A stretch of 64,000 nucleotides of DNA, from assembly GCA_005502925.1 (NCBI GenBank), contig SCPD01000012.1, positions 62,001 to 126,000 on the forward strand, read 5' to 3'. The stretch comes from Rhizobiales bacterium Y(2018). Lineage in GTDB: Bacteria > Pseudomonadota > Alphaproteobacteria > Rhizobiales > Aestuariivirgaceae. Below, in pieces: positions 1 through 64,000 of this stretch. The notes under the pieces are model-generated. The model ran no database searches. It saw only the letters and a program-made list of their open reading frames with translations, and was not told the DNA's origin. The first letter of the stretch is position 1. Each line of letters begins with the position of its first letter. Position numbers and translations under genes: made by a program.

Positions 1-768
1 TTCGCGGCGCAGGAAGTCGACCTGCTCGGCCGCCACCATGGCGGCCACCAGATTGCGCGTCTCGGGGTCCTGATCGAGACCGTGGAAACGTTGGGCCAGG
101 GCGGGCGGTAGGAAGGCGCCGCATTTGGCGGCGAATTCCTTGACCCGCGCGAAATTGGTGATCGGCAGGATGCCGGGCACCAGCTCGATATCGATGCCTC
201 TCGCGAAGACGCGGTCGCGGAAGCGCAGGAAGGCGGCATTGTTGAAGAAGAACTGCGACAGCGCCCGGGTGGCGCCGTGCTCGGCCTTGTCGGCGAGGAA
301 GGCCAAATCTTCCTCGATCGATACGGCTTCAGGATGCTTTTCCGGATAGGCCGAGACCGAGATCTCGAAGGGCGCGATCTCGCGGATGCCACGCACCAGA
401 TCGGCGGCGTTGCGATAGCCTTCAGGATGCGGCACGAAACGGCCACCGACGCCGCCCGGCGGATCGCCGCGCAACGCCACGATATGGCGGATGCCGGCTT
501 CCCAATAGCCGCGCACCACCTTGTCGACGTCTTCACGTGGTGCGCCGACGCAAGTGAGATGGGCGGCGGGAATGAGCGAGGTGCGCTCGCGGATCGCATT
601 CACGGTGCCGAGCGTGCGCTCCTGCGTCGTGCCGCCGGCGCCATAGGTCACCGAGACGAAGTGCGGCTTCATCTCCTCGAGCTTGGTGATGACCTTCCAG
701 AAATTCTCGGAGGCCTCGGCCTTCGGCGGAAAGAATTCGAAAGATACTTTGAGCTCGGGCTTACTCAT
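1..768 (-). CDS. metF: 5,10-methylenetetrahydrofolate reductase, partial (C-terminus beyond window)
   Basis: MetF reduces 5,10-methylene-THF to 5-methyl-THF with a flavin, supplying the methyl group for methionine synthesis in the cytosol. Reading the minus strand from an ATG at 768 gives 256 residues with the family N-terminus (VSFEFFPPK), the VTYGAGG segment, HLTCVG, ALRGDPP, and FFFNNAAFLRF followed by PGILPI. These are the folate and FAD barrel motifs. The gene runs off the left edge, so about 40-50 C-terminal residues are missing. Its ATG overlaps the stop of the upstream ArsR-methyltransferase gene by one base (TGATG), so the two are almost certainly cotranscribed and translationally coupled, and would share the operator upstream of that regulator. 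Identification is secure. Confidence 0.95.
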   Translation of the reverse strand, partial: MSKPELKVSFEFFPPKAEASENFWKVITKLEEMKPHFVSVTYGAGGTTQERTLGTVNAIRERTSLIPAAHLTCVGAPREDVDKVVRGYWEAGIRHIVALRGDPPGGVGGRFVPHPEGYRNAADLVRGIREIAPFEISVSAYPEKHPEAVSIEEDLAFLADKAEHGATRALSQFFFNNAAFLRFRDRVFARGIDIELVPGILPITNFARVKEFAAKCGAFLPPALAQRFHGLDQDPETRNLVAAMVAAEQVDFLRRE

Positions 769-1787
769 CACGCCAAATTTCCTTCTACGCGATTCTTCGC
801 GACCTGTTCTTTTTGTGCAACATTCGCGGCCGGGCGCTCGGCCAGCCACAGCGAAACGGTGAGCCCGGAGCCGTTGGTCCTGGGCGGCGGCAAGGTCCTT
901 TCGCGGACCAGACGGAGATCAGCGCGCTTCAGCCAGGAGCTGATGGCGTCGGGCGCGATGCCGAGACGGCGATGGGCGTGCTGGTCGCGCAGATGCTCAA
1001 GCTCATGCGGGGCGAAATCGACGATCAGCAGGCGGCCGCCCGGCTTGAGCACGCGCGCCGCTTCGGTGAGGGCGCGGGCCGGGTCGTCGAGATAATGCAG
1101 CACCTGGTGGATGGTGATGAAATCGGCGGCGGCATTGGGGAGCGGCAAAGCGTAGATGTCGCCCTGGCGTACTTGCGCCTGGCGCAAGCCCGCCGCCTCC
1201 AGATTGGCGCGTGCCACGCCCAGCATCTCGCGGCTCTGGTCGATGCCGATCGCTTGCGCGGCGCGCCCGGCGAAGAGCGACAGGATGCGCCCGGTCCCGG
1301 TGCCGAGATCGAGGAAATTGCCGAGATCGCCCCCTCCGGCCAAGTCGACCATGGCGGCTTCGACGTCGCCCTCGCTGACATAGAGCGAGCGCAGCTTTTC
1401 CCAGTTCGCGGCATTGGTACCGAAATAGAGGGCGGCAGCCTCGGCGCGCTGGCGGCGTATCTCCTCGAGCCGGGCAATGTCGCTGACCAGCACCGAATCA
1501 GAGCCGGGGAGGAGGTCGACGATCGCACGGGCGAGGGCGGCGCCACGGGTCTGCTCGCTCAGGCGGAACAGGACCCAGCTGCCTTCCTTGTAACGCGACA
1601 AAAGGCCCGCCTCCGCCATCAGCTTGAGGTGGCGGCTGACGCGCGGCTGGCTTTGGCCTAGAATCTGCGTCAATTCGCTGACATTGAATTCGCCATGCGA
1701 CAGGACGAAAAGCAGCCTGAGCCGCGTCGTCTCGGCGATGGCCCGCATTCCGGCTAGAAGTTCGTCCATAGGCTGTTCCATTGACAT
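768..1787 (-). CDS. ArsR-family regulator fused to a SAM-dependent methyltransferase domain (SahR-like methionine-cycle regulator)
   Basis: About 339 residues. Residues ~10-90 form an ArsR/SmtB winged helix (LLFVLSHGEFNVSELTQILG, then QPRVSRHLKLMAEAGLL). Residues ~145-310 form a class I methyltransferase with motif I LDLGTGTGRILSLF and the later VLKPGGRLLIVDF. Fusions of this type beside metF in alphaproteobacteria are thought to sense S-adenosylhomocysteine or SAM and to control methionine-cycle genes. That role is inferred here from family and position. A GTG at 1793 would also open the frame but lies inside a strong palindrome, so I prefer ATG 1787 (or 1781); no clear ribosome binding site decides it. 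First gene of an operon with metF. It could instead be an active methyltransferase, since the SAM-binding motif is intact. Confidence 0.85.
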   Translation of the reverse strand: MSMEQPMDELLAGMRAIAETTRLRLLFVLSHGEFNVSELTQILGQSQPRVSRHLKLMAEAGLLSRYKEGSWVLFRLSEQTRGAALARAIVDLLPGSDSVLVSDIARLEEIRRQRAEAAALYFGTNAANWEKLRSLYVSEGDVEAAMVDLAGGGDLGNFLDLGTGTGRILSLFAGRAAQAIGIDQSREMLGVARANLEAAGLRQAQVRQGDIYALPLPNAAADFITIHQVLHYLDDPARALTEAARVLKPGGRLLIVDFAPHELEHLRDQHAHRRLGIAPDAISSWLKRADLRLVRERTLPPPRTNGSGLTVSLWLAERPAANVAQKEQVAKNRVEGNLA

Positions 1788-1791
1788 GCTC

Positions 1792-1811
1792 ACATAAACA
1801 TATCTTTATGT
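1792..1811. promoter_or_regulatory. Operator palindrome of the ArsR-methyltransferase/metF operon
   Basis: Perfect 7-bp arms ACATAAA (1792-1798) and TTTATGT (1805-1811) around CATATC, with 18 of 20 positions symmetric. It touches the start region of the regulator gene, so binding would block initiation. The form resembles the AT-rich dyads reported for SAH-responsive ArsR regulators (SahR). Autoregulation is an inference. Confidence 0.7.
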
Positions 1812-1978
1812 CGAAATCAACGTTAGGCTGGTCTTAACCTAAAAAAGGCCTTAGTCAGGCCTATGCTGCAATGAACAGTCACCTATTTTCTGGTCGTACT
1901 TTGGAAAAAATGCGCTAAGGTACACAGAGCAGGGGAGTCCAGATGAGCCGGGCGAATAGCGGAGTAAGGAGCGTTCAT

Positions 1979-2959
1979 ATGCGGCGCATGATGGCATGCG
2001 TCGGTATTGTTGCGCTATTTGCTCTGACGACAGGACCGGCTTCAGCCGAGCGCCAGCCCGACAAATCCGGCTTCAAAGGCACCCCGCTTACGGTCAAGGC
2101 GGCCGACGAACGCAAGAAAAAACCCCACGCCTACAAGCCCAAACCGGAAGAGCGCGTGATCATCGAGCCCGCCGCCACCGTGCCGGGGGTGGATGTGGTC
2201 GATGGCGTGCAGGTTCCTGGCGATCTCAATGAGACGACCGACGATACCCAGGTGCCGGGCGACCTCGTGGCGGAGCAGCCCGATCCCCTGGAAGGCGTGA
2301 ATCGCGTTGTTTTCGGCTTCAACCAGGTTGTCGACCGGCTGGTCCTTGAGCCGACGGCGCGCATTTATCGCGCCGTGATTCCGCCGCCGGTCCGCCGCGG
2401 CGTGTCGAATGTGCTGACCAATCTCGCGAGCCCGGTCACGCTCGCCAACGACATTCTGCAAGGCAATCCGGAAGCGGCGGCGAACACTATGAAGCGCTTC
2501 ATGGTGAACAGCACGCTGGGGCTGGGTGGCATATTCGATCATGCCACTGGCCTGGGTGAACCTTTGCATCGCGAGGATTTCGGCCAGACGCTCGGAACCT
2601 GGGGCATGGGGCCTGGTCCTTACATCGTGCTGCCGGTCATTGGACCAGCTAATCCGCGCGATATCGGCGGCGTGGTCGTCGACACCGCGATCAACCCGAT
2701 GACCTGGGTGCTTTATGACGCTCCCCTGTGGGAACGCTCCATCCCGATCGGCACGGAAATCATCTCGGGCCGCGAGGCGTTGCTCGACGATTACGACAAC
2801 TTGCGCAAAAATTCGCCTGATTTGTACGCCAGCGTGCGCGACCTCTATGCACAGAAGCGGCAAAGCGAGATCAACAATGAGACAGCCGGGTATGACACCG
2901 CCTCCGGTGTGTCCAGCTTGCCGCCAACAACGGTCCCGCAAACCCTCAACCCCTATTGA
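1979..2959 (+). CDS. mlaA: MlaA (VacJ)-family outer-membrane lipid-asymmetry protein
   Basis: MlaA proteins sit in the outer membrane and remove phospholipid from its outer leaflet, passing it to periplasmic MlaC. The family core runs from DPLEGVNRVVFGFNQ to about NPMTWV and includes FMVNSTLGLGGIFD and EDFGQTLGTWG. A signal peptide (MRRMMACVGIVALFALT, ending ASA) precedes a Pro/Lys-rich spacer of ~70 residues. No lipobox cysteine is present, unlike the E. coli lipoprotein. ATG 1979 has AAGGAG seven bases upstream and places the signal peptide at the N-terminus. ATG 1943 also has a fair site (AGGGGAG) and would add 12 residues. The C-terminus ends in a low-complexity tail. It leads a run of three mlaC-like genes starting 12 bases downstream. 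Confidence 0.9.
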   Translation: MRRMMACVGIVALFALTTGPASAERQPDKSGFKGTPLTVKAADERKKKPHAYKPKPEERVIIEPAATVPGVDVVDGVQVPGDLNETTDDTQVPGDLVAEQPDPLEGVNRVVFGFNQVVDRLVLEPTARIYRAVIPPPVRRGVSNVLTNLASPVTLANDILQGNPEAAANTMKRFMVNSTLGLGGIFDHATGLGEPLHREDFGQTLGTWGMGPGPYIVLPVIGPANPRDIGGVVVDTAINPMTWVLYDAPLWERSIPIGTEIISGREALLDDYDNLRKNSPDLYASVRDLYAQKRQSEINNETAGYDTASGVSSLPPTTVPQTLNPY

Positions 2960-2971
2960 GGATTCTTCACG

Positions 2972-3550
2972 ATGACTGACATTGTCCGGCCTCTTAGCCG
3001 TCGCCTTTTTGTGTCCCTGGGCTTGTCGGCGGCATTAGCTCCGTCGCTCGCCTTCGCCGCCTCATCCGCGGAAAGCTATGTCGCTTCGGTCGGCAACGGC
3101 GTGATCGCCGCGGCGCGCGCCAATTCGGTCAGCCAGTTCCGCTCGCTGCTGCGGTCCAATGCCGATATCGCCGCGATCGCGATCTATTCGCTCGGTCCCT
3201 ATCGCAAGAGCCTGACCAATGACGTCAAGGCGGAATATTACAGCCTGGTCGAGGCCTATATCGCCAAGGTGTTCCAGCAGAACGCCAAGAAGCTCGCCGG
3301 GCAAGGCCTCGAAGTGAAAGGCACCAAGGACGCCGGCGACAGCGTGCTGGTGAAGAGCGTCCTCAAAATGGGTGGCGGCGGCTCCATGCCGGTGACCTGG
3401 CGCCTCGTCAAGCGCGGCGGCGGCTTCCGTATCTTCGATGTAAATGTCGACGGCATCTGGCTGGCCTCGACACAGAAGACGAATTTCGTGTCAGTCCTCA
3501 AGAAGAACAACGGCCAGATTTCGGCGCTGCTCGACTATCTCAGGAAGTAG
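2972..3550 (+). CDS. MlaC/Ttg2D-family periplasmic phospholipid-binding protein, copy 1
   Basis: 192 residues. An exported MlaC-like lipid carrier, expected to shuttle phospholipid between outer-membrane MlaA and an inner-membrane MlaFEDB importer. The N-terminus has a twin-arginine-like signal (PLSRRLFVSLGLSAALAP, ending AFAA). The family features visible are SSAESYVASVGNGVI, a central IYSLGPYRKSL, LVEAYIAKVFQQNAKKLAG, and the terminal strand pattern VTWRLVKRGGGFRIFDVNVDGIWL. Spacing to mlaA is 12 bases, so cotranscription is likely. It is paralogous to the next two genes by shared architecture and the motif Y-SLGPYRK. No ABC permease, ATPase or MlaD gene is nearby. Confidence 0.88.
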   Translation: MTDIVRPLSRRLFVSLGLSAALAPSLAFAASSAESYVASVGNGVIAAARANSVSQFRSLLRSNADIAAIAIYSLGPYRKSLTNDVKAEYYSLVEAYIAKVFQQNAKKLAGQGLEVKGTKDAGDSVLVKSVLKMGGGGSMPVTWRLVKRGGGFRIFDVNVDGIWLASTQKTNFVSVLKKNNGQISALLDYLRK

Positions 3551-3649
3551 CCGTCACAGGATCTTCACCAAGTCTCAGCTTGCACAAACCCCGTCACCTC
3601 TGGCAGGACTCCGCCATGAGAGGGCTGGCATCAATTTGATGGAACAAGG

Positions 3650-4261
3650 ATGAGCTCGACACGTTTCACCAACCGCTTGACCCGCCGTGGCTTCATGGGG
3701 CTTTCGGCGCTGCTTCTCACCACCACGCTCGCCGGCCGCGAGGTTCTCGCCGCATCGCCGGCGGAAAAGTATGTGACCAGCGTCGGCACGAGCGTCATCA
3801 GGCTCGCCAACAGCGGCGGCGGCAAAGCCGCGCTCAGACAGCGCTTCTCCGGCCTCATCAACCAGCACACCAATGTGCGCTCGGTCGGCCTCGTGGCGCT
3901 CGGGCCCTATCGCAAGGACCTGCCGCCCAATATGTCGGGCGAGTTCGTCAAACTGGTCTCATTCTATATGGCCGCCTTCTTCGTCTATTATGTCGACGAG
4001 TTCCAGGGGTCGAATATCGAGATCGAATCCTCGGCGAAGCAGGGCAACACCACGATCGTCAACTCCGTGGTGCGGTTCAAGAACGGCTCGACGAGTCAGG
4101 TACGCTGGCGTATCCTTGGGGCAGGCCAGATCGGCGACATCAATGTGCGCGGCGTATGGCTGTCGCTGCAGCTCAAGAAGCGCTTCACCGACGTGCTGAA
4201 GCGCTCGAAAGGCGATTTCAACGCTCTCTTCGACGAGTTGAAGAGCGCTGAAAGCTGGTAG
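3650..4261 (+). CDS. MlaC/Ttg2D-family periplasmic phospholipid-binding protein, copy 2
   Basis: 203 residues. Same fold and order of motifs as the preceding gene: a Tat-like signal (LTRRGFMGLSALLLTTTLAG, cleavage near VLAA), SPAEKYVTSVGTSVIRLA, VALGPYRKDLPPNMSGEFVKLVSFYMAAFFVYYVDEF, and RWRILGAGQIGDINVRGVWLSLQLKKRF. Relative to copy 1 it has a slightly longer N-terminal helix region. It sits 99 bases downstream of copy 1 with no obvious terminator between them. It is probably part of the mlaA transcript and another carrier of phospholipid or a related lipid. Which partner each copy serves cannot be read from the sequence. Confidence 0.86.
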   Translation: MSSTRFTNRLTRRGFMGLSALLLTTTLAGREVLAASPAEKYVTSVGTSVIRLANSGGGKAALRQRFSGLINQHTNVRSVGLVALGPYRKDLPPNMSGEFVKLVSFYMAAFFVYYVDEFQGSNIEIESSAKQGNTTIVNSVVRFKNGSTSQVRWRILGAGQIGDINVRGVWLSLQLKKRFTDVLKRSKGDFNALFDELKSAESW

Positions 4262-4330
4262 GGGCCGCAGTTGACGACCCGCCGCCGGTTCCGTTAGGTC
4301 TTGGCGCTTGAAGGCTAATCAAGGCGAATC

Positions 4331-4927
4331 ATGACGACATTTTCGAAGAGCCTGTCGCGGCGCGCCTTCATCAAGGCGGGTGCCGTGGTCGCCACAGCGG
4401 CGATCGGCGGCAGGGCGGCCGTTGCCGGTGAAAAGGACCATCCCTCTGTCGCGTTTATGCGAAAGGTGGGCAAGGACCTGCTCGAGGCGCATCGCCAGGG
4501 AACCGTCAATGCCTTCTTGGGCGTCATCCAGCGTTATGCCGATGTTCCGGAAATCGCGCTCTATTCGCTCGGTCAATACAAGGCCAATCTCGGCGCCGCT
4601 CAGCGGCCGCGTTATTTCCGCGGCGTGGCGGTGTTCATGTCGCGCTATTTCGCCGATCAGTCGCGCGAATATCCGATCGCCAAATACGAAGTGGGCGAGG
4701 CGACCACCGACGGCAAGGATGTGACGGTGTCGAGCCGGATCTTCCTGATGTCGGGCCAGACCTATACCGTCAACTGGCGGCTCGTCTGGCGCAACAAGAG
4801 CTACAAGGTCGCCGATGCCAAGGTGCTCGGCTTCTCGATGATCTATATGCAGCGCGGCATCTTCACGTCTTACCTGTCGAAGCGCAAAGGCGATCTGTTC
4901 CAGCTGATGACGGCGCTGGAGGGGTAG
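4331..4927 (+). CDS. MlaC/Ttg2D-family periplasmic phospholipid-binding protein, copy 3
   Basis: 198 residues. The third tandem MlaC-like protein, with Tat-like signal SLSRRAFIKAGAVVATAAIG and likely cleavage near AVAG. Family segments: SVAFMRKVGKDLLEAHRQG, IALYSLGQYKANLGAAQRPRYFRGVAVFMSRYF, and VNWRLVWRNKSYKVADAKVLGFSMIYMQRGIF. The Y-SLGPYRK motif has become YSLGQYKAN, so this is the most diverged of the three. It starts 69 bases after copy 2 and is followed by a strong hairpin, making it the likely last gene of the mlaA operon. All three copies keep a double arginine before the hydrophobic stretch, which suggests folded export by the Tat pathway. Confidence 0.85.
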   Translation: MTTFSKSLSRRAFIKAGAVVATAAIGGRAAVAGEKDHPSVAFMRKVGKDLLEAHRQGTVNAFLGVIQRYADVPEIALYSLGQYKANLGAAQRPRYFRGVAVFMSRYFADQSREYPIAKYEVGEATTDGKDVTVSSRIFLMSGQTYTVNWRLVWRNKSYKVADAKVLGFSMIYMQRGIFTSYLSKRKGDLFQLMTALEG

Positions 4928-4954
4928 AGTTCGAGCGTCGGATACCTCCGTGGA

Positions 4955-4975
4955 TGGCCGGGTCAAGCCCGGCCA
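4955..4975 (+). terminator. Hairpin after the mla operon
   Basis: TGGCCGGG (4955-4962), loop TCAAG, CCCGGCCA (4968-4975): an eight-base-pair perfect stem 28 bases after the stop. No U-tract follows directly. It could instead be part of the dispersed-repeat material that continues to 5056. Confidence 0.5.
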
Positions 4976-5009
4976 CATGCTTTTCGGGCTGATGCGGGGT
5001 GTTTTTCTG

Positions 5010-5056
5010 CGCATCAGCTTATCCGAAAACCGCTTCGCACTTTTCGGGCTGATGCG
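5010..5056. repeat. REP-like palindromic repeat, copy 1
   Basis: CGCATCAGC, then CCGAAAA and its partner TTTTCGG, then GCTGATGCG: an imperfect palindrome with outer arms GCATCAGC/GCTGATGC and inner arms CCGAAAA/TTTTCGG around CCGCTTCGCAC. A right-hand half copy (TTTTCGGGCTGATGCG) also lies at 4981-4996. Two further full copies are at 5796 and 5851. Elements of this sequence type are dispersed in rhizobial genomes. Confidence 0.85.
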
Positions 5057-5123
5057 TCCTAATCCTCCATTAATCTTAAAATTCTAACGTCCGGGACGGG
5101 TCGGTTGCGTTCCGGAGTTGGTC

Positions 5124-5771
5124 ATGCGTTTCCACAAGCTTGCGGGGCTCGCCGTCAGCGGGGCCATCCTCGCCATGCTCTCCGCCTGCGGCGACGGTTC
5201 CAAGCAATTCACCACTGAAGGCCTCATCGCACCGCCCATCCATTGCCTCACCGATCCGCGCATTCTGGGCGAGGCGGAAAAACTCGACCCGATCGATGAA
5301 GGCAATGGCTGCCAGGTGCCCAATCCGTGGAAGATGTATTCGGTCGTCGGCGTCCAGTTCAGCCAACCGGCGACGCTCAATTGCAGCGTGACCCAGCCGC
5401 TCCATGACTGGATGAACGGCACTGTCCAACCGGCGGCGGAGCAGGCCTTCGGCTCACAGGTGACGGGCATAACGGTCGCCGCGTCCTATTCCTGCCGGGC
5501 GCGCAACAACAAGCGCGGGGCGAAGATGAGCGAGCATGGCTTCGGCAACGCCATCGACATATCGAGCTTCACACTTGCCGACGGGCGCAAGATCACCGTA
5601 AAGCAGGGTTGGCGCGGCGAAGGCGATGAGCGGGAATTCCTGCGTCAGATCCGCCAGGACGCCTGCGGCGAGTTCATGACCGTGCTGGGGCCGGGGTCCG
5701 ACCGCTATCACGGCGATCACTTCCATCTCGATCTCGCCAGCCGGCGCAGCGGCAAGTCCTACTGCAAGTGA
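5124..5771 (+). CDS. Extensin-like C-terminal domain lipoprotein (putative peptidoglycan peptidase fold)
   Basis: 215 residues. The N-terminus is a lipoprotein signal (LAVSGAILAMLSACGDG, lipobox LSAC). The mature part matches the extensin-like C-terminal domain family of rhizobia: PPIHCLTDPRILGEAEKL, GVQFSQPATLNCSVT, LHDWM, YSCRARNNKRGAKMSEHGFGNAID and YHGDHFHLDL. The SEHGFGNAID and GDHFHLD motifs resemble the His/Asp zinc ligands of D-Ala-D-Ala carboxypeptidases of the M15/LAS fold, so a cell-wall peptidase or binding role is inferred, not shown. ATG 5124 has GGAG six bases upstream; a TTG at 5118 is less likely. It stands alone between repeat elements. Confidence 0.85.
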   Translation: MRFHKLAGLAVSGAILAMLSACGDGSKQFTTEGLIAPPIHCLTDPRILGEAEKLDPIDEGNGCQVPNPWKMYSVVGVQFSQPATLNCSVTQPLHDWMNGTVQPAAEQAFGSQVTGITVAASYSCRARNNKRGAKMSEHGFGNAIDISSFTLADGRKITVKQGWRGEGDEREFLRQIRQDACGEFMTVLGPGSDRYHGDHFHLDLASRRSGKSYCK

Positions 5772-5795
5772 TCGTTGTGGGATGTTCTCCGCTTA

Positions 5796-5840
5796 CGCAT
5801 CAGCTTGTCCGAAAACCGCTTCGCACTTTTCGGGCTGAGC
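5796..5840. repeat. REP-like palindromic repeat, copy 2
   Basis: Same element as at 5010, reading CGCATCAGCTTGTCCGAAAA then CCGCTTCGCACTTTTCGGG. The right outer arm is degenerate (CTGAGC instead of CTGATGC). It starts 25 bases after the extensin-like gene and may act in 3'-end stabilisation. Confidence 0.8.
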
Positions 5841-5850
5841 TTCTGTCATT

Positions 5851-5896
5851 CGCATCAGCTTACCCGAAAACCGCTTCGCACTTTTCGGGCTGACGC
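5851..5896. repeat. REP-like palindromic repeat, copy 3
   Basis: A third copy in direct orientation, 10 bases after copy 2, with right arm CTGACGC. Its last base meets the stop codon of the minus-strand gene ending at 5896. Copies 2 and 3 form a tandem pair between convergent genes, a typical position for REP-like elements. Confidence 0.8.
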
Positions 5897-6513
5897 TATT
5901 CGACGACGCCCGGCTTCTCGCTGTTCACATATTTGAAGCTCGCCGGGTCGAAGAAGGGCGTGTCCTGGCCGAGCCAGACATAGGCCAGCAGCACTTTGTC
6001 GATGATGACGAAATACTGGATCGCGTCATTGGTCGTGCCGTAATCGCCGCAAGCGGAGAAGACCTCGTCGGTCGCCAGCAACTCTTCCATATAAGCGGCA
6101 TTCGGCTCGTAATTATACGTGCCGGAGGCGAAGTCGAGATGGACGACGCAGCGGCCGATCTCCTTGTCCTCGATGGAAGGGGCCGCGATCTTGTGGATCA
6201 GCACTGAGGGTTTGTCAGACCCGAGCGGCCAAAACCGCGCGATCGGTCCGCCATGATCTCCGCCCCAGGATTGAATGAGCTCCTCACGCTCATTGAGGGC
6301 GTAGATCACCTTGGGCAGGTCTTTGCCGGTACATGCCTGATAGCGGAAGCTCAGCTGCTGATTGGGCTTACCATGGATGAACACGGTCTGCTCCTTCCAT
6401 TCGCAACCAGGGAGCAGAACCGCGCCCGAATCCTCGGTGCCAGTCTGGGCCGCGACACTCAGCGGCGCGAGAAGGAAGGCTGCTACACACATCCATTTCG
6501 GCAAACACGTCAC
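5896..6513 (-). CDS. Exported protein of unknown function
   Basis: 205 residues, not recognised. A GTG at 6513 with GGGAG six bases upstream gives a clean signal peptide (residues 1-22, K at 6, hydrophobic core CVAAFLLAPLSVAA, cleavage before QTG). The mature part contains LPGCEWKEQTVFIHGKP, YQACTGKDLPKVIYALNE, RCVVHLDFASG and FSACGDYG, hence at least four cysteines that could form periplasmic disulfides. The downstream neighbour on the same strand is a REP pair; the upstream neighbour (6573-7073) is another exported protein of similar style (Cys pairs, acidic surface), so the two may be cotranscribed. No catalytic motif is visible. Confidence 0.7.
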   Translation of the reverse strand: MTCLPKWMCVAAFLLAPLSVAAQTGTEDSGAVLLPGCEWKEQTVFIHGKPNQQLSFRYQACTGKDLPKVIYALNEREELIQSWGGDHGGPIARFWPLGSDKPSVLIHKIAAPSIEDKEIGRCVVHLDFASGTYNYEPNAAYMEELLATDEVFSACGDYGTTNDAIQYFVIIDKVLLAYVWLGQDTPFFDPASFKYVNSEKPGVVE

Positions 6514-6572
6514 CGGCAACTCCCTGAGTCAAATCATGGTCTTGGCTGGAGCGGTTCAGAAATCGATTCAGC

Positions 6573-7073
6573 CTATTTGAGCACCTTCGTATAAGCATCG
6601 AGAAATTCATCGGCGTCGCGCGGGCAGCCGCCGCCTTCCTCGGGCGGGTCGACATAACGGTCGAGGTTGAGACCGATCCAGCGTACTTGGCCGGGAACGA
6701 TATTGAGATCGCCGGATTTCGAATACAGGCAGAGGGCGATGAGCCGGCCCGATTCCGCAATCGCCAGCGCCGCATTATTGCCGGCGCAATTATGCGCCTC
6801 GCAGACGGCGGCGATGAGCCCGTCCTCCTGGCGGGTGATCGGGGTGCCGACATCGAGATTGTCGATCCAGTCGGCGGTTCCGGACCCCGCCGCGTTGTCC
6901 AGGGCCTCGATCACCTTGGGGTTCTCGAAGAAGGAATAGCCGCCGATCACGTCGAAGGGGTATTTGCCTGCATAATCCTTGAGCTCCTCCGCCGATGCGG
7001 GCAAATCGGCCGCATGGGCAAGGCCTGCCGTAGCGAAAAGACAAAGAAGACTGGCAAGCTTTGTGAGCTTCAT
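6573..7073 (-). CDS. Exported protein of unknown function
   Basis: 166 residues from ATG 7073; I do not recognise the family. The signal peptide is MKLTKLASLLCLFATAGLAH, cleaved near AHA-ADL. The mature protein has YPFDVIGGYSFFENPKVIEALDNAAG, WIDNLDVGTP, a Cys-containing segment AAVCEAHNCAGNNAALAI, and ALCLYSKSG, then VRWIGLNLDRYVDPPEEGG. CEAHNCAG followed by a strand resembles lysozyme-inhibitor-like proteins, but the match is too weak to call. The open frame extends upstream to 7337, but that part lacks signal-peptide character and would overlap the start of the divergent antiporter gene. It probably forms a small operon with the exported protein downstream. Confidence 0.7.
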   Translation of the reverse strand: MKLTKLASLLCLFATAGLAHAADLPASAEELKDYAGKYPFDVIGGYSFFENPKVIEALDNAAGSGTADWIDNLDVGTPITRQEDGLIAAVCEAHNCAGNNAALAIAESGRLIALCLYSKSGDLNIVPGQVRWIGLNLDRYVDPPEEGGGCPRDADEFLDAYTKVLK

Positions 7074-7251
7074 GAGGAGGGCCGGGTTGTTTGGGTAGGC
7101 TTCCACTCTAACCGCGTGAATGTGGCATCGTCGCGGCTTTCCGGGCTTTTCACACAACTCCTTGTCATGACGCAATAGTTTGCTTGTTCCCCCATGGGCA
7201 GGGCGGCCATAATCCTGTATCGCCACCCGGAACAAGGAGAAAACGCCCAGT

Positions 7252-8982
7252 ATGCCGCATGAAACGCCGCTCATCGCCACGATCGTCATCGGCCTGGGCC
7301 TGGCCTTCGTCCTCGGCGCCATCGCCAACCGGTTCAAGGTGCCACCTCTGGTCGGCTACCTCCTGGCCGGTGTCGTGGTGGGGCCGTTCACCCCCGGTTT
7401 CGTCGCCGATCAGTCTTTGGCGCCGCAATTGGCGGAGATCGGCGTCATTCTGCTCATGTTCGGCGTCGGCCTGCATTTCTCGCTCAAGGACCTCCTGTCG
7501 GTTAAGGCGATCGCGGTGCCGGGAGCGGTGGTCCAGATCGCCATCGCCACCCTCATGGGTTACGGCATCGCCTGGTATCTCGGCTGGACGCCGGCGGCGG
7601 GCCTTGTCTTCGGGCTGGCATTGTCGGTGGCGAGCACGGTGGTGCTGCTCAAGGCGCTGCAGGAACGGCGCATCCTCGAGACCGAGCGCGGCCGCATCGC
7701 GGTCGGTTGGCTGATCGTCGAGGATCTCGCCATGGTGCTGGCGCTGGTGCTGCTGCCGGCGCTGGCCCAATTCCTCCAGCTCAAGGGCGACGACACCCCG
7801 CATGTCGATCCCCTGGCGGTATATGTGGGGCCCGGCCTCACCGGGGTGCTGGTCATCACCTTCATCAAGGTGACGTTGTTCGTCGCCCTCATGCTGATCG
7901 TCGGGCGCAAGGTCATTCCCTGGCTCCTGCATTATGTCGCCCATACGGGCTCGCGCGAATTGTTCCGCCTGGCGGTGCTGGCGATCGCACTCGGCGTCGC
8001 TTTCGGCGCCGCCAAATTGTTCGGCGTGTCGCTGGCGCTCGGCGCCTTCTTCGCCGGCATGGTGTTGAGCGAATCACAGCTCAGCCATCGGGCGGCCGAG
8101 GAATCGTTGCCCTTGCGCGACGCCTTCGCGGTGCTGTTCTTCGTTTCGGCCGGCATGCTGTTCGACCCGATGAGCCTGGTGCGCGATCCCTTGCCGGTGA
8201 TCGCGACCTTGTTCGTCATCCTGATCGGCAAGTCGCTCGCCGCCTTCCTCATCGTGCGAGCCTTCCGCCATCCGACATCGACGGCGCTCACCATTTCGGC
8301 GAGCCTCGCCCAGATCGGCGAATTCTCGTTCATCCTGGCCGATGTCGGCCTGGGGCTCGGGCTCATCCCGAAAGAGGCGCGCGACCTCATCCTGGCCGGC
8401 GCCATCCTGTCGATCCTGCTCAATCCGCTGGCTTTCGCCGCCATCGATCTCGTCAAAGTGAAGGTCGAGCGCAAGACAGGCGGGGAGGCGGCGGACAGCG
8501 TGGAGGTCGAGGACGATCTGCCCGCGACCACGCTCAGCGATCACGTCGTGCTGGCGGGTTATGGCCGGGTCGGCGGCCTCGTCGCCCAGGCGCTGAGCGA
8601 GGCGGGCAGGCCCTTTCTCGTCATCGAGGATGCGAGCGCCCGGGTCCAGGCGCTCAGGGACAAGAATATCGAGGTCGTCCCGGCCCATGCGGCCAAGGCG
8701 GAGACGCTGGCCGCCGCCAATATCGCCGGCGCCAGGCTCGCCATCCTCGCCATTCCCAATGGCTTCGAGGCGGGCCGGGTGGTCGAGCTCGCCCGCGCCG
8801 TCAATCCGGGGATCAGGATCATCGCCCGGGCCCATTCGGACGAAGAGGTCGATTATCTCAGCAAGCTCGGGGCCGATACGGTGATCATGGGCGAGCGCGA
8901 GATCGCCCGCGGCATGATCGCGGCGCTGGGGGAACCGGCCAAACCGGAAGCTCCCAGCCCCAGCGTACCCGACGCGGCCTGA
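7252..8982 (+). CDS. ybaL: YbaL-type monovalent cation:proton antiporter (CPA2) with TrkA-N domain
   Basis: 576 residues. An inner-membrane Kef/Ybal-type exchanger, expected to move K+ or another monovalent cation against protons. The N-terminal ~400 residues are about 12 membrane segments with family motifs FKVPPLVGYLLAGVVVGP, QLAEIGVILLMFGVGLHFS, VASTVVLLKALQE and GAFFAGMVLSESQLSHRAAEESLPLRDAFAVLFFVSAGMLFDP. Residues ~425-545 are a cytosolic TrkA-N (RCK) nucleotide-binding domain beginning HVVLAGYGRVGGLVAQAL. Length and order fit E. coli YbaL. No ancillary KefG/F quinone reductase lies next to it. The small gene downstream is 37 bases away and may be cotranscribed. Confidence 0.9.
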   Translation: MPHETPLIATIVIGLGLAFVLGAIANRFKVPPLVGYLLAGVVVGPFTPGFVADQSLAPQLAEIGVILLMFGVGLHFSLKDLLSVKAIAVPGAVVQIAIATLMGYGIAWYLGWTPAAGLVFGLALSVASTVVLLKALQERRILETERGRIAVGWLIVEDLAMVLALVLLPALAQFLQLKGDDTPHVDPLAVYVGPGLTGVLVITFIKVTLFVALMLIVGRKVIPWLLHYVAHTGSRELFRLAVLAIALGVAFGAAKLFGVSLALGAFFAGMVLSESQLSHRAAEESLPLRDAFAVLFFVSAGMLFDPMSLVRDPLPVIATLFVILIGKSLAAFLIVRAFRHPTSTALTISASLAQIGEFSFILADVGLGLGLIPKEARDLILAGAILSILLNPLAFAAIDLVKVKVERKTGGEAADSVEVEDDLPATTLSDHVVLAGYGRVGGLVAQALSEAGRPFLVIEDASARVQALRDKNIEVVPAHAAKAETLAAANIAGARLAILAIPNGFEAGRVVELARAVNPGIRIIARAHSDEEVDYLSKLGADTVIMGEREIARGMIAALGEPAKPEAPSPSVPDAA

Positions 8983-9019
8983 TTTGCATTTTGAGCCCAG
9001 GCAGACTATCTCTCCCCGG

Positions 9020-9352
9020 ATGGAACAGGAAATCATCACGCCCAAGGCCCCGCCCGCGCCAACCTCTCATTCGATGGGTATTTTTCACAGCTTCCTGTCG
9101 GCGGCAGGGGTGGTGCTCCTGTCGGTGACCAAGCTGGGCGCCGCCTTCGCCGCCATCATCTGGGCATTGTCGCAGCTTATGGGCCTGCCGGATTTCGTCA
9201 TGTACGGCCTGATGGTGCTGGGGCTCTTCCCAGTCATCTGGTCGACCATCTGGATCGCCGGTCGCGCCTGGCATGTCGAGCAGCTGCTCGAAAACGGCCG
9301 CGACGTCGACCGCCCGGTGTTCCAGGCCTTCTATTACTGGAAGAAGCGCTGA
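9020..9352 (+). CDS. Small two-TM membrane protein of unknown function
   Basis: 110 residues from ATG 9020 (a TTG at 8984 would add 12). After a short cytosolic Pro-rich head (KAPPAPTSHS) there are two hydrophobic stretches, about residues 26-54 (FLSAAGVVLLSVTKLGAAFA and beyond) and 60-81 (VMYGLMVLGLFPVIWSTIWI). The tail ends YYWKKR. It lies 37 bases after the antiporter and 10 bases before the HIT gene, so it is probably part of the same transcript. No family recognised; a role as an accessory subunit of the antiporter is possible but unsupported. Confidence 0.6.
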   Translation: MEQEIITPKAPPAPTSHSMGIFHSFLSAAGVVLLSVTKLGAAFAAIIWALSQLMGLPDFVMYGLMVLGLFPVIWSTIWIAGRAWHVEQLLENGRDVDRPVFQAFYYWKKR

Positions 9353-9362
9353 CCGCATACCG

Positions 9363-9779
9363 GTGACCGGTTTCTCTCTTTCACCACGCCTCGCGGCCGA
9401 CAGCGACTTCGTGACGGATTGGCCGCTCTGCCAAGTGCGGCTGATGGACGACCGGCGTTTTCCCTGGCTCATCCTGGTGCCGCGGCGGGCCGGACTCGAA
9501 GAGTGGAATGAGCTCACGCGCGCCGATGCGCATCAATTATCGGAAGAGATCGCGCGGGCCGGCGAGGGGCTGGTGCAGCACTTCAAGCCGACCAAGATCA
9601 ATGTCGGCGCGCTCGGCAATATCGTGCGCCAGATGCATGTGCATGTCATTGCACGCTTCGAGGCGGATGCCGCCTGGCCGGGGCCGGTCTGGGGGCAGGG
9701 CACGAGCCTGTCCTATGAAACCGAAGCGCGTGAGCGCCTGTGCGGCGAGCTCAAGGCGCGATTGGACCCAAGTCTGTAG
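9363..9779 (+). CDS. HIT-family nucleotide hydrolase/transferase
   Basis: 138 residues from GTG 9363. Histidine triad protein of the HIT superfamily, cytosolic enzymes that cleave dinucleoside polyphosphates or nucleotidyl conjugates. The catalytic triad is visible as QMHVHVIAR. Other features typical of the bacterial Ap4A-hydrolase-like subgroup are CQVRLMDDRRFPWLILVPRR, the KINVGALGNIVRQ loop before the triad, and WPGPVWG afterwards. The start follows the small membrane gene by 10 bases; upstream codons in frame lie within that gene and do not look coding. Substrate is unknown. Confidence 0.9.
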   Translation: MTGFSLSPRLAADSDFVTDWPLCQVRLMDDRRFPWLILVPRRAGLEEWNELTRADAHQLSEEIARAGEGLVQHFKPTKINVGALGNIVRQMHVHVIARFEADAAWPGPVWGQGTSLSYETEARERLCGELKARLDPSL

Positions 9780-9819
9780 ACATTCATTGGTCTACGGAAT
9801 TTTGCTCATAACGGTATTT

Positions 9820-9881
9820 CTGACGCAATCCTAACGCTGAGGAAGGCGCCCCATGTCACGGGGCAAGCGCAGTCCTAACGC
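9820..9881. promoter_or_regulatory. Candidate SARP-type binding region upstream of the RTX operon
   Basis: Two pairs of heptamers on an 11-bp register: CTGACGC (9820) and CTAACGC (9831), then 33 bp later CAAGCGC (9864) and CTAACGC (9875), each pair separated by four bases (AATC, AGTC). The same heptamers in reverse complement (GCGTCAG, GCGTTAG) stand in front of the BTAD regulator gene at 21283-21355. Binding is inferred. Confidence 0.5.
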
Positions 9882-9941
9882 GCGATGTTCTATGGCTCCG
9901 TTCAAGAGCCCTAAAAGCATCACCGAGCAGAAGGACCCGTC

Positions 9942-12900
9942 ATGGCAAATTTCGTAGTCACCGTTCTCGCCGATGAGAATGACGGCAACATTTCGGCCAA
10001 CGATTTGTCGCTGCGAGAAGCCATCGCGCTGGCCAATGCCGATCCGGATGCGGATACCATCACTTTCGCGCCGGCGCTCGGCGGCAAAGCCATCGTCCTC
10101 AACGACGAACTGGCGCTCACCAGCGATGTCACGATCTTTGGCGACATCAACGGCGACGACAGGGCGGATGTGACGATTTCAGGCAACAATGCCCATCGCA
10201 TCTTCAACATAACCGGATCGTCTACCGACGTAGCGCTCGCCAGCCTGAGGCTCAGCGACGGCATGAGCTCAGGCGAGGGCGGGGCCATTCTCGCCTCCGA
10301 TGCCGGCACGCTCGACATTCTCAATACGACCATCGAGCACAACGGCGCCGCAAGCAATGGCGGCGGCATCGCCGTCGATCAGACCGACGTGACGATCACC
10401 AATTCGCTTGTGGGATACAATTTCGCAACAGGGGAGGGGGGCGGCATCTACGCCAAAGACAGCAATGTCACGATCACCAACTCGACCATCGGCGTCAATG
10501 ACGCACTTGGCAAGGGCGGCGGCATCAGCGCCTGGAACTCGACTCTCGTCCTGCAGAGTGCCACGATCGCTGAAAATCTCGCCGGTGCGAGCGGCACCAA
10601 CACGGACGAGGGCGGCGGCATTTCCCAGGAATCCGGAGGATCGATCACCGCCACCAATACGGTCATCGGCAACAACTATTCGGGCCTGCTCTCATATGAG
10701 CCTGACTTCGTACCCGCCGCCAACAATGACGTGCGCGGGACGATCGATGTCGCGACCAACAGTGCCTTCAGCACCAATGTCGCGCTTGGCGCCGGTTCCG
10801 CGAACAATCTGGTAAATGTCGGCGATGTCGGCCTGGGTGGAGCGTACGACAACAATGGATCCTTCGTGGCCTTCGTGCCGGGTTCCGGCAGTGTCCTGAT
10901 CGATGCCGGCAGCGCCGCGTTGCTCCCCGCCGATATTCATGACCTCGACCAGGACGGAAACACAAGCGAGGCTCTGTCGGTCGATGGCCGAGGAGCGAAC
11001 CGCGTCCTCGGTCCGGGAGTCGATATCGGTGCCGGCGAGTTCTATCCGGTGGTGCCGACGGACCTTTTCACCGCCCTCGACGGGCTGCCGCTGAAGGACG
11101 CGGCGGGCAATGCGGCGACGGCCGATTCACTTTTCAATGGCGACGCTGAAACCGTCGTCTTCGTGATCAAAGATACGCTGACTCCGGGCGGTGAATTGAC
11201 GTCGCTCGCACTGGCGGAAATCGCGCAAGCCAATGAGCTCGCCGCGGCGGCAAGCGCCGCCGGGCGCTCTTTGGATGTGCGCATCGTCGTTCTTGATGGT
11301 TATTCCGAGCCGCTCGACGTGGTTTCACCGTTGGTCGGCGTTTTCCATGTCGACAATACCGATCCGTCCGGATACGAGGCGCGGGATGTCCTCGTGGCCT
11401 CGTTCCTACCGCCCTTCGAGTTCTACGGATGGCCGATGGGAGCATTTGCATTCCACCGCCCGCCAGCAACGGATTCGATAGATCTCGTCAAAGCGCTGGA
11501 CTTCGGCGCTTACATGGCCGGGAACATCGAATACACGACCGTGGATGAACCGCTCGAAACAGCGCTGAATGCCAGCGGCAGCCCGGCTGTCGACCTCGCC
11601 ACGCACTTGACCTCTTCACCCAACGCCACGACAAGCCTCGGGCAATTCGATGAAGTCGGCGAATTCGTGCCGGACCTCGTCTTCACCGACCAGAACGGAA
11701 ATGCCCAGTCGCTGCTGAGTTACGGCGACAATCTGGTGGTCATGTCCGTCTGCACGGTCTGGTGCGGGCCTTGCGCTTTCTATTCCTCGAATGTGGAAAA
11801 TCTCTCGGCCGAACTGGGAAGCGACTTCAGTTTCCTCGAGGTATTGGTCGAGAACGCGAGCAGCCGGATGGCCACAACAAAGGATGCGCTGAAATGGCAT
11901 AACAACTTCGATCTCACATCATCCGTCATAACGACCAATGGTGACGTCGACGTCCTGATGGATTTTGTGCGAGGCACGCAGACGCCCGCTTTTCCGGACT
12001 ACATCGTCATGGATGGCGCCACCGGCGAGATCATCGCGCGCTGGCAAGGGGTCCAGATCGATCCGGCCTATTTCGAGGCCATCGGGCATGACTATTATTC
12101 TCGCTTCGCCGCGATGGATTTCGGCGGCACGAAAGGCGCCGATACGTTTACCGGCGGCAAGGGCTTCGACACCATCCATGGCCTTGCCGGAAATGATGTC
12201 CTGTCGGGACTGCATGGCGATGATGTCATCGACGGAGGCAAGGGAAATGACACGATCAATGGCGACAGCGGCAACGATACGCTCATCGGGGGAGAGGGGA
12301 GCGACCAGATCGAGGGCGGTGACGGCAATGACATGATCATCGGCGGCGCCGGCGGGGACAGGCTGGATGGCGGCAATGGTTCTCACGACACGCTCTCTTA
12401 TGCGGGTTCATTGAAAGGGGTTACCGTGAACCTGGCCACGAATGCGGCCAAGGGCGGCGATGCCGGTGCCGACAAGATCGCCAACTTCGAGAATGTCATT
12501 GGAACTGACCAGAGTGATAGTCTGACCGGCAATGACGCAGCCAACACGCTGACCGGCGGCAAAGGAAATGACACGCTCAATGGGGGCGGCGGCGATGACC
12601 GGCTGATCGGCGGCGCCGACATTGATACGCTCAATGGCGCGGCGGGATCCGACACATTCGTGCTGACGCCGGCCTTTGCCGACCGCGATATCATCCAGAA
12701 TTTCGAAGCCGGCGACAGATTGGCGGTCTCCGCGTCGCTGTTCGGAGGCGGTCTCAGCGCCGGGCCGCTCGACCCGTCACAATTCCTGTCCAACAGCACC
12801 GGCCTGGCAGGCGATGCGGATGACCGGTTCATCTTCAACTTCGCCACGCATGAATTGTTCTACGACGCGAATGGAAATCACGCCGGCGGCAGCCGGCTGG

Positions 12901-12962
12901 TCGCCACGTTCACCGGCTCGATACCCGCACTCGCGGCGACGGACTTCGACATCCTGGCCTAG
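9942..12962 (+). CDS. Large RTX protein with beta-helix and thioredoxin-like (WCGPC) domains, type I secretion substrate
   Basis: 1006 residues. Residues 1-~365 look like a right-handed beta-helix, opening with a SLREAI motif (VVTVLADENDG, NDLSLREAIALAN) and repeating short GGG-I and V-ITNS-I units. Residues ~365-555 are unassigned. Residues ~565-715 form a TlpA/thioredoxin-like domain (VPDLVFTDQNGN, VVMSVCTVWCGPC with W607, C608 and C611, and the cis-Pro-like TPAFPDYIVMD). From ~727 come glycine/aspartate nonapeptides of the RTX type (GNDVLSG, GNDTINGD, GNDTLIGGEG) in two blocks (727-830, 855-895), which bind calcium outside the cell. The C-terminus (FDILA, after an acid-hydrophobic stretch) fits a type I secretion signal. 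No N-terminal signal peptide. The exporter genes follow at once. An extracellular redox or adhesive role is inferred. Confidence 0.88.
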   Translation: MANFVVTVLADENDGNISANDLSLREAIALANADPDADTITFAPALGGKAIVLNDELALTSDVTIFGDINGDDRADVTISGNNAHRIFNITGSSTDVALASLRLSDGMSSGEGGAILASDAGTLDILNTTIEHNGAASNGGGIAVDQTDVTITNSLVGYNFATGEGGGIYAKDSNVTITNSTIGVNDALGKGGGISAWNSTLVLQSATIAENLAGASGTNTDEGGGISQESGGSITATNTVIGNNYSGLLSYEPDFVPAANNDVRGTIDVATNSAFSTNVALGAGSANNLVNVGDVGLGGAYDNNGSFVAFVPGSGSVLIDAGSAALLPADIHDLDQDGNTSEALSVDGRGANRVLGPGVDIGAGEFYPVVPTDLFTALDGLPLKDAAGNAATADSLFNGDAETVVFVIKDTLTPGGELTSLALAEIAQANELAAAASAAGRSLDVRIVVLDGYSEPLDVVSPLVGVFHVDNTDPSGYEARDVLVASFLPPFEFYGWPMGAFAFHRPPATDSIDLVKALDFGAYMAGNIEYTTVDEPLETALNASGSPAVDLATHLTSSPNATTSLGQFDEVGEFVPDLVFTDQNGNAQSLLSYGDNLVVMSVCTVWCGPCAFYSSNVENLSAELGSDFSFLEVLVENASSRMATTKDALKWHNNFDLTSSVITTNGDVDVLMDFVRGTQTPAFPDYIVMDGATGEIIARWQGVQIDPAYFEAIGHDYYSRFAAMDFGGTKGADTFTGGKGFDTIHGLAGNDVLSGLHGDDVIDGGKGNDTINGDSGNDTLIGGEGSDQIEGGDGNDMIIGGAGGDRLDGGNGSHDTLSYAGSLKGVTVNLATNAAKGGDAGADKIANFENVIGTDQSDSLTGNDAANTLTGGKGNDTLNGGGGDDRLIGGADIDTLNGAAGSDTFVLTPAFADRDIIQNFEAGDRLAVSASLFGGGLSAGPLDPSQFLSNSTGLAGDADDRFIFNFATHELFYDANGNHAGGSRLVATFTGSIPALAATDFDILA

Positions 12963-12965
12963 CGC

Positions 12966-14705
12966 GTGATTAGGAAAAGCTCCGCAGTCTCCGAACTGTC
13001 TGTGGCACTGGCGACCTGCCGGTCCGGGTTCCTGTCGCTGGTTGTATTCAGCATGTTCGCCAATCTGCTGATGCTCACCGGGCCGCTTTTCATGCTGCAA
13101 GTCTATGACCGGGTCCTGACCAGCAGCAGCATTTCCACTTTGGTGGCCCTGGCCGTTCTGACCGCAGTGCTTTATGCGCTCTACGGCTTTCTGGAGTTCA
13201 TCCGCTCGCGGCTTCTCGTCCGGGCCGGGCGGATCGTCGATGAAACGCTGCGCGAGAGGGTATTCGACGCGATGGCCATGCGGGCGCTCAGGGATGGAGG
13301 AGGTGCTCGCAACGAGGCGCTGGGCGACCTTCAGGCGATCCGGCAATATCTGCAGGGCAACGGTCCACTGGCGTTTCTCGACATGCCGTGGGCGCCGATC
13401 TATCTGGCGGTCATCTTCCTGATGCATAACCTGCTCGGCTATATGGCGGTTCTTGCGGCCGTCCTGCTGACGGTAATCGCCATTCTCACAGAGCGAACGA
13501 CGCGCAAGCACGCCATCGTGACTCACCGAGCGCTTGTGCAGGCAAATTCACTGGCCGATCAATGTCGCGGCAATATCGAAGCGGCCACGATCCTCGGCAT
13601 GGTCGGCCGCTTGCGCCAGCGCTGGGCCGGCGCCCAGGATGAGGCGCTCGAAAGCCACATGCTGGCCAGTGATCGCGGTGGGTTGCTGGCGAGCCTGTCG
13701 CGCACGCTGCGGCTGGTATTCCAGTCGGCCGTCCTCGGCCTTGGAGCCTATCTCGCGATCCGCCGTGAGGTTTCGCCCGGCGTGATGATCGCCGCCAGCA
13801 TCATCATGTCGCGGGCGCTGGCGCCGGTCGAGATGGCGGTCGGCCAATGGCCGCAATTCCAGGGCTTCGTGCGATCGTGGCGCCGGTTGGGTGCTTTCCT
13901 CGCCGACACGCCGGCGCGAAAGCCGCGCATGGGCCTGCCGCAGCCGACCGGCCGGCTGACGGTGGAGAACCTGACGGCCTATGCCGCCGGTACGGAGATG
14001 CCTCTGATCGGCGGCGTGTCGTTCGCGCTCGAGCGCGGCGATGGGCTGGGCATCATCGGTCCGACCGGCGCCGGCAAATCCACTTTGGCGAAGGCGCTGG
14101 TCGGCGCCTGGCCGTTGACCCGCGGCACGGTCAGATTGGACGGGGCAACGCCGGACCAGTGGGATGCCGACGTGCTTGGAAGGTCGATCGGCTATCTCTC
14201 GCAGGAAGGCGAGCTGTTCGACGGCACGGTGGCAGAGAACATTTCGCGCTTTGCTCTCACCCCCGATCCGCAGGCTGTAGTAGCGGCGGCCCAACAGGCG
14301 GACATTCACGAACTCGTCCTGCAGATGCCGGATGGCTACAATACGGTTATCGGCCAAGGGGGTCGCCGGCTGTCGGCCGGCCAATGTCAGCGCCTTGGCC
14401 TCGCCCGGGCGCTCTACGGCGGTCCGGCTCTTCTGGTGCTTGATGAACCCAACGCCAATCTCGACGCGGATGGCGAAGTGGCCCTGGTAAAAGCGATCGC
14501 CGCGGTTCGTGCGCGCGGCGGCACGGTCATCGTCATTGCGCACCGGCCAAGCGCCATCGCCTCGCTCGACAGGCTGATGGTTCTCAGGGAAGGCCGGGTA
14601 TTCGCCTTTGGGCCCAAGGATGATGTGCTTGCGAAAGTACTGACGCGTCCTGTCGATGGCACCGGCCGGCCCGGCGGCCTGACCGTTGTCGAGGCGAGAG
14701 GATGA
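12966..14705 (+). CDS. Type I secretion ABC exporter, permease/ATPase (PrtD family)
   Basis: 579 residues, GTG start three bases after the RTX stop. Inner-membrane ABC exporter for the RTX protein. The N-terminal ~310 residues are the six-helix transmembrane domain (VVFSMFANLLMLTGPLFMLQ, VYDRVLTSSS, and AFLDMPWAPIYLAVIFLMH, which are PrtD signatures). The ATPase domain has Walker A GIIGPTGAGKSTLAKALVG, Q-loop YLSQEGELFDGTVAENISRF, signature LSAGQCQRLGLARALYG and Walker B LLVLDEPNANLD. There is no C39 peptidase-like domain, as expected for this class. Forms a three-gene operon with the RTX gene and the adaptor. A TolC-type outer-membrane partner is not in this window. Confidence 0.93.
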   Translation: MIRKSSAVSELSVALATCRSGFLSLVVFSMFANLLMLTGPLFMLQVYDRVLTSSSISTLVALAVLTAVLYALYGFLEFIRSRLLVRAGRIVDETLRERVFDAMAMRALRDGGGARNEALGDLQAIRQYLQGNGPLAFLDMPWAPIYLAVIFLMHNLLGYMAVLAAVLLTVIAILTERTTRKHAIVTHRALVQANSLADQCRGNIEAATILGMVGRLRQRWAGAQDEALESHMLASDRGGLLASLSRTLRLVFQSAVLGLGAYLAIRREVSPGVMIAASIIMSRALAPVEMAVGQWPQFQGFVRSWRRLGAFLADTPARKPRMGLPQPTGRLTVENLTAYAAGTEMPLIGGVSFALERGDGLGIIGPTGAGKSTLAKALVGAWPLTRGTVRLDGATPDQWDADVLGRSIGYLSQEGELFDGTVAENISRFALTPDPQAVVAAAQQADIHELVLQMPDGYNTVIGQGGRRLSAGQCQRLGLARALYGGPALLVLDEPNANLDADGEVALVKAIAAVRARGGTVIVIAHRPSAIASLDRLMVLREGRVFAFGPKDDVLAKVLTRPVDGTGRPGGLTVVEARG

Positions 14706-16003
14706 CGTCCTCGTCCACCATCAAGACCTTACGCCGCTACCAATTAGCGGGTTTTGCAGGTCTGGGCTTGCTGATCGGCGTCATGGGCCTGTGGTCGGTA
14801 ATGGCCTCGATCCAGGGTGCGGTCATCGCGCCGGGGACCACGGTCGTCGAGACGTATCTCAAGCGTATTCAGCATCGCGACGGCGGCATCGTCGCCGATA
14901 TCGGGGTCAAGGACGGCGACCGGGTCGAGGCGGGACAGGTCCTGGTAAGGCTCGACGAAACGGACACGCGCGCCGAGCTGTCGATCCTGCAGGGAACCCT
15001 CGATGAAGTGAACGCCAAACGGGCCCGCCTCATCGCTGAGCGGGATGATCAGAGGGAAGTCCGGTTTCCCGCGACCTTGCTTGCCAGGGCCTCCGAGCTG
15101 CGCATTGCCGAACTCCTGAGCGGGCAGCGGAAGTTGCTGAGCGTACAGAAGGCGGCGCTTGATGGGCGCATCGAGCAGCTGAGCGAGCGGATCGGCCAGC
15201 TCGGGCAGGAAATCATGGGGCTTACGGCGCAATATGATTCAAAAAGGGAACAGACGGTGCTCGTGCGCGAGGAGCTCACTACCCTCAAGAAACTGCTGAA
15301 GCAGGGGCTGGTCGAGGCGAGCCGGGTCTTTGCGCTCGATCGCGAGCGGGCGCGGCTGGAGGGAGAAGAGGGCGAACTCGTTGCCAAGATCGCTGCCGCC
15401 AAGGGGCGGATCAGCGAAACCAAATTGCAGATCATCCAGATCACCGATGACGCGCGCACCCGCTCGCTCAGCGACTTGCGCGAAGCGGAAGCCAAGATTG
15501 CGGAGACCGATGAGCGATTGATCGCTGCCAAGGCCAAGCTGGCGCGCATGGAGATCCGTGCGCCGCGGGCCGGCGTCGTGCATCAGCTCGGCGTGCATAC
15601 GATCGGTGGCGTGATCGCTCCCGGCGCGGACATAATGGCTATCGTTCCCGAACTCGATGAGCTGGTCATCGATACCCAGGTGCGCCCGGAGGATATCGAT
15701 CAGGTCAATCTCGGGCAGATGGCGCAAGTGCGCTTCCCCGCATTCGATCAGCGCACGACACCCGAGGTCAAGGGCGAGGTCGTGCAAGTGGCCGCCGATC
15801 TGACGCGGATATCAGCAGATTCGCCGCCTTTCTACGCCGTGCGTATCCACCTCGGACCGGAGCAGATCAAGCTGCTTGGCGTCCACAAGCTCAAGGTCGG
15901 AATGCCTGCCGAGGCGTTCATCCAGACCCGCGAACGCACGCCCCTCAGCTATTTCCTGCAGCCACTCACCGACCAGATCGCACGCACTTTTCGCGAAGGT
16001 TGA
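14702..16003 (+). CDS. HlyD/PrtE-family periplasmic adaptor of the type I secretion system
   Basis: 433 residues; its ATG overlaps the ATPase stop by four bases (ATGA). Single N-terminal membrane anchor (YQLAGFAGLGLLIGVMGLWS), then the biotinyl-lipoyl half motif VVETYLKRIQHRDGGIVADIGVKDGDRVEAGQVLVRLD, a long coiled coil (~residues 95-270), the second lipoyl half ARMEIRAPRAGVVHQLGVHTIGGVIAPG, and the beta-barrel with VRPEDIDQVNLGQMAQVRF. The C-terminus (TPLSYFLQPLTDQIARTFREG) is the standard ending of this family. It bridges the ABC exporter to an outer-membrane TolC homologue encoded elsewhere. Confidence 0.93.
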   Translation: MTSSSTIKTLRRYQLAGFAGLGLLIGVMGLWSVMASIQGAVIAPGTTVVETYLKRIQHRDGGIVADIGVKDGDRVEAGQVLVRLDETDTRAELSILQGTLDEVNAKRARLIAERDDQREVRFPATLLARASELRIAELLSGQRKLLSVQKAALDGRIEQLSERIGQLGQEIMGLTAQYDSKREQTVLVREELTTLKKLLKQGLVEASRVFALDRERARLEGEEGELVAKIAAAKGRISETKLQIIQITDDARTRSLSDLREAEAKIAETDERLIAAKAKLARMEIRAPRAGVVHQLGVHTIGGVIAPGADIMAIVPELDELVIDTQVRPEDIDQVNLGQMAQVRFPAFDQRTTPEVKGEVVQVAADLTRISADSPPFYAVRIHLGPEQIKLLGVHKLKVGMPAEAFIQTRERTPLSYFLQPLTDQIARTFREG

Positions 16004-16021
16004 GGCCTGAGAAAAACGCGT

Positions 16022-17533
16022 TCACGTTTGCGGCGCCTCTTGCATGGCCCCCGCGGCTGGAGGCTCGGGCTCCGCTTCATGTTTCGGTCCGACGAGAAAG
16101 AGCCCGGCGGCCGTCAACCCCAGCGCCGCCCATATCCAGCCATTGAGGCTTTCGCCCAGGAGCACGACGCTCCAGCCGATCCCGGCCATGGTGGTGAAAT
16201 AGGCGGCCTGGCCGGCGAAGACAGAGCCGAGATTGGTGATGAGGTGGAGAAACAGGACATTGGCGGATAGCGAAGCTGCGGCGATCAGGATGATGGTCAG
16301 TTCCATCGCGCCAGGCGTGGCGGCCGGATAGATCATCTGGCCGGTCGAGAGCGCGATCGGCAGGAGGATGACGGCGGCGACGAGTTGCATGATGCCGACC
16401 GTCGTGATGGTCGCGATACCCTCCGGCCGCCGTGCCGCCAGCATAATGCCTTCCGCCGCATAGCAGGCCGGTATCGAGAGGGCGACGACTGTCCACAGCA
16501 GGGCGCTGGAGCTCGCCCCGGTGAACTTGTCATAGAGGATGACCAGCACACCGAGAAGACCCAGGAGCAGGCCGGCAAATCGTGACAGGCTTGGCTGCTC
16601 GATCCGCATGAAGGCGGCGAAGGCGAAGGCGAGGAAACCTTCGAGAACGACGATGATGGAAATGATGCTCGCCTCGATCTTGCCGGCGACAAAGAACAGG
16701 AGGGATTCGCTGACGACGGCGCCCAGGAGCGCGTAGGCTATGAAATAGCGCCAGGGTATCTCACGTGGCTTCGGCATGGTTCCCTTGGTCGCCGACCAAC
16801 CCATGCAGCAAAGGCCGCTCAGCAGGCTGACCCAGAAAGCCATCCCGAAGGGATGGGCATCGAGCCCGGAGGCCATGCGCGAAAGTGGTGCGACCAGGCC
16901 CCAGATGATGCCGAGCAGGATCAGTCCGAAGCCGCCGCGCAGGGTCTTGATGGACTGCCTGAGGCGGCGCTCTCGCTCATAGACCTTCTGCGCGGCGTCA
17001 GAAAAGACGCGTGCGAGATCGCCCAGCGCATCGCGTCGCTCGAATATCTCCTGGAGGCCAAGCTTGGCGGGATTGTAATTGCCGACCTTCAGGATCTGCG
17101 CCGCCCGTGCCAGTTTCTGCACCTGCTTCAGGTAATCCACCTCGGCATCGCGCACCTGCTTCTTCTGGAGAAGTGTATTGACGCGCGCCTTGAAGATCAC
17201 GGGATCGAAGTTCTTGGGCAAAAAGTCTTCCGCGCCAAGCTCGATGGCCTGGACCGCGCTCTCCGTGTCGTCGAGCGCGGAAATCACGATGACCGGAATT
17301 TCCTTGAGTACTGGATCTCCCTTCATGGCCTTCAGCACCTCAAAGCCATCCATCTCGGGCATGACGATGTCGAGGAGCACGGCATCCACCGGATGGTTCC
17401 GCATATGGTCGAGCGCTTCGCGCCCGTTTGCTACCGAATGACATAGATGACCGAGAGCGGTCGTCGCGGCGGCGAGCTTGAGCCTGAGGGGCCGCGTATC
17501 ATCAACGACCAGTATCCGCCCTTGTCTGTTCAT
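16022..17533 (-). CDS. Response regulator receiver domain fused to an EamA/DMT-type transporter
   Basis: 503 residues in one continuous frame. Residues ~6-125 are a receiver domain (ILVVDDTRPLRLKLA; phospho-acceptor D55 in AVLLDIVMPEMDGFEVL; VIVISA; conserved K in FLPKNFDP). Residues ~126-200 are a charged linker, predicted helical (VRDAEVDYLKQVQKLARAAQ, DAAQKVYERERRL). Residues ~205-485 are about ten membrane segments of the EamA drug/metabolite transporter family (GLILLGIIWGLVAPLSRMA, then IIVVLEGFLAFAFAAFMRIE and VFAGQAAYFTTMAGIGWSVV). The protein would be an inner-membrane transporter with a cytosolic phosphorylation switch. It overlaps the HPt gene by four bases, so the phosphodonor is probably the HPt/hybrid-kinase pair just upstream. 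The substrate is unknown. Confidence 0.85.
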   Translation of the reverse strand: MNRQGRILVVDDTRPLRLKLAAATTALGHLCHSVANGREALDHMRNHPVDAVLLDIVMPEMDGFEVLKAMKGDPVLKEIPVIVISALDDTESAVQAIELGAEDFLPKNFDPVIFKARVNTLLQKKQVRDAEVDYLKQVQKLARAAQILKVGNYNPAKLGLQEIFERRDALGDLARVFSDAAQKVYERERRLRQSIKTLRGGFGLILLGIIWGLVAPLSRMASGLDAHPFGMAFWVSLLSGLCCMGWSATKGTMPKPREIPWRYFIAYALLGAVVSESLLFFVAGKIEASIISIIVVLEGFLAFAFAAFMRIEQPSLSRFAGLLLGLLGVLVILYDKFTGASSSALLWTVVALSIPACYAAEGIMLAARRPEGIATITTVGIMQLVAAVILLPIALSTGQMIYPAATPGAMELTIILIAAASLSANVLFLHLITNLGSVFAGQAAYFTTMAGIGWSVVLLGESLNGWIWAALGLTAAGLFLVGPKHEAEPEPPAAGAMQEAPQT

Positions 17534-17895
17534 GCGGTTTCCCCGTTCAATTCCCTGCCGATATAGGCGGCGAGCTCTTCCTTGAGCGCGATGCAGCCCT
17601 GGGCGATCTTCTCCGAACTTGCGACCGCATCGGCCAGCGCGCCTTGCTTGCTGCCAAATTCGATGGCGGCGCAGAGTGCCGCGAGTTCCGCATCGCCGAA
17701 TTCCCGCGCGCTGGATTTGATCGTATGAGCGGCGCGGCCCAGCGTGTCGAGCCGGCCGTCCCTGGCGGCGGCGAGGACTGCCGCCGCCAGAGGCTCTGCC
17801 TCATCGATGAAGCTCTGCAGGATCTCCGCCAGAACGGTCTTGTCGCCGCCGATGAGCTCCATCATCCGCTCGATCGCTTGAGGTGAGATGCTCAT
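17530..17895 (-). CDS. Histidine phosphotransfer (HPt) domain protein
   Basis: 121 residues from ATG 17895, with GGGAG six bases upstream, and overlapping the kinase stop (ATGA). A stand-alone HPt domain: IERMMELIGGDKTVLAEILQ, then GRAAHTIKSSAREFGDAELA with phospho-histidine H57, the KSS/G pattern of the family, and a C-terminal helix to GRELNGETA. It would relay phosphate from the receiver domains of the hybrid kinase to the receiver of the downstream RR-EamA protein, with which it also overlaps by four bases. A longer frame from 17937 would add 14 residues inside the kinase gene and lacks a ribosome binding site. Confidence 0.9.
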   Translation of the reverse strand: MSISPQAIERMMELIGGDKTVLAEILQSFIDEAEPLAAAVLAAARDGRLDTLGRAAHTIKSSAREFGDAELAALCAAIEFGSKQGALADAVASSEKIAQGCIALKEELAAYIGRELNGETA

Positions 17896-20800
17896 AATAT
17901 TCTCCCATTTCCTCGTCGTGCGACGCGCGCCCGCCAACTGGTGCGCAGGGCGTCGACAAGCTCGGTAAGCTCGATCGGCTTGCTTACATAATTATCCATG
18001 CCCGCTTTCAGATAGGTCTCCCGGTCACCCGCAATGGCGTTCGCGGTGAGGGCGATGAAATAAGGCTGCGTCACCTCCGAGCGCAGGCTGCGGATGATCT
18101 TCATCGCTTCGATGCCGTCCATTTCCGGCATCTCGATATCCATGAGGATGGTGTCGAAGGACGCTGTGGCGGTCATGTCGACGGCCTCCCGGCCACTCAC
18201 CGCCACTTGTGGTGCGTAGCCCAGCTTCCTGAGCAGCGCCGAGCAGAATTTGCGGTTTGTCGGGTGGTCGTCGACCACGAGAATATTGAGAGGGCATTCC
18301 CCCGCGAGGCTGCCGTCGAGTTCGACCGCCGGCCTGACGGCCGCCGGCGCCGCCACCTTGGGCACGGCGAGGATCGCCGCCATGATCGACTGCAGCAATG
18401 CCGATGGCTTGATCGGCTTGCTCAGGACATCGGCGAAGAGCCTGGGGCCGACCATCTGCACGATCTGGGCACGGCTCATATGCAGCGAACTGTAGAGGAT
18501 GAGCGGCAATGATCGGCAATGGGGCAAATCATGGATCCGCCTGGCCACATCGATCCCGGACAGATGCGGCATCTGCATGTCGAGGATGACCACGTCGGGC
18601 GGCTTGTCGCGGCCAAGGACGGAGAAGGCTTCCTCCCCGCCGGTCACCTGAGTCGGCTCCATCCCGAACGATCTGGCGTGGAGCTCGAGGACCCGCCGAT
18701 TGGTGGCGTTGTCGTCGACGATCAGAACGCGCTTGCCTTTCACACTCTCGGTGTCGAAGGAAACGATGCCTCCAACCGCCCATTCCACCTTGATCGTGAA
18801 TTCGAACACGGCGCCGCGGCCGATTTCGGAGCTTACCGATATGTCGCCGCCCAGCATCTCGATAAGCCGTTTGGATATTGCGAGCCCGAGGCCGGTTCCG
18901 CCATAGCGCCGCGACGTCGAGCTATCGACCTGGCTGAACGACTGGAACAGCGTCCCGAGGCGATCTTCGGGGATCCCGATACCGGTGTCGGCGACGCTGA
19001 AGCGCACGAAGTCGCTATTCGCGCCGGCGCGCCGCACTTTCAGGAAAACCTCGCCCTTCTCCGTGAACTTGACCGCGTTGTTGAGGAGATTGAGCAGGAC
19101 CTGACGCAGCCGCGTCGGGTCCGAGACCACGTGACGGGGCAATTCCGGGTCGATCCAGTAAATGAGCTCGAGGTTCTTCTCCGCGGCGCGCGACGAGACG
19201 AGGTCGAGAGACTCCTCGACGCATTGGTCGAGATGGAACGGGATCGCCTCGATATCGAGCCGGCCGGCCTCGATCTTGGAAAAATCGAGAATGTCGTTGA
19301 TGATCGAAAGAAGGCCCGCGGCGCTGCGCGCGATCGTGTCGCAATATTCGGTCTGCTCGGCATCGAGCCTGGTCGCGGAAAGCAGATGCGTCATGCCGAT
19401 AATGCCGTTCATCGGCGTGCGGATCTCATGGCTCATGGTCGCGAGGAAGGTGCTCTTCGTGGTATTCGCCGTTTCGGCGAACTCCTTCGCGGCAACAAGC
19501 GATTTCTCGAGCTCGCGCAGCTTCTCCACGTCGCTGATGGTGATCTTGAGCAGGCGCTGGGTCTCATCAAGCAGACGAGACCTTTCAAGTGCCACGCTCG
19601 CGGCATTGACGATGGTGGTCAGGAGCGTGATGTCGGACTCGACAAAGGCATTTTCACGGTCAAGATTCTGCAGCGAGATCACGCCGCGGCACTTGCCTTC
19701 GAAGATCAACGGCACGAAGAGACAGCATTTGGGAGGCTCGCCCTGGCGCACCGCGGGGTTTCCGTATTTCTGCCGCGCGGTTTCCATGTCGCCGGCGAGC
19801 AGCAAAGGCTCTCCGGTTTCCATCACATGTTTTCGATAGCCGACCAAAGGCATGGGGGCGTCGGGAAAGCGGACGCCGCGTTCGATCGTATAAGGAAAAT
19901 GCAGGATCTGCTCCTGCTCGTCGAACAACCCGATATCCAGCACATGAGCATCGAAGACGTCATGAATCTTTTCACCGATGAGATTGTAGATTTCCTGGGG
20001 CTTAAGGCCTGAGGCGAGCGCTTCCTGGAGCCCGTTCACATAGGCGAGCTCGGTATTCCGTGCCTTTGTTTCCTGCACCAGTTCCTGCATTTCATCGAAC
20101 AGGCGGGCATTCTCGAGTGCCGCTCCGATACCCGTGCTCAGTATCTGCAGAAGGCGCTGATGATGCTCGTTGAAGGCATCCTGCTGGTAGGACTGCACGC
20201 TGATGACGCCCACAGTCTTCTCGCCGGCGAACAGAGGCACGCCCAGATAGGCTTCGGTCTTGTCGTCTTCCGTGAACACGAGCCAGCCAAGTTGGGCTTG
20301 CTCTGCTTGCGAACCCAGCAGCAATGGCTGGCGCGACCGAATGATCTTTGTCGTAAGTCCTTCGCCGAACTGAAATGAAGGTTGCTGCTGGTAGCCTCGA
20401 TAATAGGAATAAGGGACGCTGATCGTCTGGGACTTCTCGTCATAGAGAAGGATTTCCGTGATCTCGGTCTTGAAAATCTCGCGCACCTTGTCACCGACGA
20501 CGCGCGTCAGCGATTGCGCGCTCAGCGACGTGGCCATGGCCTCACCGAGGCTGACCAGTATGCCGAGTTCGTGGGCGCGCTTGTCCTTGGCTTTCATCAA
20601 CTGGTCTGACTCGGCCAGCGCTTGCCTCAGGCGCTTTTCCTGGTCCCGCATCGCGATCTCGGCGTTCTTCAGTGCGGAAATGTCCTTCACACCCGCAAAG
20701 ACGCGTGACCAGTCACCCGCATAAGCGCTGGTCAGCCGGAACGTCTCAACGAGGTGGATCACTTTTCCCGCTGGGGTGACGTCGACATTCTCGATCTCGG

Positions 20801-21173
20801 CGTAGGACTCACCTGATAGGAACCGCTGAATGCACAGCGGGTACATGTGAAAGCTGGCCTGTGAGGCCGATTTGAAATAGTCGATGAGTTCGCGCATGGA
20901 CGACAGCCCATAGACTCTGACTGCCGCTTCGTTGATGTGAGCCCACTCGACAAGCTGGGGGATATTCGCCTGCTCCTCGGGATGAGCGGCGAAAAAAGCG
21001 ACGATGTCGGTTACGCCTTCGGCTGTCAGCTTGTCGACATAGCGCTTGAGCTTCGACCAGTCTTCCGCAAATAAAGGGTGCGGACTTGCCTCGAACAGCT
21101 CGCGAAAGCATCGCTCCCTATCCTGCAGTTCGAGGAGTTGCAGTTCTGTTCCCATCGACTTCATTCGTCTCAT
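17892..21173 (-). CDS. Hybrid sensor histidine kinase, PAS-GAF-GAF-HisKA-HATPase-REC-REC
   Basis: 1093 residues from ATG 21173 (a TTG at 21200 and ATGs at 21164/21155 are alternatives). No membrane segment, so cytosolic. An N-terminal PAS-like region (FRELFEASPHPLFAEDW, ~20-165) is followed by a coiled coil and two GAF domains (~215-365 and ~385-540; e.g. KTVGVISVQSYQQDAF, CRGVISLQNLDRENAF). The kinase core has H582 in ATMSHEIRTPMNGIIGM, the N-box LLNLLNNAVKFTEKGE, and G-boxes VADTGIGIPEDRLG and GGTGLGLAISKRLIEMLGG. Two receivers follow, with D865 (VVILDMQMP) and D1012 (TILMDIEMP). The first receiver has a less typical C-terminal half. Operon with HPt and RR-EamA, divergent from the BTAD regulator. 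Confidence 0.92.
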   Translation of the reverse strand: MRRMKSMGTELQLLELQDRERCFRELFEASPHPLFAEDWSKLKRYVDKLTAEGVTDIVAFFAAHPEEQANIPQLVEWAHINEAAVRVYGLSSMRELIDYFKSASQASFHMYPLCIQRFLSGESYAEIENVDVTPAGKVIHLVETFRLTSAYAGDWSRVFAGVKDISALKNAEIAMRDQEKRLRQALAESDQLMKAKDKRAHELGILVSLGEAMATSLSAQSLTRVVGDKVREIFKTEITEILLYDEKSQTISVPYSYYRGYQQQPSFQFGEGLTTKIIRSRQPLLLGSQAEQAQLGWLVFTEDDKTEAYLGVPLFAGEKTVGVISVQSYQQDAFNEHHQRLLQILSTGIGAALENARLFDEMQELVQETKARNTELAYVNGLQEALASGLKPQEIYNLIGEKIHDVFDAHVLDIGLFDEQEQILHFPYTIERGVRFPDAPMPLVGYRKHVMETGEPLLLAGDMETARQKYGNPAVRQGEPPKCCLFVPLIFEGKCRGVISLQNLDRENAFVESDITLLTTIVNAASVALERSRLLDETQRLLKITISDVEKLRELEKSLVAAKEFAETANTTKSTFLATMSHEIRTPMNGIIGMTHLLSATRLDAEQTEYCDTIARSAAGLLSIINDILDFSKIEAGRLDIEAIPFHLDQCVEESLDLVSSRAAEKNLELIYWIDPELPRHVVSDPTRLRQVLLNLLNNAVKFTEKGEVFLKVRRAGANSDFVRFSVADTGIGIPEDRLGTLFQSFSQVDSSTSRRYGGTGLGLAISKRLIEMLGGDISVSSEIGRGAVFEFTIKVEWAVGGIVSFDTESVKGKRVLIVDDNATNRRVLELHARSFGMEPTQVTGGEEAFSVLGRDKPPDVVILDMQMPHLSGIDVARRIHDLPHCRSLPLILYSSLHMSRAQIVQMVGPRLFADVLSKPIKPSALLQSIMAAILAVPKVAAPAAVRPAVELDGSLAGECPLNILVVDDHPTNRKFCSALLRKLGYAPQVAVSGREAVDMTATASFDTILMDIEMPEMDGIEAMKIIRSLRSEVTQPYFIALTANAIAGDRETYLKAGMDNYVSKPIELTELVDALRTSWRARVARRGNGRIL

Positions 21174-21282
21174 CGGCCGGGAATCATCGATCCGGCACAA
21201 TCTAAAGTTGCCTCAATGAGGGGGACGTCATGCCGGTCGGCAGTTCTACCTTCCTCGATTCAGGAGGAGTCTAGGTCAACCT

Positions 21283-21355
21283 GCGTCAGCTTAGCGCTTA
21301 CCAAGCCGGGACCAGCGGCTTGCCTTGCGTTAGTTTTGAATTAGGATCGCGTTAG
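21283..21355. promoter_or_regulatory. Candidate SARP-type heptamer array upstream of the BTAD regulator
   Basis: GCGTTAG (21327), GAATTAG (21338) and GCGTTAG (21349) are spaced exactly 11 bp. GCGTCAG (21283) and GCGCTTA (21294) fall on the same register 44 and 33 bp upstream. SARP regulators bind heptameric direct repeats spaced 11 bp. The array ends 22 bp before the gene start, in the divergent kinase/regulator intergenic region, so autoregulation is inferred. Confidence 0.55.
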
Positions 21356-21377
21356 GGCGACAAAATTCGGTTGTTTA

Positions 21378-23369
21378 ATGCCGCGCGATACCTCCCAGGC
21401 AAGATTCAAAGTGCTTCTGTTTGGGGGATTTCGCATCCAAGATGCCGAGGGCCAACCGCTCGAGCTGACGGGCCGAAAAGGCCCGGCGATTGTCGCCTAT
21501 CTCGCTCGATGCCCTGGGATGAGCGCCACGCGGGAAAAGCTGGCCGATCTTCTGTGGAGCGACAGCGACAGCGGGCATTCTCGTAACAGCTTGCGGCAGG
21601 CTTTGAGCGTGCTGCGCCAGGATCTCTCGTCCTTCGGCACAATCATCCTGCGCAGCAACAAGGACACTATCGGCCTCAGCGCAATCGACTGCGACGCGGA
21701 TATCCTGGAAACGTCGCAGTCGGCCCGTTCGGCAGGGCAGCTCGAGGAGGCGATCTCCGTCTACACTGGACCGTTTCTGGATGGCTTCTTCTCGGCCAGC
21801 AGCACTTTCGAGGATTGGGCTGCCGCCGAGCGCGAGAAACTTCTCGCCGTTGCCATAGGGTCTCTCGAAAAGCTGGCGCGGCTGGTGGATGTGGAGAAGG
21901 GACTCGCCATCGCCCGGCGCCTTCTCGCCCTGGACCCGACACGCGAGGCATCATACCGGCTGAAAATGGAGCTGCTCGCTTTGAGCGGCCAGCGCGACCG
22001 GGCTGTCCGCAGTTTCGAAACCTGTCGCGCCATGCTGCAAAAGGAGTTCGGTGTTGATGTCAGCCCCGAAACAAGAAAGCTCTGGCAATCCTTGTTGGTT
22101 GGCGCGGACCCTGAACCTTTCTCATCTCCGACACAGAAGACGAGCAGCGTGGCCGATGCCGTCAGCTGGAAAAAACCCTCGGTCGGTCTTCTGGGCTTGG
22201 TGAACCTCACCACCGAGCGCAGCGAGGACCATTTCGCCAAAGGCCTGGTTCAGGACATCGCCACCGCTCTATCACAGCGACGCGATTACACGATCGTTAC
22301 GGAGCTCCCGACATTCACGACCGAGACGGGAAGCCTGGATGTCCGCCGTATCGCCACGACCTACGATGTGCAGTATCTGCTGAATGGCAGCGTGCAGCGT
22401 GTCGGCGACAATCTCAGGGTCAATGTCCAGCTCATCGACACGGCGAACGGGCACAATGTCTGGGCTGAGCGTTTCGACGGGCGCACGCAGGAAGGCCTCG
22501 AATTCCAGGACCGGATTGCGCAGGCTGTCACGATCGCTCTCGGTATCGAATTGCAGCTGACTGGCTGGAAAGTGCGCGACAAAAGCCCACCCGGCAGCCC
22601 GGAGGTGCGGCGCCTGATGAATCAGGCGATCACCAAATACTACGAAATGACCAAGGCCTCCATACAAGCCGCCATGGGTTGGGCGGAGCAGGCTTTGGCG
22701 ATCGAGCCGGACAACCCCCGCGCGATGCGGACTGTGTCGGTTATCATATCCGTGGGTCTGGGCTTCGGTACGCTGCCTAACAGGCGGGAGCACATCGACA
22801 GAGCCATATTGCTCGCCGAAAGCGCCGTCAAAGCCGTGCCGGATGATGAAATGGCGCGTTGTTTCCTGGCTTTTGCTCTCTCAAGCGCGGGGCGCATCGA
22901 GGAAGCCGTTGTGGAACTGCGCCATGCGATCGCCCTCAATCCAAATTATGCCAATGCCCATGGCGACCTCGCCGTTCTCTACGCGCTCCAGGGGCAGACC
23001 GAAAACGCTCTGCACGAAACAAACGAATCCGTCAGGCTGGGCCCCCTTGGATCAACCGAGTTTTGGCGTCATCACAGCATTGTCGTCGCCAAATTCGGCA
23101 ACGGAGACGATCAAGAGGCCTTGGAGGCCGCGCGCAAGGTGGTGCGCACAAGGCCGGAGTTCATTCCCGGTGCGCTCTACTGGGCGGCGGCGGCAATGGC
23201 GATGGGCAATGGCGAGGAAGCCTCGCGCGCCGTTCATCACTGTCTTTCCCAGATACCGGACCTGACCCTTGCCAATGTATCGCCCGGATTTGTGCCGCGC
23301 TATGTCAGCGACAAGACTCATAACAAACTCCTGACCATGCTGTCGCGCGCCGGCTTCCCCGAAGCATAG
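21378..23369 (+). CDS. SARP-like transcriptional regulator: OmpR-type DNA-binding + BTAD + TolB-like + TPR
   Basis: 663 residues. Residues ~8-100 are an OmpR/SARP-type winged helix (KVLLFGGFRIQDAEG, ATREKLADLLWSDSDSGHSRNSLRQALSVLRQDL). Residues ~105-245 are the bacterial transcriptional activator domain with TPR-like helices (LDGFFSASSTFEDWAAAEREKL, GDRDRAVRSFETC-like segment ending EFGVDVSPETRKL). Residues ~270-395 match the TolB-like N-terminal module seen in CadC and adenylate-cyclase type proteins (VGLLGLVNLT, GLVQDIATALSQ, YLLNGSVQRVGDNLRVNVQL). The rest are TPR helices (ALAIEPDNPRAMR, HAIALNPNYANAHGDLAVLYALQGQ). No membrane segment. Transcribed away from the hybrid kinase. The heptamer arrays suggest it controls itself and the RTX secretion operon. 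Confidence 0.85.
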   Translation: MPRDTSQARFKVLLFGGFRIQDAEGQPLELTGRKGPAIVAYLARCPGMSATREKLADLLWSDSDSGHSRNSLRQALSVLRQDLSSFGTIILRSNKDTIGLSAIDCDADILETSQSARSAGQLEEAISVYTGPFLDGFFSASSTFEDWAAAEREKLLAVAIGSLEKLARLVDVEKGLAIARRLLALDPTREASYRLKMELLALSGQRDRAVRSFETCRAMLQKEFGVDVSPETRKLWQSLLVGADPEPFSSPTQKTSSVADAVSWKKPSVGLLGLVNLTTERSEDHFAKGLVQDIATALSQRRDYTIVTELPTFTTETGSLDVRRIATTYDVQYLLNGSVQRVGDNLRVNVQLIDTANGHNVWAERFDGRTQEGLEFQDRIAQAVTIALGIELQLTGWKVRDKSPPGSPEVRRLMNQAITKYYEMTKASIQAAMGWAEQALAIEPDNPRAMRTVSVIISVGLGFGTLPNRREHIDRAILLAESAVKAVPDDEMARCFLAFALSSAGRIEEAVVELRHAIALNPNYANAHGDLAVLYALQGQTENALHETNESVRLGPLGSTEFWRHHSIVVAKFGNGDDQEALEAARKVVRTRPEFIPGALYWAAAAMAMGNGEEASRAVHHCLSQIPDLTLANVSPGFVPRYVSDKTHNKLLTMLSRAGFPEA

Positions 23370-23386
23370 GCCTGGCCGAACTAGAT

Positions 23387-23899
23387 TCAGGAAGCGCTGT
23401 CGCACGCCTTGGCGATCTGGCGTTCGACCGCCTTGCGCACCTTATCTTCAAAGTCGCTGTTCTTGGCGATGAGCTTGCCGATATCGCCATGCGGCTCGAC
23501 CTTGAAATCGGTGACGGTGCAATTCTTGTTGGCGATCTCGACCGTCACGTCGAAGCTCTCATCGACGCTGATCTGCACTTCCTCGTCCTCATCCGTCTCG
23601 CAGGCGACATAGACGGTCGCCTCGAGCTTCCGGCTGGTCTCCGAGGTGCAATAATCGAGCTTCTCGACGCGCACCTCCCGGGTCTGGTCGATCTTGATCT
23701 TGACCTTGAACAGGCCGGCATCGACCTTCTGCTTGAGGCCCTTGCACAGCTTGGCCTTCTCGATCAGGGGTTTCACGACTTCGGCGACGGTGGCGCTTTC
23801 AGGGCCGCCACATTCGAACTGGCCGGCCGCCATAGAAGGCAGGGGGGCCGTAAACAGCCCGAAACCCAATAGACCGGCGGCGAGCGCTGGATATTTCAT
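23387..23899 (-). CDS. Exported protein of unknown function
   Basis: 170 residues, family not recognised. The signal peptide (MKYPALAAGLLGFGLFTAPL, cleaved near SMAA) precedes a mature protein with GQFECGGPESATVAEVVKPL, AKLCKGLKQKVDAGLFKVKIKID, REVRVEKLDYC, VACETDEDEEVQISVDESFDVTVEIA and NKNCTVTDFKVEP. Five cysteines and alternating beta-strand charges suggest a small disulfide-stabilised beta-rich domain. It ends 17 bases from the stop of the convergent BTAD regulator. No partner genes on its strand, so it is probably monocistronic. Confidence 0.65.
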   Translation of the reverse strand: MKYPALAAGLLGFGLFTAPLPSMAAGQFECGGPESATVAEVVKPLIEKAKLCKGLKQKVDAGLFKVKIKIDQTREVRVEKLDYCTSETSRKLEATVYVACETDEDEEVQISVDESFDVTVEIANKNCTVTDFKVEPHGDIGKLIAKNSDFEDKVRKAVERQIAKACDSAS

Positions 23900-24014
23900 G
23901 AGACCATCCTGTCATGATCCCCAGTCTTACCGTCAATTGCGGGGAAATTCAGACTTTTCGTAACCGGGTGTTTCGCGGCAATCGACCCCGCTGGCACGGG
24001 CCGCCGAATCCACT

Positions 24015-24716
24015 ATGCTGCGCCGCGATATGTCCATCTGGTCCCGCATAAGTCTGGCGATCACGGCCATCGGCGATTCGGTTTCGGCCTTCCTTGCGAA
24101 GATCACCGCTCCGCGTCCGAGTCCCGAAATGTCGATCGCCTTCACCATCGGCGTCATCGCGCTCGGCGCTAAGATGGCGAAGGCCGACGGCGTGGTGACA
24201 GGGGCCGAGATCACCGCCTTCAAGCAGGTCTTCCACGTGCCTGATCGCGAGCTCTCGGGCGTCGCGCGGGTGTTCAATCTCGCCAAGCAGGATGTGGCGG
24301 GCTACGACGCCTATGCGCGGCAACTGGCCCGGCTCTTCGCCACCCGCCCGCAAGTGCTGGAAGACGTCATCGACAGCCTGTTCCACATCGCCAAGGCGGA
24401 TGGCGCGGTGCATGAGCGCGAGCTCGTCTTTCTCGAAAGCGTCGCCGAGATTTTCGGCTTCAACAAGCGCGACTTCGCCCGCATCAAGGCGCGCCACATC
24501 GCTCCCACCAAGGACGATCCCTATATCATTCTGGGGATCGAGGACTTCGCCAGCGACGAGGAGCTGCGCAAGCATTATCGCAAGCTGGTGCGCGACAATC
24601 ATCCCGACAAACATATCGCTGCCGGCGTACCGGCCGAGATGATCGAGGTGGCGACCGAGCGCCTGGCCCGCATCAACGCCGCCTATGAAGTGGTCGCCCG
24701 GGAGCGCGGTCTGTGA
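24015..24716 (+). CDS. djlA: TerB/DjlA-type co-chaperone with C-terminal J domain
   Basis: 233 residues (ATG 24030 would give 228). Residues ~40-150 form an all-helical TerB/DjlA domain (IGVIALGAKMAKADGVVTGAEITAF, then VIDSLFHIAKADGAVHERELVFLE; the two acidic KADG motifs are the family's metal-binding signature). Residues ~165-233 are a J domain (DPYIILGI, LRKHYRKLVRDNHPDKHIAAG) with the essential HPD, so it should stimulate a DnaK ATPase. DjlA of E. coli has an N-terminal membrane segment. Here residues 6-30 are only moderately hydrophobic, so membrane attachment is doubtful. It overlaps the amidase gene by four bases, a pairing suggesting joint envelope-stress or wall-related expression. 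Confidence 0.87.
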   Translation: MLRRDMSIWSRISLAITAIGDSVSAFLAKITAPRPSPEMSIAFTIGVIALGAKMAKADGVVTGAEITAFKQVFHVPDRELSGVARVFNLAKQDVAGYDAYARQLARLFATRPQVLEDVIDSLFHIAKADGAVHERELVFLESVAEIFGFNKRDFARIKARHIAPTKDDPYIILGIEDFASDEELRKHYRKLVRDNHPDKHIAAGVPAEMIEVATERLARINAAYEVVARERGL

Positions 24717-25465
24717 AGGGCACGACACTTGCGCACCGCGTGATCCCGTCGCCCAATGTCGAGCCGCGCCAGGACGGCAAGACGGCGCGCATCCTGCTCC
24801 TGCATTATACCGGCATGGAAAATGCCGAGCGTGCCTGCGCCTGGCTGTGCAATCCCATCTCGAAAGTCTCCTGCCATTATCTCGTCGACCGTGCCGGCCT
24901 GATCACCCAGATGGTCGATGAGGATCTGCGCGCCTGGCATGCCGGCCAGTCGATGTGGAAAGGCGAGCATGATATCAATTCCTGCTCAATCGGCATCGAG
25001 ATCGAAAATCCGGGCCATGACAACGGCTATCTCGATTTTCCGCCGGAGCAGATGGCGGCGGTCACGGCGCTCGGTCTCGACATCGTCGCCCGCCACAAGA
25101 TAGTGCCCGAGCATGTGCTCGGACACTCGGACGTCGCGCCGAAACGCAAGATCGATCCGGGCGAGAAGTTCGATTGGAAAAGTCTCCATGAGCAGGGGCT
25201 CGGCCATTGGGTTCCGCCTTTTCCTTTAGGCGGCGGCCAGTTTTTCCAGCTCGGCGACAGCGGCGATGCGGTCGAGGCGCTGCAGGCCATGTTGGCGCTC
25301 TATGGCTATCGCATCGACATTACCGGTGATTTCGACGCCGATACGCAGATCGTGGTCAGCGCTTTCCAGCGGCATTTCCGCCCCGTCCGCATCGACGGCA
25401 TCGCCGACCGCTCGACGATCGAAACCCTGCGCCGCCTCATCGACGCCTTGCCGGAGAGCGACTAG
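24713..25465 (+). CDS. N-acetylmuramoyl-L-alanine amidase (AmpD/AmiD type) with peptidoglycan-binding domain
   Basis: 250 residues, GTG start overlapping the djlA stop by four bases. Cleaves the amide between MurNAc and the stem peptide. Residues ~5-160 are an Amidase_2 domain: zinc ligand H in ILLLHYTGMENAERAC, SCHYLVDRAGLITQMV, catalytic E in CSIGIEIENPGHDNGY, and a second H plus D in VLGHSDVAPKRKIDPGEKFDW. Residues ~185-245 are a PG_binding_1 domain (GDSGDAVEALQAMLALYGY, DTQIVVSAFQRHFRP). There is no signal peptide, as in cytosolic AmpD, so anhydro-muropeptide recycling is the likely task, though AmiD-like export by another route cannot be excluded. Confidence 0.9.
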   Translation: MKGTTLAHRVIPSPNVEPRQDGKTARILLLHYTGMENAERACAWLCNPISKVSCHYLVDRAGLITQMVDEDLRAWHAGQSMWKGEHDINSCSIGIEIENPGHDNGYLDFPPEQMAAVTALGLDIVARHKIVPEHVLGHSDVAPKRKIDPGEKFDWKSLHEQGLGHWVPPFPLGGGQFFQLGDSGDAVEALQAMLALYGYRIDITGDFDADTQIVVSAFQRHFRPVRIDGIADRSTIETLRRLIDALPESD

Positions 25466-25467
25466 CT

Positions 25468-25926
25468 TTAACCCTTGGTGCAGGCGCGGACGAGACTGTC
25501 GAAATCGGCTCCCTCGAGCGGAAAGATGTTGTCTTCGGTGCCGGCGCGGATCTCGAAACGATCGGCTTTACGCAGAGCGGCGAAGATCGCATCGCCCGCC
25601 GGAATCTCGGCTTCGGCGCTGGTCGATCCGGACATCTCGTTGGATGACGTAGTGGCGTTAAAAGTGAAGGTTTTGCCGCCGACCACGATGGTCACGGTGA
25701 TCTTCTGATCGGGCTTCAATTCCTCACCCGCTTCGGGAACGAAGAGACGGATATCCCCCGATTGCAGGGTGCAGCCGAAGCTCACCCCGGCATCGTCGGT
25801 CTCGGGCACGCCGAAGACGAGATAGGCATCCTCATCGCCGGTGTCGAAGAGCCATTCGCGTTCCTGAGCCCAAGCCGAGCCGGCGGCGCAAATCAAAAGG
25901 CCGACCAGCAGAAGACGCCTTACCAT
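25468..25926 (-). CDS. Exported protein of unknown function
   Basis: 152 residues from ATG 25926, preceded by GTGAGGGTG. Signal peptide MVRRLLLVGLLICAAGSAWA, cleaved before QEREW. The mature part reads as a beta-rich domain (DAYLVFGVPETDDAGVSFGC, DIRLFVPEAG, KITVTIVVGGKTF, FNATTSSNEMSGSTSAEAEI) with two cysteines (SFGCTL and the C-terminal VRACTKG) that may pair. I do not recognise a family. It converges on the amidase gene with only two bases between the stops. An upstream in-frame ATG at 25956 would add ten residues but spoil the signal peptide. Confidence 0.65.
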   Translation of the reverse strand: MVRRLLLVGLLICAAGSAWAQEREWLFDTGDEDAYLVFGVPETDDAGVSFGCTLQSGDIRLFVPEAGEELKPDQKITVTIVVGGKTFTFNATTSSNEMSGSTSAEAEIPAGDAIFAALRKADRFEIRAGTEDNIFPLEGADFDSLVRACTKG

Positions 25927-25986
25927 TTTCACCCTCACTTCCCCGCCCCGACTCATAGCCGAGTTGGTGGATAGCGATAAGCCCGT

Positions 25987-26295
25987 TCAGTGCTTAAGGG
26001 GAGGCTGGAAGTTGGATCCGGCAGCGCCGCCGGTCAGCTTGCTGATGACCCAGGCGATGGCGAGGATCAGGAGCGAGACGATGGCCCAGATGATGACCGC
26101 GGCGACCTCGCCGACATTCTGCAGGAAAAGCGCCAGCCAGTTGACGAGCTCGACCGTCTCGGCGTCGCCGCCCACCTTGTCGGCATTGTTGGCGGCAAAA
26201 CCGGTCAGCGCGTTGAGGAGCCAGTAGCCCAGCGCCATGACCGCGCTCCACAGGCCGACGCAGACCCAGGCGATGACCCAAACGATACTCTTCAC
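25987..26295 (-). CDS. Small two-TM membrane protein of unknown function
   Basis: 102 residues with hydrophobic stretches ~3-30 (IVWVIAWVCVGLWSAVMALG) and ~62-88 (VAAVIIWAIVSLLILAIAWV), joined by an acidic loop (NNADKVGGDAETVELVN). The C-terminus is KLTGGAAGSNFQPPLKH. Its ATG overlaps the stop of the DUF4112 gene by four bases (ATGA), so the two are coexpressed. Such small membrane proteins next to DUF4112 proteins are seen in other alphaproteobacteria as far as I recall, but the function is unknown. Confidence 0.7.
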   Translation of the reverse strand: MKSIVWVIAWVCVGLWSAVMALGYWLLNALTGFAANNADKVGGDAETVELVNWLALFLQNVGEVAAVIIWAIVSLLILAIAWVISKLTGGAAGSNFQPPLKH

Positions 26296-26681
26296 GCTTT
26301 CGTCTCCCGTTCAAAATGTTCAAGCAGCAGTTTCAGATTCCGCGTATTCGACTTGAATAATAAGTCAAAAATATCTCCAGCCACCGGAATGGCGCCGAGC
26401 CCGGTATCGATGGCGACATTGCCGATCATGCGGGCGATGACGCGGGGCGGAGCCCCGAGTCGCACCGCCTCCATGAGGGCGAAGGCTGAGATGCCGAGCG
26501 CCACGACGTCGCCGGCGCCGGGAATAAGGCCCAGAGCCGAATCGGCGCCGAAGCGGATGCGGGTACCGGGAATCCGCAGCGCCGTGTCCATCACATGCGC
26601 CAAACGCTTCAGCCGCGCCAAGCGGCGGGCATGGTCGTCGAGGCCGAAATCGGCGATGGTGGCGGCGGCAAAGGTGGTCAT
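26292..26681 (-). CDS. DUF4112 family membrane-associated protein
   Basis: 129 residues. Matches the DUF4112 family by its helical, glycine-rich pattern: LARLKRLAHVMDTALRIPGT, RIRFGADSALGLIPGAGDVV, VIARMIGNVAIDTGLGAIPVAGDIFDLLFKSNTRNLKLLLEHFE. The two glycine-rich re-entrant-like segments (LGLIPGAGD and LGAIPVAGD) are internal repeats and the hallmark of the family. Biochemical function unknown. First gene of a two-gene unit with the small membrane protein; its start is ~105 bases from the RNase P RNA gene, which is transcribed in the opposite direction. Confidence 0.82.
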   Translation of the reverse strand: MTTFAAATIADFGLDDHARRLARLKRLAHVMDTALRIPGTRIRFGADSALGLIPGAGDVVALGISAFALMEAVRLGAPPRVIARMIGNVAIDTGLGAIPVAGDIFDLLFKSNTRNLKLLLEHFERETKA

Positions 26682-26787
26682 CTTCTTTAGGGTCCGGTGT
26701 AGAACGGGACTTAAATGGTAAATGCGCCTGACATTTCAATCTGTTTAAGCGGTTGACGCGGGGGCTAGGGCCGCCTACCTGTCACCT

Positions 26788-27169
26788 GCCAGCTGGCCGG
26801 ATGGCCGCCGGGAAGGCCTCGTCGCCTTCCGGGAGGAAAGTCCGGGCTCCATGGAAATACGGTGCCGGGTAACGCCCGGCGGGGGTGACCCCAGGGAAAG
26901 TGCCACAGAAAACAGACCGCTTCAGATCCGTCCGAAGCAAGGGTGAAACGGTGCGGCAAGAGCGCACCGCGCGGCCGGCAACGGGCGCGGCACGGTAAAC
27001 CCCACCGGGAGCAAGACCGAATAGGGGCGGCATGGGCTTCGGCCCAGGGGCATTTTCAACCCGCCGCCCGGGTTGGTCGCGCGAAGCGCATGGCGACATG
27101 CGCTCCAGATGAATGGTCATCCAGCGTCCGCAAGGGCGTGGACAGAACCCGGCTTACAGGCCAGCTGGC
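26788..27169 (+). ncRNA. rnpB: RNase P RNA (class A)
   Basis: The catalytic RNA of RNase P, which matures the 5' ends of tRNAs. Helix P1 is formed by GCCAGCTGGCC (26788-26798) and GGCCAGCTGGC (27159-27169). The universally conserved GAGGAAAGTCCGGGCTCC lies near 26833-26850, ACAGAAA and the TAAACCCCACC-type segment follow near 26910 and 26996, and the 3' signature ACAGAACCCGGCTTACAGG is at 27142-27160. About 382 nt, normal for an alphaproteobacterial class A RNA. The exact mature ends may extend a few bases past P1. It lies just upstream of the dcw cluster on the same strand. Confidence 0.95.
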
Positions 27170-27284
27170 ACCTACTTCACCGGCAGTTACTTCTGTGTGG
27201 CTAACCCCCGTCAACGCAACGATTTGTTAAGGCGGTGCGGAGCATTGTCGGGTTCTCATTAGTAATCTGTTCACCGTACCGAAT

Positions 27285-28301
27285 ATGGCTTCGCCCTTGC
27301 CCAGCGCAGATGCCCGGCACCGCCCGGTGATGCTCGCGGAAGTGCTGTCGGCGCTTACGCCGCGGGATGGCGGCATTTATATCGACGGCACCTTCGGTGC
27401 CGGCGGCTATACGCGTGGAATTTTGGGCGCCGCCGACTGCACGGTATTGGCCATCGACCGCGACCCCGATGCGATCAGAGGCGGGGCGGCGCTCGCCGCC
27501 GCCTTCCCGGACCGTCTGACCCTGGTCGAAGGCCGCTTCAGCGACATGGAAGAGCTGGCCCAGCGCTCCGGCATCACGATGATCGACGGCGCCGCCCTCG
27601 ATATCGGCGTCTCCTCCATGCAGATCGACGAAGCGGCGCGCGGCTTCTCCTTCGCCAAGGACGGCCCCCTCGACATGCGGATGGAACAATCGGGCCCCTC
27701 GGCGGCGGATGTCGTCAATCAGGCCGAGGCCGACCATCTCACGCGCATCATCAGCATCCTCGGCGAGGAGCGCAAAGCGCGGCCCATCGCCCATGCGATC
27801 GTGAAGGCACGTGCCGAAGCTCCCATCCTCACGACATTCGCGCTGGTGCGCGCCGTCGAACGCGCCATCGGACGGCAACGTCCGCAGGACCGCATCCATC
27901 CGGCGACCCGCACCTTCCAGGCTTTGCGCATCTATGTGAACCGGGAGCTCGAAGAGCTCGGCTACGCGCTGGCGGCGGCGGAGCGCCTGCTCAAGCCGGG
28001 CGGCCGCCTCGCGGTCGTCACCTTCCATTCGCTCGAAGACCGGATCGTGAAGCGGTTCTTCGCCGAACGCAGCGGCAAGCTGCCGTCACCTTCGCGCCAC
28101 ATGCCGGGACACGGGGAGGGCGAAGAAGCCCGTTTCATTCCCGTCTTCCGGGGACATCAGGAAGCGAGCGAAGCCGAGACGGCGGAAAATCCGCGCGCCC
28201 GCTCGGCGAAGCTGCGCGCCGGCGAGCGCACCGCGGCGCCGGCTCTGCCGCTCAATCTCGAAGATATTGCGGTTCCATCGGTCGAAGGGCGGCGTAACTG
28301 A
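27285..28301 (+). CDS. rsmH: 16S rRNA (cytosine(1402)-N4)-methyltransferase
   Basis: 338 residues. Methylates N4 of C1402 in the ribosomal decoding site. Motifs: [16 protein letters not shown]-binding [56 protein letters not shown], the [20 protein letters not shown] helix and [18 protein letters not shown]. Family length is normal, with a Pro/Arg-rich C-terminal tail. It opens the dcw cluster; the usual preceding gene mraZ is absent. The start ATG has no obvious Shine-Dalgarno. The stop overlaps the ftsL start by one base (TGATG). Confidence 0.95.
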
Positions 28302-28651
28302 TGCTCAGAGCGTTCAATGCATGTCTGGTCGTGGCGGTGCTGTGCTCCGCCTATGTTCTCTATTCGCTGGAGCACTCCATCCGCGGCATCGAGCGGCAGA
28401 TATCGCGCTCCACCATGGCCATCGCGAACGAGAAGGAGACGATCGGGCTTCTCAATGCCGAATGGTCGAGCCTGATCCGGCCCGAAAGGCTGCAGCGGCT
28501 CTCCGAGCAATATCTCAAGCTCAAACGCATCTCGCCCGAGCAGTTCGTGAAGCTCAACGAGCTCGCGGCGCGCATTCCCGAGGAGCCCCCGGTGAAGCTC
28601 GAGGAGCAGGGCAAGGACGCGATCGGCGATATTCTCAAGGCGATGGAGTGA
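28301..28651 (+). CDS. ftsL: Cell division protein FtsL
   Basis: 116 residues. A bitopic divisome protein: short cytosolic N-terminus, one membrane segment (~residues 5-24, FNACLVVAVLCSAYVLYSLE), then a periplasmic coiled coil (RGIERQISRSTMAIANEKET) and the conserved LNAEWSSLIRPERLQRLSEQYLKL. The LNAEWSxLxxPxRL pattern is the alphaproteobacterial FtsL signature. It forms the FtsQLB complex that activates FtsWI. Located between rsmH and ftsI, as expected; the start overlaps the rsmH stop. Confidence 0.92.
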   Translation: MLRAFNACLVVAVLCSAYVLYSLEHSIRGIERQISRSTMAIANEKETIGLLNAEWSSLIRPERLQRLSEQYLKLKRISPEQFVKLNELAARIPEEPPVKLEEQGKDAIGDILKAME

Positions 28652-28654
28652 GGC

Positions 28655-30352
28655 GTGATGCTGTTTTCAATGCAACAGGATGGAAGCCTCGCCGGACGCA
28701 ACCGCCTCCGCCTGGTGAGCTTCGGCTTCATCATGTTCTTTCTGGCGATCAGCACGCAGCTCGGTTACCTCACTCTGTGGCAGCAGCGCCCGGAAAAGCC
28801 GGTCATCGAATATAGCGAGCGGGTGCCGCGGCCCGATATCGTCGACCGCAATGGCGTGGTGCTGGCGACCGACGTCTCGGTCTTCTCGCTCTATGCCGAT
28901 CCGCGCAAGATCCTCGATGTCGATGAGGCGGTCGAGCTCCTCACCGCCACGGTGCCGGGTTTCGATGCCAAATCGCTGCGCCAGAAGCTGTCGCAGCCCA
29001 ACCGCGCCTTCGTGTGGCTCAAGCGCGAAGTGAGCCCGGCGGAGCGCGAGGCCATCCACAATCTCGGCATTCCGGGCGTCGGCTTCCGGGCCGAGACGAA
29101 ACGCGTCTACCCGATGGGCCGCCTCGCCAGCCACGTGCTGGGCTATGTCGATCTCGATTCCAAGGGCATCGCCGGCATCGAGAAATTCCTCGACGACCAG
29201 GGCGCGCTCTATACCGCCTCGCTCGGCGAGGACAACAGCCGCGCCATGCCGGCGATGCTGTCGATCGACATCCGCGTCCAGCATGCGTTGGCCGACGAAC
29301 TCGCCAAGGGCATCGCGAAGTTCCGCGCCAAGGCGGGTGGCGCCATCGTGCTCAATGTCAAGAGCGGCGAAGTGCTGGGCCTCGTCTCGCTGCCCGATTT
29401 CAATCCCAACCAGGAAAACAAGAACTTCACCTTCGACCAGGCCAACCGGATGACGAGCGGCGTCTTCGAGCTGGGGTCGGTCATCAAGGCGGTGTCCTTC
29501 GCCATGGCGCTCGACTACGGCACGGCCAATCTCGAAAGCCGCTTCGACGCCCGCGCACCCCTGGTCATTGGACGTGCCGCCATCCACGACTTCCAGCCGA
29601 CCAGGCGCATCCTGACGCTGCCGGAGGTGTTCACCAATTCCTCCAATATCGGCACCGCCCGCATGGTGCTAGGCGTCGACCAGGAGAGGCACCAGGCATT
29701 CCTGCGCCGGGTCGGCCTGATGGACCGGCTGGTCACAGAATTGCCTGAAAATGCGAAGCCCATCCTGCCGAAGCGCTGGGGCCGCCTGGTCCAGGCGACG
29801 GTCGCCTTTGGCCACGGTTTTGCCGTACAGCCCCTGCAAGGAGCCCAGGTGGTAGCGGGTCTGCTCAATGGTGGGAATATGCTTCCGGTGACGTTCTTGA
29901 AACGCGACGTGGCCGACGCGCAGGCGATGGCGAAGCGCGTGGTGAAGCCCGAGACCAGCAAGACGCTGCGCTATCTGTTCCGGCTCAACGGGCTCGAAGG
30001 CAGCGCCCGCAGCGCCAATGCCAAGGCCCCCGGCTACCGCATCGGCGGCAAGACCGGCACGGCCGAAAAGGTCGTCAACGGGCGCTATGACAAGAGCAAG
30101 AACCTGACCGTCTTCACTGGCGCCTTCCCGATGGAAGATCCGCAATATGTCGTCATGGTGCTGATGGACGAACCGCAGGCGACGCCCGAGACCTACGGTT
30201 TCTCGACCTCAGGCTGGAACGCGGTGCCGACCGCCGGCTACATCATCGCGCGCATCGCGCCTTTGCTCGGCATCCAGCCCGAGCTCACCGAGGATGAGCG
30301 CAAGGAAATCGCCAAGCAGCAGGCGAAAGCGGCGAAGGAAGGCAAGACCTGA
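28655..30352 (+). CDS. ftsI: Peptidoglycan D,D-transpeptidase FtsI (PBP3)
   Basis: 565 residues (GTG 28655 or ATG 28658). The septal transpeptidase that cross-links new peptidoglycan. N-terminal membrane anchor at ~residues 20-40 (LVSFGFIMFFLAISTQLGYL), PBP dimerisation domain with the RP-DIVDRNGVVLATD motif, then the transpeptidase domain. Active-site motifs: SxxK as SVIK in FELGSVIKAVSF, SxN as SSN in FTNSSNIGTARM, and KTG in IGGKTGTAEKV. Length and order are normal for FtsI. It starts four to seven bases after ftsL, and murE starts two bases after its stop. Beta-lactams would target this protein. Confidence 0.95.
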   Translation: MMLFSMQQDGSLAGRNRLRLVSFGFIMFFLAISTQLGYLTLWQQRPEKPVIEYSERVPRPDIVDRNGVVLATDVSVFSLYADPRKILDVDEAVELLTATVPGFDAKSLRQKLSQPNRAFVWLKREVSPAEREAIHNLGIPGVGFRAETKRVYPMGRLASHVLGYVDLDSKGIAGIEKFLDDQGALYTASLGEDNSRAMPAMLSIDIRVQHALADELAKGIAKFRAKAGGAIVLNVKSGEVLGLVSLPDFNPNQENKNFTFDQANRMTSGVFELGSVIKAVSFAMALDYGTANLESRFDARAPLVIGRAAIHDFQPTRRILTLPEVFTNSSNIGTARMVLGVDQERHQAFLRRVGLMDRLVTELPENAKPILPKRWGRLVQATVAFGHGFAVQPLQGAQVVAGLLNGGNMLPVTFLKRDVADAQAMAKRVVKPETSKTLRYLFRLNGLEGSARSANAKAPGYRIGGKTGTAEKVVNGRYDKSKNLTVFTGAFPMEDPQYVVMVLMDEPQATPETYGFSTSGWNAVPTAGYIIARIAPLLGIQPELTEDERKEIAKQQAKAAKEGKT

Positions 30353-30353
30353 G

Positions 30354-31820
30354 ATGAGCGTCCTTCTCTCCAGGCTTCTCGCCGATGACGTGGCGCTGCC
30401 GCAAGGTGCCGCGGATGCGGCCATCTCCGGCCTCACCGCCGACAGCCGGCAGGTGAAGCCGGGTTTTCTTTTCGCGGCCCTGCCGGGAACCAAGGTCGAT
30501 GGCGCGCAGTTCATCCCGCAGGCGGTCGCCGCCGGCGCGGCGGCGGTGGTCATCGGGGACAAGATCGCAGCGCCCCCGGCGAATTCGATCCTGATCAAAT
30601 CCGGCAATCCGCATCAGCTCTTCGCGCGCATCGCGGCGCGCTTCGCCGGCAGCCAGCCCGATATCGTCGTCGCCGTCACCGGCACCAACGGCAAGACCTC
30701 GGTCGCCGCCTTCGTGCGCGAGATCTGGCAGTCGATGGGTTTCCGTGCCGCGAGCATCGGCACGGTCGGTGTCGTCGGACCGCAAGGCGAGGAATATCTC
30801 GCCCATACGACGCCCGATCCGGTCAAGCTGCATCACGCGCTGGCCGAGCTCGCCCAGGATCATGTCACACATCTCGCCATGGAAGCTTCGAGCCATGGCC
30901 TCGCACAGTTCCGGCTCGACGGCGTGCGCCTGGCGGCCGGCGGCTTCACCAATCTCACCCGCGACCATCTCGACTATCACGCGACCGTCGAGGATTATTT
31001 CGACGCCAAGATGCGGCTCTTCTCGGAATTGCTGCCGGAAGGCGCTTCGGCGGTCGTCAATGCCGATGTCGATATCGCGCGCGATGTCGTAGCGCGCGCC
31101 AAGACGCATGGCCTGACGCTGTTCACCGTCGGCGAGAAGGGGCGAGACCTCAAGCTCGTCTCCTGCGTACGCGATGGCTTCGGCCAGCGCCTGGTGCTCG
31201 CCACCGCGAGCGGCCAGCATGAGATCTATCTGCCTCTGGTCGGCGACTTCCAGGTGTCCAACGCGCTCGTCGCCGCCGGCCTCGTCATTGCGACGGGTGG
31301 CGAGGAAGCGCTCGTCCTGCATGCGCTCGAATCGCTCAAAGGCGCCAAGGGCCGGCTCGATCTGGTGGCCCATTCCGCCAAGGGTGCGCCGATCTTCGTC
31401 GATTACGCCCACACGCCGGACGCGCTCGAAAAAGCGATCATGGCGCTGCGTCCCTATGTGAAGCGCAAGCTCGCCGTCGTGTTCGGCGCCGGCGGCGACC
31501 GTGACAAGGGCAAGCGCCCGCAAATGGGCGCCATCGCCGCGAAACACGCCGATATTCCCTATGTGACCGACGATAATCCACGCTCGGAGGATCCGGCCGT
31601 CATCCGCGCCGCGGTCATGGCCGCGTGCCCAGGCGGCATCGATATCGGCGATCGGGCGCTCGCAATCCGGACCGCCGTCGCGGCCCTGGAAGAGGGCGAC
31701 ATTCTTCTCGTCGCCGGCAAGGGGCATGAGCTCGGCCAGACGATCGGCGGCAAGGTGTTGCCGTTCAGCGACCATGATGCGGTGAAGGCGGCAGTCGCCG
31801 GGCAGGATTATCATGGCTGA
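30354..31820 (+). CDS. murE: UDP-MurNAc-L-Ala-D-Glu--meso-DAP ligase
   Basis: 488 residues from ATG 30354, one base after the ftsI stop. Adds the third stem-peptide residue in the cytosol. Motifs: substrate-binding LTADSRQVKPGFLFAAL, ATP-binding VTGTNGKTSVAAFVREI, HTTPDPVKLHHAL, MEASSHGLAQFRL, LTRDHLDYH, VDYAHTPDALEKAI, and VTDDNPRSEDP. The DNPR sequence is the known specificity motif for meso-diaminopimelate, so the wall is DAP-type. The frame extends 60 bases upstream inside ftsI, but that extension is Arg-rich and not part of MurE. It overlaps murF by eight bases. Confidence 0.96.
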   Translation: MSVLLSRLLADDVALPQGAADAAISGLTADSRQVKPGFLFAALPGTKVDGAQFIPQAVAAGAAAVVIGDKIAAPPANSILIKSGNPHQLFARIAARFAGSQPDIVVAVTGTNGKTSVAAFVREIWQSMGFRAASIGTVGVVGPQGEEYLAHTTPDPVKLHHALAELAQDHVTHLAMEASSHGLAQFRLDGVRLAAGGFTNLTRDHLDYHATVEDYFDAKMRLFSELLPEGASAVVNADVDIARDVVARAKTHGLTLFTVGEKGRDLKLVSCVRDGFGQRLVLATASGQHEIYLPLVGDFQVSNALVAAGLVIATGGEEALVLHALESLKGAKGRLDLVAHSAKGAPIFVDYAHTPDALEKAIMALRPYVKRKLAVVFGAGGDRDKGKRPQMGAIAAKHADIPYVTDDNPRSEDPAVIRAAVMAACPGGIDIGDRALAIRTAVAALEEGDILLVAGKGHELGQTIGGKVLPFSDHDAVKAAVAGQDYHG

Positions 31821-33240
31821 TCGCCCGCTGTGGACCATCGAGGAACTGATCGCCGCCACCGGCGGCGCCTTGCGCGGCGACGTCTCGGTGCCCCTCACCG
31901 GCGTCTCGATCGATAGCCGCAGCGTGGCGAAGGGTGATATCTTCGCCGCGATCAAAGGCGATCGCGTCGATGGTCACGACTATGCCGAGAATGCGCTCAA
32001 GACCGGCGCCGGACTCGCGATCGTGTCGCGCCCGAGCGCGACGATGGCCTCGGCCGGGCCGCTGCTCGTCGTCGATGATGTCCTTAAAGCGCTCGAAAAG
32101 ATCGGTCTCGCGGCGAGGGCGCGCTCCAAGGCGCAGATCGTGGCGGTGACCGGCAGCGTCGGTAAGACCAGCACCAAGGAAATGCTCAGGCTGGCGCTGT
32201 CCGCTTCGGGCTACACGCATGCGTCCGTCGCTTCCTTCAACAATCATTGGGGCGTGCCGCTGACGCTGGCGCGCATGCCGGTCGATACCGCCTATGGCGT
32301 GTTCGAGATCGGCATGAACCATCCGGGCGAGATCGCGCCGCTGGTCAAGATGGTGCGCCCCCATATCGCGGTGATCACCACTGTGGTGGCGAGCCATCTG
32401 GGCTATTTCTCCTCCGTCGCCGAGATCGCCGACGCCAAGGCCGAGATCTTTCTCGGCCTCGAGCCCGGCGGCCATGCGGTGCTCAACCGCGACAATGAAT
32501 ATTTCGACCGCCTCAGCGCCGCCGCACACAAGGCCGGCATCGGCAATATCGTGAGCTTCGGGAAGAGCCCCGGCTCGAATGTCCATCTCGAACGATCGGT
32601 GCTGCATGCCGATTGTTCCTGCATCACGGCGAACATCCAAGGCGAGCCGGTGATCTATAAGCTCGGCCTCCCGGGCGAGCATATGGTGCTCAACAGCCTG
32701 GCGGCGCTCGCCGCCGTGAAACTTGCCGGCGCCGATCTGGCGCGCGCCAGCCTGGCGCTTGCCGCGGCCCAGCCCGCCAAGGGGCGGGGCGTGCAGACGA
32801 TGCTCAAGGCGCCGGGCGGCAACATCCTTCTCATCGACGAGAGCTACAATGCCAATCCGGTTTCGGTCCGGGCGGCGCTGGCGCTCCTCAAGCGGGCGGA
32901 ACCCGGCAAATACGGCCGCCGGATCGCGGTTTTGGGCGACATGCTTGAGCTGGGCGATCAGGCCGCCGAGCTCCACACCGAGCTTGCCGGCCCGCTGGAC
33001 GAAACCAAGGTCGATGTCCTATATGCCTGCGGGCCCCTCATGGCCCACCTCTGGAACAAGACCCCGCCGCATCGGCGTGGGGCCTATGCCGAAAAATCGG
33101 ACGGTCTTGCAGCAGCCCTCATCGGCGGGCTGAAGGCCGGCGATGTCGTGATGGTCAAAGGATCGCTCGGCAGCCGCATGGGACCGCTGGTCGACGCCAT
33201 CCGGGGGCAATATAAACCCGCCGACAAGGACGGCCGCTAA
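31813..33240 (+). CDS. murF: UDP-MurNAc-tripeptide--D-Ala-D-Ala ligase
   Basis: 475 residues. Attaches the D-Ala-D-Ala dipeptide to complete the pentapeptide. Seen: [27 protein letters not shown] (uridine-binding domain), ATP motif [57 protein letters not shown], and [16 protein letters not shown], then VLGDMLELG and [14 protein letters not shown]. All central ATPase and C-terminal ligase motifs are intact. It overlaps murE by eight bases, and its stop overlaps the mraY start by one base (TAATG). This tight coupling fits a single transcript. Confidence 0.96.
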
Positions 33241-34328
33241 TGCTTTATCATCTGCTTGTCAGCCTGACCGACGAAGTCTCGGTGCTGAACGTATTCCGCT
33301 ACCAGACGACCCGGACGGGCTCGGCCATCCTGACCGCGCTGCTGTTCATCTGGCTGTTCGGCCCGACGATCATCTCGCTGCTCAAGGTGAAGCAGGGCAG
33401 GGGCCAGCCGATCCGCAGTGACGGCCCGCAGCGCCATATCGTCGAGAAGCAGGGCACGCCTACCATGGGCGGGCTGATGATCCTTTCCGGGATCTTCGTG
33501 TCGACGCTCCTGTGGGCCGATCTCACCAATTATTATGTCTGGGCGGTGCTGTTCGTGACGCTCGGCTTCGGCGCCATCGGCTTCTATGACGATTTCCTCA
33601 AAGTGACGAAATCGACGACGCATGGCTTCTCCGGAAAAATCCGGCTGCTGATCGAAGTCGCCATCGCCGCGGTGGCGGTCGCCATCTTCATGGGCATCGG
33701 CGACAAGACGATCTCGAGCGCGCTCGCCGTTCCGTTCTTCAAGGACGTGCTCATCCAGTTCGGCTTCTTCTTCATGCTGGTCGGCGTGTTCATCATCGTC
33801 GGCGCCGGCAATGCGGTGAACATCACCGACGGCCTCGACGGCCTCGCCATCGTGCCGGTGATGATCGCGGCCGGCAGCTACGGCCTCATCGCCTATCTCG
33901 TCGGCAATGCCGTCTTCGCCGAATATCTGCAGCTCCACAATGTGAAGGGCACCGGCGAGCTCGCGGTGCTATGCGGCGCCATCGTCGGCGCCGGCTTGGG
34001 CTTCCTGTGGTTCAACGCTCCGCCCGCCATGATCTTCATGGGCGATACCGGCTCGCTGTCGCTCGGCGGCGCGCTCGGCGCCACCGCCGTCGCGGTCAAG
34101 CATGAGATCGTGCTCGCCATCATCGGCGGGCTGTTCGTGCTCGAGACCGCGTCCGTCATCGTCCAGGTGGCGTCTTTCAAGCTCACTGGCAAGCGCGTCT
34201 TCGCCATGGCGCCGCTGCATCATCATTTCGAGCAGAAGGGCTGGAAAGAGCCGACCATCGTCATCCGCTTCTGGATCATCGCCTTTGTGCTGGCGCTGAT
34301 CGGGCTCTCGACCCTCAAGCTGCGCTAG
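33240..34328 (+). CDS. mraY: Phospho-N-acetylmuramoyl-pentapeptide-transferase
   Basis: 362 residues, about ten membrane segments. Transfers phospho-MurNAc-pentapeptide to undecaprenyl phosphate, forming lipid I at the inner membrane. Active-site features: [11 protein letters not shown], the aspartates in [44 protein letters not shown], and the C-terminal histidine motif [13 protein letters not shown]. Length matches the family (~360). Starts in the last base of murF; murD follows seven bases after the stop. Confidence 0.96.
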
Positions 34329-34335
34329 GTGCCCG

Positions 34336-35757
34336 ATGTTTCCAGCCAAGACATTCGCGGGCAGGAAGGTCGGGGTCTTTGGTCTCGCCCGCTCGGGCAC
34401 GGCCTGCGCCGAGGCCTTGCGCCTGGGCGGTGCCGAAGTCTTCGCCTGGGACGACCAGGCGCAATCGGTCGAGAAGGCGAAAGCAGACGGCCTGCCGGTC
34501 GGTGATCTCAAGGCGCTGGATTTCAAGACGCTCGATACGCTGGTCTTAAGCCCCGGCGTGCCGCTCACCCATCCGAAGCCGCATTGGACGGTCGAGAAGG
34601 CGAAGGCGGCCGGTATCGAAATCATCGGCGACACGGAAGTCTTCCAGCGTGAGCTCATGGGTTCCGGCGCCAAGCTCGTGGCGATCACCGGCACCAATGG
34701 CAAGTCGACGACGACGGCGCTCACCGGCCATCTCTTCCAATCGGCGGGCCGTGATGCCGATGTCGGCGGCAATATCGGCAAAGCGGTGTTCCTGCTGCGT
34801 CAGCCGGTCAAGGACCGCGTCTATGTGCTGGAGCTGTCGTCCTTCCAGATCGATCTGATGCCGAGCCTCAAGCCCGATGCCGGCATCCTCACCAATATCA
34901 CGCCCGACCATCTCGACCGGCATGGCACGATCGAGAACTATGTCGATGTCAAAGCGCGGATGTTCGCGCGCCAAGGGGCAGGGGACACCGCGATTGTCGG
35001 CGTCGATGAGAATTGGGGCGAGGACATCGTCAAATCGATGAAGACCGGCGCGCGCGTGGTCCCGGTTTCGGTCGAGCGCAAGCTTGCCGAAGGCCTGTCG
35101 GCGCCCGACGGAATTCTCACCGAACGCCGGGACGGCCGGGACATCGCGACGCTCGATCTGAAACAGTTGCCGGCGCTCAAAGGCCGGCACAATTGGCAGA
35201 ATGCCGCCATGGCCTATGCGGCGGGACGCGCCCTCGGACTCACGCTCGACGAGATCCGTCAGGGCCTGATGAGTTTCGGCGGCCTGGCACATCGCATGCA
35301 GGAGATCGGCCGTCTCGACGGCATCGCCTTCATCAACGACTCGAAGGCGACCAATGCCGATGCGGCGGCCAAGGCGCTCGCCTCCTTCGACGACATCTAC
35401 TGGATCGCCGGCGGCATCGCCAAGGCCGGCGGCATCACGCCACTGGCCTCGTTCTTCCCGAAGATCAAACGCGCTTATCTCATCGGCGAGGCGGCGGACG
35501 AGTTCGCCCGCACGATCGGCGACAGCGCTCCCTTCGTGAAGACCGGCACGCTCGACAAAGCGGTCGAGGCGGCGGCGCAAGATGCAGCGAAGGACGGCAA
35601 CAGGAATGCGGTGGTGCTGCTGTCGCCCGCCTGCGCGTCCTTCGATCATTATCCGAATTTCGAAGTAAGGGGGGATGCCTTCGGCAAAGCGGTGGCCGCT
35701 TTGCCAGGCATCCGGATGACCGCAAAGGGGAACGGACATGCTGATAAGCCGCAGTGA
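34336..35757 (+). CDS. murD: UDP-MurNAc-L-alanine--D-glutamate ligase
   Basis: 473 residues. Adds D-Glu to UDP-MurNAc-L-Ala. The N-terminal Rossmann-like domain starts KVGVFGLARSGTACAEALRL, with LSPGVPLTHP. The ATP-binding motif is VAITGTNGKSTTTALTGHLF, followed by VGGNIGKAVF, VLELSSFQIDLM, NITPDHLDRHGTIENY, INDSKATNADAAAKAL and WIAGGIAKAGG, and the C-terminal VLLSPACASFDHYPNFEVRG. All are classical MurD signatures. It overlaps ftsW by 20 bases. The length is slightly above E. coli MurD (438), as in other alphaproteobacteria. Confidence 0.96.
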   Translation: MFPAKTFAGRKVGVFGLARSGTACAEALRLGGAEVFAWDDQAQSVEKAKADGLPVGDLKALDFKTLDTLVLSPGVPLTHPKPHWTVEKAKAAGIEIIGDTEVFQRELMGSGAKLVAITGTNGKSTTTALTGHLFQSAGRDADVGGNIGKAVFLLRQPVKDRVYVLELSSFQIDLMPSLKPDAGILTNITPDHLDRHGTIENYVDVKARMFARQGAGDTAIVGVDENWGEDIVKSMKTGARVVPVSVERKLAEGLSAPDGILTERRDGRDIATLDLKQLPALKGRHNWQNAAMAYAAGRALGLTLDEIRQGLMSFGGLAHRMQEIGRLDGIAFINDSKATNADAAAKALASFDDIYWIAGGIAKAGGITPLASFFPKIKRAYLIGEAADEFARTIGDSAPFVKTGTLDKAVEAAAQDAAKDGNRNAVVLLSPACASFDHYPNFEVRGDAFGKAVAALPGIRMTAKGNGHADKPQ

Positions 35758-36886
35758 CCGGGGGCTCTTCGCCTCCTGGTGGTTCACCGTCGACCGTTTA
35801 CTCCTGAGCGCCGTGCTGCTGCTCATGGCGGCAGGCGTCCTGATCAGCATGGCGGCGAGCCCGCCGGTCGCGGCCAGGCTCGGTCTCGACAGCTTCCACT
35901 TCTTCCGCAACCAGCTCTTCTATCTCGGTATCGCGGTCGTCGTGCTGACCGCCACCAGCCTGCTCGAGCCGCTGCAGGCGCGCCGCGTCGCCTTCCTGGT
36001 CTTCTTCGGCTCGCTCGCCTTGATGGTCCTGGCGCTGTTCTATGGGCCTGAGATCAAAGGCGCCCATCGCTGGATCGATATCGGTCCGATCAATCTGCAA
36101 CCCTCCGAACTCGCCAAGCCGGGCTTCATCGTCATCGTGGCGTGGTTCCTCGCCGAGCAGACGCGCAAGCCCAGCATGCCGGGCCTGCCGATCGCGCTGC
36201 TCATGTGTGGCGCCTTTGTCGGCCTGCTCATCCTGCAGCCGGATTTCGGCCAGTCGGCGCTGGTGGTCATCACTTTCACCGCACTTCTCCTCATCTATGG
36301 CATTCCGTGGATCCTGGTCTTCGGCATCAGCGCTCTGGCGGTCGCCGGCGTATTTCTCGCCTATGAAGCGATCCCGCATGTCGCCTCGCGCATCGACCGT
36401 TTCCTCAATCCGGAGAAGGGCGATACGTTCCAGGTCGACACGGCGACGCAGGCCTTCCTGAATGGCGGCCTGTTCGGTGCCGGCCCTGGCGGTGGCGAGG
36501 CGAAGCAGATCCTGCCCGACGCCCATACCGACTTCACTTTCGCTGTGGTGGGCGAGGAATTCGGCTTCATCGCCTGCATGGGCCTGATCCTGCTCTTCGC
36601 CTTCATCGTCATCCGCATTCTCGGCCGTGCCAAAACGGAGCCCGATCCGTTCGCGGCGCTGTCGATGAGCGGGCTCGCGGTGATCTTCGGCCTGCAGGCC
36701 GTCATCAATATGGGCGTGAATGTCTCGCTGCTGCCGGCCAAGGGCATGACCCTGCCGTTCATCTCCTATGGCGGCTCGTCGCTCATCGGCATGGCTTTCG
36801 CCATGGGTCTCGTGCTCGCTTTCGCGCGCTCGCGGACGCTGGCGGTCGAGAGCGATCCCGCCTGGCAAGCGACGGCGGCGGCTTGA
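35738..36886 (+). CDS. ftsW: Peptidoglycan glycosyltransferase FtsW (SEDS family)
   Basis: 382 residues, about ten membrane segments. The septal glycan polymerase working with FtsI. SEDS signatures: HRWIDIGPINLQPSELAKPG, LLILQPDFGQSALVV, the periplasmic loop around ASRIDRFLNPEKGDTFQVDT, GGLFGAGPGGGEAKQILPDA, HTDFTFAVVGEEFGFIACM, and NMGVNVSLLPAKGMTLPFIS with YGGSSLIGMAFAMGL. The catalytic aspartate of the PSELAKP/HTDF set is present. It starts inside murD, and its stop overlaps an upstream TTG start option of murG. Confidence 0.95.
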   Translation: MLISRSDRGLFASWWFTVDRLLLSAVLLLMAAGVLISMAASPPVAARLGLDSFHFFRNQLFYLGIAVVVLTATSLLEPLQARRVAFLVFFGSLALMVLALFYGPEIKGAHRWIDIGPINLQPSELAKPGFIVIVAWFLAEQTRKPSMPGLPIALLMCGAFVGLLILQPDFGQSALVVITFTALLLIYGIPWILVFGISALAVAGVFLAYEAIPHVASRIDRFLNPEKGDTFQVDTATQAFLNGGLFGAGPGGGEAKQILPDAHTDFTFAVVGEEFGFIACMGLILLFAFIVIRILGRAKTEPDPFAALSMSGLAVIFGLQAVINMGVNVSLLPAKGMTLPFISYGGSSLIGMAFAMGLVLAFARSRTLAVESDPAWQATAAA

Positions 36887-36894
36887 GCAGTCCG

Positions 36895-38016
36895 ATGACG
36901 TCGCGGCTCATCGTCCTCGCCGCCGGCGGCACCGGCGGCCATCTCTTCCCGGCCCAGGCGCTCGCCGAGGCGCTGGTCAGGCGGGGCTACGCCATTCATC
37001 TGATGACGGATGAACGGGTGCGCGATTATGGGCGCGCCTTTCCCGCACTCGAAACCCATCTGGTACCGGCGGCGACGATCTCGCCGGGCAAGCCGCATCT
37101 GTTGCCGGGACAGCTCCTGCGCCTCTACAAGGGCTATCAGACGGCGCGCGGCGTTCTCGAGCGCCTGAAGCCCGCTGCCGTCGCGGGCTTCGGCGGCTAT
37201 CCGTCCTTTCCGCCGGTCATCGCCGCCTCGCGGCTCAAAATCCCGTCGCTGATCCATGACCAGAATGCGGTGATGGGGCGCGCCAACCGCGTGCTGTCGC
37301 GTTTCGCCGACGCGGTCGCCTCGTCCTTCCCGACGCTCGGCCGCCTGCCGGAGGCCTCCAAGGACAAACTGCGCTACACCGGCAATCCGGTGCGCGGCAT
37401 CGTGCTCGAAAAGCAGGGGGCGCCTTATCACTTCTCCGCCGCGGACGAGCCCTTCAATCTGCTGGTCTTCGGCGGCAGCCAGGGAGCCCGCTTCTTCGCC
37501 GAATTCATGCCGCAAGTGGTGAAACTCCTGCCCAAGGCGGTGCTGCGCCATCTCAAGATCGTGCAGCAGTGCCGGCCCGAGGATATCGAGCGGGTGAAGG
37601 CCGCTTACGGCACGCTCGATATCGTCTTCGAGCTCGCCTCGTTCTTCGCCGATATGCCGCAGCGTTTTGCCGATGCGCAGCTCATCGTCTGCCGCTCTGG
37701 CGCCTCGACCATCGCCGAACTCGGCGTCATCGGCAGGCCGGCGGTCATGGTGCCGCTGCCGCATGCCCTCGACAACGACCAACTCCATAATGCGAAATTT
37801 TTCGCCGGAAAGGGCGGCGGCTGGGTGCGTCCACAGGCCGAATTGGAGCCGCAAGAATTCGCTGCATTCCTGACCCGGCTCAGGTATCAAGACGCCGAAC
37901 TGGCCGGGGCGGCGCGAGCTGCCCTGGCGCTAGGCATGCCGGACGCCGCCGAACGCCTCGCCGATCTGGTCGAGGACCTGGCCGCCCGCGCAACCATGGA
38001 GACGATACAGAAATGA
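36895..38016 (+). CDS. murG: UDP-GlcNAc--lipid I GlcNAc-transferase
   Basis: 373 residues from ATG 36895. Converts lipid I to lipid II on the cytosolic face of the membrane. Motifs: [60 protein letters not shown], the donor-binding [15 protein letters not shown], and [20 protein letters not shown] with [19 protein letters not shown] at 36883, overlapping the ftsW stop by four bases, is an alternative start that would add four residues; it keeps the operon-overlap pattern, so both remain possible. The stop overlaps the murC start (ATGA). Confidence 0.96.
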
Positions 38017-39434
38017 AACTTCCGCGCGACGTCGGACCGATCCATTTCATTGGGATTGGGGGCATCGGCATGAGCGGTATCGCCGAGGTGATGGCGACGC
38101 TCGGCTATAAGGTGCAAGGCTCCGACCTCACCGACAATTACAATACCGCGCGCTTGCGCAAGAACGGCATCGCCGTGTCGATCGGCCATGACGCCGCCAA
38201 TCTGGGCGAGGCGCAGGTGGTGGTCGTCTCATCTGCCGTGAAGCCGGAAAACCCCGAGCTCGTCGAGGCGCGCCGGCGCTTCCTGCCGATCGTGCGCCGC
38301 GCCGAGATGCTGGCCGAGCTGATGCGTTTCAAATCCTGCGTGGCGGTGGGCGGCACGCATGGCAAGACGACGACGACCTCGCTGGTCGCGGCGCTGCTCG
38401 ATTCCGGCGGCCTCGATCCGACCGTCATCAATGGCGGCATCATCAACGCCTATGGCACCAATGCCAGGCTCGGCAAGGGCGACTGGATGGTGGTCGAGTC
38501 GGACGAATCCGACGGCACCTTCGTGAAGCTCCCGGCCGATGTGGTGATCGTCACCAATATCGATCCCGAGCATCTCGACCACTATGGCTCCTTCGACAAG
38601 GCGAAGGAGGCATTTCTCGCTTTCGTCGAGAACATTCCGTTCTACGGCTTCGCCGTGATGTGCATCGATCATCCGGAAGTGCAGGCGCTGATCGGGCGGG
38701 TACGTGACCGCCGCATCATCACCTATGGGCGCAGCCCGCAGGCCGATATCCGCCTCGTCGATACGCATTACAGCAATGGCGAGATGAAGTTCTCGGTCAG
38801 GGTGACCGACCGTCGCAATTCCTCCGTCCATGACGTCACTGATCTGAGTCTCTCGATGCCGGGCGATCACAATGCGCTCAATGCCACGTCAGCCTTCGCG
38901 GTGGCGCGCGAACTCGGCATAAGCGACGACAAGATCCGCGCGGGCTTCAAGAGCTTCGCCGGCGTCAAGCGCCGCTTCACCCGTACCGGCGAGCATGATG
39001 GCGTGGCGGTGTTCGACGATTACGGCCACCACCCGGTCGAGATCGCGGCGGTGCTGCGCGCGGCGCGCGGCGTCACGCAAGGCAAGGTCGTCGCGGTGAT
39101 GCAGCCGCATCGCTATACCAGGCTCTCCTCGCTGTTTCAGGAATTCTGCTCGTGCTTCAACGATGCCGACACGGTCGTCGTGGCGCCGGTCTATTCGGCG
39201 GGCGAAGCGCCGATCGACGGGGCGAGCCATGATGCGCTCGCCGACGGCCTGCGCGCGCGCGGCCACCGCAACGTGCACAAGATCGACGCGCCCGAGCAAT
39301 TGCCGGATCTGGTGAAGTCGCTGGTGAAGCCCGGCGACATCGTGGTCTGCCTCGGCGCCGGCACGATCACCCAATGGGCTTATGCCTTGCCGGGTCAGCT
39401 CGCCGCCCTCGACGGCAAAGCCGGAGCGGCATGA
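38013..39434 (+). CDS. murC: UDP-N-acetylmuramate--L-alanine ligase
   Basis: 473 residues, start overlapping murG by four bases. Adds the first amino acid of the stem peptide. Motifs: [20 protein letters not shown] (nucleotide-sugar binding), ATP loop [97 protein letters not shown] and the C-terminal [13 protein letters not shown]. All are family hallmarks. It is directly coupled to murB (ATGATG at the junction). Confidence 0.96.
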
Positions 39435-40360
39435 TGGCGAAACTCGATGGGGAAAAACTGCTGGCCCGGCTGCCCAAGCCGCGCGGCAGGATCGAAGCCA
39501 ATGCGCCGCTCGCCGATCTGACCTGGTTCCGGGTCGGCGGTCCGGCGGAAGTGCTGTTCACGCCGGCGGACGAGGACGACCTCGCTTTGATGCTGAAGGC
39601 GACACCCGCCGACGTGCCGGTCTATGTGATCGGCGTCGGCTCCAACCTCCTGGTGCGCGATGGCGGCGTGCCCGGCATGGTCATCAGGCTCGGCAAGGGG
39701 TTTGGCGAAACGACGCTCGAGCCGGGGCACCGGATCAGGACCGGAACGGCCGTACCCGACGTCAGGGTGGCCCGCTTCGCCCTCGATCATAGTATCGGAG
39801 AATTAACCTTTCTGAGAGGTATACCCGGCACGATTGGCGGCGCGCTTCGGATGAATGGTGGAGCCTATGGTCGCGAGACCAAGGACGTTCTTCTAGAGGC
39901 GCGGGCCGTTGACCGGAGGGGATCGCTTCACGTGCTGTCGAATGCCGACATGCAGTATACGTACCGTCATTGCGGTGCGCCGGAGGACTTCATCTTCACG
40001 CAAGCGCTTCTACAGGGTGCTGCGGGAGAGAAGGACGAGATCGCGCGCGCCATGAACGAAGTGACGGAGCGGCGCGAGGCGACGCAGCCGATCAAGAGCC
40101 GCACCGGCGGCTCGACCTTCAAGAATCCGCCCGGGCACAAATCCTGGCAGCTGATCGACCAGGCGGGCCTCCGGGGCTTCGCCATCGGTCCGGCGAAAGT
40201 CTCCGAACTCCATTGCAATTTCCTCATCAATGAAGGCGGTGCCACCGCCGCCCAGATCGAGGAACTCGGCGAAACCATAAGGCAACGCGTGAAGACGACA
40301 TCCGGCATCGAGCTCGATTGGGAAATCAAGCGCATCGGCATTCCGGCGGAGGGCGCGTGA
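39431..40360 (+). CDS. murB: UDP-N-acetylenolpyruvoylglucosamine reductase
   Basis: 309 residues from ATG 39431 (a second ATG follows at once at 39434). FAD- and NADPH-dependent reduction of enolpyruvyl-UDP-GlcNAc to UDP-MurNAc. Motifs: [38 protein letters not shown] (FAD binding), [50 protein letters not shown] with the proton-donor serine, and [14 protein letters not shown]. It is a type I/II-like short MurB of normal length. An in-frame extension to 39374 lies inside murC and is not coding. It overlaps ddl by one base. Confidence 0.95.
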
Positions 40361-41298
40361 TGCCTGTGCGCGATCCGAAATTCACCCATGTCGCCGTCCT
40401 GATGGGCGGCTGGTCGGCCGAGCGCGAAGTCTCGCTCTCGACCGGCGAGGGCTGCGCCGATGCGCTGCGCCGCGCCGGCTTCCAGGTCACGCCGATCGAT
40501 GTGAAGCGCAATATCGCGGAGGTTCTCGCCGATCTGAACCCCGATGTCGCCTTCAACGCGCTGCACGGCAAATGGGGCGAGGATGGCTGCATGGCGGCGA
40601 TCCTCGAAACCATGGAAATTCCCTATACGCATTCTGGTGTGCGTGCCTCGGCCATCGCGATGGACAAGGTGAAGTCGAAGATCCTGTTCGCCGCCGCCGG
40701 CGTTCCGGTCGCCGAAAGCCGCGTCGTCGATCTCGAATTGGCCGCTACACAGCATCCTTTGCCGTTGCCCTATGTGCTGAAGCCGCAGGCGCAAGGTTCG
40801 AGCGTCGGCGTCCATATCGTCGATCACAGCTCCAATGGCCCTGCCGCGATGATCCTCGAAGAGCGTGAGCTGTTCGGCGACCAGGTGCTGGCGGAACGTT
40901 TCATTCCCGGCAAGGAGCTCACTTGCGCGGTGATGGGCGATGTCGCCCTCGGCGTCATCGACATCCTGCCGGCGGTCGGCTTCTATGACTACAAGGCGAA
41001 ATATGCGCCAGGTGGCTCGGTCCATGTGCTGCCGGCGGAGATCCCGCGCGATGTCTATCGCAAGGTGCAGCAATATGCGCTGGCCGCCCATCAGGCGCTT
41101 GGCTGCAAGGGCGTGAGCCGGGCGGACTTCCGCTATGACGACACGCCGGGCAGCGACGGCGAACTGATCCTCCTCGAGGTCAATACCCAGCCGGGCATGA
41201 CGGGCACATCGCTCGTGCCTGAGCTCGCGGCGCATGCCGGACACACTTACGAGGATCTGGTGACCTGGATGGTCAATGACGCCTCGGTGAACAGATGA
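40360..41298 (+). CDS. ddl: D-alanine--D-alanine ligase
   Basis: 312 residues from ATG 40360, overlapping the murB stop (TGATG). Makes the D-Ala-D-Ala dipeptide used by MurF. ATP-grasp enzyme with VAVLMGGWSAEREVSLSTGE, FNALHGKWGEDGCMAAILE, YTHSGVRASAIAMDKVKSK, LKPQAQGSSVGVHIV, LAERFIPGKELTCAVMG, YDYKAKYAPGGS, and ILLEVNTQPGMTGTSLVPE. The serine/tyrosine/arginine active-site set of D-Ala-specific ligases is present, with Y-K at YDYKAKY. It overlaps ftsQ by four bases. Confidence 0.95.
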   Translation: MPVRDPKFTHVAVLMGGWSAEREVSLSTGEGCADALRRAGFQVTPIDVKRNIAEVLADLNPDVAFNALHGKWGEDGCMAAILETMEIPYTHSGVRASAIAMDKVKSKILFAAAGVPVAESRVVDLELAATQHPLPLPYVLKPQAQGSSVGVHIVDHSSNGPAAMILEERELFGDQVLAERFIPGKELTCAVMGDVALGVIDILPAVGFYDYKAKYAPGGSVHVLPAEIPRDVYRKVQQYALAAHQALGCKGVSRADFRYDDTPGSDGELILLEVNTQPGMTGTSLVPELAAHAGHTYEDLVTWMVNDASVNR

Positions 41299-42155
41299 GA
41301 CCCGCACAGGAAATCCGCCGCCGCGCGTTCCAGTTCTTCCGCCGGCTGCCGCCCAAGGGGCCGAGCTTCCGGACGCGTTTCATCGCCAGGGCCGGGGCCT
41401 GCACGCTGCTGTTCGGATCGATCCTCCACGGCCTCGTCATCGGCGGCCATCTCGATTATGACGGCAGCCCGTGGCGCAAGCTTCCGGGCCAGATCGCGAG
41501 CTCGCTCGGCTTCGCCGCCGACGATATCCGCATCACCGGTCTCGTCCATCAGGAACCGGAAACGCTGCTCAACGCGCTGGGCGTCCAGCCCGGCGGCTCG
41601 CTGGTCGGCTTCGATGCGGCCAGGGCGCGCTCGCTCCTCGAAAACCTCGACTGGGTCGCCTCGGCGCGGGTGATGCGCAAATATCCCAACCGGCTCGACA
41701 TCGTCGTCAGCGAGCGACAGCCTTTCGCCATCTGGCAGCGCGACGGCGCGCATTATGTGATCGATCAGACCGGCACCGCGATGAGCACGCTCGATCCGCG
41801 CCGGCTCGCCTCGCTGCTGCTCGTCACCGGCGAAGGCGCCCATCGCGCCGCCGCCGAGCTGGTGGGCCAGCTCGATCAGGTGCCCAAGGTGAAGCGGCAT
41901 GTGACGGCCGCTGCGCGCGTCGGCGAGCGACGCTGGACGCTCTATCTCGACAATGGCATCACGGTTGCGCTGCCTGAAAAGGACGCGGCCAAGGCGCTCG
42001 AAACGCTTGCCGCACTCGACCGCAGCCAGAAGCTCCTGAGCAAAGGCGTCAAGTCGATCGATCTCAGGCTTCCGAATGAAATGATCGTCGAGCTGCCGGA
42101 AGCGGTCGCGCCTGAAAAAGATATTAAGAACTTCAAGGTAAGCCAGCAGCAGTAG
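41295..42155 (+). CDS. ftsQ: Cell division protein FtsQ
   Basis: 286 residues. Bitopic divisome protein of the FtsQLB complex. Cytosolic N-terminus rich in Arg/Pro, one membrane segment (~residues 35-57, ACTLLFGSILHGLVIGG), then a POTRA domain (DDIRITGLVHQEPETLLNAL, SLVGFDAARARSLLENLDWV, ARVMRKYPNRLDIVVSERQPF) and the FtsQ beta domain (AIWQRDGAHYVIDQTGTAM, VKSIDLRLPNEMIVELPE). The order and length are typical of rhizobial FtsQ. The start overlaps ddl (ATGA); ftsA begins 31 bases after the stop. Confidence 0.93.
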   Translation: MRPAQEIRRRAFQFFRRLPPKGPSFRTRFIARAGACTLLFGSILHGLVIGGHLDYDGSPWRKLPGQIASSLGFAADDIRITGLVHQEPETLLNALGVQPGGSLVGFDAARARSLLENLDWVASARVMRKYPNRLDIVVSERQPFAIWQRDGAHYVIDQTGTAMSTLDPRRLASLLLVTGEGAHRAAAELVGQLDQVPKVKRHVTAAARVGERRWTLYLDNGITVALPEKDAAKALETLAALDRSQKLLSKGVKSIDLRLPNEMIVELPEAVAPEKDIKNFKVSQQQ

Positions 42156-42186
42156 TTTTGTCCGTGCGTGGGGAAGGGACTTTTGC

Positions 42187-43509
42187 ATGACCGTCATTGA
42201 ATTGCCTGTGAAGGGAGATGCAAAGCCCCCGGTTGCCGCCAAGGGCAGCGTCGTCGCAGCCCTCGATATCGGCGCCACCAAGATCAGCTGCCTCATCGGC
42301 GAAGTGGTGAGCCAGAACCGGCGCAGCGCCGACGGCAAGGAAGCTGCAGCACTGCGTGTGCTCGGCTTCGGTTGCCAGGCCTCGCGCGGCACCCGCAATG
42401 GCGCCATCGTCGATCTCGACCAGGCCGAGCGCGCCATAAGGCTCGCCGTCGATGCTGCCGAGAAGATGGCGAAGCGCACCATCACCTCCGTTTTCGTCAA
42501 CGTGGCGGGAGGCCGGCCGCAATCCAATTCCTACGCGGCGTCGATCCAGACCGAGACGGGCCAGGTCAGCCCTGGCGATGTCGAAGCGGCAACTCGCGCG
42601 GCGCTGGCACAGGGCCACCAGCCGGGCCGGCGCACGCTCCACACGGCGTTGGCGCAGTTCCATCTCGATGATGCCCGCGGCGTCATGGAGCCCGTCGGCA
42701 TGTTCGGCACGACGCTCACCGCCGAAGTCAATGTCGTCTCGGCCGAGCCCGCCGCCTTGCGCAATCTGGCGCTGGTGATCGAGCGCTGTCACCTCTCGGT
42801 CGCCGATTATGTCGTCGCCCCATATGCCGCGTCGCGTTCGGTCCTCGCCGAGGACGAGATCAAGCTTGGTGTCACGCTCATCGACATGGGCGGCTCCACC
42901 ACCGGGGTCGCCTCCTTCCATGACGGGCATCTGGTCTTCGCCGATGTCATCCCGGTCGGCGGCATGCACATCACCCACGACATCGCGCGCGGGCTCTCGA
43001 CCACCATTGCCCATGCCGAGCGCATGAAGACACTGTGGGGGAGCGCCATGGCGACGGTGCTCGACGATCGCGAGACGGTGGCGGTGCCGCTGCTGGGCGA
43101 GCGCGGCGTCGACACGATCTATCATGCGCCTAAATCCATGCTGACCGGCATCATCAAGCCCAGGCTCGAAGAGATCCTCGAAATGGTGCGCGACCGCCTC
43201 GACAAGGCGAGCTTCGCCAAGCTTGCCGGCAGCCGGGTGGTACTGACCGGGGGCGGGAGCGAGCTGACGGGCGCGCGCGAGATCGCCGCCCAGTGGCTCA
43301 ACCGACAGATCCGGCTGGGCGCCCCCCTGCCGGTCGCCGGCATGCCGGAGGCGGCGCGGTCGCCCGCTTTCGCCACTGCCTATGGGCTGCTCAACTACGC
43401 GCTCAAACCCGACATCCATCATGCCGCGGCCATCGCCCGCCAGGCCATGAAGGAGGCCGAAGCGGGCTACCTGCGCCGGGTCGGCAAGTGGATCGCCGAT
43501 AGTTTCTAA
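42187..43509 (+). CDS. ftsA: Cell division protein FtsA
   Basis: 440 residues. Actin-like ATPase that tethers FtsZ to the membrane and recruits the divisome. Motifs: VVAALDIGATKISCLIGEVV (phosphate 1), the 1C domain with VFVNVAGGRPQSNSYAA, VTLIDMGGSTTGVASFHDGH (phosphate 2), and VVLTGGGSELTGAREIAAQW (adenosine motif). The C-terminus GYLRRVGKWIADSF is the conserved amphipathic membrane-targeting helix. It is followed by a terminator-like hairpin, so the upstream dcw transcript may end here, with ftsZ having its own promoter. Confidence 0.95.
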   Translation: MTVIELPVKGDAKPPVAAKGSVVAALDIGATKISCLIGEVVSQNRRSADGKEAAALRVLGFGCQASRGTRNGAIVDLDQAERAIRLAVDAAEKMAKRTITSVFVNVAGGRPQSNSYAASIQTETGQVSPGDVEAATRAALAQGHQPGRRTLHTALAQFHLDDARGVMEPVGMFGTTLTAEVNVVSAEPAALRNLALVIERCHLSVADYVVAPYAASRSVLAEDEIKLGVTLIDMGGSTTGVASFHDGHLVFADVIPVGGMHITHDIARGLSTTIAHAERMKTLWGSAMATVLDDRETVAVPLLGERGVDTIYHAPKSMLTGIIKPRLEEILEMVRDRLDKASFAKLAGSRVVLTGGGSELTGAREIAAQWLNRQIRLGAPLPVAGMPEAARSPAFATAYGLLNYALKPDIHHAAAIARQAMKEAEAGYLRRVGKWIADSF

Positions 43510-43532
43510 ACGTAACTTTTGAATCCGGTTCG

Positions 43533-43563
43533 AAGGCGTCCCTCAGAGTGGGGCGCCTTTTGC
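43533..43563 (+). terminator. Rho-independent terminator between ftsA and ftsZ
   Basis: AAGGCGTCCC (43533-43542) pairs with GGGGCGCCTT (43550-43559) over ten positions (one G-T) around a seven-base loop, followed by TTTGCTATT. It lies 24 bases after the ftsA stop and separates ftsZ from the upstream genes. Confidence 0.75.
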
Positions 43564-43586
43564 TATTCGTGTGACAAATCCATTTT

Positions 43587-43765
43587 GATTCAATGGTTTG
43601 CTGAGTCTTCTTGAGAAGAAGATTCAACTTCCACGCGGCAAGTGTGCCGCCAATGGTCAAGGAAATACCCTTCCCATGCCCCGTTCTGAGTCAATTTTGA
43701 TTCAAATAAATATGGGGTGGTTAGCGTTTGTTAACCATTTGTTATTGAATGGGTAAGAAAGATTC
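43587..43765 (+). promoter_or_regulatory. Cell-cycle-type ftsZ promoter region: GANTC cluster and CtrA-like site
   Basis: GANTC (CcrM methylation) sites lie at 43587, 43603, 43621, 43688, 43699 and 43761, and one more at 43521 before the terminator. The 12-mer ATTTTGATTCAA occurs twice (43582, 43694). TTAACCAT at 43731-43738, with TTAG ten bases upstream of it, matches the CtrA recognition half. In Caulobacter, ftsZ is controlled by CtrA and GANTC methylation. The same here is inferred. Confidence 0.65.
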
Positions 43766-43799
43766 CCACTGGGGAAAACTTCACTTCCAGGTGCTTCAC

Positions 43800-45374
43800 A
43801 TGACGATAAATCTCACCGTGCCGAGCTTGGCCGAACTTAAACCACGCATCACCGTTTTCGGCGTGGGCGGCGCCGGCGGGAATGCCGTCAACAACATGAT
43901 CGAGAGCCGCCTCGAAGGGGTCGAGTTCGTCGTCGCCAATACCGACGCGCAGGCGCTCACCCAGAATGTCGCCGAAAGGCGCATCCAGATGGGCACCGCC
44001 TTGACGCAAGGCTTGGGCGCCGGCTCGCAGCCGCAGATCGGCGCTGCCGCCGCCGAAGAGGCGCTGCCGGAGATCCTGGACCACCTGGCCGGGGCTCACA
44101 TGTGCTTCATCACCGCCGGCATGGGCGGCGGCACCGGCACTGGTGCGGCACCCGTCATCGCCCGCGCGGCGAAGGAGCAGGGCATCCTCACCGTCGGCGT
44201 GGTGACCAAGCCCTTCCATTTCGAAGGCGTGCGCCGCATGCAGACGGCGGAGCGGGGCATCGAGCTCCTCGCCAAGAATGTCGATACGCTGATCGTCATC
44301 CCCAACCAGAACCTGTTCCGCGTCGCCAACGAGAAGACCACTTTCGCGGCCGCCTTCGCCATGGCCGACCAGGTCCTCTATTCCGGCGTCGCCTCGATCA
44401 CCGAGCTGATGACCAAGGAAGGCCTCATCAATCTCGACTTCGCCGACGTCCGCGCCATCATGAGCGAGATGGGCAAGGCGATGATGGGCACCGGCGAGGC
44501 TTCCGGCGAGAAGCGCGCCATCGAAGCGGCCGAAGCGGCGATCTCCAACCCGCTCCTCGACGATGTGTCGATGCGCGGCGCCCGCGGCCTGCTGATCTCG
44601 ATCACCGGCGGACCCGACCTCACCCTTTACGAAGTCGACGAGGCGGCCACCCGCATCCGCGAGGAAGTGGATTCGGAAGCCAACATCATCCTCGGCGCCA
44701 CCTTCGACGACTCGCTCGAAGGCACGATGCGCGTCTCGGTCGTAGCGACCGGCCTCGCCATCGAGCAGGCTGAGCATCTCGGCGAACAGACTGCCGAAGA
44801 GCAGGAAGCTCCCTCCCGTCCGGTCTTCGGCTATACGGGCAAGCAGCCCATCCCGGTGAAGAAGCCGACGCCGATCCAGATGGCGCCTGCCGCTCCGGCG
44901 CCGCAGGTGAGACGTGTCGCCCCGCCGCAGCCGCAGCCGCTGCCGCAAGCGCAGCCCATGCAGCATGCTGAAGCCGACGTCGAAGACGACCACCACGAAG
45001 ACGTGGCGACGATGCAGCAGGCGGTGCACCAGGCGCGCGCCCAGCAGGCGGCTCCCCGCATGCCGGCGCCTGAGGACTTCCCGCCGATCGCGCAACGCCA
45101 GATCGCCGCGCAGCAGAACCGCATCGAGAACATCGCCGAGCATGCCGCGAAGAAGAAGCGTGGCCTGTTCGAGCGCCTGGCCGGTGTGGGCCTCTCCCGC
45201 AAGGGTGACATGCCGGCAAGCGAGCCTGCTCCGCAGGCCCGCCAGGAGCCGCGCATGCAGCCTGAAGCGCAACGCCCGCAGGTCGCCCAGATGCCGGTGA
45301 CGAGCGCCGCGCAGCCGGCCTATGACGATGATCAGCTGGAAATTCCGGCGTTTCTGCGCCGTCAGGCTAATTAG
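43800..45374 (+). CDS. ftsZ: Cell division GTPase FtsZ
   Basis: 524 residues from ATG 43800, which gives the usual start [20 protein letters not shown]. The tubulin-like ring-forming GTPase. GTP-binding motifs: [26 protein letters not shown], the tubulin signature [18 protein letters not shown], and the T7 loop [13 protein letters not shown]. After the core (~residue 320) comes a long Pro/Gln/Ala-rich linker (~185 residues), then the C-terminal peptide [16 protein letters not shown] that binds FtsA and other partners. The long linker is typical of alphaproteobacteria. An in-frame ATG at 43749 would add 17 atypical residues and lies in the regulatory region. A terminator follows; lpxC, often next in this group, is absent. 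Confidence 0.97.
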
Positions 45375-45400
45375 GCTTAAGTTACTATAGCAGTTGACAA

Positions 45401-45434
45401 AAAGCCCGGCGGTCACACTTCCGCCGGGTTTTCT
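45401..45434 (+). terminator. Rho-independent terminator after ftsZ
   Basis: CCCGGCGG (45405-45412), loop TCACACTT, CCGCCGGG (45421-45428), then TTTTCT, with an A-tract before the stem. A canonical intrinsic terminator 26 bases after the ftsZ stop; bamD therefore needs its own promoter. Confidence 0.9.
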
Positions 45435-45447
45435 GCATCTAAGTGAG

Positions 45448-46446
45448 ATGGGCCGCTGGAATCCCCGTTTGTGGAGGGGTAAAAGGCGACCCCATCTGAT
45501 ATCTCAAGCGGGAATTCGACGGTTGACTCTTCTGTTCAGGACTGGCGTTCGGTTTGCAACGGGCTTGCGCCTTGGCTCCGTCGTTGCCGTCGCGCTGGCG
45601 CTCAGCGCCTGTTCCAGCATGTCCAATCTGCTCGACCGCGGGTCGTCGACCTCGACGCAGGCAGCCTCGTCCGGTTCCGGCGACGGCATCGCCCCCGACA
45701 TGGCGACGCCCGAGCAGTCCGAGCCTGTCGGCCCTCTCTATAATAAGGGCCTCGAACAGATGCAGTCGGGCGAATACCGCACCGCCGCCAAGACCTTCGC
45801 CGAGGTCGAGCGGCAGCATCCTTATTCGGTCTGGGCCACCAAGGCGCAGCTGATGCAGGCCTATTCGCAATATCAGCGCAACGCCTATGACGAGACGATC
45901 AATGCGGCGCAGCGCTTCCTCACGCTGCATCCGGGCCACAAGGATGCGGCCTATGCCTATTATCTGATCGCGCTCAGCAATTACGAGCAGATCATCGATG
46001 TCCGCCGCGACCAGACCAACACCCAGAAGGCGCTCGCTTCGCTGGAAGAGGTGAGCCGGCGCTATCCGGGCACCGCCTACGCACAGGACGCCGCCGCCAA
46101 GGCGACGCTGGCGCGCGACCATCTCGCCGGCAAGGAAATGGAAGTCGGCCGCTATTACCTGAAGAAGGGCTCCTATCTGGCGGGCATCAACCGCTTCAAG
46201 CGGGTGATCACCGAATACCAGAACACCTCGCACACGCCGGAAGCGCTCTACCGCCTGACCGAAGGGTATCTTGCCCTTGGCGTCAAATCGGAAGCGCAGA
46301 CCGCCGCGGCCGTGCTCGGCTATAACTATCCGAAGAGCCAGTGGTACCAGGACGCCTATGCGCTCCTGCAGAATGACGGCATCCTGCCGGCCGAGAACAA
46401 GGAATCCTGGATCAGCAAGGCCGTGAGCTCGGTCAATCCGTTCTAG
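45448..46446 (+). CDS. bamD: Outer membrane protein assembly factor BamD
   Basis: 332 residues from ATG 45448. Essential lipoprotein of the BAM complex that folds outer-membrane proteins. The lipoprotein signal is GLRLGSVVAVALALSACSSM (lipobox LSAC). The mature part is a five-TPR superhelix: GPLYNKGLEQMQSGEYRTAA, FAEVERQHPYSVWATKAQLM, YSQYQRNAYDETINAAQRFL, HPGHKDAAYAYYLIALSNYE, and QTNTQKALASLEEVSRRYPG, ending YPKSQWYQDAYALL. The N-terminus is uncertain. A TTG at 45523 would give a better-proportioned signal peptide (~29 residues), while a frame opening at 45394 would start inside the ftsZ terminator. recN follows after 33 bases. Confidence 0.93.
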   Translation: MGRWNPRLWRGKRRPHLISQAGIRRLTLLFRTGVRFATGLRLGSVVAVALALSACSSMSNLLDRGSSTSTQAASSGSGDGIAPDMATPEQSEPVGPLYNKGLEQMQSGEYRTAAKTFAEVERQHPYSVWATKAQLMQAYSQYQRNAYDETINAAQRFLTLHPGHKDAAYAYYLIALSNYEQIIDVRRDQTNTQKALASLEEVSRRYPGTAYAQDAAAKATLARDHLAGKEMEVGRYYLKKGSYLAGINRFKRVITEYQNTSHTPEALYRLTEGYLALGVKSEAQTAAAVLGYNYPKSQWYQDAYALLQNDGILPAENKESWISKAVSSVNPF

Positions 46447-46479
46447 CTTCATTCTCGAAGACTCAGCTATAAGGGCGCC

Positions 46480-48150
46480 ATGCTGACGGCGCTCTCCATC
46501 CGCGACATCGTCCTCATCGAAAAGCTCGACCTCACGCTCGAGCGTGGCCTCACCGTGCTCACTGGTGAGACGGGGGCGGGCAAGTCCATCCTCCTCGACG
46601 CGCTGGGGCTGGCGCTGGGCGCCCGCGGCGACAGCAGCCTGGTTCGCAACGGCGCCGAGAAAGGCGTCGTCACCGCCGCCTTCTCGCTGCCCAAGGCGCA
46701 TGCCGCCTTCGACCTTCTGGCGGCGCAGGATATCGAGGCCGAGGGCGAACTCGTCATCCGCCGCATCCAGAATGCCGACGGTCCGAGCCGCGCCAGTGTC
46801 AACGACCAGCCGGTCAGTCTCAATCTGCTGCGCCAGATCGCCGGAACGCTGACCGAGATCCACGGCCAGCATGACGATCGCGCCTTGGTCAATTCCGCCA
46901 ATCACCGGCGGCTGCTCGATGCCTTTGGTGGGCTCGACGCCGAAGCGGAGAAGGTGCGCGAGCTGTGGGAGACGCTGAGTGCGGCCGAAACACAGCTCGC
47001 CGAGCACAAAGCGCGGCTCGCCCGCTCGGAAGCCGAGCGTGAGTATCTGACCCATGCGGCGGATGAGCTGCGCACGCTCGATCCGCAACCGGAAGAGGAA
47101 ACCCGGCTCGCCGAGAAGCGTCAGCTGATGATGAATGCCGAGCAGTTCGCCAGTGCGCTGAGTGATGCGGAAGACGCGCTCAATGGCGACGGCGCCGTCG
47201 AGTCACGGCTCAATGCGGCGTTGCGCAAGCTCGAACGGCGCAAGGACCAGGCGCAGGGGCGGCTCGACCGCATCTGCGAGGCGCTCGACCGGGTGCTGCA
47301 GGAAATGGGGGAGGCGCATCGCGCCTCGGCGGAAGCCCTGCGCTCCTTCGCCTTCAATCCGCGTGAGCTGGAGCAGTCGGAAGAACGGCTCTTCGCGCTG
47401 CGCGCCGCGGCGCGCAAATACAAATGTACGGTCGATGCGCTTGCGGTTGTTCGCGAGAAGATGGAAGGCGACCTCCAGGCGATCGCCGATGGCGGCGTCG
47501 AGCTGGCGCGGCTCGAAGCGGCCTATAGGGCGCATGGCGATGCCTTCGATGAGGCGGCGGCGAAACTGAGCGACAAGCGCAAGAAAGTGGCGCGCAAGCT
47601 CGACGATGCGGTGGTGAGGGAACTGGCGCCCTTGAAGCTCGACAAGGCGCGCTTTGAGACGCGCGTCGAAGCCGATCGCGGGCGGGGCGGGAGCCATGGT
47701 TTCGACAAGGTGGAGTTCCTCGTCGCCGCCAATCCGGGCACGCCTTTGTCGCCTCTGATGAAGGTTGCCTCGGGTGGCGAGCTGGCGCGTTTCATGCTGG
47801 CGCTCAAGGTCATCCTGGCCGCCAAAGGATCGGCGCCCACTTTGGTCTTCGACGAGATCGATACCGGCGTCGGTGGCGCCGTCGCCGATGCGATCGGCGT
47901 CAGGCTGGCACGCCTCGCCAAGGGCCTCCAGGTCCTCGCGGTGACACATTCGCCGCAGGTCGCGGCACTGGCCGGCCAGCACATGCTGATCAGCAAGATG
48001 GAAGAGGTCGGCAAGAAGCGCATGGTGACGCGCGTGCAGGACCTGAGTGCGGCGAGCCGGCGCGAGGAAATCGCCCGCATGCTGTCCGGCGCCAAAGTGA
48101 CCGAAGAAGCCCGCGCCCAGGCTGACCAGCTGCTCCGCGCCAGTTCCTGA
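46480..48150 (+). CDS. recN: DNA repair protein RecN
   Basis: 556 residues. SMC-like ATPase that helps repair double-strand breaks. The N-terminal half-domain has LTALSIRDIVLIEKLDLTLE and Walker A LTGETGAGKSILLDALGLAL, then EIHGQHDDRALVNSANHRRL. The middle (~residues 150-390) is two coiled-coil arms with the hinge-like ELRTLDPQPEEETRLAEKRQ. The C-terminal half has the signature KVASGGELARFMLALK, Walker B PTLVFDEIDTGVGG, and VLAVTHSPQVAALAGQHMLI. Family length is normal (~555). It lies downstream of bamD, the usual alphaproteobacterial order, but ligA, which often follows, is 12 kb away. Confidence 0.96.
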   Translation: MLTALSIRDIVLIEKLDLTLERGLTVLTGETGAGKSILLDALGLALGARGDSSLVRNGAEKGVVTAAFSLPKAHAAFDLLAAQDIEAEGELVIRRIQNADGPSRASVNDQPVSLNLLRQIAGTLTEIHGQHDDRALVNSANHRRLLDAFGGLDAEAEKVRELWETLSAAETQLAEHKARLARSEAEREYLTHAADELRTLDPQPEEETRLAEKRQLMMNAEQFASALSDAEDALNGDGAVESRLNAALRKLERRKDQAQGRLDRICEALDRVLQEMGEAHRASAEALRSFAFNPRELEQSEERLFALRAAARKYKCTVDALAVVREKMEGDLQAIADGGVELARLEAAYRAHGDAFDEAAAKLSDKRKKVARKLDDAVVRELAPLKLDKARFETRVEADRGRGGSHGFDKVEFLVAANPGTPLSPLMKVASGGELARFMLALKVILAAKGSAPTLVFDEIDTGVGGAVADAIGVRLARLAKGLQVLAVTHSPQVAALAGQHMLISKMEEVGKKRMVTRVQDLSAASRREEIARMLSGAKVTEEARAQADQLLRASS

Positions 48151-48406
48151 TTAAAAATCCTGGCGGTGGGGACGGGCGGTCCTCACATTTCGCGATCACA
48201 TGTCCGGATTGCCGTGATCGTGCTGGAACAAAGCACCGTCGCCACCCATATCTTCAATGCTTCCCAAATTCGCAGCACGATTTGCGCGAAGCGTTATGGA
48301 GACATTACGACGTGCAGCCGTAATGTTGCGGACACAAGATGGCCGCCTTGATGTGCTGTCTTTGATCAGGACAACCATCCTGGCTGTTCACAGTAGAGGA
48401 GATTCC

Positions 48407-48826
48407 ATGATGTGCGATTATAGTCTGCATCACGTCGCCTCTCGTCCCGCGAAAGTCGGTGACAAGCTGGTAACGTCTGCCTTCGACAGCTCGACCACGC
48501 ATGGCTTTTGCGGCGTCGATCAACCCGAAGTGGCCGTGTGTCTTCGTCCGGGTACGGAACTTGCCTTCGAAAATGGTGTGGAAAGCAACCACGCCACGCT
48601 CGGCGGTCTCGGTGTGGAGTATGCGGAACTTGACGGCAAGGTCGCCCGGTTCACCCAGATCAATATGGACCAGCCTTACGCCTTTCACGATGCGCTCGAG
48701 TTTCCCGATGGCAAGATCGTTCTCGTGACGCATCTGCGCAAGGGGCAGCGCGCTACCGTGCTGCAGTTGCCGCCTGTCGGCGAGCCGGCGAAGAAGGAAG
48801 AGATCGTGCCGATGTATATCGGCTGA
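48407..48826 (+). CDS. Conserved hypothetical protein
   Basis: 139 residues from ATG 48407 (or 48410), preceded by AGAGGAGA. It has MCDYSLHHVASRPAKVGDKL near the start, then TSAFDSSTTHGFCGVDQPEVAVCLRPGTE, and FTQINMDQPYAFHDALEFPDGKIVLVTHLRKG near the end. I recall similar small proteins in rhizobia, all without known function. No signal peptide or membrane segment. The frame is open for 50 codons upstream, but those residues do not look coding and the ribosome binding site supports 48407. The 256 bases between recN and this gene hold no other gene I can support. A strong hairpin follows. Confidence 0.7.
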   Translation: MMCDYSLHHVASRPAKVGDKLVTSAFDSSTTHGFCGVDQPEVAVCLRPGTELAFENGVESNHATLGGLGVEYAELDGKVARFTQINMDQPYAFHDALEFPDGKIVLVTHLRKGQRATVLQLPPVGEPAKKEEIVPMYIG

Positions 48827-48835
48827 GGATCACGA

Positions 48836-48867
48836 CCGCCCGCCCGTGCGGCTTGCCGGGCGGGCGG
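48836..48867. terminator. Bidirectional hairpin between convergent genes
   Basis: CCGCCCGCCCG (48836-48846) and CGGGCGGGCGG (48857-48867) form an eleven-base-pair perfect stem with a ten-base loop, lying between the stops at 48826 and 48879. There is no long U-tract on the plus strand, so it may act as an mRNA 3' barrier. Confidence 0.65.
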
Positions 48868-48878
48868 ATTGATGAAAG

Positions 48879-49796
48879 TCACAGATTCAGCTGGTAGCTG
48901 ACCGGCACCCAGCGGAAAGCGTCGTGTGTGCGCTCGACGAAGCCGAGGCCGGGAAATGGCATGTGATAGCCGGCGACGACGATCCGTTCATCGGCTGCCC
49001 AGGTGAGGAGACGCCGGCGCGTGCGCGCCGCCGCCTCCTTGTCGTCATCGACATTTGCTTGCCAGTCCGGCCGCTGCAAGGACACGATGTAATGGAGGCA
49101 CGTGTCCGACCAGATCAATAGGCGTCTGTCCGCACTTTCTATCCGCCAGGCGAGGAGGCCCGGCGAATGGCCGGCGGCGTTGACCGCTGTAATGCCGGGC
49201 AGGATCTCGTCGCCCGGGGCAACGAAGGTCGCGCGGTCGGCGAGGGGCGCACAATTGCGCATGAAGAGCTCGCGATTGGCGTGGCGCGCCTCCCGTATAT
49301 TCTCGCCGCGCCGCCAGAACTCGAATTCCGTAGCACCAAATACGTAACGCGCGCCGGGAAAGGTGGGCGCGCCGTCCGTCATCAGGCCGCCAATGTGATC
49401 GGGATGGCCATGGGTGAGGACCACGATGTCGATATCCGCCGCCGCCACGCCCAGCTGATTGAGGCTCTGGAGAAGCGTGCTTTCGGGCTCACCGAGACCC
49501 GTGTCGAACAGGACCTTCACCTTGCCCGTGTCGACGAAGACCGGAATGAAGGGATGCTCAAAGCGGTCGGGATCGATGAAGTTCGCCGCCGCGAGCCCGC
49601 GCACGCGGTCTTCCGGCTCACCCAAGGCGAAGCTCTCGGCAAGCCCATCGCGGATATCTGTCGCATCGAGCAGGGTGGCGATCCTGAAGCCGCCGAAATC
49701 GAAGGCGTAAACACTGGGATGCAAGGGCATGGACGGCACTATGTCCGGCCTCCAGGGCGAAGCCAAGGGACCATCTTGTGCTAGCGGAAAGGTCAT
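48879..49796 (-). CDS. Metallo-beta-lactamase-fold hydrolase
   Basis: About 305 residues from ATG 49796; ATGs at 49814 and 49730 are alternatives, and the conserved part begins at VYAFDFGGFRIATLLD. Zinc ligands: HxHxDH in IVVLTHGHPDHIGGL, a further H in VNAAGHSPGLLAWRI, D in LLIWSDTCLHY, and H in VVAGYHMPFPGLG. Residues KVKVLFDTGLGEPESTLLQ are the usual strand before the HxHxDH loop. This is the general MBL superfamily (AHL-lactonase-like or glyoxalase-like enzymes); the substrate cannot be assigned. The longest N-terminus would overlap the leader of the divergent nucleoside hydrolase gene. Confidence 0.85.
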   Translation of the reverse strand: MTFPLAQDGPLASPWRPDIVPSMPLHPSVYAFDFGGFRIATLLDATDIRDGLAESFALGEPEDRVRGLAAANFIDPDRFEHPFIPVFVDTGKVKVLFDTGLGEPESTLLQSLNQLGVAAADIDIVVLTHGHPDHIGGLMTDGAPTFPGARYVFGATEFEFWRRGENIREARHANRELFMRNCAPLADRATFVAPGDEILPGITAVNAAGHSPGLLAWRIESADRRLLIWSDTCLHYIVSLQRPDWQANVDDDKEAAARTRRRLLTWAADERIVVAGYHMPFPGLGFVERTHDAFRWVPVSYQLNL

Positions 49797-49836
49797 GTAT
49801 GAAGCCCGGAGCATTTTTGTTGACGTAAATCCTTAT

Positions 49837-49859
49837 CGCCAAAGTCTCCAACTTTGGCG
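49837..49859. repeat. Hairpin in the nucleoside hydrolase leader
   Basis: CGCCAAAGT (49837-49845), loop CTCCA, ACTTTGGCG (49851-49859): a nine-base-pair perfect stem, 22 bases before the gene start. A nearly identical stem with loop CTTCA is at 60560-60586, there followed by a U-tract. Here it is in a 5' leader and could affect translation. Confidence 0.6.
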
Positions 49860-49881
49860 GGATGTGCTCTGGGGGCTTCGA

Positions 49882-50793
49882 ATGAAAGCGATTATCGATA
49901 CGGATCCGGGCGTCGACGATGCGATGGCGATCTTCTACGCGGCCTCCTGTCCGGAAATCGAGCTCATTGGCCTGACCTCCATCTACGGCAATGTCCCCGT
50001 CGAAATGGGAACGCGCAACGCGCTGCATCTGGTCGAGATGCTCGGCCGTCCGATCCCGGTGGCGCAAGGGCTGCCCAAGCCGTTGTGCGGGCGGCACTGG
50101 GAGCCGGTGCATTGGATCCATGGCGAGCAGGGCTTCGGCGCCTTGCCGGCGCCCGCGCCCAAAGGCCGCGCGGTCGACAGTCCGGCCGTCGATTTCCTCA
50201 TCGACCAGGCGAGGCGCCATAAGGGCGAATTGGTGGTGTTCCCGATCGGGCCCTTGACCAATATCGCCGCGGCGATCGAGCGCGATCCCGATTTCGCCAA
50301 GAATGTCGCCCGGATCGTCATCATGGGTGGCGTCGTCCATGCGCGCGGAAATGTGACGCCCTTCGCCGAAGCGAATATCTACAACGATCCCGACGCGGCC
50401 CAGATCGTGCTCAATTCCGGTGCCGAGACGCTTCTGGTCGGTCTCGATGTCACCGACCGTACCTCGGTGACGAAGGAGAATTTTGCGGCACTCGCCAGGC
50501 GGGCGCCGAAATTCGGCGGCTTCCTCGCGGCGATCTCGGATTTCTATATCGATGTCTATCTGGGACGGGGCGCCAAAGGCTGCAGCCTGCATGACCCGGC
50601 GACCGTCATCGCCGCACTCCGGCCCGAGCTCTTCCGCATGGAAGAGGGCGATGTCGAAGTGGGGCTCGATGGCGAGAAGCTCGGCCAGACCGTGCTCAAG
50701 CCGCGCACCGGCCAGAAGACGCGTGTCTGCGTCGCGGCCGACTATGATCGTGTGGTCGACGTGTTTCTCGACGGGATCGCCACGCTCGGCTGA
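49882..50793 (+). CDS. Inosine-uridine-type nucleoside hydrolase
   Basis: 303 residues from ATG 49882. Cleaves the N-glycosidic bond of ribonucleosides to base plus ribose. The calcium-binding signature is IIDTDPGVDDAMAIFYAA; further family features are GLTSIYGNVPVEMGTRNALH, FPIGPLTNIAAAIERDP, VIMGGVVHARGNVTPFAEANIYNDPDAAQIV, and GCSLHDPATVIAAL with the catalytic-site His/Asp. Length is normal (~310). Upstream in-frame codons to 49729 are not protein-like. It converges with the LacI gene (stops one base apart). Next to the AHCY-like/amidohydrolase operon it may release the base from inosine or adenosine made there. Confidence 0.92.
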   Translation: MKAIIDTDPGVDDAMAIFYAASCPEIELIGLTSIYGNVPVEMGTRNALHLVEMLGRPIPVAQGLPKPLCGRHWEPVHWIHGEQGFGALPAPAPKGRAVDSPAVDFLIDQARRHKGELVVFPIGPLTNIAAAIERDPDFAKNVARIVIMGGVVHARGNVTPFAEANIYNDPDAAQIVLNSGAETLLVGLDVTDRTSVTKENFAALARRAPKFGGFLAAISDFYIDVYLGRGAKGCSLHDPATVIAALRPELFRMEEGDVEVGLDGEKLGQTVLKPRTGQKTRVCVAADYDRVVDVFLDGIATLG

Positions 50794-51777
50794 TCAGGAC
50801 GTCTCGCCGCACTGCAGGGCGCCCGCTATTACATGTGAGGGATTATCGACCGCATTCCAGCCGTCGAGCACCTCGAAGGCGCGCCGCGCCAGCTCGGCGA
50901 GCGGCAGCGCGAAAGTGGTGAGGCGGCTGCTGCCATTAAGCGCCTCGCGGATGCCGTCGAAGCCGACGATCGCAATATCCTTCGGCACTCTGAGCCGTGC
51001 TTCGGCGGCGGCGCGCAGGGCGGCCAGCGCCTGCTCGTCTGTTGTGGCGAAGATCGCGCGGGGATGCCCGGGCTTCGCCAGCAATGGACGCAGCGCGGAT
51101 TCGGCGCCAAGCCTTTCGAAGGACACACGATGGAGCCGGCCTTTCGTCGCAAGACCGGCTTCGCTCATGGCCTGTTGCCAGCCGCGCTCACGTTTGCCGG
51201 AGGGGCCGAAATCATCGGGCCCGGCGATGCAATGGATGTCTTCATAACCTTGCGCGATCAGATGACGGGTCGCGGCGATGCCGCCGCCGACATCGTCGAA
51301 GAGCACGCTCGGATCGGGGGCGCCGGCGGGTGCCGAATGGACATAGATGCGCGGGCAGCCATCGAGGCTTTCGGCGTGGCCGGTGATGCTGGTGACGAAG
51401 ATGCCGCGCGGGCGCAGATCGGCGAAAGCGCGCTCGTAATCGAGCTCGACCGCCGGGTCGTAAGCCGTGTTGCCGATGAGGGTGAGGAAGCCACGCGCTT
51501 TGCCCTCGCGCTCGAATTCGCGCGCCAGCTCGCTGAAAAAGGCATTGGAGGAATCGGGCACCAGGAGCCCGACAAGATTGGAGCGGCCGGCCATCAAGGC
51601 GCTGGCGAGCGGATTGCGCCGATAGCCGAGCTCGGCGATGGCCTGCTCGACCTTGACCTTGGTCTGGGGCGCCACGGTACGGGGGCCGTCATTCAGCACA
51701 TAGCTCACCACGGCGGTCGAGGTGCCGGCGAGCCGGGCGACATCGGCAAGGGTAGGGCGGCGGGCTCTATCGGCCAT
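50794..51777 (-). CDS. LacI-family transcriptional repressor
   Basis: 327 residues from ATG 51777. The N-terminal LacI helix-turn-helix is clear: PTLADVARLAGTSTAVVSYVLNDG, then hinge helix RRNPLASALMAGRSNLVGLL. The rest is a periplasmic-binding-type sensor domain (LVPDSSNAFFSELAREFERE, IFVTSITGHAESLDG, VGGGIAATRHLIAQGYEDIHC, IAIVGFDGIREAL). It should bind a sugar- or nucleoside-like effector. It is divergent from the AHCY-like/ABC operon, and a palindrome with central CG overlaps that operon's promoter, so it probably represses it. An in-frame extension to 52197 crosses the promoter and is not coding. Confidence 0.93.
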   Translation of the reverse strand: MADRARRPTLADVARLAGTSTAVVSYVLNDGPRTVAPQTKVKVEQAIAELGYRRNPLASALMAGRSNLVGLLVPDSSNAFFSELAREFEREGKARGFLTLIGNTAYDPAVELDYERAFADLRPRGIFVTSITGHAESLDGCPRIYVHSAPAGAPDPSVLFDDVGGGIAATRHLIAQGYEDIHCIAGPDDFGPSGKRERGWQQAMSEAGLATKGRLHRVSFERLGAESALRPLLAKPGHPRAIFATTDEQALAALRAAAEARLRVPKDIAIVGFDGIREALNGSSRLTTFALPLAELARRAFEVLDGWNAVDNPSHVIAGALQCGETS

Positions 51778-51829
51778 GGTCAGTCGCCTTTTGCTTGTGC
51801 ATAGCACCCCCGGACATTTCAAAGATACA

Positions 51830-51859
51830 TTGACAATAGCAGAAGCTAAGCGCTTAGAT
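51830..51859 (+). promoter_or_regulatory. Promoter with LacI-type operator for the thionucleoside operon
   Basis: TTGACA (51830-51835) and TTAGAT (51854-51859), 18 bp apart, form a sigma-70-like promoter. A 12-bp perfect palindrome CTAAGCGCTTAG (51846-51857) with central CG, typical of LacI-family operators, overlaps the -10 element. It is the only such palindrome in the 139-bp divergent region. Confidence 0.65.
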
Positions 51860-51916
51860 AAGCCATAACCCGTCAAATCTGGCGGGGTCAATGGCGGATC
51901 CGGGGGCAATCGGGGT

Positions 51917-53167
51917 ATGACGCAGGTGGCGACCGGCAAAAGTGATGTCGAGATCGGGCAGGCCCAGATCGAATGGGTGAGCCGCCATTCGCCTGTGCTC
52001 AACGGCTTTGTGCGCGAAACCTTATCCGACGGGGCGCTCAAAGGCGCCCGCATCGCTGTCGTCGTGCATCTCGAGGCCAAGACGGCCTTTCTCGCCACCG
52101 TGCTCGCCGATGCCGGCGCCGAAGTGGTCGTGGCGGGCAGCAATCCGCGCACGACGAGAGGGCCGGTGGTCGAGGCGCTGAAAGCCCGCGGCCTCACCGT
52201 CGTCTCGGCGCCCGATGGCGATCACGTGAGCTGGGAGCGCGAGCTTCTCGCCGCCGCCGATTGGGGGCCGCATTACATCATCGATGACGGCGCCGAGCTC
52301 ACCCTGCGGATGGGCAAGTTCCGGCCCAAGCTTTATGCCAATCTCAAAGGCGTTTCCGAGGAGACGACGACCGGCACGGCGCGGCTCCATGCGCTACGCG
52401 CGGCGGGCAAGCTGCCATTCGCGGCGCTGACCGCCAATGACGCGCGCTGCAAGCATCTTTTCGACAATCGTTATGCGACCGGGCAGACAACACTGCAGGC
52501 GATCCTGCGCCTCACCAACCGGCAGATCGCCGGCGCCCGCGTGGCGGTGATCGGTTATGGTTATGTCGGCCGCGGCATCGCCCTTTATGCCAAGGCGATG
52601 GGCGCCCATACACGCGTCGTCGAGACCGATCCGGTGCGGGCGTTGGAAGCGCATATGGACGGCCACAAGGTCGGCACCGCCGCCGACATGCTGCCGGGCG
52701 CCACCATGGTGATCGCGGCGACGGGCGGCATGCGCGCCGTCGGGATGAGCGAGTTCGCCCATCTCGATCACGATGTCCTCCTCGCCAATGCCGGCCATCA
52801 CGATCTCGAGATCGATGTCGATGCGCTGGCAGGCCTCACCAATGACCGCAAAGAGGCGCGGCCGGGCATCACCACCTTCCGCGTGCAGGAACGCGACCTG
52901 CATGTCCTGTCCGGCGGCGCGCTGGTCAATATCGCCGGTGGCAGCGGCCATCCGGTCGAAATCATGGATCTCACCTTTGCGGTACAAGGCTTGGGCGCCC
53001 ATCACCTTGTCTCCGCCAAGCTTACACCCGGTGTCCATATCATCCCGAAGGCGCTCGACGACGCGATTGCCGCGGCGAAGCTCAAGAGCATGGGGATATC
53101 CTTGAGTGAGGCGCGCCTGGAGCAGGAAGACGATATCGCCCAGTGGATAGAAGGAATGCCCAAGTGA
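51917..53167 (+). CDS. Adenosylhomocysteinase-like protein, copy 1
   Basis: 416 residues of the S-adenosylhomocysteine hydrolase fold. NAD-dependent enzymes of this family split the thioether of a nucleosyl-homocysteine. Catalytic-site residues are largely kept: H51 (VVVHLEAKTA; equivalent to human H55), D in YIIDDGAELT, E148-E149-TTTG, K179, D183 and N184 (CKHLFDNRYATGQ), NAD loop VIGYGYVGRG, and H294 in NAGHHDLEID. It is the short type, without the C-terminal K/Y-bearing extension and central insert of canonical bacterial enzymes. First gene of the LacI-flanked operon. The housekeeping AhcY is therefore probably elsewhere, and this copy may act on a related substrate such as S-inosylhomocysteine. 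Confidence 0.85.
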   Translation: MTQVATGKSDVEIGQAQIEWVSRHSPVLNGFVRETLSDGALKGARIAVVVHLEAKTAFLATVLADAGAEVVVAGSNPRTTRGPVVEALKARGLTVVSAPDGDHVSWERELLAAADWGPHYIIDDGAELTLRMGKFRPKLYANLKGVSEETTTGTARLHALRAAGKLPFAALTANDARCKHLFDNRYATGQTTLQAILRLTNRQIAGARVAVIGYGYVGRGIALYAKAMGAHTRVVETDPVRALEAHMDGHKVGTAADMLPGATMVIAATGGMRAVGMSEFAHLDHDVLLANAGHHDLEIDVDALAGLTNDRKEARPGITTFRVQERDLHVLSGGALVNIAGGSGHPVEIMDLTFAVQGLGAHHLVSAKLTPGVHIIPKALDDAIAAAKLKSMGISLSEARLEQEDDIAQWIEGMPK

Positions 53168-54387
53168 CGACAGCCAATCTCGCTCGAGAGGGGGCAGAGC
53201 GTATCGCCTGGGCCGGGCGCGGCATGCCGGTCCTCAACACGATCGCGGCGCGTCTGGCCGCCAGCGGGCGCTTGCGCGGCAAGAAGGTCGGCGTCTCGCT
53301 GGTGCTCGAGCCCAAGACCGCCAATCTCGCTCTGGCGCTGAAACAGGCGGGCGCCCAAGTCAGCGTCTATTGCGGCGGCAGCTCGACCGAGGCGCGGGTC
53401 GTCCATGCGCTCAGGGCGCAAGGTCTTGCGGTTTTCGCCGAGGCCGGCGCCACGGCGGCGCGCGATCTCGAACTCGCCCGTGATTTCCTGAAGACGAAGC
53501 CGGATATCCTGATCGATGACGGTGCCAGCCTCATCCGGCTGGCTCATCGCGAATTCCCCGATCTCGTTGCCGGCATGATAGGTGCCGCGGAAGAGACCAC
53601 CAGCGGGATACGTCCGCTGCGCGCCATGCATGAGGAGGGCGCGCTGCGCTTACCCGTCATCGCGGTCAATGATTCGCGCATGAAATATCTCTTCGACAAT
53701 GTCTACGGGACCGGGCAATCCTGCGTGATGGCTTTTCTCGACATGACGAATCTCCAGCTCGCGGGGCGCGAGGTGCTGGTCATCGGCTATGGCTGGGTGG
53801 GCAAAGGCGTCGCCATTCATGCCGCGGCTCTGGGGGCGCGCGTGACCGTCGCCGAGCTCGATCCGGTGAAGGCGCTGCAGGCGATCCATGACGGCTATGC
53901 GGTGAAGAGCGTCGCGCTCGCCGCGCCGAATACGGAAGTCGTCTTCGCCTCGACCGGCATCGCCGGCGTGGTGACGGAAGACCATGTGCTGAAATTGCCC
54001 GATGGCGCCTTCCTGTGCACTGCGGGCGGCGGCGATTTCGAGCTGCCGATGGATTATCTGCGCGCGCTCGGGACGGCCAAGGATGTGCGCCAGGGCGTCG
54101 TGGAATACACGCTCCCCGGCGGCGCACGCATCCGGGTGATGGTCGATGGACATTGCATCAATTGCTCGGGCGGCGAGGGCAATCCGATCGAGGTGATGGA
54201 TCTGTCGCTGTCGCTGCAGGCGATCGCGGTCGAGGAGCTGGCGGGTGATGCGGCGCCCAAGGCGCCCGGCCTCTATCCGATTTCAGAGCGGTCAGAACGT
54301 GATGTGGCATTGATCAGGCTCGGCCATGAAGGCGGCGTGATCGAACCGATGACAGAAAAATTGGCAACGGCAATACGGAGCTGGTGA
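53164..54387 (+). CDS. Adenosylhomocysteinase-like protein, copy 2 (active site altered)
   Basis: 407 residues from GTG 53164, overlapping copy 1 by four bases. Same fold and length: WAGRGMPVLNTIAARLAASG, LIDDGASLIRL, E143-E144-TTSG, K174, D178 and N179 (MKYLFDNVYGTGQSC), NAD loop VIGYGWVGKGVA, and IEVMDLSLSLQAIAVEEL. Two histidines that act on the substrate in the family are changed: the H55 equivalent is V47 (SLVLEPKTA), and the H301 equivalent is G289 (CTAGGGDFELP). It still keeps the lysine and aspartate of the hydride-transfer site. It may be a regulatory or heteromeric subunit, or an enzyme with a new reaction or substrate. Confidence 0.82.
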   Translation: MTTANLAREGAERIAWAGRGMPVLNTIAARLAASGRLRGKKVGVSLVLEPKTANLALALKQAGAQVSVYCGGSSTEARVVHALRAQGLAVFAEAGATAARDLELARDFLKTKPDILIDDGASLIRLAHREFPDLVAGMIGAAEETTSGIRPLRAMHEEGALRLPVIAVNDSRMKYLFDNVYGTGQSCVMAFLDMTNLQLAGREVLVIGYGWVGKGVAIHAAALGARVTVAELDPVKALQAIHDGYAVKSVALAAPNTEVVFASTGIAGVVTEDHVLKLPDGAFLCTAGGGDFELPMDYLRALGTAKDVRQGVVEYTLPGGARIRVMVDGHCINCSGGEGNPIEVMDLSLSLQAIAVEELAGDAAPKAPGLYPISERSERDVALIRLGHEGGVIEPMTEKLATAIRSW

Positions 54388-54389
54388 TT

Positions 54390-55703
54390 ATGACGATGGG
54401 TGTTTCGAAGTGGTTGCGCAAGGGCGTTTCAGGCGTGGCGCTGGCCACGGCATTGTTCGCGCTCGCGGCGTGTGGCGAGGAACAGGCGGCGAGCGACAAG
54501 CTCAAGACCGGCCCGATCCCCGAGGCCAAGGCTGAGCTCACCGTGTGGTCGTTCCTGCCCGGCAATTATGAGAAGGGGGTGGACGCCTATAATGCGATCG
54601 CCGCCGAGTTCCAGAAGGCCCATCCGCAGATCACGGTGAAGATCATAGATATGCCGTATGGCACCTATTTCGATCAGGTGCGCAATTCGGTCGTGGCGCA
54701 GAGCGGGCCTGACGTCATCACCATGTATGGCTCGGCGCAGGCCTATAGCTACAAGAACGGCCTCTATCCGCTGCAGGACGCGATCGATCCGGCCTTGCGC
54801 AAAGAGATCAAATATCTGGACGAAAATTATTCGGCTGACGGCAATCTCTATATCCTGCCGACCGGCTCCTATGGCTATGTGATGCTGGTCAACCGCGCCA
54901 TCTTCGCCAAGGCCGGGATCGATCCGGTTGCAGGGCTTGCCACGTGGGATGCGATGCTCGCCACCTGTAAGACGTTCTCCGAGAAGGGCATCCAGCCGAT
55001 GGCGTCGGGCTGGAAGGACGGTTACCTGTTCGAGACCTATCTCTACATGATCACCAGCCAGATGATGGACAAGCCGACGCTGGCCAAATGGGTCAAGGGC
55101 GAGCTCAAGCTCGACGACAAGCTCTTCACTGATGCCGTCAACTACATCATGGACATGAAGACCGCCGGCTGCTTCGGCGACGACAAGGCGCTGGGGCGCA
55201 ACATGTTCGACGACACGAATGTGCAATATGCCACGGGCGGCGCGGCCATGCTGGTCAATGGCGCGCTGAGCCGCGCCATGCAGCTGGTGAAAGACCAGCC
55301 GGAAACGATGGCGATGGCGTTGCCGCAAGTGCCGGCATCGAAGCACAAGAATCTCGTCGATGCGGGTGCCGAAGCCGGCTGGGGCGTCACCAAATGGACG
55401 AAGAGCCCGGAAGCCTCGGCGGCTTTCGTCAACTTCATCGCCAGCAAGGAATCGCAGGAGAAGTTGTGGGCCGCGATCGGCGTGCCGTCCAATATCGCCG
55501 GTTTCCAGGCACAAGCGCAGAACGACATGCAGGCCGCCTATCTGGCGCTGCTCGCCAATCCGGAGAACCATACCGGCTTCGCCGCCTTCCCGCTCCCGGT
55601 CCTGGCGGTGATGGAGCGCAATGCGGCGCCGCTCATGGGCGGCACGATGACGGTCCAGCAATTCATGGAGAGCGCAAACGCGGCTTTCGCCAAGACCAAC
55701 TGA
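54390..55703 (+). CDS. ABC transporter substrate-binding lipoprotein (sugar/CUT1 type)
   Basis: 437 residues from ATG 54390 (a GTG at 54384 overlaps the previous stop). Periplasmic binding protein of the extracellular solute-binding family 1. Lipoprotein signal GVALATALFALAACGEE (lipobox LAAC). Family features: AELTVWSFLPGNYEKGVDAY, FQKAHPQITVKIIDMPYGTY, and MVNRAIF-like LVNRAIFAKAGIDPVAGLAT with WDAMLATCKTF, then GGAAMLVNGALSRAM and VTKWTKSPEASAAFVNFIAS. Most relatives bind oligosaccharides or glycerol-phosphate. Given the neighbours, a nucleoside or thionucleoside ligand is more likely here, but this is inference. Confidence 0.9.
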   Translation: MTMGVSKWLRKGVSGVALATALFALAACGEEQAASDKLKTGPIPEAKAELTVWSFLPGNYEKGVDAYNAIAAEFQKAHPQITVKIIDMPYGTYFDQVRNSVVAQSGPDVITMYGSAQAYSYKNGLYPLQDAIDPALRKEIKYLDENYSADGNLYILPTGSYGYVMLVNRAIFAKAGIDPVAGLATWDAMLATCKTFSEKGIQPMASGWKDGYLFETYLYMITSQMMDKPTLAKWVKGELKLDDKLFTDAVNYIMDMKTAGCFGDDKALGRNMFDDTNVQYATGGAAMLVNGALSRAMQLVKDQPETMAMALPQVPASKHKNLVDAGAEAGWGVTKWTKSPEASAAFVNFIASKESQEKLWAAIGVPSNIAGFQAQAQNDMQAAYLALLANPENHTGFAAFPLPVLAVMERNAAPLMGGTMTVQQFMESANAAFAKTN

Positions 55704-55709
55704 TCCACC

Positions 55710-56618
55710 ATGCAGGCAGTGAAGAGGAGGGGATGGCGGCGGGCGCTCGATGGGGGGCTTGTGCTTCTCGTTCCGGCGATCGTGCTCGAAACGCTCGTCC
55801 TCTTCCTGCCCTTGGTCCATGTCGCCTACCGCTCGCTCTATGACTGGCAGCCGGGCAGCGTCTCGACATTCATCGGCTTCCAGAACTACCAGCATCTGCT
55901 CGCCGACCCGGAATTCTGGCAGGTCATCGGCAACCAGCTCTTCTATCTGCTGGGACTGCCCCTCTGGGTGATCGCGCCGCTCGTCGTCGCCTTTGCGCTG
56001 CGTGAGGGCGTCTGGCGGCCCGGGCTCTTCCGCTCTATTTATTTCCTGCCCGCGGTCATGTCGCCCGCCATTGTCGGGCTCGTCTTCCGCACGCTGCTCG
56101 CCACCGACGGGCCGGTGAATGCGGCGCTGGAGACGAGCGGCCTCGGTTTTCTCGCCCATCCCTGGCTCACCGACGTAACTTACGTGAAGCCGGTCGTCAT
56201 CTTTCTTGTCTTGTGGGCGAGCTTCGGCACCGGGGTCCTCATCTTCTCGGCCGCCTTTGCGGCAGTGCCGCAGAACATCTTCGAGGCGGCGCGGCTCGAC
56301 GGCGCCCGTTTCTGGAGCGAGTTCTGGCACATCGCGGTGCCGAGCGTGCGCGGCACGGTGTTCCTGTGGGCGATGTTCCAGCTCGTCTGCATCTTCCTCT
56401 TCATGTTCGGCTGGATCTATGTGCTGACCGGCGGCGGGCCGGGCCTCTCCAGCGCCACCATGGATTTCTTCATCTATCAGCAATTCATGCGCTTCGGCTT
56501 CTATGGCACGGCGGCGGCGCAGTCGATCGCGCTGGTCGGCGCCATCGTCCTGTTCCCGGCACTGGGCTACGGGGCGCGGGCGCTGATCGAGACCTGCGTC
56601 AAGCGGAGGCGCACATGA
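55710..56618 (+). CDS. ABC transporter permease, MalF/UgpA type
   Basis: 302 residues with six predicted membrane segments; starts six bases after the binding-protein gene. One half of the inner-membrane channel. Seen: ALDGGLVLLVPAIVLETLVL (TM1), SIYFLPAVMSPAIVGLVFRT, and the EAA loop FEAARLDGARFWSEFWHIAVPSVRG that contacts the ATPase, then the typical GWIYVLTGGGPGLSSATMDF stretch of CUT1 permeases. It overlaps the second permease by four bases. Confidence 0.92.
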   Translation: MQAVKRRGWRRALDGGLVLLVPAIVLETLVLFLPLVHVAYRSLYDWQPGSVSTFIGFQNYQHLLADPEFWQVIGNQLFYLLGLPLWVIAPLVVAFALREGVWRPGLFRSIYFLPAVMSPAIVGLVFRTLLATDGPVNAALETSGLGFLAHPWLTDVTYVKPVVIFLVLWASFGTGVLIFSAAFAAVPQNIFEAARLDGARFWSEFWHIAVPSVRGTVFLWAMFQLVCIFLFMFGWIYVLTGGGPGLSSATMDFFIYQQFMRFGFYGTAAAQSIALVGAIVLFPALGYGARALIETCVKRRRT

Positions 56619-57442
56619 AAGCGGGCAGCATGAGCAAATTCCGCACCGGCATCATGGCGCTGATCAGTCTCGCCTTCATCCTGCCGCTGCTGTTCCTCAT
56701 CGGCACTGCGATCCGCACGCGCCAGGACTACATGATGAGCCCCGGCGGGCTGCCCCGCTCCTTCACCCTCGACAATATCGTGGGGGCGTGGACGCAGGCC
56801 GGTCTCGGCCAGGCGCTTGTCGTCTCGCTGATCGTGGCGGTGATCGCCTGCATCGTCTGCGCCTCGACGGCGCTTGCCGGCGCCTTCTGGTTCCGCATCC
56901 ATCAGGGCCGTGTGGCGCGCGGGCTCAATGTGCTGCTCGTCGCCAGCTATGCCATTCCGATGGTCGCCTGGCTGATCCCGGTCTTCGTGATGCTGGCAAA
57001 CGCCCGGCTGCTCAACAATATCGTGGTCGCCGGCATCATCGCCGGGGTGGCTAGCCTGCCTTTCGCGATCTATCTCATCCACACTTTCTTCCGCCAGGCG
57101 CTGACGACGGAACTGCTCGAAGCCGCCGCTCTCGACGGCGCGAGGGTGCTCAAGGTCTTCTGGTATATCGCGGTGCCGATGTCGCGCCCGGCGCTTGCTT
57201 CGGTCGTGGCGCTCGTCTTCGTGTGGACCTTCGGCGACCTCCTGATGGCGGCGACGCTTTTACAAGGCAATCCGCAGGTCTATACGCTCACCCTCGCGGC
57301 GACGACGCTGTCGACGCGCGAGGAGGTCAATCTACAAGGCCAGGCCGCGGCCGCGCTCGTGTCGCTCATCCCGGTGCTCCTGGTGTTCATGGTGGCGCAG
57401 CGCTCGCTCGCCGCCGGGTTTGGAGCCGGCAGTGGTAAGTAA
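56615..57442 (+). CDS. ABC transporter permease, MalG/UgpE type
   Basis: 275 residues from ATG 56615, with GGAGG five bases upstream, overlapping the first permease stop (ATGA). Six predicted membrane segments. Features: MALISLAFILPLLFLIGTAI (TM1), LTLDNI-type FTLDNIVGAWTQAGLGQALV, PMVAWLIPVFVMLANARLLN, IYLIHTFFRQ and the EAA loop LLEAAALDGARVLKVFWYIA. The second subunit of the heterodimeric channel. An open frame runs back to 56213 in another reading of the first permease, but is not coding there. The next gene begins 10 bases before its end. Confidence 0.92.
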   Translation: MKAGSMSKFRTGIMALISLAFILPLLFLIGTAIRTRQDYMMSPGGLPRSFTLDNIVGAWTQAGLGQALVVSLIVAVIACIVCASTALAGAFWFRIHQGRVARGLNVLLVASYAIPMVAWLIPVFVMLANARLLNNIVVAGIIAGVASLPFAIYLIHTFFRQALTTELLEAAALDGARVLKVFWYIAVPMSRPALASVVALVFVWTFGDLLMAATLLQGNPQVYTLTLAATTLSTREEVNLQGQAAAALVSLIPVLLVFMVAQRSLAAGFGAGSGK

Positions 57443-58709
57443 GATCTATGGCGCCGACTGGGTTGTTCCGGTCGCTTCCGCGCCTTTGCGCGACGCGGTG
57501 GTGGCGATCGAAGCGGGCCGCATCACCTTTGTCGGCCCTGCGGCGCAGTTGCCAAGCCATCTGCGCGACGAGGCGATAGACTGGACCAACGGTGTGATCA
57601 CGCCCGGCCTCGTCAATGCCCACACCCATCTGCAATATAGCGGTTTCGACGCGCTGGGCCGCGGACAGTATCGCGGCTTCGAGGATTGGAGCGTCGCTTT
57701 CGAGGCGCATTACGACACCATTCGTAATGCCGAGGAATGGGGCTTGGCGGCGGCACAAGGGGCCAAGCTCGGTCTCACCACCGGGACAACGGTGTTCTCG
57801 GAGATCATCACCAGCGATGAAGCGCGCGGCGCCATCGCCGCGGCGCAGGCGACCGGCATCGAATATCTCGAGGTCATCGCCGAGACGACACGTTCCTGGG
57901 CGAATGGCGGGCGTGAGGAGCTGATCAAATGGCTCGATGACAAAGCGACGATCGCCACCGGCATCTCGCCGCACGCGCCCTATAATCTCGATCCTTCGGT
58001 CGTTGGCGACCTGGTCGAGCTCGCCCGGTCACGCGATCTGCGGCTTCATACACATCTGGGGGAATCGGCGCTCGAAGAGGCGTTCTATCTCACCGGCGAT
58101 CCGGCGGTGCTGTTCATCTATGGCGATCTGCGCGATGAGTATCACCTGGTGCAGCAGAAGGGCTCAGGCCTCAAGACGGCTGCCTATGCCGACAGCGTGG
58201 GACTGCTCGGCGAATGCACGCATATTGCTCATGGCGTCTATTTCGACAGATGCCAGCGAGACCTCCTGCGGGAGCGCAATACACGGGTGGCGCTCTGTCC
58301 GCGCTCCAATGCGGTGATCGGCCTCGCCGAAGCACCGGTCGCGGCCTATCTGGCGGAAGGCCACGACATCGCGGTCGGCACCGATTCACTGGCCTCGGCG
58401 CCGTCGCTCGACCTGATGGCGGATGTGAAAGCCCTGGCCCGGATCGCGCATGATCAAGGGTATCGCGAGAACGATCTGTGGCAACGCGTGGTGCGGGCGG
58501 CGACGCAAGGCGGCGCGCGGGCGCTCGGCATGGCGGAGAAGGGCTATGGCGCGCTCGTCGCCGGCGGTCCGGCGGATCTCGCACTTTTCGCCATCGACGT
58601 GATGGATGGAAATGTCGAACGGGCGCTGGTCGAGCAGGGGGAGGGGCAATGCGTCCTCACCATCGCGCAAGGCCGTATCGTGCATGACAGTCGCAAGCGG
58701 ATGGGATGA
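57432..58709 (+). CDS. Amidohydrolase, MTA/SAH deaminase-like (ATZ/TRZ group)
   Basis: 425 residues from GTG 57432 (GGAG six bases upstream; a TTG at 57420 is possible). Metal-dependent aminohydrolase with a TIM barrel. Metal and catalytic residues: H64-T-H66 in [16 protein letters not shown]208 and nearby E in [15 protein letters not shown]264/H267 in [11 protein letters not shown]318 in [19 protein letters not shown], with the beta-sandwich ends IVPVASA-like DWVVPVASA and [10 protein letters not shown]. The HLGES plus [11 protein letters not shown] pattern is that of adenosine-nucleoside and SAH deaminases, though guanine or triazine hydrolases share it. With AHCY-like and nucleoside hydrolase neighbours, deamination of SAH to S-inosylhomocysteine is the leading hypothesis. 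Overlaps permease and ATPase genes. Confidence 0.85.
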
Positions 58710-59722
58710 GAGACATGTCCAATCTCAAGATCAGCAAGCTCCATAAGCATTTCGGCGCGGTCGATGTGCTCAAGGACATCAATCTCGACATCCGCACGGG
58801 TGAGTTCGTGGTTTTCGTCGGCCCGTCGGGCTGCGGCAAGTCGACCTTGCTGCGCTGCATATCGGGGCTCGAAGCGGCGAGCTCCGGTTCGATCGAGATC
58901 GACGGCCAGGTGATCGACGATGTCGAGCCGGCGCAGCGCGGCATCGCCATGGTGTTCCAGAATTATGCGCTCTATCCGCATATGGATGTGTTCGGCAACA
59001 TGGCCTTCTCGCTGAAGATGCAGGGCCTAGCCAAGGACGAGATCAGGCGCAAGGTCGAGGCGGCGGCGGAGAAGCTGCAACTCACGCCATATCTCGATCG
59101 CCTGCCGGCGCAGCTTTCCGGCGGCCAGCGCCAGCGCGTCGCCATCGGCCGCGCCATCGTGCGCGACCCCAAGGTTTTCCTGTTCGACGAGCCCTTGTCC
59201 AATCTCGATGCGGCGCTCAGGGTGCGCATGCGCATGGAGATCGCCCAGCTCAAGCTGCAGCTTCCCAACACGACGATGATCTATGTGACGCATGACCAGG
59301 TCGAGGCGATGACCATGGCCCAGCGCATCGTGGTGCTGAAGGATGGCAAAGTGGAGCAGGTGGGGACACCGCTCGATCTCTATGAGCGGCCGCAGTCGCA
59401 ATTCGTGGCGGGCTTCATCGGCTCACCGCGGATGAACTTCTTCACCGGCCGGCACGCCGAGACGTTCAAGGCGCATACGGTGGGCGTCAGGGCCGAGCAT
59501 CTCGACATCGTCGGCGCGGGCGGCGTCTGGTCCGGCAAAGTCGTCTATTCGGAGAATCTCGGCGCCGACACATTCATCTATGCCGATATCGGCGCCGAGG
59601 CGCCGGTCGTCGTGCGCCAGCCTGGCAAGTCGGTCTTCGCCGCCGGTGCGGAAATTGCGCTCGTTCCCAAGGCCCGGGAACTCCATCTGTTCGATGAGGC
59701 GGGCCGGCCGGTTCCGAAATAG
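58706..59722 (+). CDS. ABC transporter ATP-binding protein (MalK/UgpC type)
   Basis: 338 residues, ATG overlapping the amidohydrolase stop by four bases. Energises the permease pair. Walker [21 protein letters not shown]-loop [19 protein letters not shown], signature [19 protein letters not shown], Walker [21 protein letters not shown] and switch [16 protein letters not shown]. The C-terminal TOBE/MalK regulatory domain ([48 protein letters not shown]) is slightly shorter than usual (~360-residue relatives). Last gene of the operon that begins at 51917. Confidence 0.94.
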
Positions 59723-59839
59723 TGGGATTGGCGTCGAGTTTGGCTCGATTTAGCGACTCATTTTTATAAAAAATCTCGAAATAACAATGATTTGAGTCTG
59801 CCGCTCGAAAGGGCGGGATGAATTTTTGCGTTTCAGGGC

Positions 59840-59885
59840 TTGTAAGAATGACTCTTAAGATATATCTTGATTATCAGTCTTACAA
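59840..59885. promoter_or_regulatory. 46-bp nested dyad operator upstream of the PadR/YqjI-like gene
   Basis: The outer arms TTGTAAGA (59840-59847) and TCTTACAA (59878-59885) and the inner palindrome AAGATATATCTT (59857-59868) share one centre (59862.5). A further half copy GGTATATCTC lies at 59895-59904 next to the start codon. The layout suggests two dimers binding around the promoter; autorepression is inferred. Confidence 0.65.
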
Positions 59886-59905
59886 ACTATCGAAAGGTAT
59901 ATCTC

Positions 59906-60511
59906 ATGTTTGGACGTCATCATGAACATCGGGGCCGGCACGACCGCCATCACGACTGCGCCCCTGGCGGGCGCTGGGGCCGGGGCAGGCGCCCTGGCGA
60001 CGACGATGAAGGTTTTGGGCGCGGCGGCTTCTTTGGCGGCCGGGGTTCGCGCATGTTCGGTCACGGCGATCTCAGGCTCGTGCTCCTGGCGCTGATCGCC
60101 GAGAAGCCGCGGCATGGCTATGAGCTCATCCGCGCCATCGAGGAGAAGTTCGGGGGCAATTACGCGCCAAGCCCGGGCGCCGTCTATCCGACCCTCACAC
60201 TGCTCGAAGAGCAGGATTATGTCGTTGCGGAAGCCCGAGAAGGCACGAAGAAGCTCTATCAGGTGACCGAAGCAGGCCGGCAGTTCCTGGAAGAGAACAG
60301 CGTCGCCCTCAAAGGCATCCAGGCGCGCATGGATCTCGCGGCCCAGGCCTTCGCCATGCATTCGACGCCGGAATCGGTGCGCGAGGCGATCCGGACCCTG
60401 AAGCAATCGCTCCATATGCGCCGCGGGCCGTGGACGAGCGAAGAAGCGGAGCGGGTGCGCAAGCTCATCGAAGCGACGGCGCGCCAGATCGTCGGCGGTC
60501 CGGAGAATTGA
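59906..60511 (+). CDS. PadR-family metal-responsive regulator (YqjI-like)
   Basis: 201 residues from ATG 59906 (GAAAGG eight bases upstream). Residues 1-~48 are a His/Gly/Arg-rich head with H5, H6, H8, H12, H15, H16 and C18, then MFGHGDLRLVLLALIAEKPR and HGYELIRAIEEKFGGNYAPS, PGAVYPTLTLLEEQDYVV. This matches E. coli YqjI, a nickel/iron-responsive PadR repressor with a His-rich N-terminus and the same FGHGELRL and NYTPSPG motifs. The head probably binds Ni(II) or Fe(II) and releases DNA. The C-terminal helix (~165-201) is for dimerisation. The ferric-reductase gene yqjH, the partner in E. coli, is not adjacent. A terminator follows. Confidence 0.88.
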   Translation: MFGRHHEHRGRHDRHHDCAPGGRWGRGRRPGDDDEGFGRGGFFGGRGSRMFGHGDLRLVLLALIAEKPRHGYELIRAIEEKFGGNYAPSPGAVYPTLTLLEEQDYVVAEAREGTKKLYQVTEAGRQFLEENSVALKGIQARMDLAAQAFAMHSTPESVREAIRTLKQSLHMRRGPWTSEEAERVRKLIEATARQIVGGPEN

Positions 60512-60534
60512 TCCTGACAGGTTCAGGGTCTTGA

Positions 60535-62727
<2,193 letters not shown>

Positions 62728-62730
62728 TCA

Positions 62731-62846
62731 CTCACCTTCATGCTGAGGTGCGAGCGCCAGCGAGCTTCGAAGCATGATCCAGGGACAGAGGTCGTGCCGC
62801 TTGTCAACCCTTCGAGGCCCGGCTGCGCCGGGCACCTCAGGGTGAG
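62731..62846. repeat. Dispersed intergenic repeat with inverted ends
   Basis: Begins CTCACCTTCATGCTGAGGTG and ends with CACCTCAGGGTGAG, so CTCACC/GGTGAG and GAGGTG/CACCTC are inverted ends. The interior holds GCTTCGAAGC and GCCCGGCTGCGCCGGGC hairpins. This sequence type is a familiar intergenic repeat of Rhizobiales genomes. It lies between the convergent ligA and lysR genes. Confidence 0.75.
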
Positions 62847-62875
62847 GGGTGTAAATCAGGTGATCTCGTTTCGCA

Positions 62876-63769
62876 CTAAGTCTTGTTTGTAGCTTCAGCC
62901 CGCAGCCACGCGGTGAAAGCGCGGATGGCCGGTGAGGACAGGGCGCGTTGCGGACGGACCAGCCAATGCGTCAGCGGGTGGGTGTTCTTCACCGCGAAAG
63001 GCGTAATCAGGTCACCTTTGGCGAGATGCGCCTCTGCAAGCCGTGCCGGCACCAATGCGACGCCATCGCCTGCGACCGCCGTTTGAATCAGCAGCAAGGT
63101 GGACGCCAGCCGCGGTCCGCTTGTCGCCCAGTCCGGCCTTCCGAGGCCCAGCCTGTCGGTGAAATCCAACCAGGAAATGGCGGGGTCCTCGTCATGCAGC
63201 AGCGGGACCCGCGCCAGATCGGCGGGCTTGTGCAAACGCTGTTTGATCGAGGGGGCAGCGACCACGATCAGAACGTCATCCATCAGCTTCTCGGCTTTGA
63301 CGCCCGGCCACCGGCCGTCGCCCGACCTGATTGCGATGTCGATGCCCGACTGAGCGCCGGGCTCGATCAGCGACTGGCTCTCTGACACCCAGGCATCGAA
63401 AGCCGGATGGCGGGCGCGAAAGCGCTTGAGGCGCGGGATCAGCCATAGAGACGCGAAAGAGGCCGTGGTGTTGATGCGCACGACCTTGCGCCGTGCCGTG
63501 CCGCGTCCGGCCGATTGCGCCGCTTCGGCGATGAGCGCAAAGGCATGGCTTGCGGCCTCGGCAAATCGCGCGCCGGTTTCGGTCGGCATCAGCCGGCCGC
63601 CGCGCCCGCGCGTCAGGAGTGCGGCGCCCAAACTATCCTCGAGCGCCCGGACGCGCCGGCTCACCGCGCCATGGGTGAGGCCCAGCTCGCGCGCCGCGGC
63701 AACTGTCGAGCCGAGGCGGACGACCGTCTCGAACATGCGCACTGCTTCGAGCGGCGGTAATCTGGGCAT
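62876..63769 (-). CDS. LysR-family transcriptional regulator (GcvA-like)
   Basis: 297 residues from ATG 63769 (a GTG at 63793 is an alternative). The N-terminal helix-turn-helix is LPPLEAVRMFETVVRLGSTV, then AAARELGLTHGAVSRRVRAL and LGAALLTRGRGGRLMPTETG. The rest is the LysR effector-binding domain (INTTASFASLWLIPRLKRFR, GIDIAIRSGDGRWPGVKAEK, GVALVPARLAEAHLAKGDLI). The PPLxAVRMFE start and WLIPRL motif place it in the GcvA-like group. Divergent from the FMN reductase gene, 99 bases apart, so it may regulate that gene. Confidence 0.9.
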   Translation of the reverse strand: MPRLPPLEAVRMFETVVRLGSTVAAARELGLTHGAVSRRVRALEDSLGAALLTRGRGGRLMPTETGARFAEAASHAFALIAEAAQSAGRGTARRKVVRINTTASFASLWLIPRLKRFRARHPAFDAWVSESQSLIEPGAQSGIDIAIRSGDGRWPGVKAEKLMDDVLIVVAAPSIKQRLHKPADLARVPLLHDEDPAISWLDFTDRLGLGRPDWATSGPRLASTLLLIQTAVAGDGVALVPARLAEAHLAKGDLITPFAVKNTHPLTHWLVRPQRALSSPAIRAFTAWLRAEATNKT

Positions 63770-63868
63770 GGTCGGGGTGTGACGTGAGCTCACAGGCGGG
63801 GACGATAAGGCGCTGGCGCGGCGGAAGCAATCACCTCATCTCTGCGGCAATGGAAGAGGAGACCTCAC

Positions 63869-64000
63869 ATGCCGACTGTCGCTGTCATCAACGGATCGCT
63901 GCGCCAAGCCTCGTTCAATGGCCGGCTGGCCCGGGCGCTCGCCAAGCTCGCCGCCCCGCATCTCGAATTCCGGCCTCTGAGCATCGCCGACCTGCCGCTC
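63869..64000 (+). CDS. NADPH-dependent FMN reductase family, N-terminal part
   Basis: The first 44 residues of a flavodoxin-like protein cut by the right edge; AGAGGAGA lies six bases upstream of ATG 63869. VAVINGSLRQASFNGRLARA is the phosphate-binding loop of NADPH-dependent FMN reductases (GSLRxxSxN), followed by LAKLAAPHLEFRPLSIADLPL. Such enzymes reduce FMN, quinones or azo compounds in the cytosol. Divergently transcribed from the LysR regulator. Confidence 0.85.
   Translation, partial: MPTVAVINGSLRQASFNGRLARALAKLAAPHLEFRPLSIADLPL

Follow-up and report, generated by a model that had tools for sequence, protein, structure and literature searches.

S-adenosylhomocysteine (SAH), the waste product of SAM-dependent methyltransferases, is to our knowledge usually treated as recycled by each cell itself. 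Here we analysed an operon joining two AHCY-like genes to a complete ABC importer in the window (the whole stretch of DNA, 64,000 nucleotides). The reading to which we lean, with moderate confidence, is import-coupled catabolism of SAH or of a purine nucleoside closely resembling it, with an amino-acid-thio group at the 5' position, in which the substrates, directions, reactions and repression are predicted from sequence. The features are the following (window positions):

49882..50793, + strand: IUNH, inosine-uridine-type nucleoside hydrolase, an optional neighbour (PF01156, IU_nuc_hydro, 300 bits)
50794..51777, - strand: LacI-family repressor, divergent from the operon (PF00356 and PF13377, Peripla_BP_3)
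51830..51859, + strand: putative promoter TTGACA-18-TTAGAT, read from the sequence and overlapped by the operator
51846..51857, no strand: perfect palindrome CTAAGCGCTTAG, putative LacI operator, the sole exact copy in the 7.1 Mb genome
51917..53167, + strand: gene A, SAHH/SIHH-family protein with HxExK (HLEAKT) (AdoHcyase/AdoHcyase_NAD; NF004010 617 bits, cut-off 512)
53143..54387, + strand: gene B, SAHH paralogue without three histidines (AdoHcyase/AdoHcyase_NAD; residue tables, tree, AF2 model)
54384..55703, + strand: SBP, CUT1-type solute-binding protein (PF01547, SBP_bac_1, and PF13416)
55710..56618, + strand: P1, ABC permease 1 (PF00528, BPD_transp_1; GlcT/UgpA-like, under cut-offs)
56615..57442, + strand: P2, ABC permease 2 (PF00528, BPD_transp_1; GlcU/MalG-like, under cut-offs)
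57420..58709, + strand: AMH, amidohydrolase of a distinct family accompanying B (PF01979, Amidohydro_1, 114 bits)
58706..59722, + strand: ABC, UgpC/MalK-type ATPase (PF00005, ABC_tran, and PF08402, TOBE_2; NF008653 452 bits, cut-off 432)

The nine genes are all open frames over these spans and each matched its expected family in profile searches, which bears out the genes and the overlapping operon described in the initial annotation. The order A-B-SBP-P1-P2-AMH-ABC (51917-59722) is tight: there are overlaps of 25 bp (A/B), 4 (B/SBP), 4 (P1/P2), 23 (P2/AMH) and 4 (AMH/ABC), and a gap of 6 between SBP and P1. IUNH and the divergent LacI gene lie at the flank. The LacI start was taken at 51777 (the M of MADRARRPTL), the mechanical first start at 52197 being judged too long, and the intergenic region between LacI and A is 139 bp. 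The palindrome CTAAGCGCTTAG or a one-base variant of it was present in all eight loci having both A and LacI (core TAAGCGCTTA in six, TAAGCGCTAA in two), with the first hexamers of L015 and L018 added to the promoter comparison after inspection; a generic promoter scan returned no promoter at its thresholds. LacI relatives adjoin A/B in seven loci (L012, L014, L015, L017, L018, L071, L087) and, at 57-59% identity, adjoin B in L088 and L089; despite these relatives, the latter two showed no TAAGCGCT(T/A)A site. We infer that LacI represses the operon at CTAAGCGCTTAG, and the gene set is self-contained and probably repressor-controlled. Control of a wider regulon by LacI was rejected: a genome-wide search for exact matches returned one site.

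No catalytic residue of SAH hydrolases is missing from gene A, and its best solved relatives in a sequence search were the Thermotoga and Pyrococcus SAHH. The nucleobase motif HxExK, in the form HLEAKT, and the catalytic His/Asp/Lys/Asp/His set were found in 10/10 rows of the A clade. The host genome has a separate AHCY with HxTxQ, and neither A nor B is the housekeeping enzyme. PMC10978960 (section 9) ties HxExK by assay to a preference for S-inosylhomocysteine, and this motif in A supports the proposed order of deamination ahead of thioether hydrolysis. Family, motif and complete catalytic set together point to gene A as a putative S-inosylhomocysteine hydrolase.

Gene B is not equivalent to A. 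It lacks three histidines in total (His-55, His-301 and His-353 in what we take to be human SAHH numbering), and the equivalents of His-55 (V in 29 rows, F in 2, I in 2, T in 1, L in 1) and His-301 (G in 34, A in 1) are lost throughout the 35 rows of the B clade; these rows were chosen by the His-55/His-301 columns and coincide exactly with the tree clade, whose support is 100/100. The clade retains the NAD site, and the nucleobase E/K (hypoxanthine motif), the 3'-oxidation residues K and D and the N residue are kept in 35/35 rows. R132 is an invariant specific to B. The AF2 model of B (pLDDT 92) has the thermophilic SAHH 3x2f as its nearest fold (TM 0.91). The initial annotation had named A and B together as AHCY-like proteins; their equivalence was not borne out, since only A has the complete set; two hydrolases in tandem were rejected for the same reason. 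If this holds, the chemistry of the B clade must differ from the textbook SAHH reaction.

The missing histidines would also suit a catalytically inactive B that serves A as a partner or regulator in a mixed oligomer, comparable to vertebrate AHCYL1/IRBIT with AHCY. A and B overlap in the window, fall in matching subgroups of the tree and are adjacent in 11/11 A loci (the window plus 10 of 39 B loci), an adjacency that is partly by construction, the loci having been found through B. An independent search for A returned one of the 398 Microbacteriaceae genomes, with B present too (E 1e-110), and among plasmids only that of Roseateles (E 1e-90). Against such a partnership, A is missing from the 9 kb around B in 29 of the 39 loci (the distance taken as near, some contigs being shorter), and no AHCY-family protein besides B was found in the genomes of Leucobacter (G428, G429), Pauljensenia (G432) and Canibacter (G434); the residues kept in 35/35 rows are, in addition, unlike those of a decaying pseudoenzyme. 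We regard a dead partner as unlikely. The 39-locus table leaves out the window and L061, whose AHCY-like protein has A as its best reference match and is placed in the B clade by the tree; L061 has AMH and a PAAT importer.

AMH accompanies B. Among the 398 Microbacteriaceae genomes, B was found in 58, AMH in 60 and both in 57, with the Fisher test of this association uncorrected for shared ancestry; B and AMH form a module, which is common in this family. The B count comprises matches of at least 40% identity (weaker matches, 34-39%, were left out), minus G668, where the place (L091) holds an HLEPKT protein, and G708, dropped on equal frame length and score with its sequence unread; the sequence was read in seven of the 58 (G420, G426, G434, G480, G531, G734, G813). 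The same gene order occurs on a plasmid of Roseateles sp. XES5 at 65-79% protein identity, and the set recurs in Actinomycetota and in a Pseudomonadales MAG, the orthologous ATPase not in every case. Recurrence of the gene order in such distant bacteria argues that the set is not due to chance. The check in other Rhizobiales gave a divided answer: the expected conservation stood across phyla, but the set was nearly absent nearby, seen in 3/60 genomes of Rhizobiales-type relatives (own genome included, all one genus) and in 1/397 genomes of the host order, the host itself. A set specific to the host order was rejected on these counts. Gene picking in the GC-rich loci was rough. No homocysteine enzyme was common to the 20 flanking proteins of several loci (Pfam). 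L071 also carries a Cys/Met-type PLP gene; a search of the L012-L069 ORFs gave nothing similar at E 1e-20, but a 36% relative lies in L094.

AMH carries H68, H70, H185, H212, E215, H271 and D322 (metal ligands, HxxE and SPHAPY, to which we presumptively assign metal and catalytic roles) in 33/33 sequences. Its AF2 model (pLDDT 92) appears to rank nearest to adenosine-type deaminases, aminofutalosine deaminase among them. The initial view of an SAH-deaminase-like protein gains some support from these folds, not from a recognised model: AMH scored far under the threshold of each NCBIfam model given for it (NF012037, 68/779 bits; NF005557, 112/522 bits), and its identity as a named SAH deaminase was rejected. 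The family invariants Q72, Y73, E151 and Y274 appear in none of the four DadD-like proteins of the loci, R208 and R295 in one and R280 in two, while W90 and W160 are common to all four; these proteins were named DadD-like by low identity, and one of them (L031:8046) was profile-scanned. By these residues AMH is a family of its own, distinct from the DadD-like proteins.

The importer bears on the ligand. In the window it is a complete CUT1 ABC system (SBP_bac_1 protein, two permeases and a MalK/UgpC-type ATPase with TOBE), and the nearest solved chains of its binding protein in a PDB search are mostly sugar or oligosaccharide binders (best 64 bits). Across the 39 B loci the importer class is swapped: CUT1 in 7, PAAT in 26, ECF in 2 and none seen in 4. 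In the aligned PAAT binding proteins the amino-acid carboxylate Arg is kept in 26/26 and the Asp in 24/26 (exceptions L061 and L019), roles that we assume by comparison with GlnBP/HisJ. A ligand with a nucleoside end and an amino-acid end, such as SAH, fits best.

The amino-acid site is ill-suited to plain nucleosides and thereby weighs against generic purine nucleoside catabolism, in which an adenosine/inosine importer would serve AMH as an adenosine deaminase, with A and B as side-activities. A nucleoside hydrolase does adjoin the operon, and actinobacterial nucleoside clusters that contain IUNH and PNP also encode AHCY-like proteins of another type (HLEPKT); these proteins, however, have a different partner set, and IUNH is outside the conserved core, being missing near most A/B loci of the 39-locus table. 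We consider this explanation improbable. IUNH scored under all four NCBIfam models listed, RihC/RihA/UriH among them (best RihC, 216/382 bits). It is convergent with LacI at zero gap and so lies beside the operon, without being a member; it has no operator-type palindrome upstream, and membership was rejected on this absence and on its distribution. On the Roseateles plasmid a 73% identical IUNH gene follows ABC. The proposed link of a nucleoside hydrolase stood in two lineages, the host genus and that plasmid, and not in the core.

In the catabolic reading that we favour, LacI would occupy CTAAGCGCTTAG within the A promoter when substrate is absent. The gene set most likely imports SAH or a close relative, removes the amino group and then cleaves: SBP-P1-P2-ABC would take the substrate up; AMH would deaminate the adenine ring (SAH to S-inosylhomocysteine); and A would split S-inosylhomocysteine into inosine and homocysteine by NAD-dependent oxidation, elimination, addition and reduction in the style of the SAHH family. 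In the host genus and the Roseateles plasmid, the nucleoside hydrolase would then split inosine. B may bind a hypoxanthine nucleoside and could probably oxidise its 3'-OH, but is without the acid/base histidines needed to hydrolyse a thioether in the usual way; it would partner AMH in a separate step, most likely hypoxanthine release from a 3'-keto intermediate. Of the route first annotated (import, deamination, hydrolysis, glycosidic cleavage), the deamination-first order, the linked IUNH, the conservation of the set and, less firmly, the AMH folds stood; the equivalence of the AHCY-like pair, the recognised SAH deaminase and IUNH in the core did not. More tentatively, B and AMH could act on SAH-type nucleosides as an enzyme pair of a new kind, supplied by importers of three unrelated classes: AMH would deaminate, and B, having given up thioether hydrolysis, would oxidise the 3'-OH via bound NAD+ and expel hypoxanthine (or a sulfonium-type 5' group) by beta-elimination, a possible NAD-dependent nucleosidase born from SAHH.

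The substrate could also be a different purine nucleoside with a 5' substituent: S-adenosylmethionine, MTA, a natural product analogous to SAH, or an aminofutalosine-like compound. AMH would deaminate it, and A/B would handle its 5' side. In favour, the fold ranking of AMH places aminofutalosine deaminase among the closest, and the loss of acid/base histidines from B would fit a 5' group that leaves more readily, such as a sulfonium. A complete catalytic set, too, does not restrict SAHH-family enzymes to SAH: AgmF, a dehydratase of angustmycin synthesis, refuses it (PMC8599513). MTA and aminofutalosine, however, lack a free alpha-amino acid, whereas the amino-acid site is retained in the PAAT binding proteins; moreover, in L031/L033 the importer is tied to a DadD-type protein and an HxExK protein, the pairing known to take SAH to SIH. 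We judge such a substrate rather unlikely, with S-adenosylmethionine still conceivable among the candidates.

If SAH catabolism is correct, many bacteria would scavenge external SAH, or a close analogue, with dedicated importers, and the deamination-first route, reported until now from archaea and Thermotoga, would be used by scavenging bacteria. Members of three transporter families would together gain a named substrate, many genes annotated simply as adenosylhomocysteinase would be assigned, and a large clade of SAHH paralogues with chemistry unlike the textbook reaction would be exposed. Among the matches listed from open-licence PMC papers, no description of the gene set or of a degradation-coupled SAH importer was found.

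Several known systems share parts of this arrangement. Canonical AHCY has the fold and NAD site common to A and B; the operon differs in the HxExK of A and in the absence of catalytic histidines from B. AgmF shows that SAHH homologues accept other nucleosides, but it needs H56 and H299 (the mutants being dead; PMC8599513), whose presumed equivalents are gone in B. With AMH, the TRZ/ATZ amidohydrolases that deaminate MTA/SAH, adenosine or aminofutalosine share metal residues, HxxE and the SPHAPY His, and probably the fold. The CUT1, PAAT and ECF importers are ordinary family members here, and all three serve one B/AMH core in different bacteria. The chlamydial SAM/SAH transporter, which PMC3937554 mentions and which reportedly carries SAH, supplies SAM to an intracellular bacterium, unlike an ABC/ECF importer that feeds a degradation route. 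A parallel in logic is the DadD and SIHH route of Methanocaldococcus/Thermotoga, in which a deaminase and an HxExK SAHH-family hydrolase convert SAH to SIH and then to inosine and homocysteine, described in PMC10978960 as intracellular SAM recycling. Unlike that route, the window operon has a dedicated importer, a repressor, a palindrome, a non-DadD amidohydrolase and the His-less paralogue B, and the host genome keeps its separate HxTxQ AHCY.

Nine genes lie at 49882-59722 of the window, in a host genome of 7.1 Mb, with the content and placement that the initial annotation had described:

49882-50793, convergent with LacI, outside the operon: nucleoside hydrolase (IUNH)
50794-51777, divergent, facing the operon: LacI
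51917-53167, first gene of a tightly packed operon: A, AHCY (SAHH)-like protein
53143-54387, operon, after A: B, second AHCY-like protein
54384-55703, operon, after B: CUT1 binding protein (SBP)
55710-56618, operon, after SBP: permease P1
56615-57442, operon, after P1: permease P2
57420-58709, operon, after P2: amidohydrolase (AMH)
58706-59722, operon, last gene: ABC ATPase (ABC)

The palindrome CTAAGCGCTTAG (51846-51857), a putative LacI operator, occurs once in the genome, inside TTGACA-18-TTAGAT upstream of A. Its core lies upstream of A in all eight loci seen with A and this LacI (window, L012, L014, L015, L017, L018, L071 and L087), as TAAGCGCTTA in six and as TAAGCGCTAA in the two Leucobacter loci, and LacI looks like a repressor dedicated to the A-to-ABC operon. 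There was no CTAAGCGCTTAG-type site upstream of the IUNH gene. In a congener (L087:12694-13621, genome G002) the nucleoside hydrolase beside the operon reads as two overlapping frames and may be broken. Among the loci examined, only in the window's genus does IUNH adjoin a lactonase-like, metallo-beta-lactamase-fold hydrolase (window 48879-49814; 108 bits with the AidB model, far below the cut-off of 360).

Protein A scored 617 bits with the adenosylhomocysteinase model NF004010 (cut-off 512) and keeps all catalytic residues, with the nucleobase motif HLEAKT; the motif of the host's own AHCY, on a separate contig, is HMTIQT. In a previous study, HxExK enzymes preferred S-inosylhomocysteine (SIH) and HxTxE(Q) enzymes S-adenosylhomocysteine (SAH), and the HxExK lysine is able to form a bond with inosine's C6 oxygen (PMC10978960). 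We therefore favour SIH hydrolase as the function of A, with a normal SAH hydrolase encoded elsewhere in the genome.

B belongs to a different clade (A, 10 rows; B, 35 rows; support 100/100 each). At the equivalents of His-55, His-301 and His-353 (human SAHH numbering), A has histidine in 10/10 rows; B has V/F/I/T/L at the first, glycine (34 rows) or alanine (one) at the second, and asparagine at the third in 35/35. The B rows were selected via two of the histidine columns and proved to be exactly the members of the B clade in the tree. All 35 keep the E and K of the nucleobase motif, the Asp pair at 123-124, and E148, E149, T150, K179, D183 and N184 (A numbering), and the AF2 model of B has a normal SAHH fold (pLDDT 92). 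In the SAHH homologue AgmF, the H56A, H299A, D129A, K184A and D188A mutants lost activity (PMC8599513). Together with these mutants, the residue pattern predicts that B can bind a nucleoside of hypoxanthine and oxidise its C3', whereas the customary acid/base chemistry at C5' is closed to it. Against B being simply the partner of A speak the 29 of 39 B loci with no A within 9 kb and four genomes (Leucobacter G428 and G429, Pauljensenia G432, Canibacter G434) in which no AHCY-family protein besides B was seen, the remaining PF00670 matches being below 30 bits. Outside the B clade, a Rubrobacter plasmid AHCY (L072:7989-9254) has proline at the His-55 and glycine at the His-301 equivalent, and adjoins a bile-acid:sodium-type symporter.

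Searching the species-genome collection once with B returned 58 loci, the closest named relative among the matches being Aestuariivirga sp. YIM B02566 (B 96% identical). B was present in 1/397 genomes of the window's order (its own) and in 3/60 relatives (own included; all one genus). The set A, B, SBP, P1, P2 and AMH with LacI was found again in a Microbacteriaceae MAG (L014), Leucobacter soli (L015) and a Pseudomonadales MAG (L017, LacI downstream), and, in a form that the end of the contig truncates, in L018, an uncultured Leucobacter; of these four, only L017 showed an orthologue of the ABC ATPase. The complete set, with a nucleoside hydrolase in addition, is carried on a plasmid of Roseateles sp. 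XES5 (L071; record flagged UNVERIFIED_ORG). The A and B clades contain the same groupings (L013+L017; L015+L018; window+L012+L071), which argues that the pair is a unit of inheritance across phyla.

The importer varies: 39 B loci comprised 7 with the sugar-type CUT1, 26 with the polar-amino-acid type PAAT, 2 with ECF (L088 and L089, whose LacI shares 57-59% identity with that of the window) and 4 with none seen, and PAAT also occurs at two A-type loci (L013, L019). In the aligned PAAT binding proteins (25 of the 26 PAAT loci plus L061; n=26) an Arg is kept in 26/26 and an Asp in 24/26; the Arg aligns with the alpha-carboxylate Arg of glutamine-type binders. Since sugar-, amino-acid- and vitamin-type importers accompany purine-nucleoside enzymes, one would expect the ligand to combine a ribonucleoside with a free amino acid, and SAH is the obvious candidate. 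In Atopobium sp. oral taxon 810 and Olegusella, a homologous PAAT importer adjoins a DadD-type deaminase (396 bits with PRK06038, cut-off 609, for the L031 protein, the one scanned) and a hydrolase that has HxExK and retains every histidine, an arrangement tying the importer to the known SAH/SIH pair. AMH and B lie within the same 9-11.5 kb, and AMH may, given that deaminase, have a different task.

Elsewhere, L. soli has an AMH/PAAT locus without B (L085:8731-11640), B lying elsewhere in the genome; a reverse-strand frame adjoining this AMH resembles, by eye only, the flavin amine oxidase between the AMH and PAAT genes of Pauljensenia (L036:12550-14889). On haloarchaeal plasmids (L075:4136-9224, L076:2118-7224) an HLEQKT AHCY adjoins an ECF importer of QueT-like type, so archaea may follow a similar import logic. 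Another AHCY-like type in Microbacteriaceae, with HLEPKT (L078, L079, L084, L091, L092; at 7.8-10.4 kb), adjoins a nucleoside hydrolase 35-37% identical to IUNH, in clusters that include PNP and a gene for an ABC ATPase of double length; in L078, IclR, adenosine deaminase and phosphomannomutase also came up in the Pfam scan. A further AHCY-like clade of 16 rows (L041, L046-L048, L050-L053, L055-L060, L062, L063) has HVEAKT/HVEPKT/HIEPKT-type motifs and N at His-353; in L056 (Providencia) and L059 its neighbour is a nucleoside:H+ symporter, joined in L059 by an inosine-type purine nucleoside phosphorylase.

Cys/Met-family PLP enzymes are encoded near the module at two loci. One (PRK05968 subfamily, 696 bits, cut-off 508) lies upstream of the operon in Roseateles, and the other (L094:7443-8966; cystathionine gamma-lyase-like at 340 bits, under the cut-off of 440) sits immediately next to B in divergent orientation. 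The former is accompanied by GntR and by a further importer of CUT1 type (L071:2315-8460). These neighbours would make sense if the product were a sulfur amino acid, although two loci are few. Housekeeping-type AHCY is present in the hosts of the window, L012, L014, L016, L019, L020 and L024, and Leucobacter G421, G424, G428 and G429 have LuxS plus only A/B or B; in these two groups the module consequently comes on top of SAH recycling rather than replacing it. Pauljensenia G432 and Canibacter G434 showed no LuxS and no further AHCY.

We lean towards import-coupled catabolism of an SAH-type substrate. The initial annotation's outline of import, deamination and hydrolysis holds; on B, the family of AMH and the role of the nucleoside hydrolase it was wrong or silent. 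As far as the papers listed from the open-licence PMC literature show, the importer-coupled bacterial version and the importer swap are new, as is an SAHH clade that lacks the histidines and is tied to an amidohydrolase of its own.
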